A DNA stretch of 64,000 nucleotides from Bacteriovoracaceae bacterium (GCA_028101965.1 JAOHMI010000003.1:1-64000), one strand, 5' to 3'. Counted from the first letter of the stretch, positions 1-64,000 are shown. The notes: generated by a model from the letters alone, not told the origin. A program made the numbers and translations.

Positions 1-274
1 TTTGTTTTAGTTTAGATTTGACTGAGAAGATGAGGATTTTTATTGGCAAAATCAAGCATTATGTTTATTGATCAAACTCTATGTTTCATTCATGAACCCT
101 ATAAAAAATGGTCCTAAAGTGACTTTATTATTGTAAAAACTGCAAATTTACAAATTTCTTTAGAAAAAATTCTCTGGGTACTCCTTATGAATTGACTGAT
201 CAAATCGGAATTGAAATGTTCATCTCGAATTGGATTATATTTGATTGTCAATTGAACAATACTTTGGGGGTAAT
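1..274. other. Left-edge non-coding stretch
   Basis: No convincing gene is visible. A short minus-strand reading frame overlaps the start of the next gene and has no ribosome binding site or recognisable family, so it is treated as chance. The last 10 bases contain the G-rich Shine-Dalgarno of the following gene. The promoter of that gene presumably lies here, but no clear -35/-10 pair stands out in the AT-rich sequence. Confidence 0.4.
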
Positions 275-1993
275 ATGTTAAGGACAAACTTTTCACTAAA
301 ATTAGTCACTCTTTTAACAACGGCAACTTTAACTGCACAGTTAAGTGCGATTGAAGTACCAGTTAAGTCAGAAGCTATTATATGGGCAGCGCCGGATGCT
401 CTTCAGGCAAGCTTTAGTCCGGTCGTAAATTGTGTTGATGGAAAGAGTAAAGCTGAAAGTACTTGGAACTCTCAATATGAAACCATTAAAAGTACAACAC
501 TAAATACAATTCCGGGTGCAGAAATAAAGTCTACGGTAAAATTTAATTCACAAAACAGATACGTGATTCTGACAAACTATGTGCGTCCATCAAGAGGCAA
601 TCAAAGAATAGATAAAGTTTATGTGACTGATCGTTGTGGGAAAAATGGAAAGTCTAAATTTAAAATTACTGACTTTATTGGAAGCGATGGAAAAATTTCT
701 CAAACAAAACTTGACCAATACAAAGTGTGGAACTCTGTCGGAAACGTAACAATTAAAACAACTCCTGATAATAATACTAAACTTGAAGATACCTTATCTT
801 CTTTATCTAAATTAAAGTTTCCTGTACGTCCTGGTTTTCGTGCGGCGGATTTAAATATTTATTCAGCAGGTGGAGGGAGACAAATGACCCAAACTTCTTT
901 ATCTGCAGAAAAGCAGTCACAAGTTATTGCTGAAGGGAAGGCTAAGTCAGACCAGTTAGCACAAGAGCTTTTTCGTGCTTTAGAGTCAGCAGGGTTTGAG
1001 CAAAAGAGTGCTTCTCGAATTCAAATTTCTCATCGAGTTCAAAAAAATTCAGTTGGGCGTGGAACATCTCCTCAGTTTGTTTACAATCAAGAAACAAAAG
1101 AAATTGAAAAGCAAGAAATTTCACTAATTTTAACAGTGGAAACTCCCTATGATAAAACAAACTCAGATAAGGTGGCTAGAGTAGATGTGCCAGTAAGAGC
1201 TGAGTTAGCTTTTACTCCTGATTATTTTGAGCAACAAATCAGGGCCAATGGTAATTGTTATACTAGTAAGGAAGAAGCAGTAAAGGCTAGAAAAGATATT
1301 AGAGATGCTATTATACCTACTTTAGCGAAGTATCAAGATAAAACTCAAGTTAGAGGTATCGATCGTCAATCTCCAAGAGATATTTCTGATGAGGGAATTC
1401 AAATTCGAGTTACCAAAGATAGTAATGGGAATTTATGGACAGATAGTCCTTGTGTTACAAATGGTTCAGTATGGGCACCTGTGGTAGATTCAAGTGTGAG
1501 ATTTTGGAGTTTTAATACGGTCTTAACAATTAAAGATAAGACATCGGGGATTGTAACTGCTTCGATCAAAGAGATAAAATCAGCATATTCCGCAATTAAT
1601 GATCAGCAAGTTTCAATTAAAATTAATAAAATAGATCCCAGCCCAAAATTTCTTGTATCAAAAACAAAAGGTAAAAATCGCTCTACTGTATTGAGTACTA
1701 TAACTCCAGAGCAAGTTAAAAACACTGTTTGTGAAGCGCTTAATGATGATGAAAATGCAGGCAAGTCTGCTAAGGTAGTGGCATGTAGAATTTCAGATCA
1801 GAATATTACGAGCAACCCAAGACCAAAGAGAACTTTTGGTGATGAAGAATCTGCTCCTGGACCAACGAGCTCTCGATCTAGAACAATGGGAAATAGAGTT
1901 AATACCGCAGCTTTTGAAGGACTAATTCCAACAACAGTTGAAACCACTCTTTTAGTTAATGTAGAGTGGACTGGACCTGAACTAAAAAATTAA
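275..1993 (+). CDS. Secreted protein of unknown function (572 aa)
   Basis: The ATG at 275 is preceded by GGGGG at 266-270 and begins a clean Sec signal peptide (MLRTNFSLKL, a hydrophobic core, then QLSA). An in-frame TTG at 245 would put ten extra residues in front of the signal and is less likely. The mature protein is about 550 residues, beta/loop-rich, with several cysteines (near CVDGK, DRCGK, GNCYT, SPCVT, VACR) that may form disulfides in the periplasm. One stretch around residues 215-260, rich in Ala/Glu/Lys, reads like a helical linker. I recognise no family. A strong terminator follows, so it appears monocistronic. Confidence 0.75.
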   Translation: MLRTNFSLKLVTLLTTATLTAQLSAIEVPVKSEAIIWAAPDALQASFSPVVNCVDGKSKAESTWNSQYETIKSTTLNTIPGAEIKSTVKFNSQNRYVILTNYVRPSRGNQRIDKVYVTDRCGKNGKSKFKITDFIGSDGKISQTKLDQYKVWNSVGNVTIKTTPDNNTKLEDTLSSLSKLKFPVRPGFRAADLNIYSAGGGRQMTQTSLSAEKQSQVIAEGKAKSDQLAQELFRALESAGFEQKSASRIQISHRVQKNSVGRGTSPQFVYNQETKEIEKQEISLILTVETPYDKTNSDKVARVDVPVRAELAFTPDYFEQQIRANGNCYTSKEEAVKARKDIRDAIIPTLAKYQDKTQVRGIDRQSPRDISDEGIQIRVTKDSNGNLWTDSPCVTNGSVWAPVVDSSVRFWSFNTVLTIKDKTSGIVTASIKEIKSAYSAINDQQVSIKINKIDPSPKFLVSKTKGKNRSTVLSTITPEQVKNTVCEALNDDENAGKSAKVVACRISDQNITSNPRPKRTFGDEESAPGPTSSRSRTMGNRVNTAAFEGLIPTTVETTLLVNVEWTGPELKN

Positions 1994-2004
1994 TTTGTAC
2001 TATA

Positions 2005-2042
2005 TTGAGTGCCTTTGGTTCAGCTAAGGGCACTCAATTTTT
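2005..2042 (+). terminator. Rho-independent terminator
   Basis: A 9-bp perfect stem pairs TTGAGTGCC (2005-2013) with GGCACTCAA (2029-2037), with a 15-nt loop that can pair a little further inside, and is followed directly by a T-run. It lies 12 bp after the stop of the secreted 572-aa protein and should end that transcript. Confidence 0.85.
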
Positions 2043-2131
2043 CCCTAAAATCTTTTTTGAAAAGAATTTATTAGACCATATATCAGTAAATTATTAAAAT
2101 TATTCTTTAAACGTATAAAGTGAGAAAGCTT

Positions 2132-2512
2132 ATGGACATTAAGCCAAATCATCTACTTACATGCCATTGTGGGAAAATACAAATAGAGCTAACCCTTCCT
2201 CAAGGTTTAGAGAATCCTAGAAGGTGTGATTGTAGTATGTGTCGTAGAAGGGGGGCCGTGGTTGCCTCAGTTACATTGGATCGTTTAAAAATAATTAAGG
2301 GTCATGAATTTCTAAATTTATATCAATTCAATACTATGACTGCAAAGCACTATTTTTGCTCAAACTGTGGAATTTATACTCATCATCAAAGGCGTTCAAA
2401 ACCTGAAGAATATGGCTTTAATGTGGCCTGTTTAGAAGGGGTTAATCCTTTTGTACTAAAAGATGTTCCAGTAATGGATGGTATTAATCATCCGAAGGAT
2501 CAAAAAAATTGA
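2132..2512 (+). CDS. GFA-family zinc-binding protein (CENP-V/GFA fold)
   Basis: Three cysteine clusters (CHCG near the N-terminus, CDCSMC in the middle, CSNCG near residue 80) are the zinc ligands of the GFA family, named after glutathione-dependent formaldehyde-activating enzyme. The length of about 126 residues is normal. Most members have no proven substrate, so a glutathione-formaldehyde role is not claimed. ATG 2132 is preferred to an in-frame GTG at 2120. Its stop overlaps the TTG start of the following acetyltransferase, so the two are probably co-translated. A second GFA protein lies at 3046-3450 on the other strand. Confidence 0.85.
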   Translation: MDIKPNHLLTCHCGKIQIELTLPQGLENPRRCDCSMCRRRGAVVASVTLDRLKIIKGHEFLNLYQFNTMTAKHYFCSNCGIYTHHQRRSKPEEYGFNVACLEGVNPFVLKDVPVMDGINHPKDQKN

Positions 2513-3021
2513 AATTAAATTTTTCTTGCATCGACAAATCATTTTTTAAAGAAATATTTATGTGGCGAAGTGATGAATTTACGATTGCTCATAATCCATT
2601 AACCCCATGCACTTATGATGAGTTTATCAAAATTATGGAAGGATTTACCACGGACTTTAATGACCTTTATTCTGGGGGGGCCATGAAATGGGCAGTCTTG
2701 AGAGAGGATCGATTAGTTGGAATTATTGGAATTAGTCAAATTAACCAAATGATGAAAACTGCTGAAATAGGTTATCAGGTTTGTCCAAAATACCGTGGAC
2801 AGGGGATTGGTTTTTATATGGTTCACAATTTTGTGAAATTAATATTAGATCGAACAGATTTGAGAAAACTAATTGCATTTATTGCAGATAAAAATATACC
2901 CTCATGTAAAATTGTTGAAAAAGTTGGATTCCATAATGAAGGATTGCTGCGTAAGCATTTTTTAATTAATGAAGGAGAGGTAGACGAGAGAATTTATGGT
3001 CTTTTACGCAGCGATTTTTAA
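2509..3021 (+). CDS. GNAT-family N-acetyltransferase
   Basis: The core GNAT acetyl-CoA motif is visible as YRGQGIG in the middle of the protein, preceded by a beta-strand pattern (KWAVLREDRLVGIIGIS) and followed by the typical helix and KIVEKVGF ending. It resembles RimJ/RimL-type acetyltransferases that act on protein N-termini or small amines; the substrate cannot be read from sequence. The start is a TTG that overlaps the upstream TGA (TTGA), with AAGGA at 2495-2499 nine bases before it, so translational coupling is likely. A later ATG would remove conserved N-terminal residues. Confidence 0.85.
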   Translation: MKLNFSCIDKSFFKEIFMWRSDEFTIAHNPLTPCTYDEFIKIMEGFTTDFNDLYSGGAMKWAVLREDRLVGIIGISQINQMMKTAEIGYQVCPKYRGQGIGFYMVHNFVKLILDRTDLRKLIAFIADKNIPSCKIVEKVGFHNEGLLRKHFLINEGEVDERIYGLLRSDF

Positions 3022-3045
3022 TAAATAATAGTATCTAATTATCTA

Positions 3046-3450
3046 CTAACTAAATTGCTTGAAAATATCTTCTTCAGTCATATTTTTAGTTTCATTTGAG
3101 AATTCATAATAACTAGGTTTTTTATCAATGAAGACTTGATGATGAAAAGTATAATCAATATCATTAAATAATTCAGCGGAGACAAAGTAGTTTTTATTTT
3201 GTTTTAAACGATAAAAAAGATTGCTTCCACAATTCTTACAAAAAGCTCTTTCTGCCCAATCAGAAGAGTTGAAATAAACTATATTCTCTTCTCCTTCTAT
3301 AGTTATGTCTTGACCACAATCAGTTGTTAAAAATGGGCCAGCACTCCATTTTCGGCACATTCCACAATGACAAGCACCAAGGTTCTTACTAAGGCTTTTA
3401 GTTGTTAGAGTTATTTTACCACACAGACAAGTTCCTTTTTGAGATTCCAT
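3046..3450 (-). CDS. GFA-family zinc-binding protein (CENP-V/GFA fold)
   Basis: A second GFA protein with the full ligand set: CLCG at residues 8-11, CHCGMC around 27-32 and CKNCG around 71-75. The 134-residue length is typical. It is distinct from the plus-strand GFA gene at 2132-2512 and not a recent duplicate, because the spacing and the intervening residues differ. It points toward the GNAT gene and has no obvious partner. Function beyond zinc binding is not known. Confidence 0.88.
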   Translation of the reverse strand: MESQKGTCLCGKITLTTKSLSKNLGACHCGMCRKWSAGPFLTTDCGQDITIEGEENIVYFNSSDWAERAFCKNCGSNLFYRLKQNKNYFVSAELFNDIDYTFHHQVFIDKKPSYYEFSNETKNMTEEDIFKQFS

Positions 3451-3569
3451 AGTTTAGTCCTTTTTATTGTTACTAGAAGAAAGAGTTTATTTAAATATTG
3501 TTGAGATGAATATATACTTATAGTGAAATAGAAATCAAGTAAATTGAAATCGGTGAGAAGAAGATTGTT

Positions 3570-4298
3570 ATGAAGTATTATGAACTCCATGATGAGTTTT
3601 GGAAAGAATTGAAAAATCAAGGCTACATATCTTGGGATAAAGAAAGTAAAAATGAGATTTTAGATCGTGAGAGAAATAATAGTTTACTTGGATTTTTAGA
3701 AGATGGGAAAGGAGGGAAAGCTCTAGACCTTGGTAGTGGTTCTGGTAGTCAGAGTTTTTTTCTTTCAACTATCGGTTATGAATGTGTTGCAGTTGACATC
3801 TCTTCCACTGCTATTGAAATTGGAATGACTCTAGCTCAAGAATTAAATTATAATATCGAATTTAAATGTTTGGATATTTGTTCTTTAAATTTAGAAATCA
3901 CTTTTGATCTAATTACAGATAGCTGCTTATTACATTGTTTAGTTTATGAAGAAGATAGAGTAAATTTCTTTCAAACAACTCAAAGGCATCTAAAAAGAGA
4001 TGGGCGTGTCTTTATATACACTATGATACGAGATGAAGATGAGAATTATTTTACTCATCAAGACTATTTATTATTAGACGATGAAGGAATATTGTGGAGT
4101 CTCGGGCCAAAGAGATATGATGTTGAGTGGAAATTAATTCAAGGACAAAATTATTTTGCACATAGACGAATTCAAACTTTAGATCAGCAAAGACAAGAGA
4201 TTTTATTTCATCGGTTTTCAATAATTCAAGACAGAGTGATTCACACAAGTAATGATGAACCTGATATTTATACAGCTTGGCTGCAATTCCCAAGTTAA
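3570..4298 (+). CDS. Class I SAM-dependent methyltransferase
   Basis: The SAM-binding glycine-rich motif (ALDLGSGSGSQSFFL) sits near residue 55, followed by the acidic end of strand 2 (VAVDIS), a motif II-like stretch (FDLITDSCLLHCL) and a motif III-like segment (LKRDGRVFIYTM). The overall 242-residue Rossmann layout fits small-molecule methyltransferases of the thiopurine-methyltransferase/Methyltransf_25 type. The acceptor substrate is unknown. It ends in the same frame as the broken globin remnant that follows. Confidence 0.85.
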   Translation: MKYYELHDEFWKELKNQGYISWDKESKNEILDRERNNSLLGFLEDGKGGKALDLGSGSGSQSFFLSTIGYECVAVDISSTAIEIGMTLAQELNYNIEFKCLDICSLNLEITFDLITDSCLLHCLVYEEDRVNFFQTTQRHLKRDGRVFIYTMIRDEDENYFTHQDYLLLDDEGILWSLGPKRYDVEWKLIQGQNYFAHRRIQTLDQQRQEILFHRFSIIQDRVIHTSNDEPDIYTAWLQFPS

Positions 4299-4733
4299 AA
4301 AAATTGGCAAGAGAAGGTTCGGTTAGTCCATCACTGTTGGGAATGAATTAGGGTTGGCGAGGGATTTGGTCGGACATTTTATGAAAATTTCTTCTTTTTA
4401 AATAAGGAACTTAAAGTTCATTTTATGGATACGGATTTAGAACATCAGAATAAGGCAATAATACAAGGTCTTGAGATAATAATTCGCTACCTTGATGATG
4501 AAGATAAGTATAATAAACAGCAAATAATGCGAATAGCTAAATCTCACAACCATTATAATTTAGATATTCATCCTCATAGTTATTATTATTGGATTGAAGC
4601 CCTAATATTAACAATTAAAAAATTTGATTCACAATGGTTTGATGATTTAGAGTATTATTGGCGTGAATGTGTAAGCGTTCCTATTAACTTTATTACATCT
4701 CAATTTTTTGTTCAGGATAGTCTATCTAAGTAA
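4299..4733 (+). pseudogene. Globin-like gene with in-frame TGA and no start codon
   Basis: The intact part from ATG 4425 (102 aa) reads as the second two-thirds of a globin. It has a TDLEHQ motif, AKSH with the likely proximal haem histidine, Y-x(2)-W-IEAL, and a final helix with W and NFI. Translating upstream in the same frame recovers the missing N-terminal helices (VRLVHHCWE, stop, IRVGEGFGRTFYENFF, then KELKVHF). The reading frame therefore runs from just after the methyltransferase stop and is broken only by TGA at 4344-4346, with no usable start before it. I infer a recently inactivated single-domain globin, or a truncated product from ATG 4425. A sequencing error at one base could explain the TGA but not the missing start. 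Confidence 0.65.
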
Positions 4734-4823
4734 GAACCGAACATCTTTTATATATATCATTTGATCTTCATTCTTAAATTGATTATTCTTTTATTTCCAT
4801 AAGCATTTAACAAGGAAGTTTAT

Positions 4824-5246
4824 ATGTCTAAGTTCATTTTCCTTTTGACTCTATTGTTTACATTATCTGGTTTTTGCCGGGTTTCATTAGATATTCAATA
4901 TAAAAATTTTAAAACAAATAAAAAAATTACTTTTAATAAAAAAGTTGAGTTGTTCCTCGATGAAGTTAGAACTTTAATTATTCCTAAAACCAATCATATT
5001 CTCGAAGTTAAACTCACAGAGAGAATCCCTCAATCCTTAATTGGTGACGAGGTCTTTGGAGATGAAGTTTTAGTTGATGTAAAAGTTTTTGAATTAATAA
5101 AAGAGGAAAGAGTTCTAATCACTTCACCAAAAATTCTCACTATTTATGGGAAAGATGCCACGATGGAAATGTCAACTGAAGTAAAAAAGAAAAAGCAGCC
5201 TCAAAAGCTTCTCATGAGCCTTAAGCTAAGCCCAAAAAAGATATAG
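4824..5246 (+). CDS. Small secreted protein of unknown function
   Basis: ATG 4824 follows AAGGAAG at about 4811-4817 and begins a signal peptide (MSKFIFLLTLLFTLSGFC). Cleavage would fall soon after the cysteine; LSGFC is a possible but imperfect lipobox, so a lipoprotein is an alternative. The mature region of about 120 residues has alternating hydrophobic strands and ends in a lysine-rich tail. I recognise no domain. Confidence 0.65.
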   Translation: MSKFIFLLTLLFTLSGFCRVSLDIQYKNFKTNKKITFNKKVELFLDEVRTLIIPKTNHILEVKLTERIPQSLIGDEVFGDEVLVDVKVFELIKEERVLITSPKILTIYGKDATMEMSTEVKKKKQPQKLLMSLKLSPKKI

Positions 5247-5257
5247 ATTTAAGTTAA

Positions 5258-5569
5258 ATGAAACACTATGAATTATTAGTTGGACTTGAAATTAAAAATG
5301 ATGACCTCTATGCTCAATATAGAGAGGCAATGAAACCACTTTTAATACAGTGTGGCGGTGGGTTCCGTTATGACTTTAAAGTTTCAGAAGTTCTCAAAAA
5401 TGAAGAGGGACGGCCCATAAATAGAGTTTTTGTTATTTTTTTTGAAAACGAAGATAGAATGAAGCGGTTTTTCTCTAATGAGGAATATTTAAAAATAAAG
5501 CAAAAGTATTTTGAAGGTTCAGTTGGAGCAACTACGATAATCTCTGAATATAAATATTTCACAAATTAG
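5258..5569 (+). CDS. DUF1330-like small protein
   Basis: The 103-residue protein has the ferredoxin-like beta-alpha-beta pattern of DUF1330 and other dimeric alpha-beta barrel proteins. It has a first strand HYELLVGLEI, a central strand RVFVIFFE followed by a helix with FFSNEEYLKI, and a closing strand ATTIISEY. No catalytic residue can be named. Its 3' end overlaps by 11 bp the 3' end of the minus-strand LysR gene. It follows the secreted 140-aa protein by only 11 bp. Confidence 0.6.
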   Translation: MKHYELLVGLEIKNDDLYAQYREAMKPLLIQCGGGFRYDFKVSEVLKNEEGRPINRVFVIFFENEDRMKRFFSNEEYLKIKQKYFEGSVGATTIISEYKYFTN

Positions 5570-6407
5570 ATAATTTTAAGAGAAGTTCAATTACTTTTTT
5601 TTGAAGTGGAGCGTAATAACTTTGCCGATGATAGCTTAATACAATTGGGCGAAAGTATCTTTTCTTTTTTTTATGAATTTTAAAGCGCTTATCATTCTCA
5701 ATTAAGTGCTTAGACATAACCGCTTTTCCTAATCCAGATGCTGCCCCATCAATAATTGAATAAACATCGCCCATAAAGTAGCGATCGTAATTTGTTTTTT
5801 CACCTATAAAGTTAAAATATGTCTTAGTGGCATTGTCTTGATGGCCGTGATCTAGGAAAATATTTGGAATATTTTTATACTTCCTACTTGAAATTATAAC
5901 ATATTCCTCTCGAGAAATAGTTATCTCTTCACAAGTCGTCAGACTAGGCATGTAATCTGTTAAAATTAAATCAGCCTGATTACTTTTTAAAACTTTTTCT
6001 AATTCATACATTTCAAAAGATCTAAATTCGATTGAAACTTCAGGGTTTGATCTGATAAGAGAACTAAGTTGAGGAATAATCATTGATCTCATGATAGAAG
6101 AAAATCCAGCAATTCTTAAAACTCCTGATAATTGATTTTGATTTTGATATTGATTAAATCTCTTTATAAATTCAGACTGTCTCTCGATTACCTCTTTAGC
6201 ATATAAGAATAAATCCTCTCCACTGGAGGTCAGTTCGAGATGCCTCGGATGACGAATAAATAAACTGGCTTGAAGTGTTTCCTCTATTCTAGCAATTTTT
6301 TGACTTAAAGCGGATTGAGTTAATCCTAAAGTCAAGGATGCTTTTGTAAAGGTGCCTGCCTGAAAGACATGGAGGAATGTTTGGAGCTCGTCTATTTTTA
6401 AATCCAT
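5559..6407 (-). CDS. LysR-family transcriptional regulator
   Basis: Residues 1-60 are a standard LysR winged helix-turn-helix (FLHVFQAGTFTKASLTLG, then QSALSQKIARIEETL and LFIRHPRHLELTSSG). A periplasmic-binding-fold effector domain follows from about residue 90 (LRIAGFSSI). The length of 282 is slightly short of the usual 290-300. It is divergent from the small secreted protein gene at 6519, its most likely regulatory neighbour. The effector is unknown. Confidence 0.9.
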   Translation of the reverse strand: MDLKIDELQTFLHVFQAGTFTKASLTLGLTQSALSQKIARIEETLQASLFIRHPRHLELTSSGEDLFLYAKEVIERQSEFIKRFNQYQNQNQLSGVLRIAGFSSIMRSMIIPQLSSLIRSNPEVSIEFRSFEMYELEKVLKSNQADLILTDYMPSLTTCEEITISREEYVIISSRKYKNIPNIFLDHGHQDNATKTYFNFIGEKTNYDRYFMGDVYSIIDGAASGLGKAVMSKHLIENDKRFKIHKKKKRYFRPIVLSYHRQSYYAPLQKKVIELLLKLSNL

Positions 6408-6518
6408 AAATTTATTTAATATATATATTAATTTTATTAAATTTTTAAATAGTTTTTAATTTATTATAAATATTCTCATCTAGTGAGTACTTTCACTTAC
6501 TTATAGAGGAGTTAATAT

Positions 6519-6920
6519 ATGAAATTTCTATTTTTAACATTTTTTACTTTTGGTTTTATTTTTTCTGAAGCTCGAGGCAAAAGTATTTCTTGTGCTAAAA
6601 CACCTGGCCTAGGCTTAACACACACATTTGAAATGGAAGAGTTTCCCTTTGGACCTGAACTTGTGACTGCAAAACTGTCAAAGACAGCAAGAGTTATTTT
6701 GGTTGAGAATACCTTTGCTGGGCAAAAAATTGATCAAAATAAGTACCAATTATTTAGTAATGATGGAAATCAATTTGAATTCGTTTTGTTTAATAAATAT
6801 TATGAAGCTCCTTATTGTCCACCCCATTCAAGGGTTCCGTGTAAAATGAAGAAAATTTTAATGGGAAAGCTTTCGACGCAAGGGAAAGATGATGTCTACT
6901 TTAATTGTGGAAGTTTATAG
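6519..6920 (+). CDS. Small secreted protein of unknown function
   Basis: AGAGGAG at about 6504-6510 precedes ATG 6519. The first 20 residues are a hydrophobic signal peptide (MKFLFLTFFTFGFIFSEARG). The mature part of about 110 residues contains several cysteines (ISCAKT, YCPP, VPCKMK, FNCGSL) that could pair in the periplasm. No family is recognised. Its end overlaps the start of the CxxCH protein by 32 bp, suggesting co-expression. Confidence 0.65.
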   Translation: MKFLFLTFFTFGFIFSEARGKSISCAKTPGLGLTHTFEMEEFPFGPELVTAKLSKTARVILVENTFAGQKIDQNKYQLFSNDGNQFEFVLFNKYYEAPYCPPHSRVPCKMKKILMGKLSTQGKDDVYFNCGSL

Positions 6921-7587
6921 GTTTCTTTTCTCCTTCCTAACTTTGTTAGGGGGGGGATTTCTTATTCCAGACTATGTCTTGTTTGAATCTTTTGAATCAA
7001 AAACCGTTGATTTAAAACCGGTTTATAATCAAATTAAACTTATTAGCGAGGCTAATAGGGACATATGGATTATGAACCAGTCTCACCATGGTTTAAAGAC
7101 AAAAATTTGGGATAAAGTAAAAATTATTGTGGATAAATCAACAAAACCATATCAAGCAAGTTATCATCAAATTAAAAATGGAAAAGAGATAGAGTATAAA
7201 ATTAATTGTATTAATTGTCATTCAGGTGGGCCAAGGTTAATTCGCCCAAACTTAAACTCTGAAAATGCAAAAATGAGTTTGAGAGAAAAATTAACAATTA
7301 ATTATTGGAATTTACGAATTAGAAGCTATGGAGAAGTGATGATTCAAAAGAATGATCCATTTTCTCGTAAAAAGAAACTAGGTTTAAATAATGATTATTA
7401 CAAACAAGTTCTAAAAGTTCCTTCATGCTATTCTTGTCATCAAGAAGGAGGAGTGAGGTCCCCAATAACCAAACAACAAGTTTCTACTATGATGGTTCTA
7501 ATGGAAAATAACATGATGCCTCCATGGCCGCATACATTAACCACAGAAGATAGAAATAAAGTTTATGAGTTTATTTATGGTATATAA
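6889..7587 (+). CDS. Secreted protein with two CxxCH haem-binding motifs
   Basis: The ATG pair at 6889/6892 follows AGGGAAAG inside the end of the upstream gene. An N-terminal hydrophobic stretch (FLFSFLTLLGGGFLI) serves as signal or anchor. Two CxxCH sites follow: CINCH at residues 107-111 and CYSCH at 180-184, the hallmark of covalent c-type haem. Met residues near the end (MMPPW) could supply a sixth ligand. The arrangement fits a dihaem periplasmic cytochrome or a haem-binding domain protein. The electron-transfer partner is not visible locally. Confidence 0.75.
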   Translation: MMSTLIVEVYRFLFSFLTLLGGGFLIPDYVLFESFESKTVDLKPVYNQIKLISEANRDIWIMNQSHHGLKTKIWDKVKIIVDKSTKPYQASYHQIKNGKEIEYKINCINCHSGGPRLIRPNLNSENAKMSLREKLTINYWNLRIRSYGEVMIQKNDPFSRKKKLGLNNDYYKQVLKVPSCYSCHQEGGVRSPITKQQVSTMMVLMENNMMPPWPHTLTTEDRNKVYEFIYGI

Positions 7588-7588
7588 G

Positions 7589-8563
7589 CTATCTTCGATA
7601 GAATGATACTGGAATTTCGAATCCAACTTTAAGGTAATTGTAATTTAATTCTGGCCTATGGATTGTATCTTGAGTGTCATAAAAAGTTCCGTTACCTTGT
7701 TCTGCAATTTGGGCCCATGATTTAAATTTGTGACGGTAGAAGGTTGCATACAAGCTAAATTTTGGATAGTTCTTAATTAATCTTAGTTCCATTCCAAGCT
7801 CTAGCCCAAGTTGTCTGTCTGATCTATTTTCCCAATTAAATAGGTAGTAATACCCATGAAGGGTGTCAGGATCATTATTATCCTCCCAGCGAGTATAGTT
7901 TCCTGAACTTCGTCCTTCAAAAAATCCTTTGAAATAAATATTTTTTCTTTTGAATCCAATATCACTTTTAAAGCGAGTAATGGGAGATCCTGCGGTTACG
8001 TCTCCTGGATATTCATCATCAAAATGTTCTCTGGTATCAATTTGGTTTTGTAATTCTTCTTCACTTAAGATTAGTTCTGTATTGTCAGTCCAATTATAGG
8101 GGGCATAACCAAGTGAAATGCCTAATTTGACGAAAATTTCTGTTTGCAGACCAATTGGCTGAACCAGCATTAGCTTATATTCTATTAATTCAATTTCAGA
8201 AACTTTATATCTTTCTTTTGGGTTCATTCTAAGATTTTCTCGATGAAAACTGATAGCAGATGCTTCTTGCTTTACCAGTAAAGGAAAGGGATTTTCGCCT
8301 GCTTCAAAAATATTAGGGTCAGATGTGCTTATGAAATTGAGTAATGACAGTTTAACTTGTTCTAATACTTCTTCATTAACATCTTTTATATTTCTATTAA
8401 TTGTTACTTTACTGCCTAAGGCTCCAAAAAAATAACCATCCCGCTCAAAGGATCCTTCTTCCATAATTCTAATGCCATTAAATTTAATTTTTAATTCACC
8501 CAAAGGCGTTTGACCAAAGGTAAATGAGAAAGAGAGAATACAGAGTAGACTTATAATTTTCAC
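7589..8563 (-). CDS. Probable outer-membrane beta-strand protein, unknown family
   Basis: A signal peptide (MKIISLLCILSFSFTFG) is followed by about 305 residues whose second half alternates polar and hydrophobic residues in strand-like stretches (GLELGMELRLI, KFSLYATFYRH, LKVGFEIPVSF), as in beta-barrel outer-membrane proteins. No named family is recognised. It converges with the CxxCH gene, with one base between the stops. Confidence 0.6.
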   Translation of the reverse strand: MKIISLLCILSFSFTFGQTPLGELKIKFNGIRIMEEGSFERDGYFFGALGSKVTINRNIKDVNEEVLEQVKLSLLNFISTSDPNIFEAGENPFPLLVKQEASAISFHRENLRMNPKERYKVSEIELIEYKLMLVQPIGLQTEIFVKLGISLGYAPYNWTDNTELILSEEELQNQIDTREHFDDEYPGDVTAGSPITRFKSDIGFKRKNIYFKGFFEGRSSGNYTRWEDNNDPDTLHGYYYLFNWENRSDRQLGLELGMELRLIKNYPKFSLYATFYRHKFKSWAQIAEQGNGTFYDTQDTIHRPELNYNYLKVGFEIPVSFYRR

Positions 8564-8694
8564 TACAATTCCTTTTTGGTAAGGTTTGATAGTGGATAAA
8601 CGAGAATTTTAAAATTTTGATTGATATAGGGCAAGCCTAATGAATGATTGTAAAAACGCTATGGTCAGAATAGTTGTGGTGAAATAGATAAATT

Positions 8695-10872
8695 CTATAA
8701 AGTCATATTTTTAAGAGTTTTTAAGACATTGTCTTGTTCTGGAATATAGAATTGTGCAAAAGTATCTTTGGGGTCTCCCACCTTGATAGTAATTCCTCTA
8801 TTCATTAAATAGCGAAACATATCTTCATCTGTTTTATCATCTCCAATGGCTACAACCTCAGTTTCCTTTTGTATATAGCGAGATAGAAACCAATCAACAA
8901 AATAACCTTTATTCGCTTCAACTGATTTTACTTCAACTACTTTTTTTCCTCGAGAAACGTTCACTGGGAATTTAGAAAGATCTGATTCTAGATCTTGAAC
9001 TAGCTTTCTGGCCTGAAATTCAGCAAAAGCATCTGGAGAGTTTCTATAGTGCCAAGCAATTCCATAATTCTTTTTTTCAATGAAACTATTTGGAGTACGT
9101 TTTTGATATTGAGAGATAATATCGATAGCATGCTCAAACCAAACTCGTCGCTTGGAGGGGGCTAAGTTTCTCCAAACTTTCTTTTGGTGATCATAGAAGC
9201 TAGCTCCATGTTCGCATGCGATATATACTTTTAACCCTTTTAATTGTTGTGAAATAAATTTTTTATCTCTTCCTGTAACAACCACCACATCTGTATTTTT
9301 TCTTTGACTTAAGGTAGTTAAAAGCTGCTTGGTTTTTTGATTAATTAAAGCTAATTCAGGCCTGGAAACAATTGGGCTTAGTGTTCCATCGTAATCGAGA
9401 AGAAAGGTGGTTGATTTATTTTTAATTCGTCCCTTAACTTTATTCAAGTTATCCTTTGTTTCTAAATTCACTTTTTGCACAACACCAGTTCGTCCTTGTG
9501 AATTTAGATCTTCTAAAAATGAATTAGCCCAAGTGCTCGCTGTATAATGCTTGAGGTAGTCGAGCATCACTTTGTGATTTTCTTTTCTTTCCACAAGAGG
9601 TTTTTCTAGTGATTCTTTAAGAATGCGAACACTGTCTCCGATGTTAAATGGATTTACGAGAGTTGCATGACTTAAAGTACTAGCCGCTCCGGTAAATTCT
9701 GAGAGCATGATAACACCAGGGTTACGTAGATTTTGAGCTGCAATGTATTCTAAGCATACTAAATTCATGCCATCTCGCTTACTCGTTACAAATAATATTT
9801 CACTCGTACGATAGAGCGCCATGAGTTCATTCATATTAATTGATGTAAAAAAGTATTTCACAGGGACATAGTTTAATTTAGAAAAACGACCGTTGATTTC
9901 AGAGACTAACATCTCAACTTCATGACGAAGATTTATATAGTCTTGAACTTGAGTTCTTGAAGGAACTGCAATCTGATATAATTGAATTTTACCCACGTAC
10001 TTTGGATAAGTTTCTAAAAACATTTTAAATGTTCTTAGCTTTAAAAGTATTCCTTTCGAATAATCTAGGCGTTCCACAGCAAGAATGGTTTTAATTTTAT
10101 TTTGGTTTAATTTATTACGTTTTATTTCTAATTCTGTTTTAGCGGATTTTGCCACACGAATAAAATTCTCGGTATCAATTGAAACAGGATAGACTCCAAG
10201 TTTTATTTTATTAAGTGGACCTTGCAGTTCCATTAAGTTGTAGCTGATGCCTAAGATACTATAAACAGAACTTGCAAAATGCCGTAAATAAGAAAAATCG
10301 TGAAAGCCCACAATATCAGAATAGATTAGGGCATCTAAAATTTCTTTACGGCAGGGGAGTTGTTTATAGATTTCCGAACTAGGAAAAGGAATATGTAAGA
10401 AAAAACCTACTTTGAGATTCTTGTTTATTTTTTTGAGAAATTTTGGAACAAGAAAAAGATGGAAGTCATGAATCCAAATTAAATCATCAGCTTTTGCTAC
10501 TTTCGAAATATGATCAGCAAAACGCTGATTAACTTCAACATAACTTTTCCAGTGGGTTTCTTCAAAACGGACTAATTCACTCTCATAATGAAAAAGTGGC
10601 CATAAAACGTCATTACAAAAATCATTATAATAGCTGTCATAAAGATTTTTTGAAATCTTAGGATAAGAAAAGGTCGTTTTATCTTTAGACTTATAGGTTT
10701 TTACTAAATTTTCCGGAATATTGTGGTCAAGTGAACCAATCCAGTGCATGGGTTTCTTAGACTTTACTCCATTGATAGCCGTCACCAAACCTCCACCACT
10801 TTGAGTAAGTTTTTCTCGAGTTTCATCCCAGTGAAAGGGAAGGCGATTACTGACTATGATCCAACGAGACAT
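8695..10872 (-). CDS. Bifunctional trehalose-6-phosphate synthase/phosphatase
   Basis: Residues 1 to about 455 are a GT20 trehalose-6-phosphate synthase: VSNRLPFHW and GGGLVTAI at the N-terminus, IHDFHL, HIPFPSSEI, VERLDYSKG and RDGMNLVCLEY are substrate-binding landmarks. Residues from about 485 to 725 are a HAD-type phosphatase with the nucleophile motif LLDYDGTLSP, VVVTGRDK, and GDDKTDEDMF near the end. The fusion converts UDP-glucose and glucose-6-phosphate to trehalose in two steps. It is divergent from a GH15 hydrolase gene, with 65 bp between their starts. Confidence 0.95.
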   Translation of the reverse strand: MSRWIIVSNRLPFHWDETREKLTQSGGGLVTAINGVKSKKPMHWIGSLDHNIPENLVKTYKSKDKTTFSYPKISKNLYDSYYNDFCNDVLWPLFHYESELVRFEETHWKSYVEVNQRFADHISKVAKADDLIWIHDFHLFLVPKFLKKINKNLKVGFFLHIPFPSSEIYKQLPCRKEILDALIYSDIVGFHDFSYLRHFASSVYSILGISYNLMELQGPLNKIKLGVYPVSIDTENFIRVAKSAKTELEIKRNKLNQNKIKTILAVERLDYSKGILLKLRTFKMFLETYPKYVGKIQLYQIAVPSRTQVQDYINLRHEVEMLVSEINGRFSKLNYVPVKYFFTSINMNELMALYRTSEILFVTSKRDGMNLVCLEYIAAQNLRNPGVIMLSEFTGAASTLSHATLVNPFNIGDSVRILKESLEKPLVERKENHKVMLDYLKHYTASTWANSFLEDLNSQGRTGVVQKVNLETKDNLNKVKGRIKNKSTTFLLDYDGTLSPIVSRPELALINQKTKQLLTTLSQRKNTDVVVVTGRDKKFISQQLKGLKVYIACEHGASFYDHQKKVWRNLAPSKRRVWFEHAIDIISQYQKRTPNSFIEKKNYGIAWHYRNSPDAFAEFQARKLVQDLESDLSKFPVNVSRGKKVVEVKSVEANKGYFVDWFLSRYIQKETEVVAIGDDKTDEDMFRYLMNRGITIKVGDPKDTFAQFYIPEQDNVLKTLKNMTL

Positions 10873-10937
10873 TTCTATTCCTTAGTAAAAAAGTTCTGGC
10901 GGTTGAATATTATCAGTGAAGAGCATAAACTTCAAAT

Positions 10938-12722
10938 ATGACAAAACATAAGTATAACTTTGGAATTATTGGGAATTGCTCATACATGAGCTACATCGAT
11001 ACTCATGCAAACGTGGTGTGGCAATGTTGGCCTTCCTTCGATTCGAGCTTCATTTTTGGAAGTTTAGTATCGGAGAAAAAAGGAGGTGGATTTTCAATTC
11101 AGCCAGTTCATTCCTATAAATCCGGGCAAGCCTATGTGCAAAATACAAATGTGTTAGAGACTCAATTTGAAACCAAAGATGGAAAATTTAAAGTGGTAGA
11201 TTTCTCTCCTCGGTTTGAAAACTTTGATCGCTATCATCGACCGAACCAATTGTTTCGCAAAGTGGAGTTGATTGAGGGAAGTCCCTTAATCAAAATAAAA
11301 TGTAACCCTGTAGGAAATTATGGTGAAGTTGCAGCTAAAAAAACTCATGGTTCCAACTCAATTAACTTCGAAGGCCTTAATGCAAATGTAAGGCTCACTA
11401 CCAATGTGGCCAAAACACACATCATTCATGAAAATGAATTTGTTTTAACTGAAGATTTATACTTAGTTTTAACTTATGATGCCCCCTTAGAGGCTCCACT
11501 AAAGGAGACTTTTGAATCTTTTTTAGAAAAGACAGTTCATTATTGGCGACAATGGGTACGCCGTTCAAGCATTCCTTCAATTTATCAGGAAGAAGTTATT
11601 CGCAGTGCTCTTTTATTAAAACTACATCAGTACGAAGATACCGGTGCGATAATTGCTGCGGGAACAACTTCACTCCCAGAAGCTCCTGGAGAGGAAAGAA
11701 ATTGGGATTATCGTTATTGTTGGATTCGAGACTCCTATTTTACCTTGAATGCTTTAACTAACTTAGGTCACTTTAATGAAGCAGAACGCTACTCTCATTG
11801 GATTCAAAATATTGTTCAAAACGAACGTGGTGGAAAGTTTCAACCCGTCTATAAAATTGATGGAAGTTCCAAAATCGAAGAATCCATTCTTCCTTTGGAA
11901 GGTTATTTAGGAAATGGCCCTGTCAGAGTGGGGAACGATGCTTATCGGCAAGTACAAAATGATGTCTATGGACAAATGATTTTATCCTTACTTCCTCTTT
12001 ATACGGACCTTCGAACTTTTGAAAATTCTTCGACACCCAGCTTGAAGCTTGTGAATAAAATTTTAAATTGTATTGAGCAAGTTATGGATAAACCAGATGC
12101 CGGTATTTGGGAGTTTCGAGGGAAGATGCAAAAGCATGCTGAAAGTTTTCTCTTTCACTGGGCCGGAGCTCAAGCGGCCAAGAAAATAGCTGTGAAGTAT
12201 CAAGATCATGATATGCAAATTAAAGCTCAAAAGTTGATCGATGAATCAACTAAGCAAATAGAGTTATGTTTTGATTCAGATAAGCTTGCTTATGGAATGA
12301 GCCAGGAAAACAAAAGTTTAAATGCTTCTGAATTTCTTCTCATAACCATGCACTACTTAGATAAATCTCAATTAGAAAAAGCAAAAAATCATATTGAAGC
12401 TTTAGAAAAAGAGCTGAAAATATGCGATGATTTAATTTATCGTTACCGTGACCACGATGATTTTGGCGAAACAAAATCAACCTTCCTTATTTGTGCATTT
12501 TGGTATGCAGAAGCCTTGGCCGAAATTGGAGAAATTGAGCGAGCCAAGAAAGTTTTTGATTCACTCCTGACCAGAAGTAATCACTTAGGAATTTATTCAG
12601 AGGATATTTGTCCTACGGATGGCTCTCAGTGGGGGAATGTGGCGCAAACTTATAGTCATGTGGGTCTCATCAATACAGCATTTAAGATTTTTATTAGGCA
12701 GCATAAACCGAGTTATTTGTAG
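10938..12722 (+). CDS. Glycoside hydrolase family 15 (glucoamylase/trehalase type)
   Basis: The N-terminal domain (FGIIGNCSYMSYID, WPSFDSSFIFG) and the (alpha/alpha)6 barrel with GEERNWDYRYCWIRDS are typical of the GH15 family, which includes glucoamylases, dextran dextrinases and bacterial trehalases. The length of 594 is normal. No signal peptide is present, so it acts in the cytosol. Next to a trehalose synthase/phosphatase, breakdown of trehalose or of an alpha-glucan is the obvious inference, but the substrate cannot be decided from sequence. Confidence 0.9.
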   Translation: MTKHKYNFGIIGNCSYMSYIDTHANVVWQCWPSFDSSFIFGSLVSEKKGGGFSIQPVHSYKSGQAYVQNTNVLETQFETKDGKFKVVDFSPRFENFDRYHRPNQLFRKVELIEGSPLIKIKCNPVGNYGEVAAKKTHGSNSINFEGLNANVRLTTNVAKTHIIHENEFVLTEDLYLVLTYDAPLEAPLKETFESFLEKTVHYWRQWVRRSSIPSIYQEEVIRSALLLKLHQYEDTGAIIAAGTTSLPEAPGEERNWDYRYCWIRDSYFTLNALTNLGHFNEAERYSHWIQNIVQNERGGKFQPVYKIDGSSKIEESILPLEGYLGNGPVRVGNDAYRQVQNDVYGQMILSLLPLYTDLRTFENSSTPSLKLVNKILNCIEQVMDKPDAGIWEFRGKMQKHAESFLFHWAGAQAAKKIAVKYQDHDMQIKAQKLIDESTKQIELCFDSDKLAYGMSQENKSLNASEFLLITMHYLDKSQLEKAKNHIEALEKELKICDDLIYRYRDHDDFGETKSTFLICAFWYAEALAEIGEIERAKKVFDSLLTRSNHLGIYSEDICPTDGSQWGNVAQTYSHVGLINTAFKIFIRQHKPSYL

Positions 12723-12810
12723 ATATTTCAATCCTAATATTTATTCTTGGCGTAACTATCCAATTTTCCTATAAATCTTATAAATTGAAACTAATTTAAG
12801 GAATCTTATA

Positions 12811-14355
12811 ATGAAGGTTTTTAACTTTATTTTACTGTGCTTATTCACTGTTGCTTGCTCCTCATTAAAAAATAAAACACCCAAGCAAGTTTTACGAAAG
12901 TATTTAAGACAAAATCCAACTCATAAAACCGTTCTCACTTCAGAAGGACAGTTTGTTCAAGTGTTTAATCCTCGAATGGTCAAGTATATTAAAAAGCCAC
13001 TTACTCGAAATCAGTTATTAAAAATTGAACAAATACTTAAACCCGCTGTAAAAATTGAACTAACTAAAAATAATTTTACTAAAGCTGCAGAAAGGTTTGA
13101 AGAAGGTAAAAAAGATGAAACAAATTATGATGCCGTATGGGTGCGTGATTCAGCTTGGGTGTACTTCGCTTTAAATAAGTCTGGGCAAAAAGAAAAGGCG
13201 ACCAAACTGATTACCGCTTTGTGGGATTATTATAGTCATTCAAATCAGCTAGAGAGAATGAAAAAAATCATTCAAAATCCAGCACTGGCCGCTACTAGTA
13301 AAATGAATGTTCCTCACATTCGCTTTGATGGAGCTTCGAAAAACTTTGAAGATGTGATGGAGAAAGGAAAGCCTCAGTTATGGAATCATCGGCAAAATGA
13401 TGCCCATGGATTATTTCTCTTAGCTTTAGCCGATGCCTTTAAGAATAAACTAATAGACTACAATTCGCTAAATTCCGCAAATACGGAAGTTGTTACACTT
13501 TTTCCTAAATATTTCTTGGCCATAAATTATCATCAATTCAAAGGAGCGGGAGCTTGGGAGGAAGTTGATAAAATTAATACCTCTAGCATTGCTATGGTGG
13601 TTAAGTCCTTTGAGCAGTGGAGTGAGCTAGAAGGGATCAAAGGATATTTTAATTGGAATAGAAAAGATATAGATCAGATTATTTCTGATGGCTATAAGAC
13701 CATTCGTTACCAATTATCCTTAGGAGGAGAAGCACCACAATCTGATCCGCGCAATTCAATTTTTCGACTCGAAGATGCAGCTCTTTTTAATTTATTTCTA
13801 CCGATGCCTTTAAAACAGCTCACTGAATTAGAAAAAAGATATGCATTAACATTAGTGGAAAAATTAATTCGTCCCTATGGAGTGATCCGTTATCCTAATG
13901 ATAGTTATCAAGCTGGAAATTATTGGATTAAAGATAAATCTAAATCGGAACCTGAATTAACTGGAGACGCATCTAGTGATGAGCTTTTTTTAGCTCGTTT
14001 TAAAAAAATTATTCCAAATACTGAAGCGCAGTGGTTCTTTGATTCTAAGATATCAATGATCTATTCTCAGTTTTATCAGAATACAATAAATGAAAACCTC
14101 AAACAGCAAGCGAAGTACAAAGCTATCTATCACTATAAAAGAGCCTTAGGGCAAATTACAGGTAGCTTTAATAAGCAGCAACCCATACTGGCAGCGGATG
14201 CAAAAGAAGTGAGAAACTTTCAAGTTCCAGAAAGTATAAACACTATCGTGATCGATGAGAAAAAGTATTATGTTCCATCTCCTATAACGCCACTTAATTG
14301 GGCAAAGGCGGGACTAATTTTATCAGGACTTGAATTAGAGAAAATTATTAATTGA
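12811..14355 (+). CDS. Lipoprotein with GH15-like six-hairpin fold
   Basis: The signal peptide ends in a lipobox (FTVACSS, Cys near residue 16), so the protein is probably lipid-anchored. The body carries NYDAVWVRDSAWVYFAL, which matches the substrate-pocket WxRDS signature of GH15 barrels, then RQNDAHGLFLLALADAF and RLEDAALFNLFLPM. This makes a divergent six-hairpin glycosidase the best reading. It follows the cytosolic GH15 gene by 88 bp on the same strand and may handle a related sugar outside the inner membrane. Confidence 0.75.
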   Translation: MKVFNFILLCLFTVACSSLKNKTPKQVLRKYLRQNPTHKTVLTSEGQFVQVFNPRMVKYIKKPLTRNQLLKIEQILKPAVKIELTKNNFTKAAERFEEGKKDETNYDAVWVRDSAWVYFALNKSGQKEKATKLITALWDYYSHSNQLERMKKIIQNPALAATSKMNVPHIRFDGASKNFEDVMEKGKPQLWNHRQNDAHGLFLLALADAFKNKLIDYNSLNSANTEVVTLFPKYFLAINYHQFKGAGAWEEVDKINTSSIAMVVKSFEQWSELEGIKGYFNWNRKDIDQIISDGYKTIRYQLSLGGEAPQSDPRNSIFRLEDAALFNLFLPMPLKQLTELEKRYALTLVEKLIRPYGVIRYPNDSYQAGNYWIKDKSKSEPELTGDASSDELFLARFKKIIPNTEAQWFFDSKISMIYSQFYQNTINENLKQQAKYKAIYHYKRALGQITGSFNKQQPILAADAKEVRNFQVPESINTIVIDEKKYYVPSPITPLNWAKAGLILSGLELEKIIN

Positions 14356-14391
14356 TAAAGCCATTTGCGCAGGCTATTGATAATAAATTTC

Positions 14392-15702
14392 TTATTTTAG
14401 ATTAACTTTTTTATAAGCCTCCAAAGCTCTATGATAGGCAAATGAATGATCAATCATTTTTGCAGGATATTCATCTGTACCGTATTCTGGTACCCACTTT
14501 TTTACATATGTTAAGTCTGGATCGAATTTTTTAAGTTGTGTCTCAGGGTTAAAAATTCGAAAGTAAGGAGCGGCATCACAACCGGTCCCGGCCACCCACT
14601 GCCAGTTACCTACATTGGATGCTAATTCAAAATCCATTAATTTTTGGGAAAAGTACTTCTCTCCCCATCTCCAATCTATGAGTAGGTGTTTAATTAAAAA
14701 ACTGGCCACAACCATACGGACTCTATTATGCATAAAGCCTGTTTGGTTAAGCTCTCGCATGCCTGCGTCCACCAAAGCATAACCCGTTTTACCTTCGCAC
14801 CATTTTTTGAATTCTTTTTTATCGTTAACCCATTCTATTTTTTCGTATTTCTCTTTAAAGCATTTGTTAATGGAGTAGGGAAAGTGAAATAATATTTGCA
14901 TGAAAAACTCACGCCAAATCAACTCGCTTAGCCAAGTATCATTTAAGTTTTGACCAATTTGAACACACTTTCTAGGGCTGACTAATCCAAAACGTAAGTT
15001 AGTACTCATTAAACTTGTTCCCTCTTTTGCCGGGTAATCTCTAGCCTGATTGTAATTAATTATAATTTTCTTTTTTATATTTTTGGGTTGCTCATGATTA
15101 ATATCACCTTTGAATCCCATATCACTAAGCTTGAGAAAATTTTTATCTGATAGAGAGGCGACTTTACTTAGATGTTTTTCTGAGGGGAAGTTGACTAAAT
15201 GCTCTTCGGTAATATTCTCAAGCCATTTCCTTTTATAAGGAGTATAAACTGTATAGGGATTGCCGTCTTTTTTTAAGATATCATTTTTGGCAAAAATGCA
15301 TTGATCTTTAAATTGCTCAAACTCAATTTCCTTTTTTAAAAGAATGGATTGTATTTTTTGATCTCGTTTTATGGCGTATGGTTCATAGTCCTCATTGGAA
15401 TAAACTTTTTTAATAAAATACGATTTAGTTAGTTGAATAAATATTTCATCTGGGTTTCCATAAAAAAGATGGAGGTCTCGATTCTTTTCATGTAGATAAG
15501 ATTTCATATCTTGCAAAGTTTGATAAATAAAATTTACTCGAGGATCATCTTTCTCAGAAAGTTTTTTCAAAATAGTTTTATCAAAAATAAAAATGAGAAT
15601 GACTGGCGTATTTGAATTTAAAGCATGGTACAACCCTACATTATCCTTTAGTCTCAAGTCTCGTCGAAACCAAAAAATATTGTAGGATTGTTTCTTTTCC
15701 AT
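14392..15702 (-). CDS. phrB: Deoxyribodipyrimidine photolyase
   Basis: The N-terminal alpha/beta antenna domain starts with WFRRDLRLKDN. The C-terminal FAD domain has WRWGEKYFSQ and the flavin-site stretch NVGNWQWVAGTGCDAAPYFR, diagnostic of class I CPD photolyases. The length of 436 is slightly short (usually 450-480). It uses blue light and reduced FAD to split pyrimidine dimers. It is the last gene of a leftward five-gene operon under a CarH/LitR-like regulator, fitting light-induced expression. Confidence 0.95.
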   Translation of the reverse strand: MEKKQSYNIFWFRRDLRLKDNVGLYHALNSNTPVILIFIFDKTILKKLSEKDDPRVNFIYQTLQDMKSYLHEKNRDLHLFYGNPDEIFIQLTKSYFIKKVYSNEDYEPYAIKRDQKIQSILLKKEIEFEQFKDQCIFAKNDILKKDGNPYTVYTPYKRKWLENITEEHLVNFPSEKHLSKVASLSDKNFLKLSDMGFKGDINHEQPKNIKKKIIINYNQARDYPAKEGTSLMSTNLRFGLVSPRKCVQIGQNLNDTWLSELIWREFFMQILFHFPYSINKCFKEKYEKIEWVNDKKEFKKWCEGKTGYALVDAGMRELNQTGFMHNRVRMVVASFLIKHLLIDWRWGEKYFSQKLMDFELASNVGNWQWVAGTGCDAAPYFRIFNPETQLKKFDPDLTYVKKWVPEYGTDEYPAKMIDHSFAYHRALEAYKKVNLK

Positions 15703-15711
15703 ATTATTCTT

Positions 15712-16242
15712 TTAGTGAAGTGTTTTTAATAATTTTGAAGTATCAAAGCCAGTTTTCTCAGCTTGCTCAACTAATTGATTATAAATTTCTGGATCGAGAG
15801 TATTTTCTCGAGACAATATCCATAAATACTTTCTAGAAGGATCTCCCACCATGGCATAGTCATAGTTTTCACCCAGGGCTAATATCCAGTATTTCCCCGC
15901 TAAAAAACCTAATTTAATTCTTCTTAGAAAAAATTGGACCTTTAATTTTGCATTTGTCTTTTTATTCTTAATCCATGCTCGTCCAATTCCTTTTTTTAAT
16001 TTTCCATCGGGAGAGTTTAGTCGGCAGCGATTAATAACTTTAATATTTCCCTTTTTTTTCATTTTTTTATACTCAGCTGTGGTTGCGGTACAACCTCGTT
16101 GAAACTTTTGATCAAAACGAGCAATTTCATACCATTTACCTAAATAGCGATCTAAATCAACATAGTCCACGGTTTTAAGTGGCTTATGTTTTCCCGCAAA
16201 AGAAAGGCTTGATAACATTAATAAACAAATAATTTTCTTCAT
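15712..16242 (-). CDS. blc: Lipocalin (Blc-type)
   Basis: The first lipocalin motif is clear (YLGKWYEIARFDQKFQRGC), followed by the strands of an eight-stranded barrel and a C-terminal YLWILSRE stretch typical of bacterial lipocalins. A signal peptide of about 16 residues (MKKIICLLMLSSLSFA) precedes it. No lipobox cysteine is present, unlike E. coli Blc, so the protein should be soluble in the periplasm. Lipocalins of this type bind fatty acids or lysophospholipids, which fits the lipid-modifying genes in the same operon. Confidence 0.92.
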   Translation of the reverse strand: MKKIICLLMLSSLSFAGKHKPLKTVDYVDLDRYLGKWYEIARFDQKFQRGCTATTAEYKKMKKKGNIKVINRCRLNSPDGKLKKGIGRAWIKNKKTNAKLKVQFFLRRIKLGFLAGKYWILALGENYDYAMVGDPSRKYLWILSRENTLDPEIYNQLVEQAEKTGFDTSKLLKTLH

Positions 16243-16263
16243 TTTTCCCCCTATGATTTTGTT

Positions 16264-17637
16264 TTAATTATTGAAAATAGTCGCAATGCTTTTTTTCCTA
16301 TATTTAAATATACTGTTTACATCTTTATTAATAAAAAAACTTAAAAAGATTCGCCCTAAAAAACCTAGTGGAATTTTATAGACAATATGGTCTTTTATTA
16401 AGGTCCCTTGACCACAATCTAAAAATTGATGAGTATGGAGCCATTTAGTGTATGGACCTTTTATCTGCTCGTCGATGAAAAAACTATTCTCTTCAAATTG
16501 ATTAATTCTAGTTTTCCATTTCATGGGAACTCCATGGAGACTTAATTGGTAATTTATGATCGTCCCTGCTTCTAATTGAGGTGTGCTTTTATCCAGAACT
16601 TGAAACTTTAAATATTTTGGAGTTATTCGTTCCAGATTTTTTTCACTAGAAAAAAAGTTGAAGACCTCAGAACGATTTTTATTAATCCATTGATAAGCGG
16701 TTAAAGCATACTCGCCATTTTTTTTATGTTGGAGAAGATCTTCAAGGGCGTCTTCTAAATTTTTAAATTTAAAATTGAAGCCTTCCAAAGTGAAGTTTTT
16801 TGGTTCTACTCTTTGACTATTTAGCAATATTTCTGACATTTCTCCAAATAGAACTTTCAATCCTATGCTTGGAATAGGTATAGCAGTAGGGCGCCTTAAG
16901 ACACGACCTAAGCTTTTGGTAAAAGAAGCATTTGTTTCTGGTTGTGGTGAAACACCATTATAAATACTTTGGTCCACTTTATTTTCTGCTAGGAATATGA
17001 ATTGTCTTATAAGATCATCGATATGGATCCAACTCATATATTGTTTACCATCTCCTAAATTACCGGCCACTCCTGCCTGGAAAGGTGGGAGCATTTGTTG
17101 GAGTGCCCCCCCTTTAAGGGATAAGACAATACCTACTCTGAGAATTAATGCTTGAGTGTTTTCAAGACTAAGCTCTCGAATAGGTGCCTCCCAATTAAGA
17201 CATACATCGGCGAGGAACCCCTCTCCAGGAGTGCTAACTGAGGAGAGGAGCTCACTTGCGCGACTGCCATATATTCCTATGGCGGAAGTACTAATTATTT
17301 TTTTTGGTGGTATCTTTAATTTTTTTATTGAATTTGCAATTAACTTAGTCCCTTGAACACGTGAGTTTAAGATTTTATCTTTTCTTGATTGACTCCATCT
17401 TTGCGCGACTGATTCTCCAGCTAAATGGATAATTACATCCACCCCCTCAAAGCAATTCATGTCTATTTGCCCTGTAGAGGGATTCCATTCAAAACATTTC
17501 ACGGGAAATGAAAATGAATTTTGAGCCTTGGTTGCATTTCTTGAGAGTACATTAACTTGGTCGTAGCCTTTTTCGAATAGTGATTGAACTAAATGAGATC
17601 CGACTAGTCCCGTGGCACCTGTTATTAAAAATTTCAT
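16264..17637 (-). CDS. TIGR01777-type epimerase fused to SRPBCC domain
   Basis: Residues 1 to about 300 form an atypical SDR with the NAD(P)-binding motif TGATGLVGSHLV, then VIIHLAGESVAQRW and the conserved KIISTSAIGIYG; this is the YfcH/TIGR01777 family. Residues from about 305 to 457 look like a START/SRPBCC hydrophobic-ligand domain (AYQWINKNRSEVFNFFSS to KWLHTHQF). Fusions of this kind recur in CFA/photolyase gene clusters. The reaction is unknown. It overlaps the upstream CHI-like gene by one base. Confidence 0.85.
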   Translation of the reverse strand: MKFLITGATGLVGSHLVQSLFEKGYDQVNVLSRNATKAQNSFSFPVKCFEWNPSTGQIDMNCFEGVDVIIHLAGESVAQRWSQSRKDKILNSRVQGTKLIANSIKKLKIPPKKIISTSAIGIYGSRASELLSSVSTPGEGFLADVCLNWEAPIRELSLENTQALILRVGIVLSLKGGALQQMLPPFQAGVAGNLGDGKQYMSWIHIDDLIRQFIFLAENKVDQSIYNGVSPQPETNASFTKSLGRVLRRPTAIPIPSIGLKVLFGEMSEILLNSQRVEPKNFTLEGFNFKFKNLEDALEDLLQHKKNGEYALTAYQWINKNRSEVFNFFSSEKNLERITPKYLKFQVLDKSTPQLEAGTIINYQLSLHGVPMKWKTRINQFEENSFFIDEQIKGPYTKWLHTHQFLDCGQGTLIKDHIVYKIPLGFLGRIFLSFFINKDVNSIFKYRKKSIATIFNN

Positions 17638-18116
17638 TAAGAATCCTCCCTATTTAGCAACTTACTTTTAATCTTCTTATCAATGGGTTTTTTTCCCAAC
17701 CATGGCTCGAAAATCATTTCGGCAATAATTGGGTCTATTACCTTAGCCATTTCTTGATTGTTTTTGATCAGGATGACCTCATGAATATTTTTACGGATGA
17801 CGAATTTATCCCCATCCTTAAGGTCAATGGTATTATTTAAAATCCACTTAGCCTTCTCTTTATAAACAGGTTTTTCTTTAAAGAGGTGGTCTAATCCAAC
17901 ATTCCACCCCTCAATAGAATGCTTCTTTTCAACATCAACTTTATAATCAAGAACTAGTTCTTCATTTCCCATGTCATTTCTAAAATAGGTAATCTCATAA
18001 ACATCCACACTAAAAAAAAGCACATCATATTCTAAAAGAGCGCTACCTATTTTTGTTAATTCCTTTGCATAAGCTAGATTAATTGAGAGTAAAAGTGATA
18101 AAATTATTAGTTTCAT
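17637..18116 (-). CDS. Chalcone-isomerase-like secreted protein
   Basis: A signal peptide (MKLIILSLLLSINLAYA) is followed by about 140 residues with the chalcone-isomerase-like pattern: IGSALLEYDVLFFSVDVYEI at the start and EPWLGKKPIDKKIKSKLL at the end, where the helix-capping WLG.kP motif is typical. Bacterial members probably bind fatty acids rather than act on flavonoids. The position between the desaturase and the SDR gene supports a lipid role. Confidence 0.7.
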   Translation of the reverse strand: MKLIILSLLLSINLAYAKELTKIGSALLEYDVLFFSVDVYEITYFRNDMGNEELVLDYKVDVEKKHSIEGWNVGLDHLFKEKPVYKEKAKWILNNTIDLKDGDKFVIRKNIHEVILIKNNQEMAKVIDPIIAEMIFEPWLGKKPIDKKIKSKLLNREDS

Positions 18117-18117
18117 A

Positions 18118-18846
18118 TTATGCTTCCTTCATTTTTATAATTCGTAAGAAATTTAAAACTTTAGCTACTAAAAAAGTAAAGTCTATTTCAAACCAACGAT
18201 GAGCAAAATTTAAACGCTGTCCGAATTTATGATGATTATTTTGGTAAAGCTCTCCCATAAGGGCAAAGTCAATGGGAAGAGTGTTTCGACTGAAGTCCTT
18301 GGTGGCAAAATTTCGATAACCCATTTTGTGGCCACACCAATTAACAATGGCCCCTTGAATTGGACCCACAAAAAAGTGAAGAGGAAGAGCAGCATAAGCC
18401 CACCATGGGAGCTCAAGAAAGTAATATAAAGAGCAATAAATGATTACCCACAAATAAGTATTGTATTTTGATTGAGCAAATTTATCCAATCTATTCCATG
18501 AAAATTCATTTTTATGATCAGGTCTTGTCTTTTGTTCCACGAGAATCGCCTTATAGTCATGGTAGGTGTTCATCATCATATGCATAACAGATGAGTGGTT
18601 TGATGGTGAATGGGGATCTTGAGGCTTGTCGCTATGTTTATGATGCCTTTGATGGAGGGTGGCATAACTCTCTGGATTTAAAAAACTTGGGCCTTGAGTA
18701 AGATAAGTCAAAAAGTAGAATACTCGCTCCCAGGTTTTGTTCATTTTAAACATGTGATGAGAACAGTAGCGATGAAGAAAAAAAGACTGGCAGAAAAGAG
18801 AGAGAAACCAATGCCCTAAAAGTAGATAAATTAGTGTCACCATCAA
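18118..18846 (-). CDS. Membrane fatty acid desaturase (acyl-CoA/acyl-lipid type)
   Basis: The three histidine boxes that hold the di-iron centre are present: HRYCSHH near residue 25, HQRHHKH near residue 65 and QNNHHKFG near residue 200, with hydrophobic segments between them. The 242-residue length is short, as in many bacterial acyl-CoA desaturase-like proteins. It is the first gene of the leftward operon and shares its promoter region with the CarH-like regulator. It would introduce a double bond that the rightward CFA-type enzymes could then modify. Confidence 0.9.
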   Translation of the reverse strand: MMVTLIYLLLGHWFLSLFCQSFFLHRYCSHHMFKMNKTWERVFYFLTYLTQGPSFLNPESYATLHQRHHKHSDKPQDPHSPSNHSSVMHMMMNTYHDYKAILVEQKTRPDHKNEFSWNRLDKFAQSKYNTYLWVIIYCSLYYFLELPWWAYAALPLHFFVGPIQGAIVNWCGHKMGYRNFATKDFSRNTLPIDFALMGELYQNNHHKFGQRLNFAHRWFEIDFTFLVAKVLNFLRIIKMKEA

Positions 18847-18854
18847 AAACCCTT

Positions 18855-18927
18855 TGTTTATGAGATGTTTAACAAAAAAAGCTTGTTTAGTATCTGTTTA
18901 AGTGTTATCTTAAACAAAGTTTAGACA
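18855..18927. promoter_or_regulatory. Divergent promoter with paired 11-bp-spaced half-sites
   Basis: TGTTTA occurs at 18855, 18866, 18884 and 18895, and its reverse TAAACA/TAGACA at 18911 and 18922. Each neighbouring pair is spaced exactly 11 bp. The middle copies form a perfect dyad of TGTTTAAG (18895-18902) and CTTAAACA (18909-18916). Candidate promoters overlap it on both strands: TTGTTT 18883-18888, 17 bp, TATCTT 18906-18911 rightward, and the mirror arrangement leftward. CarH-type regulators are known to bind successive 11-bp repeats over the -35 element, so this is the likely operator for both operons. Confidence 0.65.
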
Positions 18928-18953
18928 AGTATCCACCTAAAAATGGAGCATCC

Positions 18954-19865
18954 GTGGAAAAAAAGTTTGGTATAAAAGTAATTTCGAACAGTTGTGGCAT
19001 TCTTCCACACACTCTTAGAGTCTGGGAACAGCGCTATCAGGTATTTCAGCCTGAACGAGCGCCGAATGGACAAAGGCTCTATTCAAAATCTGATTTAGAA
19101 AAAGCAAAGTTAATTGCTCGTCTTTTAGAACACGGTCATTCAATTTCATCGCTAGCGGGTTATTCAAATCCAGAGTTAGATACAATGATTGAATTAATAG
19201 AAAAAGATACAAAAAATACGAAAGATTCGCCATTCATCCACTCAATTAGTACTAAAAATTTATTGATGTATTTGTCGGATTATAAAATAGATTTAGTGGC
19301 GGCCGAACTTCAACATCTTAGGTTGAGTGTTGGATCAAAAGAATTTATTTTTAAAATCATCTTACCGATTATGCGTGAAATCGGTTTGCTGGTGGCTAAA
19401 GGAAAATACACTGTTAGCCAAGAGCATATCATTTCGACCATCGTAAGAGGTCAACTTTCTCAAATTTACCTTCCAAACGTTGGGCCAAAATCAAAAGAGA
19501 TGGTACTTGCGACACCTGAAGGTAATCTTCATGAGTTATCGATAATCATAGGAGATATCTTGTGTCGTTCAAATCGCCTCACAACTCGTTACTTAGGCGC
19601 AACTCATCCAGCTGATTGCTTAGGGCAAGCAGTTAATGCTCTCAAGAGCCCTTATTTAGTTCTAGGCGTAATTACTTCTGATCAGTGGAATTATCATGAT
19701 CATATTATTCCCTACCTTTCTAAAATTGATGCACAGTTAGATGAAAATATTACTGTTATTTTAGGTGGTGGAAGCCCTATGGACTTTCCTGAGTTTAAAC
19801 ATATTGAAGAGGTTATCATTTTCGATTCTTTAGAAAAGTTCGATAAATTTTTGGAGGATCTATAA
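18954..19865 (+). CDS. MerR-family regulator with B12-binding domain (CarH/LitR-like)
   Basis: Residues 1-75 are a MerR winged helix ([19 protein letters not shown]). A four-helix segment (about 100-170) and a cobalamin-binding Rossmann domain (about 180-300) follow, as in CarH/LitR photosensors. His193 in EGNLHELS is where the lower axial cobalt ligand sits, and Glu157-His158 match the conserved EH. The capping Trp of the W-x9-EH motif is Val147 here and the next residue is Ala148, so light sensing by the classic route is doubtful. The start is GTG 18954 after GGAG. It heads an operon and probably represses both divergent operons. Confidence 0.88.
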
Positions 19866-20641
19866 TGTTAACGACCTTCTTAAGTGTATTTATCTTTTTT
19901 AACCTATTCTATTTAGTTGCTCGGTATAAAGAAGATTTCAGCGTTATCGATATTGCTTGGGGCTTAAGTTTCTTTCTCATTATAATAACCTCGACTTTTT
20001 CTATTGGTTCAATTGAATCAACCCGAACCTTGGTACTTCTTTCTTTAGTGGGTCTTTGGGCAATACGTTTGAGTGGTTATATTCTTTTTCGCTCATTAAA
20101 AATCGGTAAAGAAGATTATCGATATGCTCAATGGAGAAAAGACTGGGGAGATAATGCGAATCTCATAGCATATTTTAAAGTCTTTATGTTGCAAGCAGTT
20201 CTTGCTCTCATAATTGGATCACCGCTAATAATTTTTCACTTTAATCAAAAAAGCTCAATTGGTTTTGGTACAACCTTAGACTTTATCGGTCTTGCGGTGT
20301 GGGGTCTTGGTTTTCTTTTTGAAACGATTGGTGATCATCAGAAAAATGAATTTAAAAAAGATATCAAAAATCAAGGTAAGACACTGCAAACTGGATTGTG
20401 GAAATATACTCGTCACCCGAACTATTTTGGAGAAGCACTTTTATGGTGGGGAATTTTCTTAATTATTTTAAACCAATCTCCCTGGTATTTTATCTTGTGG
20501 GGGCCTTTAGTGTTAACCATACTTTTACTAAAAGTCTCAGGTGTTTATTTATTAGAGCAAAAATATGAGGGGAATAAAGAATATGAAAACTATAAAAAAA
20601 GAACGAGTTCTTTTATTCCTTGGCTTCCAAAGGCGAACTAG
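19865..20641 (+). CDS. DUF1295 membrane protein (steroid 5-alpha-reductase-like)
   Basis: About six hydrophobic segments span the protein. The C-terminal half has [23 protein letters not shown], the conserved RHPNYFGE signature of DUF1295/isoprenylcysteine methyltransferase-like enzymes. Family members reduce double bonds or methylate; the role here is unknown. Its ATG overlaps the stop of the regulator gene (TAATG), so the two are translationally coupled. Confidence 0.88.
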
Positions 20642-20962
20642 ATGAATAAAACAATAAAAATAATATTTTTTACAATTCTTTTTTTCATTATGCTTGCCAC
20701 CACTTTCTGGGCCGGATTTCAACAAAATTTGCTGACTGACTTTGGGTGGACCACATCTCCCATGTGGTTTAAAGCTACTCTTGTGGACTTTTACCTCAAT
20801 CAGCTCATTCTTTTTCTATGGGTCTGGGTTCTTGAGGATAATTTTTTAATTAAACTTATTTGGTTCGTTCTTTTTATTTGTTTTGGCAGTATGGGAACGG
20901 CCCTTTATATCATTATTCGATTAGTTCAAAATAAACCTCTCTTAAAAAAGGAAAAAGTATGA
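20642..20962 (+). CDS. DUF1475-like small membrane protein
   Basis: The 106 residues hold three hydrophobic helices (IIFFTILFFIMLATTFWAG, LILFLWVWVLE, IWFVLFICFGSMGTALYIII). The pattern, including FKATLVDFY, fits DUF1475, a family that commonly accompanies DUF1295 and CFA-like genes. It starts immediately after the DUF1295 stop and overlaps the following methyltransferase by ATGA. No function can be assigned. Confidence 0.7.
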   Translation: MNKTIKIIFFTILFFIMLATTFWAGFQQNLLTDFGWTTSPMWFKATLVDFYLNQLILFLWVWVLEDNFLIKLIWFVLFICFGSMGTALYIIIRLVQNKPLLKKEKV

Positions 20963-21978
20963 TTGACTCGATGCTTGGGAAAGGAGTTATTCCTGATTTT
21001 TTTATTCGTGGTGGCATCAAATCATTGCTGAAACAAAGATTAAAAGATGAATATGGTATCAAGTCTAATGCTGAAACCCGTCGCAAAGAATTGATTCACG
21101 AATTAAAGCATTCCCCAATCGCCGTAGAAACGGATAAGGCTAATGATCAGCACTATATGGTTCCTCCAGAATTTTTTAAACTTGCACTAGGTGATCGATT
21201 AAAATATAGCTGTTGCCACTGGGATAAAGCTAAAAACTTAGATGAAGCGGAAGTTGAAATGCTCGAATTAACAGTCAGGCGAGCTCAAATTAATGATGGA
21301 GATAAAATTTTAGAATTAGGGCATGGTTGGGGAGCGATCACTTTATTCATGGCCGAAAAATTTCCCAATAGTGAAATCACAGCAGTTTCCAATTCAGCTG
21401 ACCAGGGTGAATTTATTCGGCAAAGAGCTAGGGAGAGAAACTTAAATAATATTAAAATTATTACCGCTGATGTCACTGGTTTTTCTATTGAAGAAAAGTT
21501 TGACCGTATAATTTCCATTGAAATGTTCGAGCATATGAGGAATTACCAAAAGCTCTTAGGTCGAATAAATTCTTGGTTAAATGATGAAGGAACTCTTTTT
21601 GTTCACATCTTTGCTCATCGAGAACTGACTTATAAATATGAAGTGGTGGATGAGAGTGATTGGATGAGTAAATATTTTTTCTCAGGTGGAATCATGCCAA
21701 GCGAACATCTTTTTTATTATTTCCAAGATGATCTAAATATTAAAGAGCACTGGAGAGTTAATGGAAATCATTATGCTAAAACTGCGAGAGCATGGCTTGA
21801 GAATATGGACACTAACCGAGATAAAATACTGAGAATTTTTGACCAACATTATCCGAATGGAGAATCTAAAAAATGGTTTAATTATTGGAGAATCTTTTTT
21901 ATGAGCTGTGAAGAGCTCTGGGCTTACAACCAAGGAGAAGAGTGGATTGTAAGTCACTACTTATTTGAAAAGAGGTAA
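20959..21978 (+). CDS. CFA-synthase-like SAM methyltransferase
   Basis: This 339-residue protein belongs to the cyclopropane/fatty-acid methyltransferase family. It has YMVPPEFFKLALG in the acyl-binding region, ILELGHGWGAITLFMA as the SAM motif, and IISIEMFEHMRNY in place of the E. coli active-site EmiEhVG. The C-terminus (WRIFFMSCEELWAY) matches the family ending. It is shorter than classic Cfa (about 380) and lacks part of the N-terminal lipid domain. Related enzymes methylate unsaturated phospholipid acyl chains. It overlaps its upstream neighbour by 4 bp. Confidence 0.88.
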   Translation: MIDSMLGKGVIPDFFIRGGIKSLLKQRLKDEYGIKSNAETRRKELIHELKHSPIAVETDKANDQHYMVPPEFFKLALGDRLKYSCCHWDKAKNLDEAEVEMLELTVRRAQINDGDKILELGHGWGAITLFMAEKFPNSEITAVSNSADQGEFIRQRARERNLNNIKIITADVTGFSIEEKFDRIISIEMFEHMRNYQKLLGRINSWLNDEGTLFVHIFAHRELTYKYEVVDESDWMSKYFFSGGIMPSEHLFYYFQDDLNIKEHWRVNGNHYAKTARAWLENMDTNRDKILRIFDQHYPNGESKKWFNYWRIFFMSCEELWAYNQGEEWIVSHYLFEKR

Positions 21979-21980
21979 GA

Positions 21981-23225
21981 ATGAAAAAGATGGCAATAAT
22001 TGGTACTGGAGTTGCGGGAATGAGCGCTGCTTATTTTCTCAAAGATAATTTCGATATTACTGTATTTGAAAAAAATGATTATATAGGTGGTCACACAAAT
22101 ACTGTTGAAGTTTTCGATGGGGAGCAGAATTGCCCCATGGACACTGGTTTTATGGTTTTTAATAATAAAACCTATCCTAATTTGGTTAAACTTTTTGAGA
22201 AGCTTAAGGTTCCAATTAAAAATACAGACATGAGCTTTAGTGTACGCAATGAGAGTCTTGATTTGGAATATAACGGCTCTAATCTAGATGGAATTTTTTC
22301 TCAAAGAAAAAATATTATTAATTTAAAGTTTATTAAGATGCTTGTGGATGTTTTAAAGTTTAATTCAGATGCACCTAATATGCTTAAAAATTCTGAAAAT
22401 CAAAACTTATCAATTATTGAATATGTAAAAAAGCTTGGATTAGGAAATTACTTTTTCGAAAATTTTTTAGTTCCCATGAGCTCCGCGGTTTGGTCAACCC
22501 CCATGGATAAAATGGCCCATTTTCCTGCAACATCTCTGGTACGCTTTTTTCATAATCATGGTTTTGTGGGAGTCAATACTCAATTGCAATGGAAAACCGT
22601 TGAGGGTGGTAGCCGTGAATATCGAAAACGGTTAATCGATTCTTTTAAGGGAAATATTCATCTTAATGCTCAAGTAGAGAGTATTTATCAAGATGGCAAT
22701 AAAGTTCGAATCAAGGTTAATGGAAATGAACATGAGTTTGATAAAGTGATCGTGGCCAGTCACGCAGATGAAACCCTGAAAATGCTGCAAAATCCTTCTG
22801 AGCTGCAATATCAAGTTTTATCAAAATTTTCTTATCAAAAAAATATTGCCACTGTTCATACTGATCAAAAAGTGATGCCGAATTTAAAAAAGAATTGGTC
22901 CTCTTGGAACTTTATGATGAGGGGGCAAAATGCTTATACTGTCTATTATATGAATAAGCTGCAGGGAGTTTCTGATAAAAGAGACTTTTTTGTTAATATT
23001 AATGGTGAAGAGTACGTTGACCCAAATCACATTATTCAGCAAATTACTTATCATCATCCAGTCTTTGATGTGGAAGCAGTTAAAGCGCAGCAAAAAATAG
23101 ATACTCTAAATCAGCATGAGCATCTCAATTTCTGTGGTAGCTATTATCGATATGGTTTCCATGAAGATGCCCTGCTTTCTAGTGTGAACCTTTGCAGTTC
23201 AATTCTTAAGAAGGATGTTTTGTGA
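21981..23225 (+). CDS. FAD-dependent oxidoreductase (amine-oxidase fold)
   Basis: The Rossmann dinucleotide motif IGTGVAGMSAAYFL begins at residue 6, followed by VFEKNDYIGGHTNT, the conserved FAD-binding pattern of the amine oxidase/phytoene desaturase superfamily. The C-terminus has NFCGSYYRYGFHEDALLS, the second FAD contact. The enzyme family is almost always next to DUF1365 and CFA-like genes. From that context it probably oxidises or desaturates a methylated acyl chain, but this is inference. Confidence 0.9.
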   Translation: MKKMAIIGTGVAGMSAAYFLKDNFDITVFEKNDYIGGHTNTVEVFDGEQNCPMDTGFMVFNNKTYPNLVKLFEKLKVPIKNTDMSFSVRNESLDLEYNGSNLDGIFSQRKNIINLKFIKMLVDVLKFNSDAPNMLKNSENQNLSIIEYVKKLGLGNYFFENFLVPMSSAVWSTPMDKMAHFPATSLVRFFHNHGFVGVNTQLQWKTVEGGSREYRKRLIDSFKGNIHLNAQVESIYQDGNKVRIKVNGNEHEFDKVIVASHADETLKMLQNPSELQYQVLSKFSYQKNIATVHTDQKVMPNLKKNWSSWNFMMRGQNAYTVYYMNKLQGVSDKRDFFVNINGEEYVDPNHIIQQITYHHPVFDVEAVKAQQKIDTLNQHEHLNFCGSYYRYGFHEDALLSSVNLCSSILKKDVL

Positions 23226-23989
23226 ATCCACTGGAGATCGTGCCATATCAAGTAACCCATGAAAGATTTGTTCCAAAAAGGTACAAGTTCACGCATAATT
23301 TTTTTTGGTTCAAAGTTCCATTGGATAACTTGAGCGCACTTTCCACCTGGTTGGTTGGATTTGGTAAGAAAAGAATTTATTCTTTCCTGGATCAAGACCA
23401 TTTAAAATTGGGAAAAGAAACGGCTCGCGAAAACTATATTGAATTTGCAAGACGAAATGGCTTAGAGAGTGAAATTAGTAAAGTGACTCTTTATACATCT
23501 CTTAGGTTTATGGGGTATGTGTTTAATCCTGTCAGCTTTGTGTTACTTGAAGATATTCAAGGTAAAGAACATGCAATTATTGAAATTGGAAATACTTTTA
23601 ATGAGCAAAAGCCCTATTTTGTACATAATAAATATTTCTCATCAAATGGGTTTGCTTATAAAACAAAAAAGTACTTTTATATCTCTCCTTTTATTCCTCA
23701 TGATTATCAGATGACCTTTGTGTTCAAAAAAATAGGCAATTCTGTGGGAATTAATATTATTGATCAAGGAGAAACAGAAACCGTCTTAAAAGTTAGTTTC
23801 TCTGGTAAGGAGAAATTGGCGACCACAAAAGAAATAATTAAGCAAACGTTAAGAGTTCCCTTTGTAACACTTAAAGCAATTATATTAATCCACTTTCATG
23901 CTTTTATCCTATGGGTAAAAGGAATTAAATATTTCAAAAAAAATGAAGAGAAACATCTTCAGCGAGGTACTTATTTATGGAAACTATAG
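23222..23989 (+). CDS. DUF1365 family protein
   Basis: The sequence shows the DUF1365 pattern: HERFVPKRYKFTHNFFWFKV at the N-terminus, LRFMGYVFNPVSFV in the middle (a near-invariant NPVSF motif) and a FVTLKAIILIHFHAFILWVKG hydrophobic end. It starts with GTG overlapping the upstream stop (GTGA). Family members travel with the FAD oxidoreductase and CFA synthase and are thought to act on acyl chains; biochemistry is lacking. Confidence 0.9.
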   Translation: MNPLEIVPYQVTHERFVPKRYKFTHNFFWFKVPLDNLSALSTWLVGFGKKRIYSFLDQDHLKLGKETARENYIEFARRNGLESEISKVTLYTSLRFMGYVFNPVSFVLLEDIQGKEHAIIEIGNTFNEQKPYFVHNKYFSSNGFAYKTKKYFYISPFIPHDYQMTFVFKKIGNSVGINIIDQGETETVLKVSFSGKEKLATTKEIIKQTLRVPFVTLKAIILIHFHAFILWVKGIKYFKKNEEKHLQRGTYLWKL

Positions 23990-25226
23990 ATAAACAATTG
24001 AGTGTAATTAGAAATTCTAGTCTTTATCAAAAACTAGCTTTAAGATTATTGAAAAACTTCTCAAAAGGATTAATAAAGGTCACTTTACCATCTGGGGAAA
24101 CTCTCGAGATAGGAAATGGAAACGGTCTGATCGTGGACCTGAATATTAAGAATGAATCTTTTTTAAAAAAGTAATTCTGTCAGGTGATATTGGCTTTGGC
24201 GAATCATATGTGAACGGGGATTGGGAAACAAATGATTTAACTTTGCTCCTAAGATGGACTATTCAAAATATTGAGAACTCCGGGATCATTTCTGGAACTA
24301 AAAATAAAAACTATTTTGTTAATTTCCTAAATCAGATTAATCGTTTAGGTCACCTGCTTAAAAGAAACACGAAGGAAGGCTCCAAAAATAATATTTCATA
24401 TCACTATGACTTAAGTAATAAATTTTATCAAATGATGCTTGATGAAACTATGAGTTATTCTTGCGGAATTTTTACTGATGGAAATGAAAGCCTCTATGAA
24501 TCACAGATAAATAAACTTAATGCTCTTTGTGATAACCTGGATATTCAATCAGGAGATCATATCCTTGAAATTGGTTGCGGTTGGGGTGGATTCGCCATTC
24601 ATGCAGTCACTAATTTTGATTGTAAAGTGACAGGAGTGACGATTTCAAAAGAACAATATAATTTCGCCAAAGAAAAGATAAGTAATCTAGGACTTTCAGA
24701 TAAAATTGAAATTTTACTTATGGATTATCGAGATATCCAAGGGCAGTTTGATAAAGTGGTTTCTATCGAAATGATTGAAGCGGTTGGACATGAGTTCCTT
24801 CCCCAATATTTTCAAACCATTGATCATTTATTGAAGCCCGATGGCGTTGCTGTCATCCAAGCTATAACTTCTCCCGATTCTCGGTATGAACTATTTCGTA
24901 AAGGCGTTGATTTTATCCAAAAACATATATTTCCAGGAACTCTATTGCCCTCAATGAGAGCAATGCATAAAGCTTGTGAGAAAACAGATTTACATTTAAT
25001 TAATTTACGAGATATCGGATTAAGCTATGCCAAAACCTTAAAAATTTGGCACGACAAAGTAGAAGAGCAAAAATCTGAAATACGCAAGTTAGGAATGGAT
25101 GATACTTTCTTTAATCAATGGAAATATTATTTATGCTATTGTGAAGCGGCTTTTGCAGAAAGAAATATTAGTGATGTCCAAATTACTTTTATTAAGCCAA
25201 ATAATACAAAATATAAGTACGAATAA
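23977..25226 (+). CDS. cfa: CFA synthase encoded in two frames (frameshift in the gene)
   Basis: Frame one gives 65 residues of the N-terminal lipid-binding domain (VTLPSGETLEIG) and stops at TAA 24172. The rest continues in the -1 frame, where SGDIGFGESYVNGDW, HYDLSNKFY, ILEIGCGWGGFAIHA and EMIEAVGHEF are strong cyclopropane-fatty-acyl-phospholipid synthase motifs. Joined at 24171 they make about 416 residues, normal for the family. The junction is A_AAA_AAG directly before the stop, a known -1 slippery sequence. A programmed shift, a homopolymer indel mutation or a sequencing error all remain possible. It overlaps DUF1365 by 13 bp as the last gene of the operon. Confidence 0.85.
24165..24174 (+). 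promoter_or_regulatory. dnaX-type -1 slippery heptamer and stop
   Basis: The in-frame codons are TTA AAA AAG TAA, so A_AAA_AAG at 24165-24171 is in the register used for -1 slippage in E. coli dnaX. A slip leads to GTA at 24171 and continues into the conserved CFA frame with no gap in the protein alignment. A run of six Ts lies immediately 5'. I could not find a convincing stimulatory hairpin just downstream. Confidence 0.5.
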
Positions 25227-25278
25227 ATATAATTTTATAATTTGATAAAAACATGTAATTGAGTGATTAATTTACAGT

Positions 25279-25830
25279 TCAATCAAGGAAAGTATATTTA
25301 TTAAATTCCAATTTACTAAACTTAATTTTTTCAAAAGTTAGTTTTTCGTAAATTGATGTGGATTCGAATTCTAGCCGCCTAACTCTATTTTCTTCGTGGT
25401 CCCAGCAATGAGAAAGACTTAATTCACTTTTTGGAATATTTGGGTATTCCATATTAAACATTCGGCAATGAACAAAACCTTTAAGAGAATTATTTGATTT
25501 CTGAAAAACTTGAAATTCAATGATGGCCGCTTCGTAATACATCAGGTCGGCAAGCTTAAATCTTTGTTCAAGGATGAGCGTTTCCCAAAAATTATAGATA
25601 TCATAGAGCTCGTGAAAAATTTTGATACTAGAGATCATAGCATTGACTGATAAAGTTGTTCCATAGTTCTTCCAAGAGTATTTTATCTTTTTGAACTGAT
25701 AGTTAGGATGCTTGATGGCAAATGCATTTTTTATGATCTTTTTAGTTAAATCTCTTTTAGGTGCGGGGGAAAAAGGTTGAGAGAATACTTCATTGATAAA
25801 TAGAAGTAATAGAACAATTATTAATTTCAT
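25279..25830 (-). CDS. Secreted protein of unknown function (183 aa)
   Basis: A signal peptide (MKLIIVLLLLFINEVFS) precedes a 165-residue mature region with two cysteines that could pair (FVHCRMF and LSHCWDH). No family is recognised. It sits between the end of the lipid operon (converging) and a doubtful small reading frame upstream. Confidence 0.6.
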   Translation of the reverse strand: MKLIIVLLLLFINEVFSQPFSPAPKRDLTKKIIKNAFAIKHPNYQFKKIKYSWKNYGTTLSVNAMISSIKIFHELYDIYNFWETLILEQRFKLADLMYYEAAIIEFQVFQKSNNSLKGFVHCRMFNMEYPNIPKSELSLSHCWDHEENRVRRLEFESTSIYEKLTFEKIKFSKLEFNKYTFLD

Positions 25831-25848
25831 TTAATTCCTTCGTTAAAT

Positions 25849-26058
25849 TTAGTTGAAAGCATAATACGCCTTACTGTTGGCTCTTTTGATTTTATAAAAC
25901 TGATAAAATGACTCAATAAAAAGATTATAAAATTGAATTAGCTTAAGATAATTTTTTGAGACAAAAAACTTCAATAGGCTAAGAGGGGTCAAGGCGAGGA
26001 CAAAATACTGTTCGCCGATTGACAAAAATTGGACTCGGTTTTTAAGATATTTTTCCAT
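25849..26058 (-). CDS. Doubtful small protein (69 aa)
   Basis: An ATG-initiated frame of 69 codons lies 18 bp upstream of the secreted 183-aa gene on the same strand. It is hydrophobic and aromatic in composition, lacks a visible Shine-Dalgarno and matches nothing I know. It could be a remnant or chance. Confidence 0.2.
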   Translation of the reverse strand: MEKYLKNRVQFLSIGEQYFVLALTPLSLLKFFVSKNYLKLIQFYNLFIESFYQFYKIKRANSKAYYAFN

Positions 26059-26202
26059 AGATTTTGAATTTAAGTTATTGAAAATATTTAAAACCGACGA
26101 ACTCCCTCAGTTAATAAAGACGAAGTCAAGTATCCTAAATATATTCCGATTAGGAATGAGAGGATGCCAGTTATTTTTCTGTAACTAGGGTGGGAATTCT
26201 AT

Positions 26203-28176
26203 ATGAGTTTTAGCTACGATAAAATTAAGAAGAAACAAGAGTCAGATGACAAATGGGCATCTTACTCCGATTTGTTTATGGTTCTTTCTTTTGTTTTTCT
26301 ACTTCTATACGTAGTTTCTTCTCTTCGTAGTGGTTCTATTGGGATTACAAAAATCATTGAGCAAAAAAAATCAAAAAAGGAAGTTCAAGAACTTCGCCAA
26401 CAAATAAAAGTGTATGAAACTCTTAAAGATGATTACATGGCCAAACAAGCATCAAAAAGTGAAGTGGATAACTATGAAGAACTGATGGATCGCTTAACTT
26501 TACTTGAAGATGAAAATCAAAAAGAAGCTAATAAGTTAAGAAATCAAGCAGAGGATAATAAAAAGAAAGCTGTTGCTTTAAATAAATACCAGCAGATGGT
26601 TAAAAGTATTATTAATACTAATATGCTTCAAAAATCACGTTTAGTTCATCGTAGTAAAGTGATTAAAAAGAAAAATGATACAATTGACGAAAACGTACGT
26701 CACATAGCTGAGCAAGATGAAACAATTCAGACACAAAGTGACGAAATTCAAAAACAAGTTAGAATTATTGCAGAAAATAGAGACGTCATTTCGCAAAATG
26801 AAAATAAAATTGAAGAACTCAATACTGCGATTGAAAAGAAGAACAAAAGTATAGCTGCTAATAAATCTGTTATTAATAAAATATCTACTCGCTTAGATAA
26901 AAATATAAAGAAGCTACAAAAAGAAAGAAGACAAAAGAAAATTTCAAAACGCTTGTATAATAAAAAACTTAAAGAATTACAGAAAAAATCTAAGAAATCC
27001 ATTGCTAAGTTAAAAAGAAAAAATAAAAAGTATCATCAACAAATCAAATCCACAGAAAATAACTTGGAAAAAGCCAACTCGATTATAGTCCAAGCTAATA
27101 ATGAAATAGTGGAACAAAAGCTTAAAAAAGCTGAACTCGAAAAAGACTTAGCCCAAACTCAAAGCAGTTTAATGGCGAAGCAAAGTGAACTAAATGATAC
27201 CCAGCAAAACCTGAATGAAACTCAGCAAAACCTTGATCAAACACAGCAAAAACTAGCTGATACGAATGAGGAGCTCATGAGTGCTTCAGAGAGACTTAAT
27301 CAAAAAATGCAAGAGCTTGAGAGTAAAAAACAGCAAATGCAAGAACAAGAGAACGAGTTTCAAGCTCAACTTGCACAACAAAAACAAGATAATCAAGACA
27401 AGCTAGATGCAGAAAAAGAAAAATTTGAAGATGATTTGAAAAAACAAAAAATAACAGCGAAAGCTAAAATTAAAAAGCTAGCTGAGTTTAATCGCAAAAT
27501 GAAAGATAAAGAATCTCAGTTTAAAGAAAAGCTTAAGAATAAAGAGAATCAATTTAAAAGAACATTGGCCAGTGTAGAGAAAGACTTAAAGAAAGCTCAA
27601 AATAAAGCCAATGCAAGGAAGCGTCTTTCACAAAAAATTGCTAAGAACTTACAAAAAGCCGGAATTAATGCAAATGTCGATGGCGGAACTGGTGATGTTT
27701 ATATCTCTTTTGAGAAAGATTACTTCGATAATGGAAGTGCCAATTTAAAAAATGGAATGGAAAAGGTATTGAAAAAATTTATGCCTTTGTATGCCGACAC
27801 TCTATTTAAAGATAAAGATATCGCGGATAAAATAGAGGGGATCGATATTATTGGATTTGCTTCTCCTACCTATCAGGGGAGGTATGTGGACCCACACAGC
27901 CTGGATCCTAAGGATCAACGTGCAGCGAACTATAATTTAGACCTTAGTTATAAACGAGCAAAATCGATCAAAGAATATATCTTTGATACAAGAAAGTTAG
28001 AATATAAAAATCAAAAAAAATTACTCTCTCTAGTTAATGTTACCGGGCGAGGCTTCTTCTCTGAAAATAGTAAAGATAAAGCTAAAGCGAAGGGAATGAG
28101 TCGAAATCAATTTTGTCGTGAGTTCGATTGTAAAAAAGCACAAAAGGTAATTATTAAGTTTGATCTAGGGGAGTAA
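26203..28176 (+). CDS. MotB-like stator protein with long periplasmic coiled coil and OmpA domain
   Basis: Residues 18-43 (WASYSDLFMVLSFVFLLLYV) match the single transmembrane helix of MotB/ZorB, with Asp23 at the position of the proton-carrying Asp. About 420 residues of Lys/Glu/Gln-rich heptad coiled coil follow (roughly 45-470), far longer than in MotB. An OmpA-type peptidoglycan-binding domain ends the protein (DVYISFEKDYFDNGSANL; NYNLDLSYKRAKSIKEY near 576-592). It is translated just before a MotA-like gene. It is not a canonical flagellar stator: no flagellar genes are near, and the coil could span or fold within the periplasm. Confidence 0.82.
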   Translation: MSFSYDKIKKKQESDDKWASYSDLFMVLSFVFLLLYVVSSLRSGSIGITKIIEQKKSKKEVQELRQQIKVYETLKDDYMAKQASKSEVDNYEELMDRLTLLEDENQKEANKLRNQAEDNKKKAVALNKYQQMVKSIINTNMLQKSRLVHRSKVIKKKNDTIDENVRHIAEQDETIQTQSDEIQKQVRIIAENRDVISQNENKIEELNTAIEKKNKSIAANKSVINKISTRLDKNIKKLQKERRQKKISKRLYNKKLKELQKKSKKSIAKLKRKNKKYHQQIKSTENNLEKANSIIVQANNEIVEQKLKKAELEKDLAQTQSSLMAKQSELNDTQQNLNETQQNLDQTQQKLADTNEELMSASERLNQKMQELESKKQQMQEQENEFQAQLAQQKQDNQDKLDAEKEKFEDDLKKQKITAKAKIKKLAEFNRKMKDKESQFKEKLKNKENQFKRTLASVEKDLKKAQNKANARKRLSQKIAKNLQKAGINANVDGGTGDVYISFEKDYFDNGSANLKNGMEKVLKKFMPLYADTLFKDKDIADKIEGIDIIGFASPTYQGRYVDPHSLDPKDQRAANYNLDLSYKRAKSIKEYIFDTRKLEYKNQKKLLSLVNVTGRGFFSENSKDKAKAKGMSRNQFCREFDCKKAQKVIIKFDLGE

Positions 28177-28190
28177 ACTAGGAAAGAATA

Positions 28191-29285
28191 ATGGAATTCG
28201 TAATTAAAAATTTTATTGAGGTTTTATCATCCGCAGCGGATTTTCTGTTTCCGATGATGGTCTTGGCTTTTATGGCCGGAGTGATTCTGCGGGTGTTAAT
28301 TCATTATACCGTGCAAAGACAAGATTGGTTCACCAGAAACTTTGAAAAAAGGACGCGTAAGTTTTTAGAGGAAAGATCATTTAAAAATTATGATTCTTTT
28401 TATATAACGACAAAAACATTACTAGAGAAGACTTATTACGAACTTTTTATATTTCGTGCTATAAATAAAAGAAGAAATCCTGATGTTATCCTGGATATGA
28501 GTGATCGTCTTTTTTTAATTCAGCATGGTACTGCGTTTTTCGTGGGTGAAACTCTAAGAAATATTAAATTTTGGAAGTATGGTGATAAAGATCCTCGATT
28601 TAAAGATTCCTCTATTAATATATTAAAAAATAATCCATGCTTTAATCGTGCAATTGGGGTCTTTCCAGTTGGTCCTTTTACAGATATTTTAAATTTATTA
28701 CCAGGCATCTTCTTAGTTGGAGGCATTTTTGGGACCTTCTTAGGAATAATGGCCGCTTTACCTGAACTGCAAGGAATGGACATGGCCGATATTGAATCCT
28801 CTCAAAAAGTAATGGGACGATTTTTAGATAGTATTTCATTTTCCATGAGTACTTCTATTATGGGGATTCTTCTTTCTGTAACCATGAACGTGATTAATAC
28901 CATTTTAAATCCAGAGAAATTATTTCTAAATATTGTAGAAAGATTGGAAGCAACTCTTGAGATTATTTGGGACTCTTGTGAGCACAATACCTTGCCCAAA
29001 AATATTGAAAACTTTGACGAAAATCGTGATTCTATTGATGTTTTAGCAGAAGAGGCAATTAAAAAAGAAATGAGTGAACAAAAAAAACGTTTAAGCTGGG
29101 GATCAGGCAACCCAGATGAGAAGACTGAAAAAGTTATTGAAGAGGTAAAAGCTGGATTGTCTATGAATACAGAAAATCCAGATAATGAAGGTCCAGAAGA
29201 AGCTGTTCACGCCTCAGGGCAAGAGAGTTTACCTGGTATGTCTGAAGACGACACTTCTGATGAAGAAAATAAAAAAGCTTCTTAA
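28191..29285 (+). CDS. MotA/TolQ/ZorA-like proton-channel subunit
   Basis: Three transmembrane segments are visible: about 17-38, 166-190 (LPGIFLVGGIFGTFLGIMAAL) and 212-238 (LDSISFSMSTSIMGILLSVT). The G-x-GTFLGI and SMSTSIMGI stretches are the channel-lining signatures shared by MotA, TolQ/ExbB and ZorA. A cytoplasmic domain lies between helices 1 and 2, and an acidic, disordered-looking tail of about 90 residues ends the protein. It starts 14 bp after the MotB-like gene, so the pair should form an ion-driven stator complex. Confidence 0.82.
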   Translation: MEFVIKNFIEVLSSAADFLFPMMVLAFMAGVILRVLIHYTVQRQDWFTRNFEKRTRKFLEERSFKNYDSFYITTKTLLEKTYYELFIFRAINKRRNPDVILDMSDRLFLIQHGTAFFVGETLRNIKFWKYGDKDPRFKDSSINILKNNPCFNRAIGVFPVGPFTDILNLLPGIFLVGGIFGTFLGIMAALPELQGMDMADIESSQKVMGRFLDSISFSMSTSIMGILLSVTMNVINTILNPEKLFLNIVERLEATLEIIWDSCEHNTLPKNIENFDENRDSIDVLAEEAIKKEMSEQKKRLSWGSGNPDEKTEKVIEEVKAGLSMNTENPDNEGPEEAVHASGQESLPGMSEDDTSDEENKKAS

Positions 29286-29477
29286 TATCAACTATTAGAC
29301 TAATGCCTGTTAAGGGATTGAGTTTATTTACCTAAATTGTTTTCCATACTAGAAAACTCAGTTACAAATACTATAATTTTTCAATATTTAGCCGATTAGT
29401 ATAATGCCCGCTAGAAGTGGGTGTATTTAATTTTTAATTAGGTACTAGATTATTTTGAAAAATGGAGTTTTCGATTA

Positions 29478-32400
29478 ATGGATAATGGTAAATCCATCAT
29501 TCTACTGATCTATCAGTTTGGGGTTAAGACAGAAATTGATTTGTCTCATAATCCTTTTTTGGTTGGGCGTAAAGGAGCAAAAGTTGATTTTGATATTGAC
29601 TGTGATTCTTTGAGCCGAAAACATGTACATCTCTATTATGAAGATCATCAAGTTAAAGTTAAAGATTTAGGTACTACAAATGGTACTTATATTAATGCTA
29701 ATAAAATAAAGGCACATAAAAAGTATCCATTGTCTCTGTCGGATGAATTAAGGTTAGGGAAAAAAGATATTTTTATTAGTTATCGAATCAAGGAATCTAG
29801 CAAATCGCCTCCGGCCACACCTATTTCCCTTTTAAATCAAGATCAAACTGCAATAACAGATAATCCTCTAATTCAAACATCACAGTTTAAATTAGAGGAG
29901 CTTGGCTTTAAAGAGAAAGAAACAGATCTATTATCTCCTCAAAACCCAGGATTATTCGTTGTTGATAAAGATAACTTAACAAGTACTTCAATCGAAATCA
30001 TGAATAATTTGAATAAAGATAATAATTTTGTTGAAGAGTATGAAAATGAATTAAAAAATTTATATGAGAAAAAATACAAAGCTAAAGAAGAGAAGTTAAA
30101 ACTTCTCTTGCAAAAAGAAATTGAAGAAGAAGAAATTGTTGCAAAAGAGCGTGCTTTAAAACTTAATATGCAATCAAAAATACAAGCAGATAAAATTCTC
30201 AAACAAGCCCATTCGAAAATTGCTGAAGAAAAGAATCAGCATGAAGAAGGTTTATCGAAAATAAAGAAAAAGCATGCGGTTTTGTCTGACTCATTCGTTG
30301 ATCTTTCAGCAGAATTAAAGAAGCTTACAAAAAATCGAGATTCAATCGAAGCCTTAATTTATGAATTACAACGAGATGAGTCAACTCTTAAAAATAAAAT
30401 CTATGATCTTACTGATAAAAAAGAAAAAATGGAGCAAGAAAAAAGTGAGCTTAAAAAAGATGTCGATTCAATTTATGAGAAAAAATTAATCGCGGCAAGA
30501 GAACTAGAAGAGACAAAGCTTGAGCGAAACTCAATTAAAATAGAATTAGAAAACTCATATCGTGAACTTGAGAATGAGAGAGGGAAGTTTGAAAAAACAA
30601 AAATTGAAGTTGAGGAAAAAGAAGCAGAATTAAAGGAAAAGGAAGAAAAGCAATACGAACGTAAAATGGAACTTATCAATGAAGGGGAGAGAAAAAGAGA
30701 CGAGCTAATTAAATCTGGCGAGGAGTTTGAGAACGAAGTTAAAAGAAAAGCACAAGAGCAGGCTGAAAAAATTACACTTGAAGCAAATGAAAGAAGCGAA
30801 GATATTGTTAATAAAATGAGGGAAGAGTCACAGAATATTTTGGAGAAATCTCGGCAAGAAGCTGCTTCGCTAACTGAAAAAGTTAAAAAAGAGAGTGAAA
30901 AACTTATTAATGATACTAAGCTGAGTTGTGAAATTCGCGAGAAGAACAGTTTAGAGCAAGCAGAAAGAACCATAGAAGCTTCTAAAGCTGAAGCGAATAA
31001 CTATTACGAAAATCGAGTTTCTAAAGCAGATGAATACTATTCTCAGAAGAAGAATAGCTCTGAAGAGTATTTTCAAAAGAAGACGAATGAAGCCGATAGT
31101 TACCATCGAGACAAAACCTCAAAAGCTGATAAATACGAAGCTGAGAAACAAGCGATCGGAGATCAATACGAAAAAAAGAAAAAAGAGAAAGCAGATCAAT
31201 ATGAAACTCGTGTAATAGAAAAAGCGAACCAATATGAAAAAAATAAAAAGAATGAAGCTGATAGTCTCTTTTCGAGCACCAAAGAGAAAGCTGATACATA
31301 CCATAAAAATAAACTAGAAGAAGCCGATAAAAAATTTAACTTGAGCATGGATGAGTTGAAGAATAAATCAGAAGAAATTGTAAATAAAAGTAAAAGTACT
31401 GGGGAGAATATTGTAGCTCAAGCAACCAAAGAAGCTCAGAGAATGCTTGGAAAGGTAAATCAACAAATTAAAGATGAAAAAAAATCATTGGAAGAGGATT
31501 TATTTATTCTTCGAGAACAGGAATCTAGCCTAAGTAAAGAAGTGGAAAGTGGAAGAAAGCATCTCAAGATGAAATTAGAAGAAGCTGACGATTTAGCCCA
31601 GTCAATTAAAATGGAAGCAACAGAGAAAGCGGCGACAATTATAGCAGATGCTCAGATCGAAGAGAAATTAGCTAAAGATAAAGTTCAAGACCTACAAAAA
31701 GTTATTGAAGAGGCCAGACAAGAAGCAGAAGCAGAAAGAAACGAAATGATCGAAGTGGCGAAAAAACAAGCTGATAAGATGATACTTAAAGCTGAAACAG
31801 ATATTAAAAAATCCGTTCATGAATCTAAATCAGTCATTAAGAAAATTGAAGAAGAGGTTGAAAAAAGAAAAGTAAATCTACAAATTGGGTATAAAGAGAG
31901 TCAAAACAGGTTAAAAGAAAGGTTGAAGCTAGAAGAACAAAAGTTGAGGAAGGACTATCGAAAGGTAATAACAGAAAATTTAAAATCACTTTTTTCGAGT
32001 TACTTGACTGAGAATAAGTCCCAACTAGGTAATTTATCCGCTTTTAGAAAAAAAGAACAAGTGCTTAAAGATGTTGAGCATTTGATTACAGAGTCACTCG
32101 ATGGAAATACAAATGAAGCAATGAATACTGGCGTCATGAAGCATTTAGCCTTGAAAAAGGAAACCCTGGATAAAGAAAAGCAATTTTATAAAAAAATTGG
32201 CCTTGGTGTCGGCGTAGCAGCAGCCCTTAGTTTAATCATATACTTTATTGGTCAATGGAATATATCGGAAGATTTGGCTAATCGGAAAACGGCCAGTGAT
32301 AGCTATTTGGACACTCTCGAAAAGGAAAGAAGCCAAAAGAAATATTATGAACCGAAGCAAGATAAAGAGTATAAAGAAACTTTTTATGAAAATTATCTTT

Positions 32401-32756
32401 ACACAAAGAGTTTCCCCGAGTTTTTTAGGGGGGAGTTTTTCCAAGACTCTTGGATCATTGATCTTAGTTCATTCTTATTGGATGACTTAGAATTAGATGA
32501 AAACAGTATTGTTCGTTATATGAGTGAAGAAGCGAAGTTATTTAGTGACTTTTCCGAACTGTATAAAAAAATTGAGGCGGATAAACCAAAACAGGGAATA
32601 GAGGCTCTTCGTTTGCGTGAAAACTCCTTTAATCAAAAAGTTACTAAAATATTTGATGGTTCATACAACTTCTCGCGCTATTTGAAATTTCGTAAAAAGT
32701 TTTATCAGGAAAAAGTTAGAGAGTGGAAATTTCACAATAGGAAAAGAGAAAAATAA
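29478..32756 (+). CDS. FHA-domain, giant coiled-coil, tail-anchored membrane protein
   Basis: Residues about 8-103 are a forkhead-associated domain with all phosphothreonine-pocket residues (Gly30-Arg31, Ser46-Arg47-Lys48-His49, Asn68-Gly69-Thr70). Around 170-865 is nearly unbroken Glu/Lys/Ala coiled coil, much of it in 11-residue periods. A single transmembrane helix lies near 906-927 (GVGVAAALSLIIYFIG), with about 165 residues beyond it, presumably periplasmic. There is no N-terminal signal, so the FHA head should be cytoplasmic. It follows the MotA-like gene on the same strand after 192 bp and probably belongs to the same machine. Confidence 0.82.
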   Translation: MDNGKSIILLIYQFGVKTEIDLSHNPFLVGRKGAKVDFDIDCDSLSRKHVHLYYEDHQVKVKDLGTTNGTYINANKIKAHKKYPLSLSDELRLGKKDIFISYRIKESSKSPPATPISLLNQDQTAITDNPLIQTSQFKLEELGFKEKETDLLSPQNPGLFVVDKDNLTSTSIEIMNNLNKDNNFVEEYENELKNLYEKKYKAKEEKLKLLLQKEIEEEEIVAKERALKLNMQSKIQADKILKQAHSKIAEEKNQHEEGLSKIKKKHAVLSDSFVDLSAELKKLTKNRDSIEALIYELQRDESTLKNKIYDLTDKKEKMEQEKSELKKDVDSIYEKKLIAARELEETKLERNSIKIELENSYRELENERGKFEKTKIEVEEKEAELKEKEEKQYERKMELINEGERKRDELIKSGEEFENEVKRKAQEQAEKITLEANERSEDIVNKMREESQNILEKSRQEAASLTEKVKKESEKLINDTKLSCEIREKNSLEQAERTIEASKAEANNYYENRVSKADEYYSQKKNSSEEYFQKKTNEADSYHRDKTSKADKYEAEKQAIGDQYEKKKKEKADQYETRVIEKANQYEKNKKNEADSLFSSTKEKADTYHKNKLEEADKKFNLSMDELKNKSEEIVNKSKSTGENIVAQATKEAQRMLGKVNQQIKDEKKSLEEDLFILREQESSLSKEVESGRKHLKMKLEEADDLAQSIKMEATEKAATIIADAQIEEKLAKDKVQDLQKVIEEARQEAEAERNEMIEVAKKQADKMILKAETDIKKSVHESKSVIKKIEEEVEKRKVNLQIGYKESQNRLKERLKLEEQKLRKDYRKVITENLKSLFSSYLTENKSQLGNLSAFRKKEQVLKDVEHLITESLDGNTNEAMNTGVMKHLALKKETLDKEKQFYKKIGLGVGVAAALSLIIYFIGQWNISEDLANRKTASDSYLDTLEKERSQKKYYEPKQDKEYKETFYENYLYTKSFPEFFRGEFFQDSWIIDLSSFLLDDLELDENSIVRYMSEEAKLFSDFSELYKKIEADKPKQGIEALRLRENSFNQKVTKIFDGSYNFSRYLKFRKKFYQEKVREWKFHNRKREK
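31026..31355 (+). repeat. Ten tandem 11-residue (hendecad) repeats in the FHA protein
   Basis: Residues 517-626 divide without gaps into ten 11-residue units such as ADSYHRDKTSK, ADQYETRVIEK, ANQYEKNKKNE and ADTYHKNKLEE, with Ala-Asp at positions 1-2 and an aromatic at 4. A further unit (ANNYYENRVSK) lies immediately before. Hendecads favour right-handed or straight coiled coils. The DNA copies are diverged (33-bp period), so this is not a recent expansion. Confidence 0.8.
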
Positions 32757-32758
32757 AT

Positions 32759-33400
32759 TTATTTTCCCTTGAGAAGTACAGGGAGATTTTTTATAAAAGT
32801 TCTAAAGTGAGATTGTATTTGTTTTGATTTTCTCACGAATTTTTTATTTTTTAAATCAAAGTAGGAAGAATGCGACCAATAATCCCCTAGTTTTGGGAAT
32901 TGAATATAGAGTATTGATATAAACTTAACGTGCTCAAAGTTTGTCGGTTTAATAAACATTGGACTGGAAAGACACTTTTCTTTTGATAAGTTATGATCAG
33001 ATAATTGAAAATCTTTATTGTCTTCTGTGAGTTGTTCACAAAAATTTATTTTTTCCTCTTGGGATATAATATTTTTTCCCGGGACATAATAGCTATTGCA
33101 AGTTGAAACTCTTTCTTCATCATCTTCTTCATAAGTATCATCAGTCACTATTGGGTTATCCAGATCAATTTGGCATATGATAATACTTGAAGGGTTTAAG
33201 GGAAAAGAGTACCCGTAGAGATTATTTTTATTCGAATCTAGGTCTGAATGAACCTTACCTTCCAAGCATATGGCTTTAGAAATAGTAAGGCTAGATTGTT
33301 CCGAATTTATGGCAGAGCATATTTGATTTTTTAATTCAGCATTTGAAAATAGATTAAATGTGAATAGAGAAAAGATTAAAAGTAAAATTATCTTCAACAT
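32759..33400 (-). CDS. Secreted protein of unknown function (213 aa)
   Basis: A signal peptide (MLKIILLLIFSLFTFNLFSNA) precedes a mature region with several cysteines (QICSAIN, ICLEG, ICQID, STCNSY, NFCEQL, KCLSS). An acidic EDDEE patch lies in the middle. The gene converges on the FHA protein gene, with two bases between the stops. No family is recognised. Confidence 0.65.
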   Translation of the reverse strand: MLKIILLLIFSLFTFNLFSNAELKNQICSAINSEQSSLTISKAICLEGKVHSDLDSNKNNLYGYSFPLNPSSIIICQIDLDNPIVTDDTYEEDDEERVSTCNSYYVPGKNIISQEEKINFCEQLTEDNKDFQLSDHNLSKEKCLSSPMFIKPTNFEHVKFISILYIQFPKLGDYWSHSSYFDLKNKKFVRKSKQIQSHFRTFIKNLPVLLKGK

Positions 33401-33531
33401 CGTTCTTATCCTACTAATTTATGCTTGTCTAAAGTATGGCATTGCTAATATATATATAAAACAAAAAGAATTATATTTTGAAACAAAAATGTAATTAATC
33501 TAAAGATTATTGTAATTATGAAGGAGCACTT

Positions 33532-34161
33532 ATGAGTATTATTGATGACTTAAGTTGGAGATATGCAACAAAAGAATTTGATTCGGAAAAAAAATTGTCT
33601 AATGAGCAACTCAACTCTTTGCTAGAATCTTTAAGATTATCTGCTTCATCATTTGGTCTGCAGCCTTGGAAATTTGTTGTGGTTGATAAACAAGAACAAA
33701 AAGAAAAATTGTTAGCGCATAGCTGGAATCAAAGACAAGTGGTTGATGCTTCTCATGTAATTGTGCTCTGTCGTCCAACTAAATTTGGAGAAGAGGATGT
33801 AATTAAATTTGTTAAATGTACTGCAGAAATGAGAAATCAAGAAATTGAATCTCTGGAAGGCTTTAAGAAAGTAATGGTTGGATTTCTTTCACGAATGGAT
33901 GAAGCGTCTATCAATGCGTGGATGAAGAATCAAATATATATTGCCTTGGGGTCATTGCTAACAGTTGCCGCTCATCTTAAAATTGATGCTTGTCCAATGG
34001 AGGGCTTTATTGCTCCTAAGTATGATGAAGTGCTTGGTTTAGCCGATCATGGTTTAAGTTCTGTTGTGGTTTGTCCGGTTGGGTTCAGAAATGATAAAGA
34101 TAAGTACGCTAGCTTAGCAAAAATTCGATATACTCAAGATGAAACAGTTTTGAAATTATAA
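33532..34161 (+). CDS. Nitroreductase-family NAD(P)H-dependent flavoprotein
   Basis: AGGAG lies seven to eight bases before ATG 33532. The protein begins with the nitroreductase pattern RYATKEFDSEKKLSNEQL, then LRLSASSFGLQPWKFVVV (FMN-binding) and ends with VVCPVGFRNDKDKYA. The 209-residue length and motifs resemble NfsB/YdgI-type enzymes that reduce nitroaromatics or quinones. The physiological substrate is unknown. Confidence 0.9.
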   Translation: MSIIDDLSWRYATKEFDSEKKLSNEQLNSLLESLRLSASSFGLQPWKFVVVDKQEQKEKLLAHSWNQRQVVDASHVIVLCRPTKFGEEDVIKFVKCTAEMRNQEIESLEGFKKVMVGFLSRMDEASINAWMKNQIYIALGSLLTVAAHLKIDACPMEGFIAPKYDEVLGLADHGLSSVVVCPVGFRNDKDKYASLAKIRYTQDETVLKL

Positions 34162-34175
34162 GGACTGGATAATAA

Positions 34176-34466
34176 TCAGGCAGCCTTATTGGCTTCATTG
34201 TTATCAAAGATTAAGTGTAATTGATCTTCTAATTCTTGATCAAAACCATCATGTTCAATTAATGTGAATTTTGCATCAGTGTGAAACCATCTTAAGCTAA
34301 ATTTCTTATGGTTAATCTCCTCACACTCATAGGAGTCTAATTTCTTAGATGGTCCATACACTATGGTCAGATTTACCCATATTTCATGCATAAAGTCTGG
34401 TCGATCAAAGCTAATAGTATAGCTATTTTCTCTCTGACAATTTTTTTGTTTAGATTTAGTCCACAT
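34176..34466 (-). CDS. Hypothetical protein (96 aa)
   Basis: The small soluble protein has no signal peptide and no recognised domain. It converges with the nitroreductase gene 14 bp away. Codon composition is like that of its neighbours. The start at 34466 lies near AAAGAG upstream on the minus strand, which can serve as a weak binding site. Confidence 0.5.
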   Translation of the reverse strand: MWTKSKQKNCQRENSYTISFDRPDFMHEIWVNLTIVYGPSKKLDSYECEEINHKKFSLRWFHTDAKFTLIEHDGFDQELEDQLHLIFDNNEANKAA

Positions 34467-34740
34467 ATATAAGCTCTTTTCCTAAAGCTACTTTCGGTAG
34501 AAGTCATTGATTTCTTTAATTTCTAGGCTTAACTCTATTTGTCAGTTTTTAAGTATATAAAATTACATAATTTAGGCTTTTTATTGATATAGGCGAATCA
34601 AACAGTGTGTGAATTTTTTAGAGAGTGGGGTGTAATCCTTAAGCGAGTACTTGATGTAGCGCATAATGGGGTTATCCTAGGTTAATATTTTATTTTTCTA
34701 GGTAAAAAAAACCAAACCCCCTTGAAGACTAGAGAAGCTT

Positions 34741-35355
34741 ATGAATTTGTACAATTATTTCACCATTTATTTTAAAAACCTAAAATTGAACATTCCTGAT
34801 GAGGAAATTTATCGATTTTCGCAAATATTTTCGCTGAAAAAGCTAAAAAAAGGTGATTTTTTTGTTCGTGAAGGGGATATCACACCTCACATGGCTTTTA
34901 TAAAATCTGGGTTGGTTCGTTTTTATTATATTGATAGCAAGGGAAAAGAGCTGAACCAGACTTTTCATCGAGAGCATTCATTTGTAATGAATTATAATGC
35001 TGCTTTCAAGCAAATAGGCTCTCCTTTTTATATTCAAGCTTTAGAAGATTGTGAGATTATCTCTGGAAATTATAAAGAATTTGAATCTTTTTATGATATT
35101 CATCCATGCTGGGATCGAATGGTTAGAATCCTTGTTACGGAAAACTTTATGATCAAAGCAAAGCGAGAACAGGAATTTCTCCTTTATGATACAAAACATC
35201 GCTACGAGCATTTTTTAAGTGACCGTCATGATGTGGCCCCTAGGCTTTCTCAATATCATATTGCGATGTATCTTGGAGTGAACCCTTCTTCATTGAATAG
35301 AATTATCAAGCAAGCAAAAAAAGAATCTTCATCCCATGATAGCTTGGTAAGCTAG
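34741..35355 (+). CDS. Crp/Fnr-family transcriptional regulator
   Basis: A cyclic-nucleotide-binding-type beta barrel occupies residues 30-120 (KKGDFFVREGDITPHMAFIKSGLVRFYY). A C-terminal helix-turn-helix follows (RLSQYHIAMYLGVNPSSLNRIIK). The canonical cAMP-contact residues are not obvious, as in many Crp-like regulators of unknown ligand. Length is near 204, slightly short. No immediate target is evident. Confidence 0.85.
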   Translation: MNLYNYFTIYFKNLKLNIPDEEIYRFSQIFSLKKLKKGDFFVREGDITPHMAFIKSGLVRFYYIDSKGKELNQTFHREHSFVMNYNAAFKQIGSPFYIQALEDCEIISGNYKEFESFYDIHPCWDRMVRILVTENFMIKAKREQEFLLYDTKHRYEHFLSDRHDVAPRLSQYHIAMYLGVNPSSLNRIIKQAKKESSSHDSLVS

Positions 35356-35425
35356 TGCTAAAACCTCAATAATTTTGTTGTATGATTCTATTCTTATCTT
35401 GAATCGCCCATAGTACAATTATGTC

Positions 35426-36343
35426 ATGAGGAATCTTGTAAGATCTTATGCTAAACTTATTCTTTTCGGAGAATATTCTGTATTATACGGAGGGAAGGCA
35501 GTAGTTTTGCCTTTGAAGTTTTGGCAAGAGAGTCTATGGAACCCCCATGAAGAAATAGACGATAAAAAAATCAAAATTTCTAGTTTCCAAATGAATGAAA
35601 AAAAGCCTTTTTTTGAGTTAACTATATCTCTCGAGACATTAGGTAGGTCTCAACCTGGAAGTAGTTCCTCGCAGGTTTTCTTCAATGATTTACTTTATGC
35701 AGTCAAAAAATTAGATCAAAGCAAATTTGGGGCAGGTGAAATCGTAAATCGATTTAATTTCCATTTAAAATATGGGTTTGGTAGCTCCTCTACAAGTATT
35801 AAGAATATTTCATCTCTCTTTAATATTGATCCATGGAAGCTTTATTTTTCCGCAGTTAATGGCTCAGGAGCTGATTTAGCAGCAACTTTCTTCTCCCCAG
35901 GAAATATTGTTCTCTACACAAAAGATCCACTAACTATGAAGCAGGTCACTCCTCAGTGGGACGACATTTTTGAAAAGAGTTTGTTTATTTACCTTGGAAG
36001 TAAGGTTAGCTCTAAAAAAGAAATTGATCACCTTAATTTTAACTCAGAAAATAAGTTAATCTCTCAAATCGATAATATTATTCACCAGCTTTTTTCTGTA
36101 AATTCAATTGATAAGTTTATCCCACTATTAAAAAAGCATGAGCAACTAATTTCTCTGATCAATGGTCAAGAAGTTATTCAAGAGAAATTATTTTCAGACT
36201 TTCCAGGTGGAATAAAGTCTTTGGGAGCTTGGGGAGGGGATTATATTTGGGCCATATCAGAGAAAGACTTAGAGGATATAAAAACATATTTTAAAAATAA
36301 AAATTATAATCAGTTTTATTCATATCAGGAGTTAGTCAATTGA
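35426..36343 (+). CDS. GHMP kinase (mevalonate/phosphomevalonate kinase-like)
   Basis: The N-terminus (SYAKLILFGEYSVLYGGKAVVLPL) matches motif 1 of mevalonate and phosphomevalonate kinases, and YGFGSSSTSIKNISSL is the glycine/serine phosphate loop (motif 2). A motif 3-like stretch sits near SLGAWGGDYIWAI. Isoprenoid precursor phosphorylation is the best guess, but no other mevalonate genes are in view. Its stop overlaps the TTG start of the next gene (TTGA). Confidence 0.75.
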   Translation: MRNLVRSYAKLILFGEYSVLYGGKAVVLPLKFWQESLWNPHEEIDDKKIKISSFQMNEKKPFFELTISLETLGRSQPGSSSSQVFFNDLLYAVKKLDQSKFGAGEIVNRFNFHLKYGFGSSSTSIKNISSLFNIDPWKLYFSAVNGSGADLAATFFSPGNIVLYTKDPLTMKQVTPQWDDIFEKSLFIYLGSKVSSKKEIDHLNFNSENKLISQIDNIIHQLFSVNSIDKFIPLLKKHEQLISLINGQEVIQEKLFSDFPGGIKSLGAWGGDYIWAISEKDLEDIKTYFKNKNYNQFYSYQELVN

Positions 36344-37917
36344 GAATTCAATTTCTTTTAGGGTCAATTTTTTTCTTTATTATATTTATTGCACTAGGAT
36401 TTAAATGGGATATTTATTGGTCAATCGTTCTTTTTTATCTCCCTATTTTCCTTTTAGGTATCTATGATATGTTTCAAAAAAAACATGCGATTTGTCGCAA
36501 CTTTCCTGTAATTGGGCACTTTCGTTATATCTTTGAATCTATTCGGCCTGAAATTCAACAATATTTTGTTGAAAATTATGAAGATGGCAGACCATTTACT
36601 CGGGAAGAAAGATCAATCGTATACCAGCGTTCAAAAAAACAATTGGACAAGGTCCCTTTTGGAACACGAAAAAAAGTTTATGATGAAAATTATGAATGGA
36701 TGACTCACTCCTTAACTAAAGGGAAGGTCGATGAAGATTCTCTTTATGTTAAAGTTGGTTCATCTCAATGCCACCAACCTTATAAACTAAGCCTTCTAAA
36801 CATAAGTGCTATGAGTTATGGATCATTATCTAGCAGAGCAGTTGAGGCGTTAAATCAAGGAGCTCAACTTGGTCGTTTTGCTCATAATACTGGAGAGGGT
36901 GGAATTTCACCTTATCACCTAAAAGGAAAGGGTGATCTAATTTGGCAAATAGGCACAGGATATTTTGGAGCGAGAGACGCAGACGGAAATTTTTCAAAAG
37001 AAAAGTTTAAACAAAAAGCTAGCATGGATGCTGTAAAAATGATTGAAATAAAATTATCTCAAGGGGCTAAACCAGGGCATGGAGGAATCTTGCCAGCTGA
37101 AAAGGTAACAAAGGAGGTTGCAGAAATTAGAGGAGTCCCCGAAGGAGAAAGTGTTCTTTCTCCTCCAACCCATTCTGCTTTTAATGGTCCATCTGAATTA
37201 TTAGATTATGTACAGCTATTAAGAGAATTAAGTAATGGGAAACCAATTGGTTTTAAATTATGTTTAGGTCGAAAGTCAGAGCTGGTTTCAATAATTAAAA
37301 CAATTGTAGATCGAAAAATATTCCCTAACTTTATTACCTTGGACGGTGGAGAAGGAGGAACTGGTGCTGCACCCTTAGAGTTTACAAACTCCTTAGGAAC
37401 TCCCTTATATGATGCTTTAATTTTTTTACAAAACTTGCTAGTTGGATTTGGAGTAAAAAAAGAGATTACTGTGATTGTGGCTGGGAAGGTTATCTCAAGC
37501 TTTGATATGGCAAAACTTTTTTCTCTTGGTGCTGATTCGTGCTATTCGGCTAGAGGAATGATGTTTAGCTTAGGTTGTATTCAAGCTCTCCGTTGTCATA
37601 ATAATTCCTGTCCGACAGGAGTTGCGACACAGGATAAAAACCTTATCGCGGGTCTCGATGTTGAAGATAAAGCGAATAGAGTTTTTAGTTTTCATTTAAA
37701 CACTATTAAAACATTTTCAAAATTGCTTGAAGCTAGTGGGTGTTCGAAAGTTTCAGATTTAAAGCCAGATTATTTTTATCGACGCTTTTCAGGGGGGAAG
37801 GCTAAAAACTTCCGAGAAATTTATCCTGTTTGTGAAAATGAAGAATACATTAAAGAATCAATGCCCGATTATCTAAATCATTTATGGGAAACAGCAAAAA
37901 AGGACGCATTTGTTTGA
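36340..37917 (+). CDS. FMN-binding glutamate-synthase-family protein (membrane-anchored)
   Basis: Two N-terminal hydrophobic helices (LLGSIFFFIIFIALGF, VLFYLPIFLLGIY) precede a glutamate-synthase alpha/beta barrel: ISAMSYGSLSSRAVEALN, PGHGGILPAEKV, ITLDGGEGGTGAAP (FMN phosphate) and CHNNSCPTGVATQD with the 3Fe-4S cysteines. The amidotransferase domain of GltB is absent. Such stand-alone proteins occur widely and their donor is uncertain. It starts with TTG after AGGAG (36327-36331), overlapping the upstream stop. Confidence 0.88.
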   Translation: MRIQFLLGSIFFFIIFIALGFKWDIYWSIVLFYLPIFLLGIYDMFQKKHAICRNFPVIGHFRYIFESIRPEIQQYFVENYEDGRPFTREERSIVYQRSKKQLDKVPFGTRKKVYDENYEWMTHSLTKGKVDEDSLYVKVGSSQCHQPYKLSLLNISAMSYGSLSSRAVEALNQGAQLGRFAHNTGEGGISPYHLKGKGDLIWQIGTGYFGARDADGNFSKEKFKQKASMDAVKMIEIKLSQGAKPGHGGILPAEKVTKEVAEIRGVPEGESVLSPPTHSAFNGPSELLDYVQLLRELSNGKPIGFKLCLGRKSELVSIIKTIVDRKIFPNFITLDGGEGGTGAAPLEFTNSLGTPLYDALIFLQNLLVGFGVKKEITVIVAGKVISSFDMAKLFSLGADSCYSARGMMFSLGCIQALRCHNNSCPTGVATQDKNLIAGLDVEDKANRVFSFHLNTIKTFSKLLEASGCSKVSDLKPDYFYRRFSGGKAKNFREIYPVCENEEYIKESMPDYLNHLWETAKKDAFV

Positions 37918-39050
37918 AAGTCAGAAAAGAGCTATCTAGAAAATTAAAAAAGAGAATCACAATTAAAATAGGCTCAAGCTGTATCACCAAAGATTTAGGT
38001 GGGGTCGATTCAAAGAAATTAAATAAAATAGTTAAGGATATAGCTTTTTTTAAAAAAGAAGGTTTTGAAGTTGTTTTGGTATGCTCAGGGGCGATTCAAA
38101 CTGGGCGTGAGATATTGAATTTTAATAAAAAAGGCCAGTCAGTCACAACACTTCAAGCTCTTTCATCTGTGGGACAAGTTCGATTGATTCATGAATTAGC
38201 AAAAGCTTTTCAAAAAGAAAATTATTCTATTTCTCAAATACTTTTGAATCATCAAGATTTTAAGCATAATAAAAGTTATTTAAATATTAAAAATACAATT
38301 GAATTATTATTGGAAAATAATGTTATTCCAATAATTAATGAAAACGATACCGTAAGCTTTGAAGAAATTACCTTTGGAGACAATGATCAGCTTGCAGTCA
38401 TGACCTGTGAATTGTTAAACATCAATACATTATTGATTCTTACTAGTGTCGATGGAATTTATGATTCTAACCCAGATATTAATTTGAACGCAAAAATTAT
38501 ACCTGAAATAAACTCTGATATAATTAAGGGACGTATCAAATTGAAAGGGAAGTCTAAGTCCGGAACTGGTGGAATGGATTCTAAGTTTATTGCTATTTCG
38601 ATGGGAGCTAAATTTGGTGTAACCACATTAATTGGAACATATAAAAAAGCAAACCCTCTTCAGCGGTTATTATATTCTTCTGTTGGTACTATTTATCATG
38701 CTGAAGAGAGAATACTTTCATCAAGGAAAAATCGACTTTTGGCCCTTGCTCAAAAAGATAAATATGTGATGATTGACGAGGGAGCAGAATCGGCATTGAG
38801 TAAAGGGGCTAGCTTACTGGCCACAGGAATAAAAAAAGTTGAAGGAACCTTTAAAAGAGGAGATTGCCTCTTAGTAAAAAAAGGGAAAAAGATTATTGCT
38901 GCAGGTTTGTGTGAATATTCCAGTAAAGAGTTAAAAGTTTATCTTCAAGATAAATCGACGAAAAAAGAAGTGAAAAATATTGATACAAACAATGATTTAT
39001 TTAAAATTTTTATTCATAGAAATAATATGAGTTTTAAGATTTCACAATAA
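37914..39050 (+). CDS. proB: Glutamate 5-kinase
   Basis: An amino-acid kinase domain (ITIKIGSSCITKD, VVLVCSGAIQTGREIL, NENDTVSFEEITFGDNDQL) is followed by a PUA domain from about residue 285. It phosphorylates glutamate as the first step of proline synthesis. TTG 37914 is preferred over an upstream ATG at 37884: AAGGA lies at 37900-37904, nine bases before, and the TTG overlaps the previous stop as TTGA. It is followed after 10 bp by proA. Confidence 0.93.
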   Translation: MKVRKELSRKLKKRITIKIGSSCITKDLGGVDSKKLNKIVKDIAFFKKEGFEVVLVCSGAIQTGREILNFNKKGQSVTTLQALSSVGQVRLIHELAKAFQKENYSISQILLNHQDFKHNKSYLNIKNTIELLLENNVIPIINENDTVSFEEITFGDNDQLAVMTCELLNINTLLILTSVDGIYDSNPDINLNAKIIPEINSDIIKGRIKLKGKSKSGTGGMDSKFIAISMGAKFGVTTLIGTYKKANPLQRLLYSSVGTIYHAEERILSSRKNRLLALAQKDKYVMIDEGAESALSKGASLLATGIKKVEGTFKRGDCLLVKKGKKIIAAGLCEYSSKELKVYLQDKSTKKEVKNIDTNNDLFKIFIHRNNMSFKISQ

Positions 39051-39060
39051 AGAGGAATGC

Positions 39061-40320
39061 ATGAGTGCACTTGAATCCACATTAAAGAAGGCAAAAGAAT
39101 CAACACTTAACTTACCACAGATCAATTTGGAAACTAGAGTTAGAGTCTTGAACAAGTTAAAAGATGTAATCTCCCAATCTGTCGACGAAATTATAGATCA
39201 CAATAAGAAGGATTTAGAATTAGGACAGGAAAAGAACTTGAGTTCAGCTTTAATTGATCGTCTTCTCTTAGATCCAAAAAGAATTCAGTCCATGATAAAC
39301 ATGATAGATGAAATAGCAAATGCGAATGAGGTTGTAGGTCTGTTGACACCAACTCTAACTCGCGAAAATGGATTAGAAATTTTTGAAGAGACAATCCCTC
39401 TAGGGTTAATTGGGATGATTTTTGAATCACGTCCAAATGTTATGATTGATTTAGCTTCACTTTGCCTTAAAACATGTAATGGATTTGTGGCTAAAGGAGG
39501 GAAGGAGGCGGGCCAAAGTAATAAAATTCTCTATGATATTTTTATTAAGTCCTGCCAAGATGAATTAAATACCGATGCTTTTGTTATGCTCGATAGCACT
39601 GACCGAAGTCTCGTCACAGAATTGTTAAAATTTCATCAATATGTTGACTTAATTATACCGCGTGGAGGAGAGTCTTTAGTTTCTTATGTTAGAGAAAATT
39701 CAACCATACCCGTTATTGCTCACGAAAAAGGTCTATGTCATTTATATTTTGATCAAAAGCTTGATGAAAAAATTGCTTTGGATGTTTTATTGAATGGAAA
39801 GGTATCTCGTCCAGGTGTATGTAATGCCATAGAAACATTGGTCCTTCATCAATCTCATTTAGAAACCGCCTTTTTGCAAAAAATATTGAAATTACTATCT
39901 GAGCATAAAGTGGAAGTTTTTACAGAAAAAATTATTTATGACAAATTTTGTTCAGATTATTCTAACCTAAAACTTGCCCAGACTGAACAATGGGATCAAG
40001 AATACTTAGATTTAAAACTTTCCTTAAAAATAGTCCCAGACGTTAATCAGGCAATTCAATTTATTCAAAAGCATTCATCTCGGCATACTGAAGTCATCAT
40101 TAGTGAAGACAAGTCTCATCAAGAGATATTTAGGAAATCATTAGACTCTTCTTGTATTGCCATTAATACTTCATCTCGATTTAATGATGGAGGAGAACTT
40201 GGGTTAGGTTCTGAGTTGGGAATCTCTACTTCAAAACTTCATGCTTATGGGCCAATGGGCTTAAAGCATTTAGTTACTCGCCGTTTTTTTTTGATGGGGA
40301 GGGGGCAAGTCCGAATTTAA
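39061..40320 (+). CDS. proA: Gamma-glutamyl phosphate reductase
   Basis: The full ProA pattern is present: FEETIPLGLIGMIFESRPNV, VAKGGKEAGQSN, DLIIPRGGESLV and the catalytic cysteine in SRPGVCNAIETLV, ending in GLGSELGISTSKLHAYGPMG. It reduces glutamyl phosphate to glutamate semialdehyde. AGAGGAATGC precedes the ATG. The 3' end overlaps the 3' end of the minus-strand membrane protein by 51 bp. Confidence 0.95.
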   Translation: MSALESTLKKAKESTLNLPQINLETRVRVLNKLKDVISQSVDEIIDHNKKDLELGQEKNLSSALIDRLLLDPKRIQSMINMIDEIANANEVVGLLTPTLTRENGLEIFEETIPLGLIGMIFESRPNVMIDLASLCLKTCNGFVAKGGKEAGQSNKILYDIFIKSCQDELNTDAFVMLDSTDRSLVTELLKFHQYVDLIIPRGGESLVSYVRENSTIPVIAHEKGLCHLYFDQKLDEKIALDVLLNGKVSRPGVCNAIETLVLHQSHLETAFLQKILKLLSEHKVEVFTEKIIYDKFCSDYSNLKLAQTEQWDQEYLDLKLSLKIVPDVNQAIQFIQKHSSRHTEVIISEDKSHQEIFRKSLDSSCIAINTSSRFNDGGELGLGSELGISTSKLHAYGPMGLKHLVTRRFFLMGRGQVRI

Positions 40321-41238
40321 ATTTACGACATTTACAGGAGCATTTAATTTTTTATCGCACAATTGATTGACTCGATTGGCGAAAAAACGACCTGGATCAG
40401 AATTTCTTAGAATGATTCGGTGATGAGTGGACCCTTGAATTATTTTTCGAATATCTCTTAAATAACAATAATTAACACTACTCACACTATTCACTAATTT
40501 TCTTAAAACATGAAAGTAGTACAAACTAACCACAAAACAACTGGCCGTTGAAACAAAGATAACCAATTCAGGTTGGTGCTCGATTATTTCTAAAATAATT
40601 GGACTTGAAAGATATTCAGATTTTAATTTAAGTAAAGTTTGGTGAAATAATAGTTTAGTGAAACTATATAATCCTATTCCACTAATACAAAAAATAATTG
40701 CGTAAAGTGCATAGAGAAAAGCGTGATTTGCCTTAGATAATCTTGGTAAGGATAAATCTTGCATATACTCTGGGATCGCTATGGCATCAGTTTCATTTCT
40801 TTTCTTGGCTTTAAAAAATTTTAAGAGAAGATATATAGAATCAAAAAGTAAGGTATTTTGTCTTAAAGCATCTTTAGGGAAGTAATTGAGTTCTTCTGGA
40901 TTATTAACATTCATATGCTCAGCTAGTTTTCTAAAAGGTGCTAAGAGAAAATAGGTTAAAGAAAATCCGACTGCAAAATTGGCGACTAAATAAGTCATTA
41001 CAAAAAGGCCTAAATTTACATAATTATACTTTAAAGTATTGTGCACAAATACAAGTATGTTTGTTTCTTTTAGTTCGTAAGCACTAGAAAGGTAATAATA
41101 ATTTAAAAATGAGAAAATAAAATAGGCAAACCCAATTATGGCAATACCAATGAGGGGAATGACCGCATATTTATAACCAAAATCGGTTATGAAAGTTAAA
41201 TCATTTTTATCATATTCTCTAGCGTTATTACTCGACAT
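40270..41238 (-). CDS. Membrane protein of unknown function, about four helices
   Basis: Hydrophobic stretches near residues 25-48, 75-100, 172-195 and 225-245 suggest two pairs of transmembrane helices, each followed by a short basic linker (APFRKLAEHMN, LRKLVNSVSS). The paired layout resembles HAMP-type or sensor membrane modules without an output domain. No family is certain. The C-terminus is translated from the strand opposite the end of proA. Confidence 0.65.
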   Translation of the reverse strand: MSSNNAREYDKNDLTFITDFGYKYAVIPLIGIAIIGFAYFIFSFLNYYYLSSAYELKETNILVFVHNTLKYNYVNLGLFVMTYLVANFAVGFSLTYFLLAPFRKLAEHMNVNNPEELNYFPKDALRQNTLLFDSIYLLLKFFKAKKRNETDAIAIPEYMQDLSLPRLSKANHAFLYALYAIIFCISGIGLYSFTKLLFHQTLLKLKSEYLSSPIILEIIEHQPELVIFVSTASCFVVSLYYFHVLRKLVNSVSSVNYCYLRDIRKIIQGSTHHRIILRNSDPGRFFANRVNQLCDKKLNAPVNVVNLNSDLPPPHQKKTASN

Positions 41239-41354
41239 GATCTACAATTCGGTAGATTTTATAAAAACTTTAGTCTTTTAATCAGCTATAGGGACACCTC
41301 TATGTTTTCGGATGCTTAGCTGCTTAATTTGTACTCTGAGAAGGACAGAAAACG

Positions 41355-43652
41355 ATGGATAAAGTAATTTCTTTTATTGAGCAAAAGACCAACTTAAGAG
41401 CCTCTTCAATTAAGGTGACATTGCAATTAATCCAAGAAGAAGATTGCACTGTTCCATTTGTAGCTCGTTACCGAAAGGAAAGAACGGGGAACATGGATGA
41501 AACTCAGATTAGATCTATCATTAGTTATTGCGAAGAGTATGTATCTAGAGAAAAAAGAAGAGAATTTGTTCTGGAAACCTTAGAAAAGCAAGACAAGCTT
41601 ACTGCTGAATTGAAAAGGTCTATTCTTGCGGCCAATACTGAAGATCAAATTGAAGAGATATATAGACCATTTAAACAAAAGAAAAAAACTAAAGCAATGA
41701 TTGCTCGTGAAAAGGGAATCGAACCATTAATGTTTGCGTGGGTTGAAGGTCAAAAACGTCTTGATGAAATTAAAAATGAATTTAAGAAAAATGAACATGT
41801 CGATACGATAGAAGAGTTAATGGAACATATCGAAGCTTTAGTGTTGGAAAAAATTGTTTATACTCCTTCTTTAAGATCAAGTTTAGCAGAAGACTATGAG
41901 AAGTCTGCTGAAATAAAAACTGTAAAAAAGAAAGATGCTGAGAAGATTAAAGACTATGATAAATTTAAAGATTATTTTGAATTCAATGAAAAAGTGAGCT
42001 CACTATTGAAAGAAGGATCATCTCACCGCTATCTTGCTGTTAGGCGTGGTGTTTTGAATAAAGTTCTAAGGCTTTCAGTTGATTATGATTCAGAATATGC
42101 AGAGAGAAAAATCGAAAAATTATTTGAAAATAATGTTGTTTCATCAGATCTTTCTCAACTTCAGACATGGATAAAAAAAGCTTATAAACTTTATCTTCAT
42201 CCCTCCTTAGAAACTGAAGTCCTTACTAAATTAAAAGGAAATGCTGAAAAAGCGGCCATAGATGTTTTTGGTGAGAATCTTAAAAATTTACTTCTTGCTC
42301 CCTATTTAGGAGCGAAAGTAGTTTTAGGAGTCGATCCAGGAATTAGAACTGGATGTAAACTAGTAGTGATTGGTAATTCCGGGAAATTACTCTTTGATCA
42401 TGTTATCTATTTAAATAGTCCAAGCGCACTAGCTAAAAACAAACAAGAAGTTGAAAAAATTATTGAAACTTTTGGTGTTGAATATATCGCCATAGGCAAT
42501 GGAACTTTTGGTAGAGAGACATTAGACTTTTTTGAAAGTTCTATCGATAAAGTTAAAAATAAATCAATAAGCGTTACCATGATTAGTGAGGCAGGTGCTT
42601 CTGTCTATTCCGCTTCAAAAGCAGCAGTGGAAGAGTTTCCGGATAAAGATGTGACGGTCCGTGGAGCAGTATCCATCGCTAGAAGGTTTCAAGATCCTAT
42701 GGCCGAATTGGTTAAAATTGATCCTAAGTCTATAGGTGTTGGGCAATATCAACATGATGTGAGTGAAGTAAAATTAAAGAAATCATTAGGTCAAATGGTT
42801 GAAGATTCAGTTAACTATGTTGGGGTGGATTTAAATACGGCCAGCTACCACTTGTTATCTTATATTTCAGGTATTGGAATGACTCTAGCTAAAAATATTG
42901 TGACTTATAGGGAAAAGAAAGGAAACTTCTCTAGCAGAGAAGAATTAAAAAATATTGGTCGCTTCACTGATAAGATTTTTCAAAATGCAGCAGGATTTCT
43001 AAGAATTTACGAAGGCAATAATGTTTTAGATGGGACATTTGTTCATCCGGAAAATTATTCAGTTATAGAATCATGGTGTGAGAAAAATCAAGCTTCCGTT
43101 CAAGATTTGGTCACTCGAGATGATTTGTATAAAAAGTTCTCTCTTGATCATTTACTTAAAGAACAAATCGGTGATCTATCATTCAGTGATATTTTAAGTT
43201 CGATTAAGGCACCCTCTCAAGATCCAAGAACAGTTTTTGAATCAGTGCAGTTTGATCGATCTCTAAAGTCGCTTAAAGATGTCAAAGTTAATGGCTGGTA
43301 TAATGGGGTTATTAATAATCTTACAAACTTTGGTGCCTTTGTGGACATCGGGGTAAAAGAGAGTGGGCTGATTCATATTTCTCAAATGTCGGATAAGTTT
43401 ATTGATAATCCCATGAAAGTAGTTAAGGTTGGGCAAGAAGTGAAAGCGCGAGTTCTTGAAATAGATTTAGAGAGAGGACGACTTTCCTTAAGCTTACTCA
43501 AGGAAGGGGCAGAAAAATCTCTATCTCGAGGGGCTAAGCAAAGTGATCGAAAAAGTACTAACACCAGCTCAAAGAATAATTATCAATCTAACAATAAGAA
43601 TGTACCTCGGAAAAGTGCTTTTAGTGCATTAAAAAATTTCAAAGTAAAATAA
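41355..43652 (+). CDS. tex: Tex-family RNA-binding transcription accessory protein
   Basis: The N-terminal Tex helices (VPFVARYRKERTGNMDETQIR), the YqgF/RNase-H-like domain (VLGVDPGIRTGCKLVVI), helix-hairpin-helix (LLSYISGIGMTLAKNIV) and C-terminal S1 domain (GVINNLTNFGAFVDIGVKESG) are all present. The length of 765 is usual. A basic, Ser/Asn-rich tail follows the S1 domain. It is a housekeeping gene thought to act in RNA metabolism and transcription. Confidence 0.96.
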   Translation: MDKVISFIEQKTNLRASSIKVTLQLIQEEDCTVPFVARYRKERTGNMDETQIRSIISYCEEYVSREKRREFVLETLEKQDKLTAELKRSILAANTEDQIEEIYRPFKQKKKTKAMIAREKGIEPLMFAWVEGQKRLDEIKNEFKKNEHVDTIEELMEHIEALVLEKIVYTPSLRSSLAEDYEKSAEIKTVKKKDAEKIKDYDKFKDYFEFNEKVSSLLKEGSSHRYLAVRRGVLNKVLRLSVDYDSEYAERKIEKLFENNVVSSDLSQLQTWIKKAYKLYLHPSLETEVLTKLKGNAEKAAIDVFGENLKNLLLAPYLGAKVVLGVDPGIRTGCKLVVIGNSGKLLFDHVIYLNSPSALAKNKQEVEKIIETFGVEYIAIGNGTFGRETLDFFESSIDKVKNKSISVTMISEAGASVYSASKAAVEEFPDKDVTVRGAVSIARRFQDPMAELVKIDPKSIGVGQYQHDVSEVKLKKSLGQMVEDSVNYVGVDLNTASYHLLSYISGIGMTLAKNIVTYREKKGNFSSREELKNIGRFTDKIFQNAAGFLRIYEGNNVLDGTFVHPENYSVIESWCEKNQASVQDLVTRDDLYKKFSLDHLLKEQIGDLSFSDILSSIKAPSQDPRTVFESVQFDRSLKSLKDVKVNGWYNGVINNLTNFGAFVDIGVKESGLIHISQMSDKFIDNPMKVVKVGQEVKARVLEIDLERGRLSLSLLKEGAEKSLSRGAKQSDRKSTNTSSKNNYQSNNKNVPRKSAFSALKNFKVK

Positions 43653-43654
43653 AT

Positions 43655-45109
43655 TTAGAGGTAGGGGGAAAACACTTTTGAAACATTGTTTCTCAGTTTT
43701 TCGAAATATGTTTGATTGGTGAAATCCTCCACAAACAATTGCTGGCAGTTAATAATCTTTTGTTCAATTAATTTATTTAAATCCGCAGCTAATTTTAATG
43801 AGTACACTTCTAAATTAGCTTCAAAGTTAAATCGAAGTGATCGAGCATCGAAATTCGTACTTCCTATTAAGGACCAGCGGTTATCAACAACCATTAATTT
43901 AGAGTGATCAAAGGGAGGGGGAGTGAGGTAGATATTCGCCCCAAGTTTAACCAGAGAGTCAAGCATTGCCATTTGAGCCCAATTAAAAAGATAAACATTA
44001 TTTTTTTCGGGAATCAAAATATTTATTTTTATTTCTCTGAGCAAAGCAGATTCGATCGCGCTGATTAAAGATAAGTCAGGCAAAAAGTAAGGATTAATGA
44101 TGTTAATGCTATTTTTAGCGGAATTGATTGCTCCAATTATAATAAATTTCATTTTCTCAAAATCGCCATCTGGCCCATCTGTTATTAGGCGACAAAGATT
44201 ACTTCCCTGATAGCTTTCTTCATTCTGATACTCAAATTGAGAAATATTTTTTTTCTTACAAAAATACCAGTCTTCGTGAAAGACATGATGAATGTCTTTG
44301 AGAATAGGGCCTTCAATTTTAAAGTGAATATCTTTTAGTTGAGAATTATATTCACCTTGAATCTTAGATGTATTTTTTTCAGTAATATTCATTCCACCCA
44401 TGAAGGCGACTTTATCATCAATAATGAGAATTTTTCTATGATTTCTTAAATTCATATAAGCATAAAGCCATGGCATAGTAGAAGGAAGAAATTTCCCAAA
44501 AGTTAGCTTGGCTTTTCTTAGGGATTGATAGATCGGCGGAAATGAGTATTTCGCTCCTATATCATCAATAATAATCTTAACTTCAACTCCTCGTTCTTGA
44601 GCGTTTGTTAATTTTTCAACAAATTTAGCTCCAGTTGAATCATTTTGAAAAATATAAGTTTCTAAGAAAATACACTTTTTAGCTTCATCAATTGCTTTGA
44701 ACATTTCCTGATAGGTTTCATCTCCTGAGAGTAAAGCGTAAATTTGACAGTTTTTAAAGAGTTGTCGCTTGGTAATGTTCTCTGCCAAGATGAATTGTGA
44801 GAAATTAAATTGCTTGATGATTGATAAGTCTTGTATTTTATCCACAGAAAACTTGAATTCATTTTTAGCTAATTTGTGTGAAATAATTTTTCTTGATAAC
44901 TTTCTTGCTTTTCGCCGAATTCGATTAATTCCAAAAGTAAAATAGAGGAAGACTCCTAAGAGAGGACTAAATAGGATTATTCCAGCCCAACCAAGGGCGG
45001 CCCGTGGATCTCTTTTGGTGATAATGGCATGAGAAAAAGAAAAGAACATGAGGATTAAGGTTATTAGACCAATAAAAAAATTTCTATGCTCTAAAATGAA
45101 TTCAATCAT
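43655..45109 (-). CDS. cls: Cardiolipin synthase (phospholipase D family)
   Basis: Two N-terminal membrane helices precede two phospholipase-D HxK motifs: NHRKILIIDDKVAFMGG in the first half and DHSKLMVVDNRWSLIGSTN in the second. This is the ClsA-type layout, length 484. It condenses two phosphatidylglycerols, or related lipids, to cardiolipin at the inner membrane. It converges on tex, with two bases between the stops. Confidence 0.93.
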   Translation of the reverse strand: MIEFILEHRNFFIGLITLILMFFSFSHAIITKRDPRAALGWAGIILFSPLLGVFLYFTFGINRIRRKARKLSRKIISHKLAKNEFKFSVDKIQDLSIIKQFNFSQFILAENITKRQLFKNCQIYALLSGDETYQEMFKAIDEAKKCIFLETYIFQNDSTGAKFVEKLTNAQERGVEVKIIIDDIGAKYSFPPIYQSLRKAKLTFGKFLPSTMPWLYAYMNLRNHRKILIIDDKVAFMGGMNITEKNTSKIQGEYNSQLKDIHFKIEGPILKDIHHVFHEDWYFCKKKNISQFEYQNEESYQGSNLCRLITDGPDGDFEKMKFIIIGAINSAKNSINIINPYFLPDLSLISAIESALLREIKINILIPEKNNVYLFNWAQMAMLDSLVKLGANIYLTPPPFDHSKLMVVDNRWSLIGSTNFDARSLRFNFEANLEVYSLKLAADLNKLIEQKIINCQQLFVEDFTNQTYFEKLRNNVSKVFSPYL

Positions 45110-45340
45110 ATAATCTTCTCTATTGAATTTCTTGGTAAACAGAAGTTGTTAAACAGTTGCCTACAAATTATTAAAAAACAAATTATTTGAATTCTAAAAT
45201 AAATCTATCTCTATTATTGAAGATTATTTATTCATTGAATAGAGAAAGTCGGTTAGTCTAGATTGATAAAAATAAAGCTGACAAAAACTATCTTTTTTTC
45301 CTCTTTTTTTATGCATGACCTGATTTATGGTATTATAGTT

Positions 45341-45374
45341 ATCTCCTTCTGCAAGAAGGTGTCTATAGGGAGAT
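45341..45374 (+). promoter_or_regulatory. Possible alternative-fold leader of asnB
   Basis: ATCTCC (45341-45346) is perfectly complementary to GGAGAT (45369-45374), which holds the ribosome binding site. CCTTCT (45345-45350) can instead pair with AGAAGG (45354-45359) in a tight hairpin that would compete for the same two Cs. The two folds are mutually exclusive and could switch translation. This is only a base-pairing observation. Confidence 0.3.
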
Positions 45375-45379
45375 TAAAT

Positions 45380-46963
45380 ATGTGCGGTTTAGTCTATTTG
45401 GGTCTAGGCGAATATAGTCACGATCAAATTGAAAATGTTAAAAAAAGTTTAACCCATCGAGGTCCTGATTTTTTTAATCAGCGAAGCAATTCTTTGGGAG
45501 AGTTTTTTTTCTTTCGCTTAGCGATCATGGATCCAACAGAAAAAGGTAACCAACCTTTTTCGTTAGGTAATGATCAATTAGTTTGTAATGGTGAGATTTA
45601 TAATTATCAAGATCTTAAGAAAAAAATAAATCAGAGTACAGAATTAATATCTGGTTCTGATTGTGAAGTACTACTTCCAAGTATCCATGAGTTTGGCTTT
45701 TTAAAAACTATTCAAAGTTTAGATGCAGAGTTTGCTCTTGTTTACTACTCAGAGAAGTCTAATCAAATTCTGGCCGCCAGAGATCCTATTGGAATAAGAC
45801 CTCTTTTTTATGGTTTTAATCAAAAAGGAAATATCTGTTTTTCCTCCGAATTGAAGTCTCTACAGGGGATATGTGAAAAAATCGAACCTTTTCCACCGGG
45901 GCATATCTATCAAAATGGTAAGTTTACATCTTATATAAACATTACTACGCCTATTAGTTATAGCAACGACGAGGAAGAAAATATTTTTAAGCAAATTAAT
46001 TATCACTTAACTAAGGGAGTGCACAAGAGGTTAGTTTCCGATGTACCTTTAGGTTTTTTACTCAGCGGAGGCTTAGATTCTTCCTTAGTTTGTGCTATTG
46101 CTCAAAAGAAATTATCCTCACCGATCAAAACTTTTTCAGTGGGAATGAGCAAAGATCCAATTGATCTTAAGTATGCTAAAGAAGTCGCAGAATATATTGG
46201 TTCAGACCATACGGAAATTTATCTGGATAAAGAAAATGTCCTTGCTTCAATCAAAGATGTCATTTGGCATTTAGAATCCTTTGATATTACGACAATTCGA
46301 GCCTCAATTGGAATGTATTTGATTTGCAAAGGTATTCGAGAAAGAACAGATATAAAAGTTCTTTTAACAGGGGAGGTGAGTGATGAACTTTTTGGGTATA
46401 AGTATACTGATTTCGCCCCTTCTGAAGATGAGTTTCAAAAGGAAGCGAAAAAAAGAGTGGACGAATTATATATCTATGATGTTCTAAGAGCAGATCGGTG
46501 TATCTCTGCTCACTCAATTGAAGCGAGAGTTCCTTTTAGTGACAAAAACTTTATCGAATATGTTATGAGCGTTCATCCTAAATTTAAAATGAACACCACA
46601 GGGGTAGGGAAGTATCTTTTGAGGAAATCTTTTGAAGGAAATAATCTTCTTCCTCATAATATTCTGTATCGAGATAAAGCGGCATTTAGTGATGCAGTTG
46701 GGCACTCATTAGTGGACGAATTAAAATCCTTAGCAGAAAGAGAAATATCAGATTCAGAGTTTGAGTCTTCTCGTTCTCAGTATGATCATGCACCACCAAT
46801 TAGTAAGGAATCACTTTACTATCGAAGAATTTTTGATGAACTTTTCCCTGGCCAAGCCCATGTGATTAAATCCTATTGGATGCCAAATTCTTCTTGGGAA
46901 AATTGTAATGTGGATGATCCTTCGGCGAGGGTTCTGCCGAACTATGGAAAGTCTGGTAATTAA
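45380..46963 (+). CDS. asnB: Asparagine synthetase (glutamine-hydrolysing)
   Basis: The start is placed at ATG 45380 because the glutaminase nucleophile must be Cys2 (MCGLVYLG), and AGGGAG at 45367-45372 precedes it; an upstream frame extension to 45263 has no support. The class II amidotransferase domain (LTHRGPD, VCNGEIYNY) is followed by the synthase P-loop LSGGLDSSLVCAI and a C-terminal region near 527 residues. It makes asparagine from aspartate and glutamine. Confidence 0.95.
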   Translation: MCGLVYLGLGEYSHDQIENVKKSLTHRGPDFFNQRSNSLGEFFFFRLAIMDPTEKGNQPFSLGNDQLVCNGEIYNYQDLKKKINQSTELISGSDCEVLLPSIHEFGFLKTIQSLDAEFALVYYSEKSNQILAARDPIGIRPLFYGFNQKGNICFSSELKSLQGICEKIEPFPPGHIYQNGKFTSYINITTPISYSNDEEENIFKQINYHLTKGVHKRLVSDVPLGFLLSGGLDSSLVCAIAQKKLSSPIKTFSVGMSKDPIDLKYAKEVAEYIGSDHTEIYLDKENVLASIKDVIWHLESFDITTIRASIGMYLICKGIRERTDIKVLLTGEVSDELFGYKYTDFAPSEDEFQKEAKKRVDELYIYDVLRADRCISAHSIEARVPFSDKNFIEYVMSVHPKFKMNTTGVGKYLLRKSFEGNNLLPHNILYRDKAAFSDAVGHSLVDELKSLAEREISDSEFESSRSQYDHAPPISKESLYYRRIFDELFPGQAHVIKSYWMPNSSWENCNVDDPSARVLPNYGKSGN

Positions 46964-46966
46964 TTA

Positions 46967-47395
46967 TTACTTTTCTTTTTTTAGCAGAACTTTTTTGAGT
47001 AATTCGTCACAATGATCAATTTTATCGTGGGAAATCTTAATTATGTCACAATAAGGTGTCTCTACTTGGTGAGTGTATTGCATAGATGTTTGAGCGATTC
47101 CATTTTCGTCAATATAAGTTTCCTCTCCATAGCGGAAGCCTCCTTCAATACACCGGTATTGGTTCGCACAATCGCTTAAACTACTAAAGCTTTTCCCTGT
47201 GGTTGATTCGATATAATTATATTGATAAGACCAAAAGCCATAAAGGTAAGTAAAATGATATGTCGATCCGACTTCTACCTGTAAACAATGATAATCACCT
47301 AAGGAAGTTGTGTTCAAGGGATTGACCACTTGAGCTTTGATTCCCAAAAGCGAGACAAAAGAGATAATTGTAAAAAGTTTAGTTTGATTTTTCAT
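46967..47395 (-). CDS. Small secreted protein of unknown function
   Basis: A signal peptide (MKNQTKLFTIISFVSLLGIKA) is followed by about 120 residues with six cysteines or so (HCLQVE, DCANQYRCIEGG, YCDII, HCDEL) and many aromatics. It lies two bases downstream of the secreted nuclease gene and probably shares its transcript. No family is recognised. Confidence 0.7.
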   Translation of the reverse strand: MKNQTKLFTIISFVSLLGIKAQVVNPLNTTSLGDYHCLQVEVGSTYHFTYLYGFWSYQYNYIESTTGKSFSSLSDCANQYRCIEGGFRYGEETYIDENGIAQTSMQYTHQVETPYCDIIKISHDKIDHCDELLKKVLLKKEK

Positions 47396-47397
47396 TT

Positions 47398-49143
47398 TTA
47401 TTTAGTACTGCAAGTTACCATGACCGGTAAGTGGTCAGAGAGAAATTTTAAATAAATTCTCATGTTATTATTTTTATTAAACTGAGTGGCAAAGATATTC
47501 TCCAGGTTTAGTAGATAGTTTTTATTAAACTTTGCAGAAGTATCTTTTAATCTATAGTAGGTAGTCGTTATATCTTGTTCAATTTTAATTTTTCGTGGAG
47601 TGATTTGATATTTCATTGAAAGATCATTCTCAAAATATTTTTTAGTATCTTCCACTTGAGATCTCTGGCTAGTCGTGAGGATTATTTTAGGGGACATTTC
47701 TTTAGGAGTCCCAGCCAAAACATAGTTAGATTTAAAGTTATTTATTAGTTTTGAACTTGTTGTAAACTCTTCTTCAAAAGGAATGCCTTTAAAATCTCCA
47801 AAGTGAGTAAAGTCGAAAACTTGTGGGGTATGACATCTTTGGTTAATTCGATTTTTTCCATTTAAAAAAATATGATCGTAATTTTTAGAAAGAGATGATC
47901 TCTTGGTTGGTTCTTCACCATCGACAATTCCAGATTTCATATTTCGTTTTAAGCTTAAGCTTGTTGGGGCATCGATTAAGATGACCTCATCGTCCTCAAG
48001 AGCGGCGGGAATCTTCCAAAATGAATCTTTCTTTTCAAAGTTCCAATCTCCTGACCACATAAAAGCTTGCATCGTTGGAGATGTATTATTGATAATTTTA
48101 CGTATCGCTTGAAGAGTTAAGTATATCTCGCCGGTTCGTTTAACTTTTTTGAGTGTAGTCACTGATTTTCGAAAGGGGGCTTTTTCCTCTTCACTCAAGT
48201 CGCCTAATATATCTTCAAAAAATTTCTTTCGATCCTCTTTAGTTCCTTTCTCTTGAAAACTGATGTGTGAGGCCAACATGTTAAACTTAAATTTCCCACT
48301 TCTAAAGGCGGTTAAAAAAGGACGACGCTGAATATATTCTGAAAAGTCTTTTTTAAATAAGGGAGGAGTAAAGTCCACATAACAACCATATGGCTTTGTT
48401 TTTACACCTTTAACTTTTTGGCAGTATTGTTGATTGGTTGGACGAGCATAGCGTGAATCGTAGATCACTCCAACCAGTTCCATTGTTCCAACTCTTTCTT
48501 CGTTTCCATCTGGCCGACTTGAAAGGATTAATGACCAATACTTTTTTTTCGTTCTACTATTCAGTTCATTCAGTATTTTAAGGTAACCTGGAACTCTGTA
48601 TAACTTTTGTTGATTATTATTCATAAATCGAGAATGAGTTCTAATCTCTGTACCAAGTTTTTGTTTTTGTTGAGCACTTAAATGACCGCTTTCTTCAATT
48701 AATTTTATAAGCTCCATGGAATTATCATTCATATCTATTAAGCCTAGATTATGAGCAAAGTCGTCCTGTGAGTTCGTTATAAGTTCTGTAATCGAAATAA
48801 TTTGGTATTTTTGAATATAATCAGCAACAAGCTTGTAGTCTTTAAAGTAACTATTTTTATTCCCAGGTTTTAAAACATTCCAGGTCCCAACTTTAATTTC
48901 AGATTTTTTAAGTGTTTTTCTATAGCTATAATAACGATCAAATGCTTTTGAATTATAGTGATGATAATTCTCATTACAGTCAGTTGAGATCTTCTTACTT
49001 ACAAACTTTTTTAAATAGCGACTGTTTAGAGAACATTCCTTTTGGAACCTTTCAAAGATACTTAGTTTGTTAGAAGAGTAAATTGAGATTGAAGAAAATG
49101 ATAAAATTGCGACACACGTCAGAAAAAAATTAATTTTTTGCAT
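47398..49143 (-). CDS. Secreted endonuclease/exonuclease/phosphatase (DNase-I fold)
   Basis: A signal peptide (MQKINFFLTCVAILSFSSISIY) is followed by an EEP core: KVGTWNVLKPG with the first Asn, ISITELI with the metal-binding Glu, LASHISF, MWSGDWNFEK with the Asp-Trp-Asn, and LSDHLPVMV with the final Asp-His. At 581 residues it is larger than typical DNase I (about 260-300), with an N-terminal extension and a long insert. An exported enzyme of this type could degrade nucleic acid or lipids of prey. Confidence 0.82.
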   Translation of the reverse strand: MQKINFFLTCVAILSFSSISIYSSNKLSIFERFQKECSLNSRYLKKFVSKKISTDCNENYHHYNSKAFDRYYSYRKTLKKSEIKVGTWNVLKPGNKNSYFKDYKLVADYIQKYQIISITELITNSQDDFAHNLGLIDMNDNSMELIKLIEESGHLSAQQKQKLGTEIRTHSRFMNNNQQKLYRVPGYLKILNELNSRTKKKYWSLILSSRPDGNEERVGTMELVGVIYDSRYARPTNQQYCQKVKGVKTKPYGCYVDFTPPLFKKDFSEYIQRRPFLTAFRSGKFKFNMLASHISFQEKGTKEDRKKFFEDILGDLSEEEKAPFRKSVTTLKKVKRTGEIYLTLQAIRKIINNTSPTMQAFMWSGDWNFEKKDSFWKIPAALEDDEVILIDAPTSLSLKRNMKSGIVDGEEPTKRSSLSKNYDHIFLNGKNRINQRCHTPQVFDFTHFGDFKGIPFEEEFTTSSKLINNFKSNYVLAGTPKEMSPKIILTTSQRSQVEDTKKYFENDLSMKYQITPRKIKIEQDITTTYYRLKDTSAKFNKNYLLNLENIFATQFNKNNNMRIYLKFLSDHLPVMVTCSTK

Positions 49144-49648
49144 TCTATGTGCCCCTTGTTAAATTACATCGATCTCATATCACTTTCAGTTTTCAATTCA
49201 AAATATATGACCCATTATGTAAAATATTATGATAAATTAATTTGAGAGTGTAGTCTGAGCTTAGTAAAATAGAAAAAATTACATATCTAACGATCATTCT
49301 TCAAATCTTTACTTATTAGAAAACTGCTTTTCTATTTATACTTTATATCTAATGGGTTTCTAACTGGCCGACTATATTTCTGGTCGATCTAAATTCAATT
49401 AATTACCACTTTTGAAAACTAAGTATTTCAGTAACTAAGAAGATACCAGAACTATTGTCAGCCAGTTTAAGTTCAATTCTTGGTAATGACGCACAAGCTC
49501 TGTTTCTTCTGTTGCATAAGGTTGTAGTATTTAAATTCTTAGCTTTTCTTAATCATCAAACTATTTAAGTATTTATTATTTAACTTATTTAAAAATGAAC
49601 TTAGAAGTATTATATTATCTTTATTTTTTAGTGGATAAGTGAGGAACA
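49144..49648. other. 505-bp intergenic region with no gene seen
   Basis: The region separates the secreted nuclease (leftward) from a glycosyltransferase (rightward), so it must hold both promoters. It is AT-rich. I find no conserved frame, tRNA-like fold or clear terminator; short dyads such as CGAC/GTCG near 49370 are too weak to call. A GAGG ribosome-binding sequence lies at about 49640-49643 for the next gene. Confidence 0.5.
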
Positions 49649-50437
49649 ATGAAACTTTCAATACTAATTCCTGTTTATAATGAGTTTGATCACTTAGAGC
49701 AGGTTTTTGACCTATTATTCAAGACTGATTATGGAATAGAAGTTGAATGGATCGTAGTTGATGATCATTCAAACGATGGCTCTTTTGATAAATTACAATC
49801 TTTGCAAAGTAAATTTAAATTTAACTTGTTTCGACAAGAGGTAAACTTGGGAAAAGGCGCCGCAATCATTCGGGCCATCAAAGAAGCATCTGGTGATTTT
49901 ATTTTGATTCAAGATGCGGATTTTGAATATGACCCTTTGGATATAAAAAGTTTAGTTACTCCTATTAAAGAGGGAAGAGCTGATGTTGTGTACGGCAGTC
50001 GATTTAAGAAGAATGCAATGCAGGTTCATCGAACCTATCATTATTTTGTAAATAGATTTTTAACAATATTAAGTAATTTATTTTCCGGAATTTACCTAAC
50101 GGACATGGAAACATGCTATAAAGTTTTTCGTTCAGATTTACTTAAATCATTCAATTTAACTTCACAGCGATTTGGTATTGAGGTTGAGTTGACTGCTTAT
50201 CTAGCTAAAACAAGAGCTAGGGTTTTTGAATTGCCTATCAATTACTTTCCAAGGACGACACTTCAAGGAAAGAAAATTAATTGGAAAGATGGTTTTGCTG
50301 CTCTTTTTCATTTAGTGAAATTTAATTTTCTCTCCAATGAAAATGAGATATTTAAGACATCATTGCCCAAAAAATACAAAGCTAATGCTCATGAGTTGAT
50401 GCTGAGTAAACTTTCAAATGAAAACTCAGAAAAATAA
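49649..50437 (+). CDS. Family 2 glycosyltransferase (DPM/undecaprenyl type)
   Basis: The GT-A fold is clear: SILIPVYNEFDHLEQV, VEWIVVDDHSNDGS, GKGAAIIRAIKEASGDFILI, the metal-binding DAD motif (QDADFEYDP) and VYGSRFKK. The C-terminal part without membrane helices is typical of soluble dolichyl-phosphate mannose synthase-like enzymes. It lies 9 bp before UDP-glucuronate decarboxylase, suggesting surface polysaccharide or lipid glycosylation. Confidence 0.9.
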   Translation: MKLSILIPVYNEFDHLEQVFDLLFKTDYGIEVEWIVVDDHSNDGSFDKLQSLQSKFKFNLFRQEVNLGKGAAIIRAIKEASGDFILIQDADFEYDPLDIKSLVTPIKEGRADVVYGSRFKKNAMQVHRTYHYFVNRFLTILSNLFSGIYLTDMETCYKVFRSDLLKSFNLTSQRFGIEVELTAYLAKTRARVFELPINYFPRTTLQGKKINWKDGFAALFHLVKFNFLSNENEIFKTSLPKKYKANAHELMLSKLSNENSEK

Positions 50438-50446
50438 GGAAGAATA

Positions 50447-51379
50447 ATGAAGAAGATTTTGGTAACTGGTGGTGCAGGTTTCTTAGGATCTCATCTTTGT
50501 AACCTTTTGATTGAGCAAGGAAATGAAGTTATTTGTTTAGATAATCTATTTACCGGTCAAAAAAAGAATATAGAGCATTTATTAACAAACTCAAGCTTCG
50601 AATTTGTTCGACACGATATTGTTAATTATTATGATTGTGAAGTAGACGAAATTTATAATTTAGCTTGCCCTGCAAGCCCTATCCATTACCAATATAACCC
50701 AGTTAAAACCCTTAAAACATCTGTTATGGGTGCCATTAATAGCCTTGACCTTGCTATGGCCAAGAAAGCAAAAGTTTTTCAAGCTTCGACAAGTGAAGTT
50801 TACGGAGACCCGGAGGAACACCCTCAAAAAGAATCTTATCGAGGTAATGTAAATCCGATTGGAATTCGGGCTTGCTATGATGAAGGGAAGCGATGTGCAG
50901 AAACTCTCTTTTTTGATTTTTATCGAGAACATCATGTTGATATTAAAGTAGTGAGAATTTTTAATACCTACGGCCCTAATATGCACCCGGAGGATGGGAG
51001 AGTTGTTTCGAACTTCATTATGCAAGCTCTCAGGGGTGAAGACATTACTATTTATGGTGATGGAGAACAAACTCGCTCATTTTGCTATGCTTCGGACTTA
51101 ATCGATGGTTTTGTCAAAATGATGAATTCTGAAAAGAAAATCACTGGACCTATAAATTTAGGAAACCCAATTGAATTTTCAATGCTAGAACTAGCAGAAT
51201 TAGTTTTGAAGAAAACCGAGTCTAAAAGCAAACTTGTTTTTAAACCTTTACCAGCTGACGATCCGGTAAAGCGGCGGCCAGATATTACTTTGGCGAAAGA
51301 GCAGTTAAACTGGGAACCAAAGATCAAATTGGAAGATGGGCTGGATCAAACTATTCAATACTTCAAACAATTGCTTTGA
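50447..51379 (+). CDS. UDP-glucuronate decarboxylase (UDP-xylose synthase)
   Basis: A short-chain dehydrogenase with [11 protein letters not shown] (NAD motif), [29 protein letters not shown] and the Tyr-x3-Lys pair in [10 protein letters not shown], followed by [12 protein letters not shown]. These match UXS, which converts UDP-glucuronate to UDP-xylose. Length is 310, the bacterial norm. It ends at a perfect repeat element. Confidence 0.92.
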
Positions 51380-51489
51380 GATTAGATAAACGACGGATTT
51401 TGTCGTCAAAGAACATTTATAACTCGGTCACATACTTCACGTATGCTCCCTCTTTAAAAACATTCATTTCCTAAAACTCCTTGCTTCTC
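51380..51489. repeat. 110-bp repeat, copy 1
   Basis: An exact copy of 51511-51620 in the same orientation, beginning right after the UDP-glucuronate decarboxylase stop. It contains two inverted repeats, ACGAC/GTCGT with a 7-nt loop and CATAC/GTATG with a 5-nt loop, so its RNA could fold. On the minus strand an MNVFKEGAYVKYVTEL reading frame is possible, but it is probably accidental. The extra 21 bp between copies make a 131-bp period. Confidence 0.9.
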
Positions 51490-51510
51490 TAACCTCAAAG
51501 TCTTTTGAAC

Positions 51511-51620
51511 GATTAGATAAACGACGGATTTTGTCGTCAAAGAACATTTATAACTCGGTCACATACTTCACGTATGCTCCCTCTTTAAAAACATTCATTT
51601 CCTAAAACTCCTTGCTTCTC
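51511..51620. repeat. 110-bp repeat, copy 2
   Basis: Identical at all 110 positions to 51380-51489. Perfect identity in a region with diverged neighbours suggests recent duplication, gene conversion or a constrained function. The intervening 21 bp and the downstream 70 bp do not resemble a transposon end. No gene is visible between here and 51691. Confidence 0.9.
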
Positions 51621-51690
51621 CAAGTTCAAATCATCTTAATTAGATACAAATAAAGCAATATGAATTAAATAAATTAGAATGAGTAATAAT

Positions 51691-52446
51691 TCAATGGACG
51701 AACCAACAAGTCGGTCGAGCAGAGATTTCAGATAAACTTTTTTGGCATTCTTCAAAAGTTTTATTTTTACAAAATGCCCCTGCAACTAAAGTATCTAATC
51801 TACATTGTGGGTTAGGGTAGCTTAGAATTGTCTTATTCGTTTGATAAAAGTCTTTTTCTTTTAAACTTAAAGGATAAGGAAAATGAGCGTATTTAGCGAA
51901 TACTTGGCTTAATTTTAAACTAGAGGATAGCATTTCGCGACAAAACTTAATATTACTATCAGCACATAGATCGTCCACTTCTCCAGATTCTTGATTCAAG
52001 TTGCCAGCACTTTTCATTTGTATTTTGCTTAAAGGCGTGAATGTTTCATAATATTTTTTTAGACATACTGCAGTAGCATAATAGTCTGCTTGTCCTTCAC
52101 TGGATGACCAGGAAGGGCTTCCTTTCGCTGTAATTTTATAAGGGGGGCCGCCTAAAAAATGTCCTAGCTCATGACATAGCAACAGAACGAATGCGTTCGG
52201 GGTATGCTGCGTATCTTCTATGGTAATGGCTGAGTATTGAATAAAGGGTTGATTCTTTTGATCAAAACTAGCATGCATTTCAAATCGATCACTAAAGGAT
52301 TTTTTTATCTTTAATTCTTTAACGCCGTAGGCAGTCTCAATCTTCGGGTATAACTTAAGAAATCTTTTAATTATGACATCTTCATATGCATGAGATGAAA
52401 AAGATAAAATTAAAAAACCAAGACACAAATATCTGTTTAAATTCAT
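51691..52446 (-). CDS. Secreted metalloprotease-like protein (HExxH)
   Basis: A signal peptide (MNLNRYLCLGFLILSFSSHA) is followed by a core with CHELGHFLGGPP, a zinc-binding HExxH, and the downstream EGQADYYATAV where the Glu is the likely third ligand, as in gluzincins. About eight cysteines in the mature part could form disulfides. The family is not recognised by name, but the catalytic pattern supports an exported metallopeptidase. Confidence 0.75.
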   Translation of the reverse strand: MNLNRYLCLGFLILSFSSHAYEDVIIKRFLKLYPKIETAYGVKELKIKKSFSDRFEMHASFDQKNQPFIQYSAITIEDTQHTPNAFVLLLCHELGHFLGGPPYKITAKGSPSWSSSEGQADYYATAVCLKKYYETFTPLSKIQMKSAGNLNQESGEVDDLCADSNIKFCREMLSSSLKLSQVFAKYAHFPYPLSLKEKDFYQTNKTILSYPNPQCRLDTLVAGAFCKNKTFEECQKSLSEISARPTCWFVH

Positions 52447-52627
52447 ACTGCGATGTTATCAATCCAGAACGTTTATGTCTGTTTTAATATGTCTGATATT
52501 TATCACAAAAATAAAGATTAAATATTAGTTTCTTTTCGTTATAAAAATGATTGAAATAAAGCAGATCACACAAAAAAGGAAAGTTATCTCTAGCCCCACA
52601 TGATGAGATATTTCCAAAGGAGAGATT

Positions 52628-53356
52628 ATGAAGAATTTATGGATTTTATTGGCCCTTTTTATGACTGCCGCTTACCCTGATGCGGAAACTCCCGAAGAGA
52701 GAGAAGTTCCCATTGAAGATGTATTTTCTCCTCTTGGTTTTGATAGTAATGATCGTTCAGAGATTATTGTTACTGGAGTACTTCCTAACTTGTGTCACAA
52801 GTCGCCTAATCATGAGATCAAGATAGTTGATAAGAAAATTATGGTTACAGTAACTTCTCTTTATTACGATGAGAGCAATCCATTTTGTCCAGAACTAGAA
52901 GTTCCTTTTACAGAAGTTGTTAATTTAGGAATATTGAACAAAGGGGATTACGAGGTTGTGGTTAATCAAAAAACAAAGCATGAGAAAAATGCCAATCTTT
53001 TAATCGAAGAGGCTAAGTCTGGAGCAATGGATAGTTTCCATTATGCGCTTGTTGATTATGTTGAGAAAAAAGAAGGGTCACGAAAAGTGAACTTAGTAGG
53101 ATACAACCCCTCTGATTGTTTTGAACTTGATAAGATTGATTACTTGTCTAACGGAAAAGATACTTTATCTGTTTTGCCTAAAATGAAGCAAGTAAAACCA
53201 TTTTGTGCAATTAAAATGACGCCTTTTAAATTTGAGTTTGAAGTTCCGACTGTGTTAAAGAAACAAAAAATTCTTCTTCATGTTCGTAAAATGGATGGAA
53301 GGTCTGAAAATGTAGTTTTTGATCAAGCGATGGCAGCCCCAGAGCTCTCTGAGTAA
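52628..53356 (+). CDS. Secreted protein of unknown function (242 aa)
   Basis: AGGAGA at 52619-52624 precedes the ATG. A short signal peptide (MKNLWILLALFMTAAYPDA) leads a mature region with cysteines at LCHKS, NPFCPEL, SDCFEL and KPFCAIK, suggestive of two disulfides, and strand-rich sequence (KFEFEVPTVLKKQKILLHV). No family is recognised. A strong terminator follows. Confidence 0.7.
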   Translation: MKNLWILLALFMTAAYPDAETPEEREVPIEDVFSPLGFDSNDRSEIIVTGVLPNLCHKSPNHEIKIVDKKIMVTVTSLYYDESNPFCPELEVPFTEVVNLGILNKGDYEVVVNQKTKHEKNANLLIEEAKSGAMDSFHYALVDYVEKKEGSRKVNLVGYNPSDCFELDKIDYLSNGKDTLSVLPKMKQVKPFCAIKMTPFKFEFEVPTVLKKQKILLHVRKMDGRSENVVFDQAMAAPELSE

Positions 53357-53412
53357 AGTAATTGGATTAAATTTGTCAGAAAAAAATTAAAGAGCAAATA
53401 CTAGAAACTAGG

Positions 53413-53440
53413 AAGGGGAGTCGAAAAGTCTCCCCTTTTT
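53413..53440 (+). terminator. Rho-independent terminator
   Basis: AAGGGGAG (53413-53420) pairs with CTCCCCTT (53430-53437), with a 9-nt loop, and is followed by more Ts. It ends the 242-aa secreted protein transcript and, because of the flanking A-run, might also act weakly in the opposite direction. Confidence 0.9.
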
Positions 53441-53565
53441 CTTGCCAATTAATAATTTAGACCGACCTTGATAAAATTTATAATAACAGGCAGTTAGAGG
53501 GAAAAATGTGATTCATCTTTTAGTGAATGCCACAAAAGTGTTATAATAATAAAATGAATTTAATG

Positions 53566-54057
53566 ATGAAAAATACAAAAATGAAACTACTCTTATTTAT
53601 TTCTCTTTCCCTTTCTACCGCTTTTGCTGGTGGAAAAGTTACAATGAAAATTGGACTTAGTCCCATGGGCTCCTTTGAGGCAAAAACCAGTAAAGTTTAT
53701 GGCAAGGTGAAAAAAGGAAAGAAAGGGTATACGACAAAAAACCTTTATATCGAAACTAAATCCCTAAAGACGGGGATTGATCTACGAGATAAACACTTAA
53801 AAGAAAAGTTGCTCTATAAAAAGCATCCTAAAATTACGATAGAAAAGGGTACTTTCAAAGGAAAGAGTGGAGTTGCCATTATTAATGTAATGGGGAAAAA
53901 GAAAAAAATTAAGTTTAAAGGTAAAGTTGTCAAAAATAAATTAAACTTTGAGTTTGACCTTTCCATGAAAGATTTTGGAGTTAAAAAGGTAAAATACCTC
54001 GGAGTTGGTGCCAAAGATAAGGTATCCATTGTTGGGGTTGCAGATATTTCAAAATAA
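53566..54057 (+). CDS. YceI-like secreted lipid-binding protein
   Basis: The mature part follows YceI closely in layout: SFEAKTSKVYGKV at the start, the TGIDLRDKHLKEKL signature, HPKITIEKG and a final strand pattern. YceI proteins form an eight-stranded barrel that binds polyisoprenoids. It is lysine-rich. Several in-frame ATGs (53527, 53554, 53566, 53581) compete; a TATAAT at 53542-53547 implies a transcript start near 53554, which argues for 53566 or 53581. A Sec signal (MKLLLFISLSLSTAFA) is present from either. Confidence 0.75.
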   Translation: MKNTKMKLLLFISLSLSTAFAGGKVTMKIGLSPMGSFEAKTSKVYGKVKKGKKGYTTKNLYIETKSLKTGIDLRDKHLKEKLLYKKHPKITIEKGTFKGKSGVAIINVMGKKKKIKFKGKVVKNKLNFEFDLSMKDFGVKKVKYLGVGAKDKVSIVGVADISK

Positions 54058-54152
54058 TTCGGTTCATTTCAATGAGCTTCTTTTTAAATATTACTTAAAT
54101 TAACTCTCTGACTCTCTAATTTTTTCATTTTTCTAATGAGACTTCCTCAATG

Positions 54153-55070
54153 CTAGGCTTTTAAATTATTAGATAGTTCTGAAAGGCTCTGCGATCGTAA
54201 AAGCTTAGACCTCACTTCAGGGTAGTTTTGAAAAAGGTAATACAAGTTACTCTTCAATCTTTTAAGCAAGTGGCCTTGATTTTTTTGATAGTGATCAATT
54301 TCGGATAGAAAATTAAAGTATTCTAATATATATTTCTTTTTATTTTGGAGAGTATTTTTCTCTGGTTCAAAAAACCAGGGATTTTCTAAAGCGCCACGAG
54401 CGACCATGACACCATCGGCTTTCGTGGTTTGCAAGCAAATTTCAGCGAGATTTTTATTTTTAATATCACCATTAGCAATAATTCTTAGACCTTTAAACTT
54501 CCCCTTCGCCATGGAAATCATATGCCAATTAGCATGTCCCTTATACATTTGCTTACGAGTTCTTCCGTGGATAATTACTTGGTCTACTCCGATTTCTCTA
54601 AAGTTTTCGAGATTTTGTAGGAAAGTATTTGTATCTTTAAAGCCTAATCGTATTTTGACTGATAAGTGATGAGCGTATTGATCTCTTATTTGTGAAATAA
54701 TCTCTTTAAGGGTCTCTGGTACAGATAACAAATATGACCCGCCTTTATGGGCGCACACTTTTTTACTTGGACAACCTAAGTTGATATCAAGTTTTTTTAT
54801 CTCAAGGTCACGTATGGTTTGCATCGCAGGTTGAATTTGTGAGGTTTCTGCAACAAGGATTTGAAAACATGTTTTGTCTCGCCAAGCTTCATTGTAAAAT
54901 ATTCGTTCACCAAAATGCTTAATAAATTGCTTTGGAGGTATTTTGCCTTGAGAAGGGATCCTTAAAAAATCAGTTGTATAGGATCCCCAGGCATTATTTT
55001 GCTTAAGTAAGAATTCTCGAAAAATTGGGTCAGTGTGCCCTTCCATGGGAGCATAATAAGTGGTGCTCAC
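54153..55070 (-). CDS. dus: tRNA-dihydrouridine synthase
   Basis: The TIM-barrel FMN enzyme begins with YYAPMEGHTDPIFR and has KLDINLGCPSKKVCAHKGGS, where the second cysteine is the catalytic one. IHGRTRKQMYKGHANW and IIANGDIKN are further barrel motifs, and MVARGALENPWFF is the FMN-binding end. Length 305 fits DusC/DusA-type enzymes that reduce uridine in tRNA D-loops. Confidence 0.95.
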   Translation of the reverse strand: MSTTYYAPMEGHTDPIFREFLLKQNNAWGSYTTDFLRIPSQGKIPPKQFIKHFGERIFYNEAWRDKTCFQILVAETSQIQPAMQTIRDLEIKKLDINLGCPSKKVCAHKGGSYLLSVPETLKEIISQIRDQYAHHLSVKIRLGFKDTNTFLQNLENFREIGVDQVIIHGRTRKQMYKGHANWHMISMAKGKFKGLRIIANGDIKNKNLAEICLQTTKADGVMVARGALENPWFFEPEKNTLQNKKKYILEYFNFLSEIDHYQKNQGHLLKRLKSNLYYLFQNYPEVRSKLLRSQSLSELSNNLKA

Positions 55071-55085
55071 ATTAATATTCAGACT

Positions 55086-56675
55086 TTATTTAATTAAAGG
55101 TCCGCCCTCATAAATTTCAGCATCCAATCCTTGGTACTTTTCAAAGTTTTTATTAAACATCTGGCAAAGATCAGTTGCTTTAGCTTTATAATCATCTTTA
55201 TTTGCCCAAGTTTCCATTGGGTGGAGATATTTATTTTCTACCTTGGCCAGACTTGTCGGAATGTTTAGACCAAAGAACTCTTCAGTTTCATATTCAGTAT
55301 TTTCAGGAAGTCCTGCCTGGATGGCACGGATAATCTCGCGAGTTATTTTAATTGGGAATCGGTGACCTACTCCATAAACACCTCCAGTCCAACCAGTATT
55401 TATCAACCAGACATTGATATTATATTTCTTTACGTAGTTACCTAAAAGTTTCGCGTACTCATTGGGGTTTCTCATCATAAATGGTCCTCCAAAACAGGTT
55501 GAGAAAGTAGCAACCGGTTCTGTTACTCCAATCTCAGTACCAGCTAATTTAGCAGTATAGCCTGAAAGAAAGTAGTACATACTTTGCTCATAACTTAATT
55601 TACTAACAGGAGGAAGCACTCCAAACGCATCGGCAGTTAAAAAGAAAATATCTTTCGGAATTGGCCCGCATGAGTCATCTTTTATATGGCTGATGGCCGT
55701 TAGAGGGTAAGAAGCACGACCATTTTCAGTAATACTTTTATCTGAAAAATCAATAGTCTTTGATGCTTCATCATATTTTACATTCTCAATCATGGTACCA
55801 AATGAATGACAAGCTTTATAAATGTCTGGCTCCGATTCTTCTTTCAGTTCAAATGTTTTAGCATAACATCCATTTTCAAAATTAAAGATTCCACTATCAC
55901 TTAGCCCATGCTCATCATCACCGATTAATTTTGTCCCTTCATCAGTAGAGAGTGTCGTTTTACCTGTCCCTGATAAGCCAAAGAAAACTGAAACGTCTCC
56001 TTTATTATCAATATTTGCACCAGAATGCATCGGGAGAATGTTTTTCTCAGGAAGGATATAATTCATTATTGAGAAAATACTTTTCTTAATTTCACCTGCA
56101 TAAGCAGTTCCGATAACTATGACTTCTTTTAAATCTAAATTAATGAAGACACCTTTATCTGATTTTGTTCCAAATTTATTTTTATCAATCTTCTCAAAAG
56201 GAAGATGGAGTACTGTAAACTGCTCATCAATGTTGATAGTATACTTATCTTCATCAAATGGTCTGAACATATGGTTAAAGAACAAATTATGTTGAGGACC
56301 AACTGTAAAAAGGTTTGTGACTAAGTGGTGTTTTGGATCCGCTCCCACACATCGAGTAGACACAAAAATTTCTTCTTCATAGCTTTGGAAAAAATTAAGT
56401 GCAAACTCTCTAACCATATGAAACTGATCTTCAGTATAAGTGTTTACATCGTGAGACCAATCGATGGTATTTTCTGTAGTTGCATTTCTCACCATGTACT
56501 TATCTTTAGCCGAACGGCCTGTGTTTGGGGTGGAATCCACCATCAAGGCACCGTGGCCTGATAGAGTTCCTTGCTTATTTGCTACGGCTTTATCTATCAG
56601 ATAAGCATTATCAGCATTATATGTAAGTTTACTTTTATTAACTAAATTATACTTTTCTAAAATTTGACCACTCAT
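55086..56675 (-). CDS. pckA: Phosphoenolpyruvate carboxykinase (ATP)
   Basis: The P-loop FGLSGTGKTTLS and the metal-site region (FSTCFGGPFMMRNP, NTGWTGGVYGVG) define the ATP-dependent enzyme, which makes PEP from oxaloacetate in gluconeogenesis. The N-terminal STPNTGRSAKDKYMV substrate loop is intact and the length of 529 is normal. AGGAG lies before the ATG. It follows bacterioferritin on the same strand. Confidence 0.97.
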   Translation of the reverse strand: MSGQILEKYNLVNKSKLTYNADNAYLIDKAVANKQGTLSGHGALMVDSTPNTGRSAKDKYMVRNATTENTIDWSHDVNTYTEDQFHMVREFALNFFQSYEEEIFVSTRCVGADPKHHLVTNLFTVGPQHNLFFNHMFRPFDEDKYTINIDEQFTVLHLPFEKIDKNKFGTKSDKGVFINLDLKEVIVIGTAYAGEIKKSIFSIMNYILPEKNILPMHSGANIDNKGDVSVFFGLSGTGKTTLSTDEGTKLIGDDEHGLSDSGIFNFENGCYAKTFELKEESEPDIYKACHSFGTMIENVKYDEASKTIDFSDKSITENGRASYPLTAISHIKDDSCGPIPKDIFFLTADAFGVLPPVSKLSYEQSMYYFLSGYTAKLAGTEIGVTEPVATFSTCFGGPFMMRNPNEYAKLLGNYVKKYNINVWLINTGWTGGVYGVGHRFPIKITREIIRAIQAGLPENTEYETEEFFGLNIPTSLAKVENKYLHPMETWANKDDYKAKATDLCQMFNKNFEKYQGLDAEIYEGGPLIK

Positions 56676-56690
56676 TTGGTACTCCTTCAG

Positions 56691-56710
56691 CGATAAGAAA
56701 TTTCTTAGCG
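56691..56710. repeat. 20-bp near-perfect palindrome
   Basis: CGATAAGAAA followed by TTTCTTAGCG is an inverted repeat with one mismatch pair and no loop. It lies between bfr and pckA on the leftward transcript. No T-run follows it on the minus strand, so an operator is more likely than a terminator. Confidence 0.35.
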
Positions 56711-56713
56711 AAA

Positions 56714-57181
56714 TTATTTTACTTGAGATTGCATGTAATTTTGAATTCCCAGTTTAGAGATTAGACCTTGTTGAGTTTCAAGCCAGTCTACATGTTCTTC
56801 TTCACTTGCCAGAATTCTAAGGAATAGATCTCTAGTAGCAAAGTCGTGCTCTTCTTCACATATTACAATATTTCTTTTCAAAATTTTGATGGCCGAATAT
56901 TCTACCTTCAAATCACTCTCAATAAGTTCTTCAACATTTTCTCCAATTTGGATTTTGTTTAATTTTTGAACATTTGGAAGACCTTCTAGGAAAAGAATTC
57001 TCTTGATTAATTCATCAGCATGTTTCATTTCATCGATAGAGGCTTCATACTCTAATTTTCCCAATTCTTCGAGACCCCAATCTTGGAGCATTCTAGCGTG
57101 GAGAAAATATTGATTAATGGCCGTGAGCTCCCCTGTGAGGACTTCATTAAGTGCGGTTATTACTTTAGTTGAACCTTTCAT
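56714..57181 (-). CDS. bfr: Bacterioferritin
   Basis: All di-iron ferroxidase ligands are visible: Glu18, Glu51, His54, Glu94, Glu127 and His130. Met52, the haem ligand shared by two subunits, is present in EMKH. The 155-residue length is exact for Bfr, which stores iron in a 24-mer with haem. The ferredoxin that reduces it, Bfd, is encoded upstream on the same strand. Confidence 0.97.
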   Translation of the reverse strand: MKGSTKVITALNEVLTGELTAINQYFLHARMLQDWGLEELGKLEYEASIDEMKHADELIKRILFLEGLPNVQKLNKIQIGENVEELIESDLKVEYSAIKILKRNIVICEEEHDFATRDLFLRILASEEEHVDWLETQQGLISKLGIQNYMQSQVK

Positions 57182-57282
57182 TGTGCATCACCTTTTGCGT
57201 TAAGTTATATTGCTATTTTAAATAATTAAAGTATGGGAATTTTAGATCAAAAGATAAGGCGAAAAAAGGGTCTTGAAAAGAT

Positions 57283-57492
57283 TTATTTACTTATTACAGA
57301 GGTATTGGGTGGATTATTTTCATCATTTTTTGAGAGTTGCTTTTTTATGTTGTCAATTGAGTCATGTAGGCATGTACCACACTCAGATCCTACTCCTAGA
57401 GCCTTGAGACCTTTGGAAATATTACCCCCTTGAGAGGTAATTGAATCCTTGAGCATTTTATCGGTAATTCCTTTGCAAACGCAAATGTACAT
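57283..57492 (-). CDS. bfd: Bacterioferritin-associated ferredoxin
   Basis: Cys4 and Cys6 (YICVCKGIT) and Cys38 and Cys41 (SECGTC) hold the [2Fe-2S] cluster of Bfd, which donates electrons to Bfr to release iron. At 69 residues it is the usual size. It is 101 bp upstream of bfr and should be co-transcribed. A clear promoter with a dyad lies before it. Confidence 0.95.
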   Translation of the reverse strand: MYICVCKGITDKMLKDSITSQGGNISKGLKALGVGSECGTCLHDSIDNIKKQLSKNDENNPPNTSVISK

Positions 57493-57515
57493 ATTGCACT
57501 CCTAATGCAACTTCT

Positions 57516-57544
57516 ATTATACTACCACTCGTTCGGAGTGGCAA
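57516..57544 (-). promoter_or_regulatory. bfd-bfr promoter with dyad in the spacer
   Basis: On the minus strand, -35 TTGCCA (57544-57539) and -10 TATAAT (57521-57516) are separated by 17 bp. A perfect 6-bp dyad, CCACTC and GAGTGG with a 5-nt centre, occupies 57525-57541, overlapping the -35 box and spacer. This is a plausible operator site for an iron- or redox-responsive repressor. A second short dyad (TTGCA/TGCAA) surrounds the ribosome binding site. Confidence 0.65.
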
Positions 57545-57637
57545 ACAATAATACTGATCGTCAAATAATTTAAGGAACTTAAGGATAAAGATTAGGAAAA
57601 TTTTTCCGATGAGATGGGAGAATAAGGAGAATTTTTC

Positions 57638-58210
57638 TTGGCACAGAAGATATTTAAGAAAGTTCCATTTTATAAAAGAAAGTACTTAATTAATAGGGCT
57701 TTTCAAATTCCTTTTACGATAAGGCTTATCTTAGTAAATCTTTCTGTTATTTCAATTAGTTATGCATTGAATTACTATCTTTTATTTAGATTTAACTATT
57801 TAGCAGAAGAAATGGGATTACCTGTTGATCATTATTTCTATAAGTTCATTAGAAGTGAGTTAGCCCATATGAGTTTAATCTTTTTAGGCTTCTTTGCCAT
57901 CACTGTGGCCGTAATTTCAATTTATAGCTTATTTCTGAGTCACCGCATCGTTGGGCCATTGGAAAATATTAAAAATTGTTTTAAGAACATTGAAGATGAT
58001 TTCAATGCTCATGAAAAGGCTAATTTTAAAGGAACTTCTTTTAGAGAAGATGACTTTTTTAAAGAATTTGCCAAGGCTTATAACGATCATATGCAGGTTA
58101 TTCAATCAAAATTGAAAGATAAGCAAATGGGTGAGCACACTCTCAAGTTGGTGCAAGAAGATCTAAGTGAAAATCAGAACGACAAAGAAAAATCTAAAAA
58201 AGCTGCTTAA
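57638..58210 (+). CDS. Two-helix membrane protein with HAMP-like region
   Basis: Start TTG 57638 is preceded by AAGGAGA at 57624-57630. Two transmembrane segments (about 27-47 and 76-98) are followed by a HAMP-like stretch (HRIVGPLENIKNCFKNIED) and a coiled tail. The first helix with its periplasmic loop and the pre-HAMP Pro-Leu resemble chemoreceptor input modules, but no output domain follows. Function unknown. Confidence 0.7.
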   Translation: MAQKIFKKVPFYKRKYLINRAFQIPFTIRLILVNLSVISISYALNYYLLFRFNYLAEEMGLPVDHYFYKFIRSELAHMSLIFLGFFAITVAVISIYSLFLSHRIVGPLENIKNCFKNIEDDFNAHEKANFKGTSFREDDFFKEFAKAYNDHMQVIQSKLKDKQMGEHTLKLVQEDLSENQNDKEKSKKAA

Positions 58211-58215
58211 AACTT

Positions 58216-58440
58216 TTAACAACTAGATTTTAAAAATCCATTTAAGGAATCAAAGAGTTCTGTTTCTTGGGTACCTAAATGCAAAAGCTCATATTTTCCA
58301 CCATTTATTTTTTCAATTCGATAGGCGGATACATCATCTGGTCTTTGAACACATTCCCCCACAGAAAATGTTTGATTGTTACAGGCAAAGAAAATCAATG
58401 AAGTGAATAATAAAATTAAGCTGATATTTATCGAGGGCAT
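58216..58440 (-). CDS. Small lipoprotein
   Basis: The signal peptide ends in LIFFAC, a lipobox with Cys20, so a mature lipoprotein of about 55 residues is expected. It has two further cysteines (GECVQR and the C-terminal SSC). It converges with the HAMP-like gene, with five bases between the stops. No family is recognised. Confidence 0.6.
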   Translation of the reverse strand: MPSINISLILLFTSLIFFACNNQTFSVGECVQRPDDVSAYRIEKINGGKYELLHLGTQETELFDSLNGFLKSSC

Positions 58441-58588
58441 GAAGTTTTCCTTAAGTAAGTTTTAAAACTGTCTAAGTATAATTTATTTTTAGTGCTTATT
58501 ATAGTCTCATAGATTAGCACATTTGATAAAAGTTCTCGAATGATTCGATATGAGATGTTACTATCAAAGTTCTTATTAGGAGGTCATT

Positions 58589-59089
58589 ATGGGATGGAAA
58601 TTTTTTCAAAATAATGAAGAAGTCTCTCAGCATTTAACAAATCTATTTACTCAGGAGTTTCCCGAGTTTGAAGAAATCTTACTAGATCATATTGCCTCTT
58701 TGGTGGGCTTAATGAGTCGAGTCGCTTTTGCTGATTCTGACTTCTCTACTTCTGAACAAGATTTCATCAAAAAGAATCTGAAAGTTTTTTTTGAGCTAGA
58801 TGAAACTGTGATAAACAAAATCATAGATATTACCAAAACTGAGTATCAAAACTTCCTTGGAATCGATAATCAATTAATGACAAAGTTTTTTAAACAACAT
58901 TACTCTGCAGAGAAAAGAAATCAATTATTAGAGTTTCTTTTTACATTAGGTGCAATCGATTCTCGAGTAGACCAGTCGGAATCTGAAGAATTACGATTAA
59001 TTACCCAAGGACTTGACCTTACTCCTCAACATTTCCTAGCGGCGAGAGCTAAAGTTAAGGAACATATTGCGGCTTTGAAAAAAAATTAG
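58589..59089 (+). CDS. TerB-like protein
   Basis: AGGAGG at 58579-58584 precedes the ATG. The body has two TerB-type helical repeats with acidic metal-site candidates: DHIASLVGLMSRVAFADSDF and LLEFLFTLGAIDSRVDQSE. TerB-like domains bind divalent metal and occur in membrane-stress and co-chaperone proteins; tellurite resistance should not be assumed. It is just upstream of the SelO-like gene. Confidence 0.72.
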   Translation: MGWKFFQNNEEVSQHLTNLFTQEFPEFEEILLDHIASLVGLMSRVAFADSDFSTSEQDFIKKNLKVFFELDETVINKIIDITKTEYQNFLGIDNQLMTKFFKQHYSAEKRNQLLEFLFTLGAIDSRVDQSESEELRLITQGLDLTPQHFLAARAKVKEHIAALKKN

Positions 59090-59122
59090 ATTGAAAACCG
59101 GCTGTCTGGTATTCTTAAGTAG

Positions 59123-60931
59123 ATGGCCAAAAGCTTAAACAAAAACTATTCAACTTTTGACAAGATCAACGGTAAGCACCCTCTAAAAAAAGCAATCCCT
59201 TCAGGACATATTGATTATGATGTAAGATGCCGCCCAGGAGGGAAGGTTAGGTATTTTAATTTTGATTTAGCAAGAGAGATAGGATTAATCCCTAAAAATC
59301 ATCCAAATAAACTTTATAAAGAGTTAAGTGATAAAATACTTCATACCTTTGGTCTGATTATCATCAATGAATACGACAAGAATAATGGAAAAGTTTTTCC
59401 AGTAGATCAAATTAAACCAAATAAATATATGGCAACTCGTTATTTGCAATTACAGCATAAATCTCGAACAGGAAAAACTAGTGGAGATGGAAGAAGTATT
59501 TGGAATGGCTCTTTTCTAGGAAATGATTCAAAGTACTATGATTTTAGTAGTTGTGGAACAGGGGCAACAAAGTTAAGTCCCGCGACCAGTAAATTTAATA
59601 AATTCTTTGAATCTGGTGACCCGAGCATTAGTTATGGTTGTGGATATTCAGAAGTGGATGAAGGTCTTGAAACCTTGTTTTTCTCTGAAGTAATTAACTC
59701 GTATGACATTAAAACTGAGAGGGCCCTTGCTATAATTGAGTATAAAGACTCTATGGCCATCAATGTTCGAGTCCATGAGAATTTACTTCGGCCGAGTCAT
59801 TTTTTTATTCACCTCAAACAAAATAACTTCTCCATGTTAGAGAATTTATTTAATTATCATTGCGATAGAGAAGTAAAAAATAAAAATTACCTAGGTTTTC
59901 CTAAGGAGCGAGATGCGCAATTAAAATATTTTTTAGAAAAGATATCTCATACGTTTAGTCATCTCTCCGCAGTTTTCGAAGATCGTTATATTTTTTGTTG
60001 GCTAGACTGGGATGGTGACAATATATTGATGGATGGTGGTATTCTTGATTATGGATCTATTCGTCAGTTTGGTCTTTTTCATGCGGAATATCGATATGAT
60101 GATGATGGCCGCTATTCTACAAATATCAAAGAGCAAAAAGACAAGGCTCGCTATATAGTCCAAACTTTTGCCCAGATGGTGGATTATCTCGAGACGGGAA
60201 AGAAGAAGCCGATTCAGAAGTTCGCCAATCATTGGAGTCTAAAGCTTTTTGACAAAGAATTTGCAAAGTTTAAAAGGTTCCTCCTGCTTAAAAAAGTTGG
60301 ATATACTGAAGAGGAATCACAGCATTTGATTGATAAACATTATATAATTGCAGATCGCTTTTATAAGCAGTTTACTTACTTTGAAAGAAGGCAGGCCGCT
60401 AGAGGCATGAAAAAGCTACCGGATGGTATTACTCGTGATGCGATTTTTTGTATGCGAGATATATTGCGAGAGCTGCCCCAGTATCTCCTCAATGGATATG
60501 AGGAGTTATCAACTTCAGACTTTATAAAGATTATTCAAAGTCATTATGCTTCCAAAAAAGATTGTCAGGTGACACAGTATCGAAAGAAAAAATCTTGGCT
60601 ATTTCAGGATTATTTTAAAAAACTAATTAAACATGCTGCTGATTTTAATAAGCAAAGTGAATTAGAGTTTCTCTTAAAACTCTCAATTCGATCAAGTTCA
60701 ATTAATCGAATTGAACAAGTTACGGGAGATTCAATTTCTCATATTGTCATGATGATCAATGAGCAGAAGCCTAGATTGGATCCACTTGAGCTACATGAGT
60801 TGTGTGTGAACTTTTCTAATTTTTTAAAATTAGATCATAATTTGCAATTAGTTCAATCTCTTAAGAAAAAACAATATAATTTAGTTAAAGAGTGTTTTGA
60901 GATTGTTCGAGAATATCGTGAAGGCATATGA
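59123..60931 (+). CDS. Divergent SelO-like pseudokinase (candidate AMPylase)
   Basis: Several SelO landmarks are recognisable though the order is loose: GDGRSIWNGSF and CGTGATKLSP in the first half, then DWDGDNILMDGGILDYGS, where Asn and the Asp of the DYG motif would bind metal as in SelO. SelO proteins transfer AMP to Ser/Thr/Tyr. At 602 residues it is longer than usual (about 480-500), with an extra C-terminal helical part. It overlaps the S51 peptidase gene by ATGA. Similarity is remote, so the reaction is inferred. Confidence 0.6.
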   Translation: MAKSLNKNYSTFDKINGKHPLKKAIPSGHIDYDVRCRPGGKVRYFNFDLAREIGLIPKNHPNKLYKELSDKILHTFGLIIINEYDKNNGKVFPVDQIKPNKYMATRYLQLQHKSRTGKTSGDGRSIWNGSFLGNDSKYYDFSSCGTGATKLSPATSKFNKFFESGDPSISYGCGYSEVDEGLETLFFSEVINSYDIKTERALAIIEYKDSMAINVRVHENLLRPSHFFIHLKQNNFSMLENLFNYHCDREVKNKNYLGFPKERDAQLKYFLEKISHTFSHLSAVFEDRYIFCWLDWDGDNILMDGGILDYGSIRQFGLFHAEYRYDDDGRYSTNIKEQKDKARYIVQTFAQMVDYLETGKKKPIQKFANHWSLKLFDKEFAKFKRFLLLKKVGYTEEESQHLIDKHYIIADRFYKQFTYFERRQAARGMKKLPDGITRDAIFCMRDILRELPQYLLNGYEELSTSDFIKIIQSHYASKKDCQVTQYRKKKSWLFQDYFKKLIKHAADFNKQSELEFLLKLSIRSSSINRIEQVTGDSISHIVMMINEQKPRLDPLELHELCVNFSNFLKLDHNLQLVQSLKKKQYNLVKECFEIVREYREGI

Positions 60932-61599
60932 AATTAGTATTCTTCAGTTCAAGCATTGGTCATGAGAATGATTTACTTGATGAGTTGTTACTTTCTCTTA
61001 TAAATAAAAACGATCCTCGTTTTACATATATTCCTGAATGTTCAATATTTAGTCACGATGACTATATTGATTTTATCAATAAATTTAATGCTTATGGTGT
61101 TTCAAAGTTTTTCTACTTTCCGATTGATCATCACATCAATAAAATTTCTACTCAATTAGCATTTGATTCAGATTGCATTCATCTCGCAGGGGGAAATACT
61201 TTTTCTTTTTTATGGAATCTTAGAGAAAAGAATTTAATGAAAAAACTCCGCAATTTTGCTAAAGACGGAGGAGTCTTATGCGGAACTTCCGCAGGTTCAA
61301 TAATCTTAACAAAAGATATAAAGTTGGCCGGTTATCCTTCTTTTGATAAAGATGATAATGAAGTTGGGATAAAAAAACTATCTTCATTGAACTTAGTCGA
61401 TTTTTATTTTTTTCCACATTTTAAAAGTTCCAAGAGATACGTTGAGGCAATTAAGAGTTTTTCTATCAAAAATAAGCAAAAAATTTTAGCTTGTAAGGAT
61501 GATAGTGGGGTTGTGGTGCAAAATGAGAAAGTAGAAATTGTCGGAGATGTTTATCTTTTTGAAGCAGGTAAATATCATAAGTTAAAATCAACCTATTGA
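60928..61599 (+). CDS. Peptidase S51 family (dipeptidase E-like)
   Basis: The motifs LAGGNTFSFLWNL and LCGTSAGSIIL carry the oxyanion and the nucleophilic Ser of the S51/PepE fold, a class I glutamine-amidotransferase-like hydrolase. Aspartyl dipeptidases and cyanophycinase-like enzymes share it. Here 223 residues fit PepE. It is translationally coupled to the SelO-like gene and overlaps the convergent EEP gene by 7 bp. Confidence 0.8.
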   Translation: MKLVFFSSSIGHENDLLDELLLSLINKNDPRFTYIPECSIFSHDDYIDFINKFNAYGVSKFFYFPIDHHINKISTQLAFDSDCIHLAGGNTFSFLWNLREKNLMKKLRNFAKDGGVLCGTSAGSIILTKDIKLAGYPSFDKDDNEVGIKKLSSLNLVDFYFFPHFKSSKRYVEAIKSFSIKNKQKILACKDDSGVVVQNEKVEIVGDVYLFEAGKYHKLKSTY

Positions 61600-62333
61600 A
61601 ATTCAAATTCTCCAAAAATGGCAACATGATCTGACAAATGCTTCCACTCAGAGTGATCAATGGTTTTGGCATTAACAATTTTTAAATTACGATAGTACAT
61701 TCGATCCAAAGGTAAGAATGGAAGAAAGGATGGAAATGTCTTGGCATGGGAATCATAAAGATTCAAAAATCCTTCATCTAAATTTAGCCTTTCTTTAAAA
61801 ATAGCGCTTAACTTCCCTGGCCAATCATTGAAGTCACCACAAAAAATAATAGGTTCTTCATCAGGTACTATTCGCTCAATATATTTGATAATTCTTTCTA
61901 CTTGCTCCATGCGAGAAAGATGCAATAAATTTATATGAGTACAGAATAAGTGAACTTGTGTTTTTTCAACTTCGCTGATGATATGAAGAAGACCACGATA
62001 TTCATAATCATTAATCGTGAGATCCACATTATTTGATTTTAAAACAGGGTAAGTGGAAAGAATGGCGTTCCCATGATGGCCTTGATCATAAACAGCATTT
62101 TTTCCATAGCGGAAGTGATGTTCATCTTTTGCCAAATATTCATAGTGGGAGTTGTTGTGATAATTATTGATAACTTTTGATTTATGTTGATGATCACCTA
62201 CAACTTCCTGTAAAAATATAAAATCAAAATGTTTTGTTTGGATTCGTTCTTTCAACTCAGGGAGAGTTTGTTTGAAGTTACCGAAGCTGAGACCTTTATG
62301 AATGTTATATGAGAGTACTTTTAATCTAACCAT
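61593..62333 (-). CDS. Endonuclease/exonuclease/phosphatase family protein (cytosolic)
   Basis: The EEP fold motifs are complete: LSYNIHKGLS, FIFLQEVVGD (metal Glu), GNAILSTYP, FCTHINL, FCGDFNDWPG and the final SDHVAIFGE. There is no signal peptide. With 246 residues it resembles small EEP proteins that act on phospholipids or nucleic acids. The substrate is not determinable. Confidence 0.85.
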   Translation of the reverse strand: MVRLKVLSYNIHKGLSFGNFKQTLPELKERIQTKHFDFIFLQEVVGDHQHKSKVINNYHNNSHYEYLAKDEHHFRYGKNAVYDQGHHGNAILSTYPVLKSNNVDLTINDYEYRGLLHIISEVEKTQVHLFCTHINLLHLSRMEQVERIIKYIERIVPDEEPIIFCGDFNDWPGKLSAIFKERLNLDEGFLNLYDSHAKTFPSFLPFLPLDRMYYRNLKIVNAKTIDHSEWKHLSDHVAIFGEFEFQ

Positions 62334-62451
62334 ATACTCAGATTATAGATAAAAAAAATGAAGAAAGAAATTAAATATCATTTTAATCTCTTTCTTCGTT
62401 ATTCCTACTACTACTACTCTGGTTTGGAGTACCGTTTTACTTATAAAATTA

Positions 62452-63543
62452 TTAAAAACTGTAATCAAGTCGGTCTTGTGCTCTTCTTTGACGTCTTTCA
62501 TCTCGTTTTCTTTTTCGATTTTCTTTTCTTTTCCGTTTTTCCAACATTTTCTTAGTCGGCCATCGGTCCTTCCAGTCTTTATAAACATCTTTTCGTGCTT
62601 CTGAAAGTATATAATGGCTCCATTCTCGCTTAATCGGAGTATTGTCATAAGAAAGTCTTCGAAGCATCTTAGTGTTTTTAACAAACATATCCGCCTCTTG
62701 AAGCATACACCACTCTTGCTTGGGATAATGGTCCCATTGAGGAAGGTGATTAATCCATGCACAATCAATTTTAGGAACTTCCTCTTTTTTGAGGTTGAGA
62801 GAATTTATTTTTTCATTATTTTCTTTAATTTTTTTTCTAATCCGAAGGATTCTGTCACCTATGAACGAATCTTTTTTGGCAATATACTCTTTAGTTAACT
62901 TAGCATGCTTTTTATCCATTTTGTCTTTATCAGAGAAAAGTTTTTCGTGGAGTTTGCTCAATCTTTTTCTGTCTATCTTAATTAAGTCATCAACCCAGCC
63001 TTGAACAGTTTCAGGCTTTTCAAGGAACTCTTTATCTAAAACTAAAATCTCTCCATTTAACATAACTGATGGAGCAATATGAAATGCCCACTTATCATCT
63101 AAATTATCTCTATATTTTTTTGTATAGTAGATAAGCATTTTTCTGGTTTCAATTGGTGAGTAACCTTTTAGCTTATTTTTTTCAACATACTCTTTAGTTT
63201 GCAGATCCTTTTTCTCAGCGTTGTATAAAAAAGTAGTGACCATTTGATAGGTCCAAGCATAAGCACGGTTATAACACTGAGATTTCTGTGACGAGGGTAG
63301 AAGGTGATTAAACAAGGTCATTACTTGTTCCATAGTAGCAAAGTTAGTTGGGTTACTATTCTCGATAGGAGAAATCATATTTTCGTATTCTGCAATTCGC
63401 TGATCAGTATAGTAGGGGAAAGATCGGTAATCGGTTAAATCTTTTTCAGGTGAATAATAAAACTGTGCCTTAGTACTTTGCACAGTTATAATGGATAAAG
63501 CGATTAGCAAACAGTTTGAAAGGTTCTTGAGTGAAGTATTCAT
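62452..63543 (-). CDS. Secreted protein-glutaminase-like enzyme
   Basis: A signal peptide (up to about residue 26, QSTKA) precedes a domain with a Cys-His-Asp arrangement matching protein-glutaminase folds: Cys90 in SQCYNRAYAWTYQM, His155 in WAFHIAPSV, and Asp170 in LVLDKEFLEKP. This family deamidates protein-bound glutamine. A helical segment and an extremely Arg/Lys-rich C-terminal tail follow, which could bind nucleic acid or lipid. Export and fold suggest an effector, but activity is unproven. Confidence 0.7.
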   Translation of the reverse strand: MNTSLKNLSNCLLIALSIITVQSTKAQFYYSPEKDLTDYRSFPYYTDQRIAEYENMISPIENSNPTNFATMEQVMTLFNHLLPSSQKSQCYNRAYAWTYQMVTTFLYNAEKKDLQTKEYVEKNKLKGYSPIETRKMLIYYTKKYRDNLDDKWAFHIAPSVMLNGEILVLDKEFLEKPETVQGWVDDLIKIDRKRLSKLHEKLFSDKDKMDKKHAKLTKEYIAKKDSFIGDRILRIRKKIKENNEKINSLNLKKEEVPKIDCAWINHLPQWDHYPKQEWCMLQEADMFVKNTKMLRRLSYDNTPIKREWSHYILSEARKDVYKDWKDRWPTKKMLEKRKRKENRKRKRDERRQRRAQDRLDYSF

Positions 63544-63706
63544 TTAAATTCCTTAGCCGTATTCTCTTACTTAAGATTTCTAGCGGATGAATTCCTGATC
63601 ATCAATGTTTCTTCAGCAGTAGGAATATTTTTACACCGGCATAGTGTTAGAAGTTTAAGTTATTTAATTTTAAAGAATTCCTTCTTAACTCTCGAAAAGA
63701 TTTTTA

Positions 63707-64000
63707 TGGGAATTAATGTTGAATCATTTCATAAATTGATCCGCTCCGCCGTATCTGTGGGGACCAGTGATATACACATTCGGACAGATGAGCGACCTTG
63801 TTTTAGAATGAGAGGTGATTTGGTACCAGTTAAAACTGGTGAATTCAGTTATAAGGACGTCAAAGATGTTGCTAAGATAATTATCAAAGACCAAGGACTA
63901 CACTCTCAACTAGATGATTTAAAAGAATTAGATGGTTCATATCATATTCCTAAGTTGTGTCGGATTAGATATAACTTACTGCGGTATCAAGGAAAGTTAG
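63707..64000 (+). CDS. pilT: PilT retraction ATPase, N-terminal part (runs off the window)
   Basis: Translation from ATG 63707 gives the PilT N-domain: VSVGTSDIHIRTDERPCFRM, then RGDLVPVKTGEF and YHIPKLCRIRYNLLRYQ at the edge. The SDIHI and RxRYN patterns are diagnostic of type IV pilus retraction ATPases (PilT/PilU). The Walker A domain would lie beyond the window. AAAAG precedes the ATG, a weak binding site. It implies surface twitching or prey attachment. Confidence 0.88.

Follow-up and report, generated by a model that had tools for sequence, protein, structure and literature searches.

Ion-driven motors of the 5:2 class are known to power flagella, the Ton/Tol systems, type 9 secretion and gliding, Agl gliding and Zorya defence. 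In ZorAB and MotAB, Ser/Thr residues of the A subunit lie around the Asp of the B subunit and form a polar ring, and ZorA bears a long C-terminal cytoplasmic tail (PMC11890865). GltG consists of FHA, transmembrane (TM) and TonB-like parts, shows a two-hybrid interaction with AglR and has been proposed to act as a transducer of motor work; Bdellovibrio glides and has Agl/Glt loci (PMC3169522). In this study we describe a trio of genes for a MotB-like, a MotA-like and an FHA protein that is real and conserved, and of which we found no description in the literature searched.

Three genes and their products

The trio lies in the window, by which we mean the whole 64,000-nt stretch of DNA analysed, which is part of a draft genome that is ~67% complete. 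Three ORFs follow each other on the + strand at 26203-28176, 28191-29285 and 29478-32756, with intergenic gaps of 14 and 192 bp. On reading the window we found their neighbours to be chiefly genes of lipid and amino-acid metabolism, and saw no flagellar, Tol or Zorya genes adjoining the trio.

The first ORF (26203..28176, +) encodes a MotB/ZorB-like subunit of 657 aa with one TM helix, a long coiled arm and an OmpA-like C-terminal domain. Near the start of the helix stands Asp23 (motif WASYSDLF; codon 26269..26271, +), the predicted ion-carrying residue, which is invariant in all 63 homologues of the set to which the window belongs (type A, see below). The protein stays below threshold in Pfam (MotB_plug, E 0.03). 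Its C-domain (residues 490-657; 27670..28173, +), delimited by PADLOC, a PDB profile, conservation and the structural model, matches ZorB models (E 2e-27, PADLOC) and also the PDB chain 8vvi_A, and contains invariant N578, L581, S582, R585 and Cys638/Cys643. Between TM helix and OmpA-like domain runs a long helical arm of ~440 aa (residues 45-485; 26335..27657, +), which is predicted to be periplasmic because of its position after the TM helix. The AF2 monomer comprises the TM helix, the OmpA-like domain and, between them, two long helices that span 85-243 and 249-414. At position 248 lies a conserved Ser/Thr-Lys turn; between residue 130 and this turn the homologues show 14 different lengths, of which 11, covering 59 of the 63 proteins, differ by whole heptads; this favours an uninterrupted coiled coil in that stretch. 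A hairpin shape of the arm was suggested by the AF2 monomer and Foldseek. The lengths of its two halves do not covary (r 0.21), and a simple hairpin is therefore unsupported. Profile and fold searches also relate the arm to the long helical hairpins of the periplasmic coiled coils EnvC and RipA, but it has no hydrolase-activator or hydrolase domain, and the likeness seems to be a weakly specific one of coiled coils.

The second ORF (28191..29285, +) encodes a MotA/ZorA-like channel subunit of 364 aa with three TM helices and a short tail, recognised by its ORF, Pfam, PADLOC and a PDB profile. ZorA models are its best matches in both PADLOC (E 1.8e-8) and NCBIfam, yet far below the cut-off; the match to PF01618 is sub-threshold (E 0.0097, Pfam), and the TolQ model gives E 0.3. 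When a profile of the close MotA family was searched against the PDB, the chains above chance were of ZorA type only. The type-A MotAs are 290-436 aa long (median 327), with TM3 near residue 221. Two residues are invariant in all 81 of them and are predicted to belong to a polar ring: Thr182 in the GTF motif of TM2 (codon 28734..28736, +) and Ser222 in TM3 (codon 28854..28856, +). Judged by its sequence matches, the MotA/MotB-like pair is nearest to the ZorA/ZorB branch of the 5:2 ion motors.

The third ORF (29478..32756, +) encodes a protein of 1092 aa composed of an FHA domain, a coiled coil, one TM helix and a C-terminal domain. The FHA domain (residues 28-94; 29559..29759, +) is significant in Pfam (PF00498, E 1.6e-13; 51.3 bits vs a gathering score of 20.7) and has the canonical residues G30/R31, S46, H49 and N68/G69. 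The positions that bind phospho-threonine are kept in most homologues (R31 in 62, S46 in 66, H49 in 66, N68 in 59 and G69 in 69 of 74), and one subclade (L036, L268) has, by eye, a degenerate FHA domain. The single TM helix (residues 907-925; 32196..32252, +) was recognised by hydropathy and is a helix in the model. In homologues, which range from 465 to 1440 aa (median 1011), it lies ~165 residues before the end, and a conserved domain takes up this remaining length (32253..32753, + in the window). The model of this domain is all-helical and of high confidence (mean pLDDT 89.5). A PDB fold search with it gave no match (best E 3.7), and the sole significant PDB match by sequence was a designed membrane protein, over the TM-proximal part. 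With a cytoplasmic N-terminal FHA domain, the C-terminal domain would be periplasmic.

Our results confirm what the earlier note had observed: three consecutive same-strand genes without flagellar, Tol or Zorya partners in view, a MotB-type helix with Asp23 and an OmpA domain, a three-helix channel protein of MotA/TolQ/ZorA type, and a 1092-residue FHA protein with a membrane anchor. The domain beyond the anchor was missing from its description, and the predicted periplasmic arm of MotB is a further addition.

At three other loci (L034:9231-14636, L067 and L142) the FHA protein is divided over at least two genes, such that one ORF has the FHA domain and another the TM/C-terminal domain; this might be a real split or a sequencing frameshift. 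A search of 12 genomes, some with and some without the trio, found Ser/Thr-type kinase domains in every one. The genome of the window gave a single kinase match, a small kinase-like protein, whose gene is directly followed by that of a PP2C-like phosphatase, the latter recognised by eye (L146, G000:C127, ~1437-2938). Bd0474 is an FHA protein needed for prey killing (PMC6561027, PMC12034629). We considered it as an ortholog of the FHA protein and rejected it, as it has two FHA domains plus TPR repeats and lies in a tadC operon.

Conservation within the Bdellovibrionota

Relatives of the MotA-like protein form two sets, type A and type B. The loci of type A, the set of the window, were collected by an alignment query of genome contigs; they have the order MotB-MotA-FHA, with 39-53% identity across 80 named loci. 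MotB stands directly 5' of MotA in 79 of 81 loci, and in 75 the gene directly 3' of MotA encodes the FHA domain, the FHA protein's C-terminal domain, or both. Because it recurs in 75 of 81 loci, the arrangement is not due to chance. Among the remaining six, some stop at a contig edge and some are without an FHA gene. A conserved fourth partner was dropped as a candidate: around the type-A loci none recurs, and no neighbour family is common to more than 6 of them.

The same association appears at the level of genomes. In a sample of 369 Bdellovibrionota genomes, which are related to one another and so not independent, motor and C-terminal domain occur together in 128, the motor only in 15, the domain only in 5 and neither in 221, when motor presence is read from the match table with fragments counted by score. 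The domain is thereby found in 128 of 143 genomes with the motor vs 5 of 226 without it. The FHA protein is a true partner of the MotA/MotB-like motor; its co-occurrence with the MotA/B genes in relatives, on which the earlier note had made its proposal depend, is borne out. Genomes that have the motor without an FHA gene (G010, G229-G233, G341, G342, G355, G360) belong mostly to divergent lineages, in which the motor can therefore work otherwise. Conversely, the FHA/C-terminal-domain protein occurs without a motor in G018, G266 and G267. As a separate observation, proteins with FHA domain, TM helix and C-terminal domain lie away from any type-A motor at L272 (G018), L273 (G266), L274 (G267) and L276 (G028).

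In the Bdellovibrio genus g71, which takes in B. bacteriovorus kdesi (L119 = G161), the type-A motor is present in 20 of 24 genomes, and in nearly all of 13 Bdellovibrio loci examined the trio stands between the same flanking genes. One Bdellovibrio genome (G173) has retained the FHA gene although motor and FHA gene are ~0.9 Mb apart. Has the trio been inherited vertically, then? The trees of MotA and RpoB show supported conflicts between families, and some genomes have two type-A copies (L078 and L079), which together indicate transfer or old paralogy inside the phylum. In view of the disagreement between the trees the trio cannot be regarded as a plain, vertically inherited core function of the whole phylum; strict vertical inheritance is unsupported at the family level.

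In type B the MotA protein has ~300 aa and, when both sets are aligned together, shares 21-25% identity with the MotA of the window. In 15 of the inspected loci MotB and MotA adjoin a third gene, whose products form one cluster of 146-168 aa; the two that were scanned are both cyclic-nucleotide-binding (PF00027). In this set the FHA protein appears to be replaced by a cyclic-nucleotide-binding protein. Operons of MotB, MotA and a cyclic-nucleotide-binding protein of ~155 aa are seen at L043-L053 and L059-L063 (e.g. L044:6312-9658), and the MotB proteins of type B reach 1758 aa (L060).

The MotA-like protein of the window ends in a Lys-Ala-Ser tag (29274..29282, +). An [AV][ASG] end, mostly Lys-Ala-Ser/Ala, is found in 72 of 80 MotAs of type A; among the other genes at these loci the figure is 28 of 579, and among other MotA/ExbB-family proteins 3 of 33. 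An A[SA] end occurs in none of 72 MotB and none of 63 FHA proteins. Of 15 third-gene proteins of type B, 11 have Ala-Ala or Ala-Ser at their C-terminus. Since the tag codons and stop codons of MotA vary, selection acts on the residues. Small-residue ends of this type are similar to known ClpXP degrons, and we hypothesize that the conserved tag, which MotA shares with the nucleotide-binding protein of type B, might be a degron.

Comparison with gliding, defence and flagellar motors

With the AglRQS-GltG core the trio shares an ion motor joined to a partner that has an FHA domain, a TM helix and a periplasmic domain. The NCBIfam GltG model matches the FHA protein of B. bacteriovorus kdesi with E 1.8e-9. 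However, this match is confined to the N-terminal FHA region (the first 187 residues; 36.7 vs 650 bits), and GltG ends in a TonB-like part whereas the trio's protein ends in an all-helical domain without PDB match. AglR, AglQ and AglS are of TolQ/TolR type, unlike the trio's motor, which is ZorA-type in the PDB search; the trio's FHA protein has a long coiled coil between FHA domain and TM helix, and other Glt proteins are absent from the unit. As motor lineage, coiled coil and periplasmic domain differ, the trio might work like the AglRQS-GltG core, yet it is no member of it. Could it nevertheless be a true surface-gliding motor, so that the Bdellovibrionota would have two machines of the AglRQS/Glt type? 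The common logic with AglR-GltG, the match of the GltG model to the FHA region and the gliding of Bdellovibrio itself speak for it (PMC3169522). We consider this unlikely, however. The type-A motor is not TolQR/AglR-like: in the Bdellovibrio genome G154, where the trio is present near 1,107,724-1,112,616 of the single contig, PF01618 finds 9 other family members and excludes the type-A protein. Moreover, the conserved unit contains no further partner, and Agl/Glt loci are already present in Bdellovibrio (PMC3169522).

Zorya is nearest by sequence for both motor subunits, and the trio keeps its Asp in the B-subunit TM helix (63/63), the Thr/Ser residues of the A subunit (81/81) and an OmpA-like, peptidoglycan-type domain. 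Compared with Zorya, however, the scores lie far below curated cut-offs: the best ZorA score is 31 bits in the window and 42 bits in B. bacteriovorus kdesi vs a cut-off of 100 (NF033915). The long ZorA-type tail is absent from type-A MotAs, and the B subunit has its long helical arm. In place of effector genes there is a protein of FHA domain, coil, TM helix and helical domain; no ZorC/ZorD, ZorE or type III effector genes adjoin MotB and MotA in type-A loci, where the third gene is the FHA gene. Because effectors and tail are absent and the scores fall short, the trio is not a Zorya system. The earlier note had also suggested that the FHA coiled coil takes the role of the ZorA tail. We found no support for this idea. 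The domain order runs from FHA domain over the coil and one TM helix to an extracytoplasmic domain and looks more like a regulator or transducer such as GltG than a pentameric tail.

On another reading the trio would serve a Zorya-like anti-phage defence, in which the motor would sense envelope perturbation and signal through an FHA protein that replaces the effectors. Apart from the closeness to ZorA/ZorB, a patchy distribution, the conflict of MotA and RpoB trees and the double copies (L078, L079) would be in keeping with such a role. The low scores, the lack of the tail and the lack of any effector-like gene in the conserved unit argue against it, as do the same syntenic locus across Bdellovibrio species and the retention in 20 of 24 genomes. 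Carriage on plasmids or viruses was set aside, as the trio was not found in plasmid and viral sequence collections. All in all we hold this reading to be improbable, and defence, one of the functions the earlier note had listed, finds weak support at best.

We likewise give little chance to the idea that the FHA protein merely positions the motor as a scaffold at the pole or division site, with phosphorylation setting its location rather than its running. The long coiled coil has a weak DivIVA/Wag31-like similarity, as in polar scaffolds, but coiled-coil similarity of this kind is not specific, and a conserved domain on the far side of the TM helix points to a function that spans the membrane.

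The flagellar stators MotAB and PomAB have in common with the trio the A/B ion-motor logic, the Asp helix and the OmpA-like domain; they differ from it by an A subunit with four instead of three TM helices, the trio's PF01618 match is sub-threshold, and the trio is distributed independently of flagella (FlhA in 319 of 369 genomes vs the type-A motor in ~143). That the pair might, in spite of its MotB-type helix and OmpA-like domain, be the organism's ordinary flagellar stator next to an unrelated FHA gene, as the earlier note had allowed, has next to no probability and is already refuted by distribution, as the motor is absent from the complete flagellated genomes G041 and G002 (FlhA present), other MotA-family genes exist separately (5-18 PF01618 matches in each of eight motor-bearing genomes, with the type-A protein mostly outside or near the cut-off) and the FHA gene is conserved together with the motor.

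A phosphorylation-controlled envelope motor as candidate

The reading we favour, and regard as moderately probable, is that of a three-gene, peptidoglycan-anchored envelope ion motor whose activity or output is under Ser/Thr phosphorylation control. Five MotA-like and two MotB-like subunits would form a 5:2 channel of the ZorAB class. Ion flow past Asp23 in MotB and Thr182/Ser222 in MotA might turn or strain this channel, which the OmpA-like domain would tether to peptidoglycan via the long helical arm. The FHA protein would sit in the same membrane, with the phospho-threonine reader and the coiled coil in the cytoplasm and the new helical domain in the periplasm. Once a phosphorylated partner is bound, it might engage the motor and pass work or a signal across the membrane; this coupling is modelled on the role proposed for GltG with AglRQS. 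Of the earlier note's proposal, the undescribed ion-driven machine with an FHA partner stands as a candidate, but not the FHA coil as substitute for the ZorA tail. Several observations count against our explanation: the subclade with a degenerate FHA domain, the lineages with the motor only, the genomes with the FHA protein only, the conflict between the trees and the occurrence of kinases without the trio.

If the explanation is true, the trio adds a 5:2 motor whose partner reads Ser/Thr phosphorylation, with a paralogue that has a nucleotide-binding partner. The trio also indicates that motors of ZorAB type are not confined to recognised defence systems, a point that matters for the origin of Zorya. 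The output of the motor may be gliding, outer-membrane or peptidoglycan work, or prey invasion. As the trio is present in most Bdellovibrio genomes, a function in motility, at the envelope or in the entry into prey can be tested there. More speculatively, and with considerable doubt, we propose that the two sets belong to a new Bdellovibrionota class of ZorAB-lineage envelope motors with interchangeable FHA or cyclic-nucleotide-binding control modules, a common degron-like C-terminal tag through which both channel subunit and nucleotide-binding regulator are turned over, and use in the predatory cycle.

Two further observations were made beside the trio. At L271 (G325) we noted a protein of 819 aa in which a long N-terminal extension precedes a ZorA-like channel region that lies in the C-terminal half. 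Upstream of the trio, at 18954-25226 of the window, a MerR-type regulator is followed by two cyclopropane-fatty-acid-synthase-like (CFA) genes, an FAD oxidoreductase and other membrane-lipid genes; by eye, and with one CFA gene profile-tested, this looks like a stress- or light-responsive cluster for fatty-acid modification.
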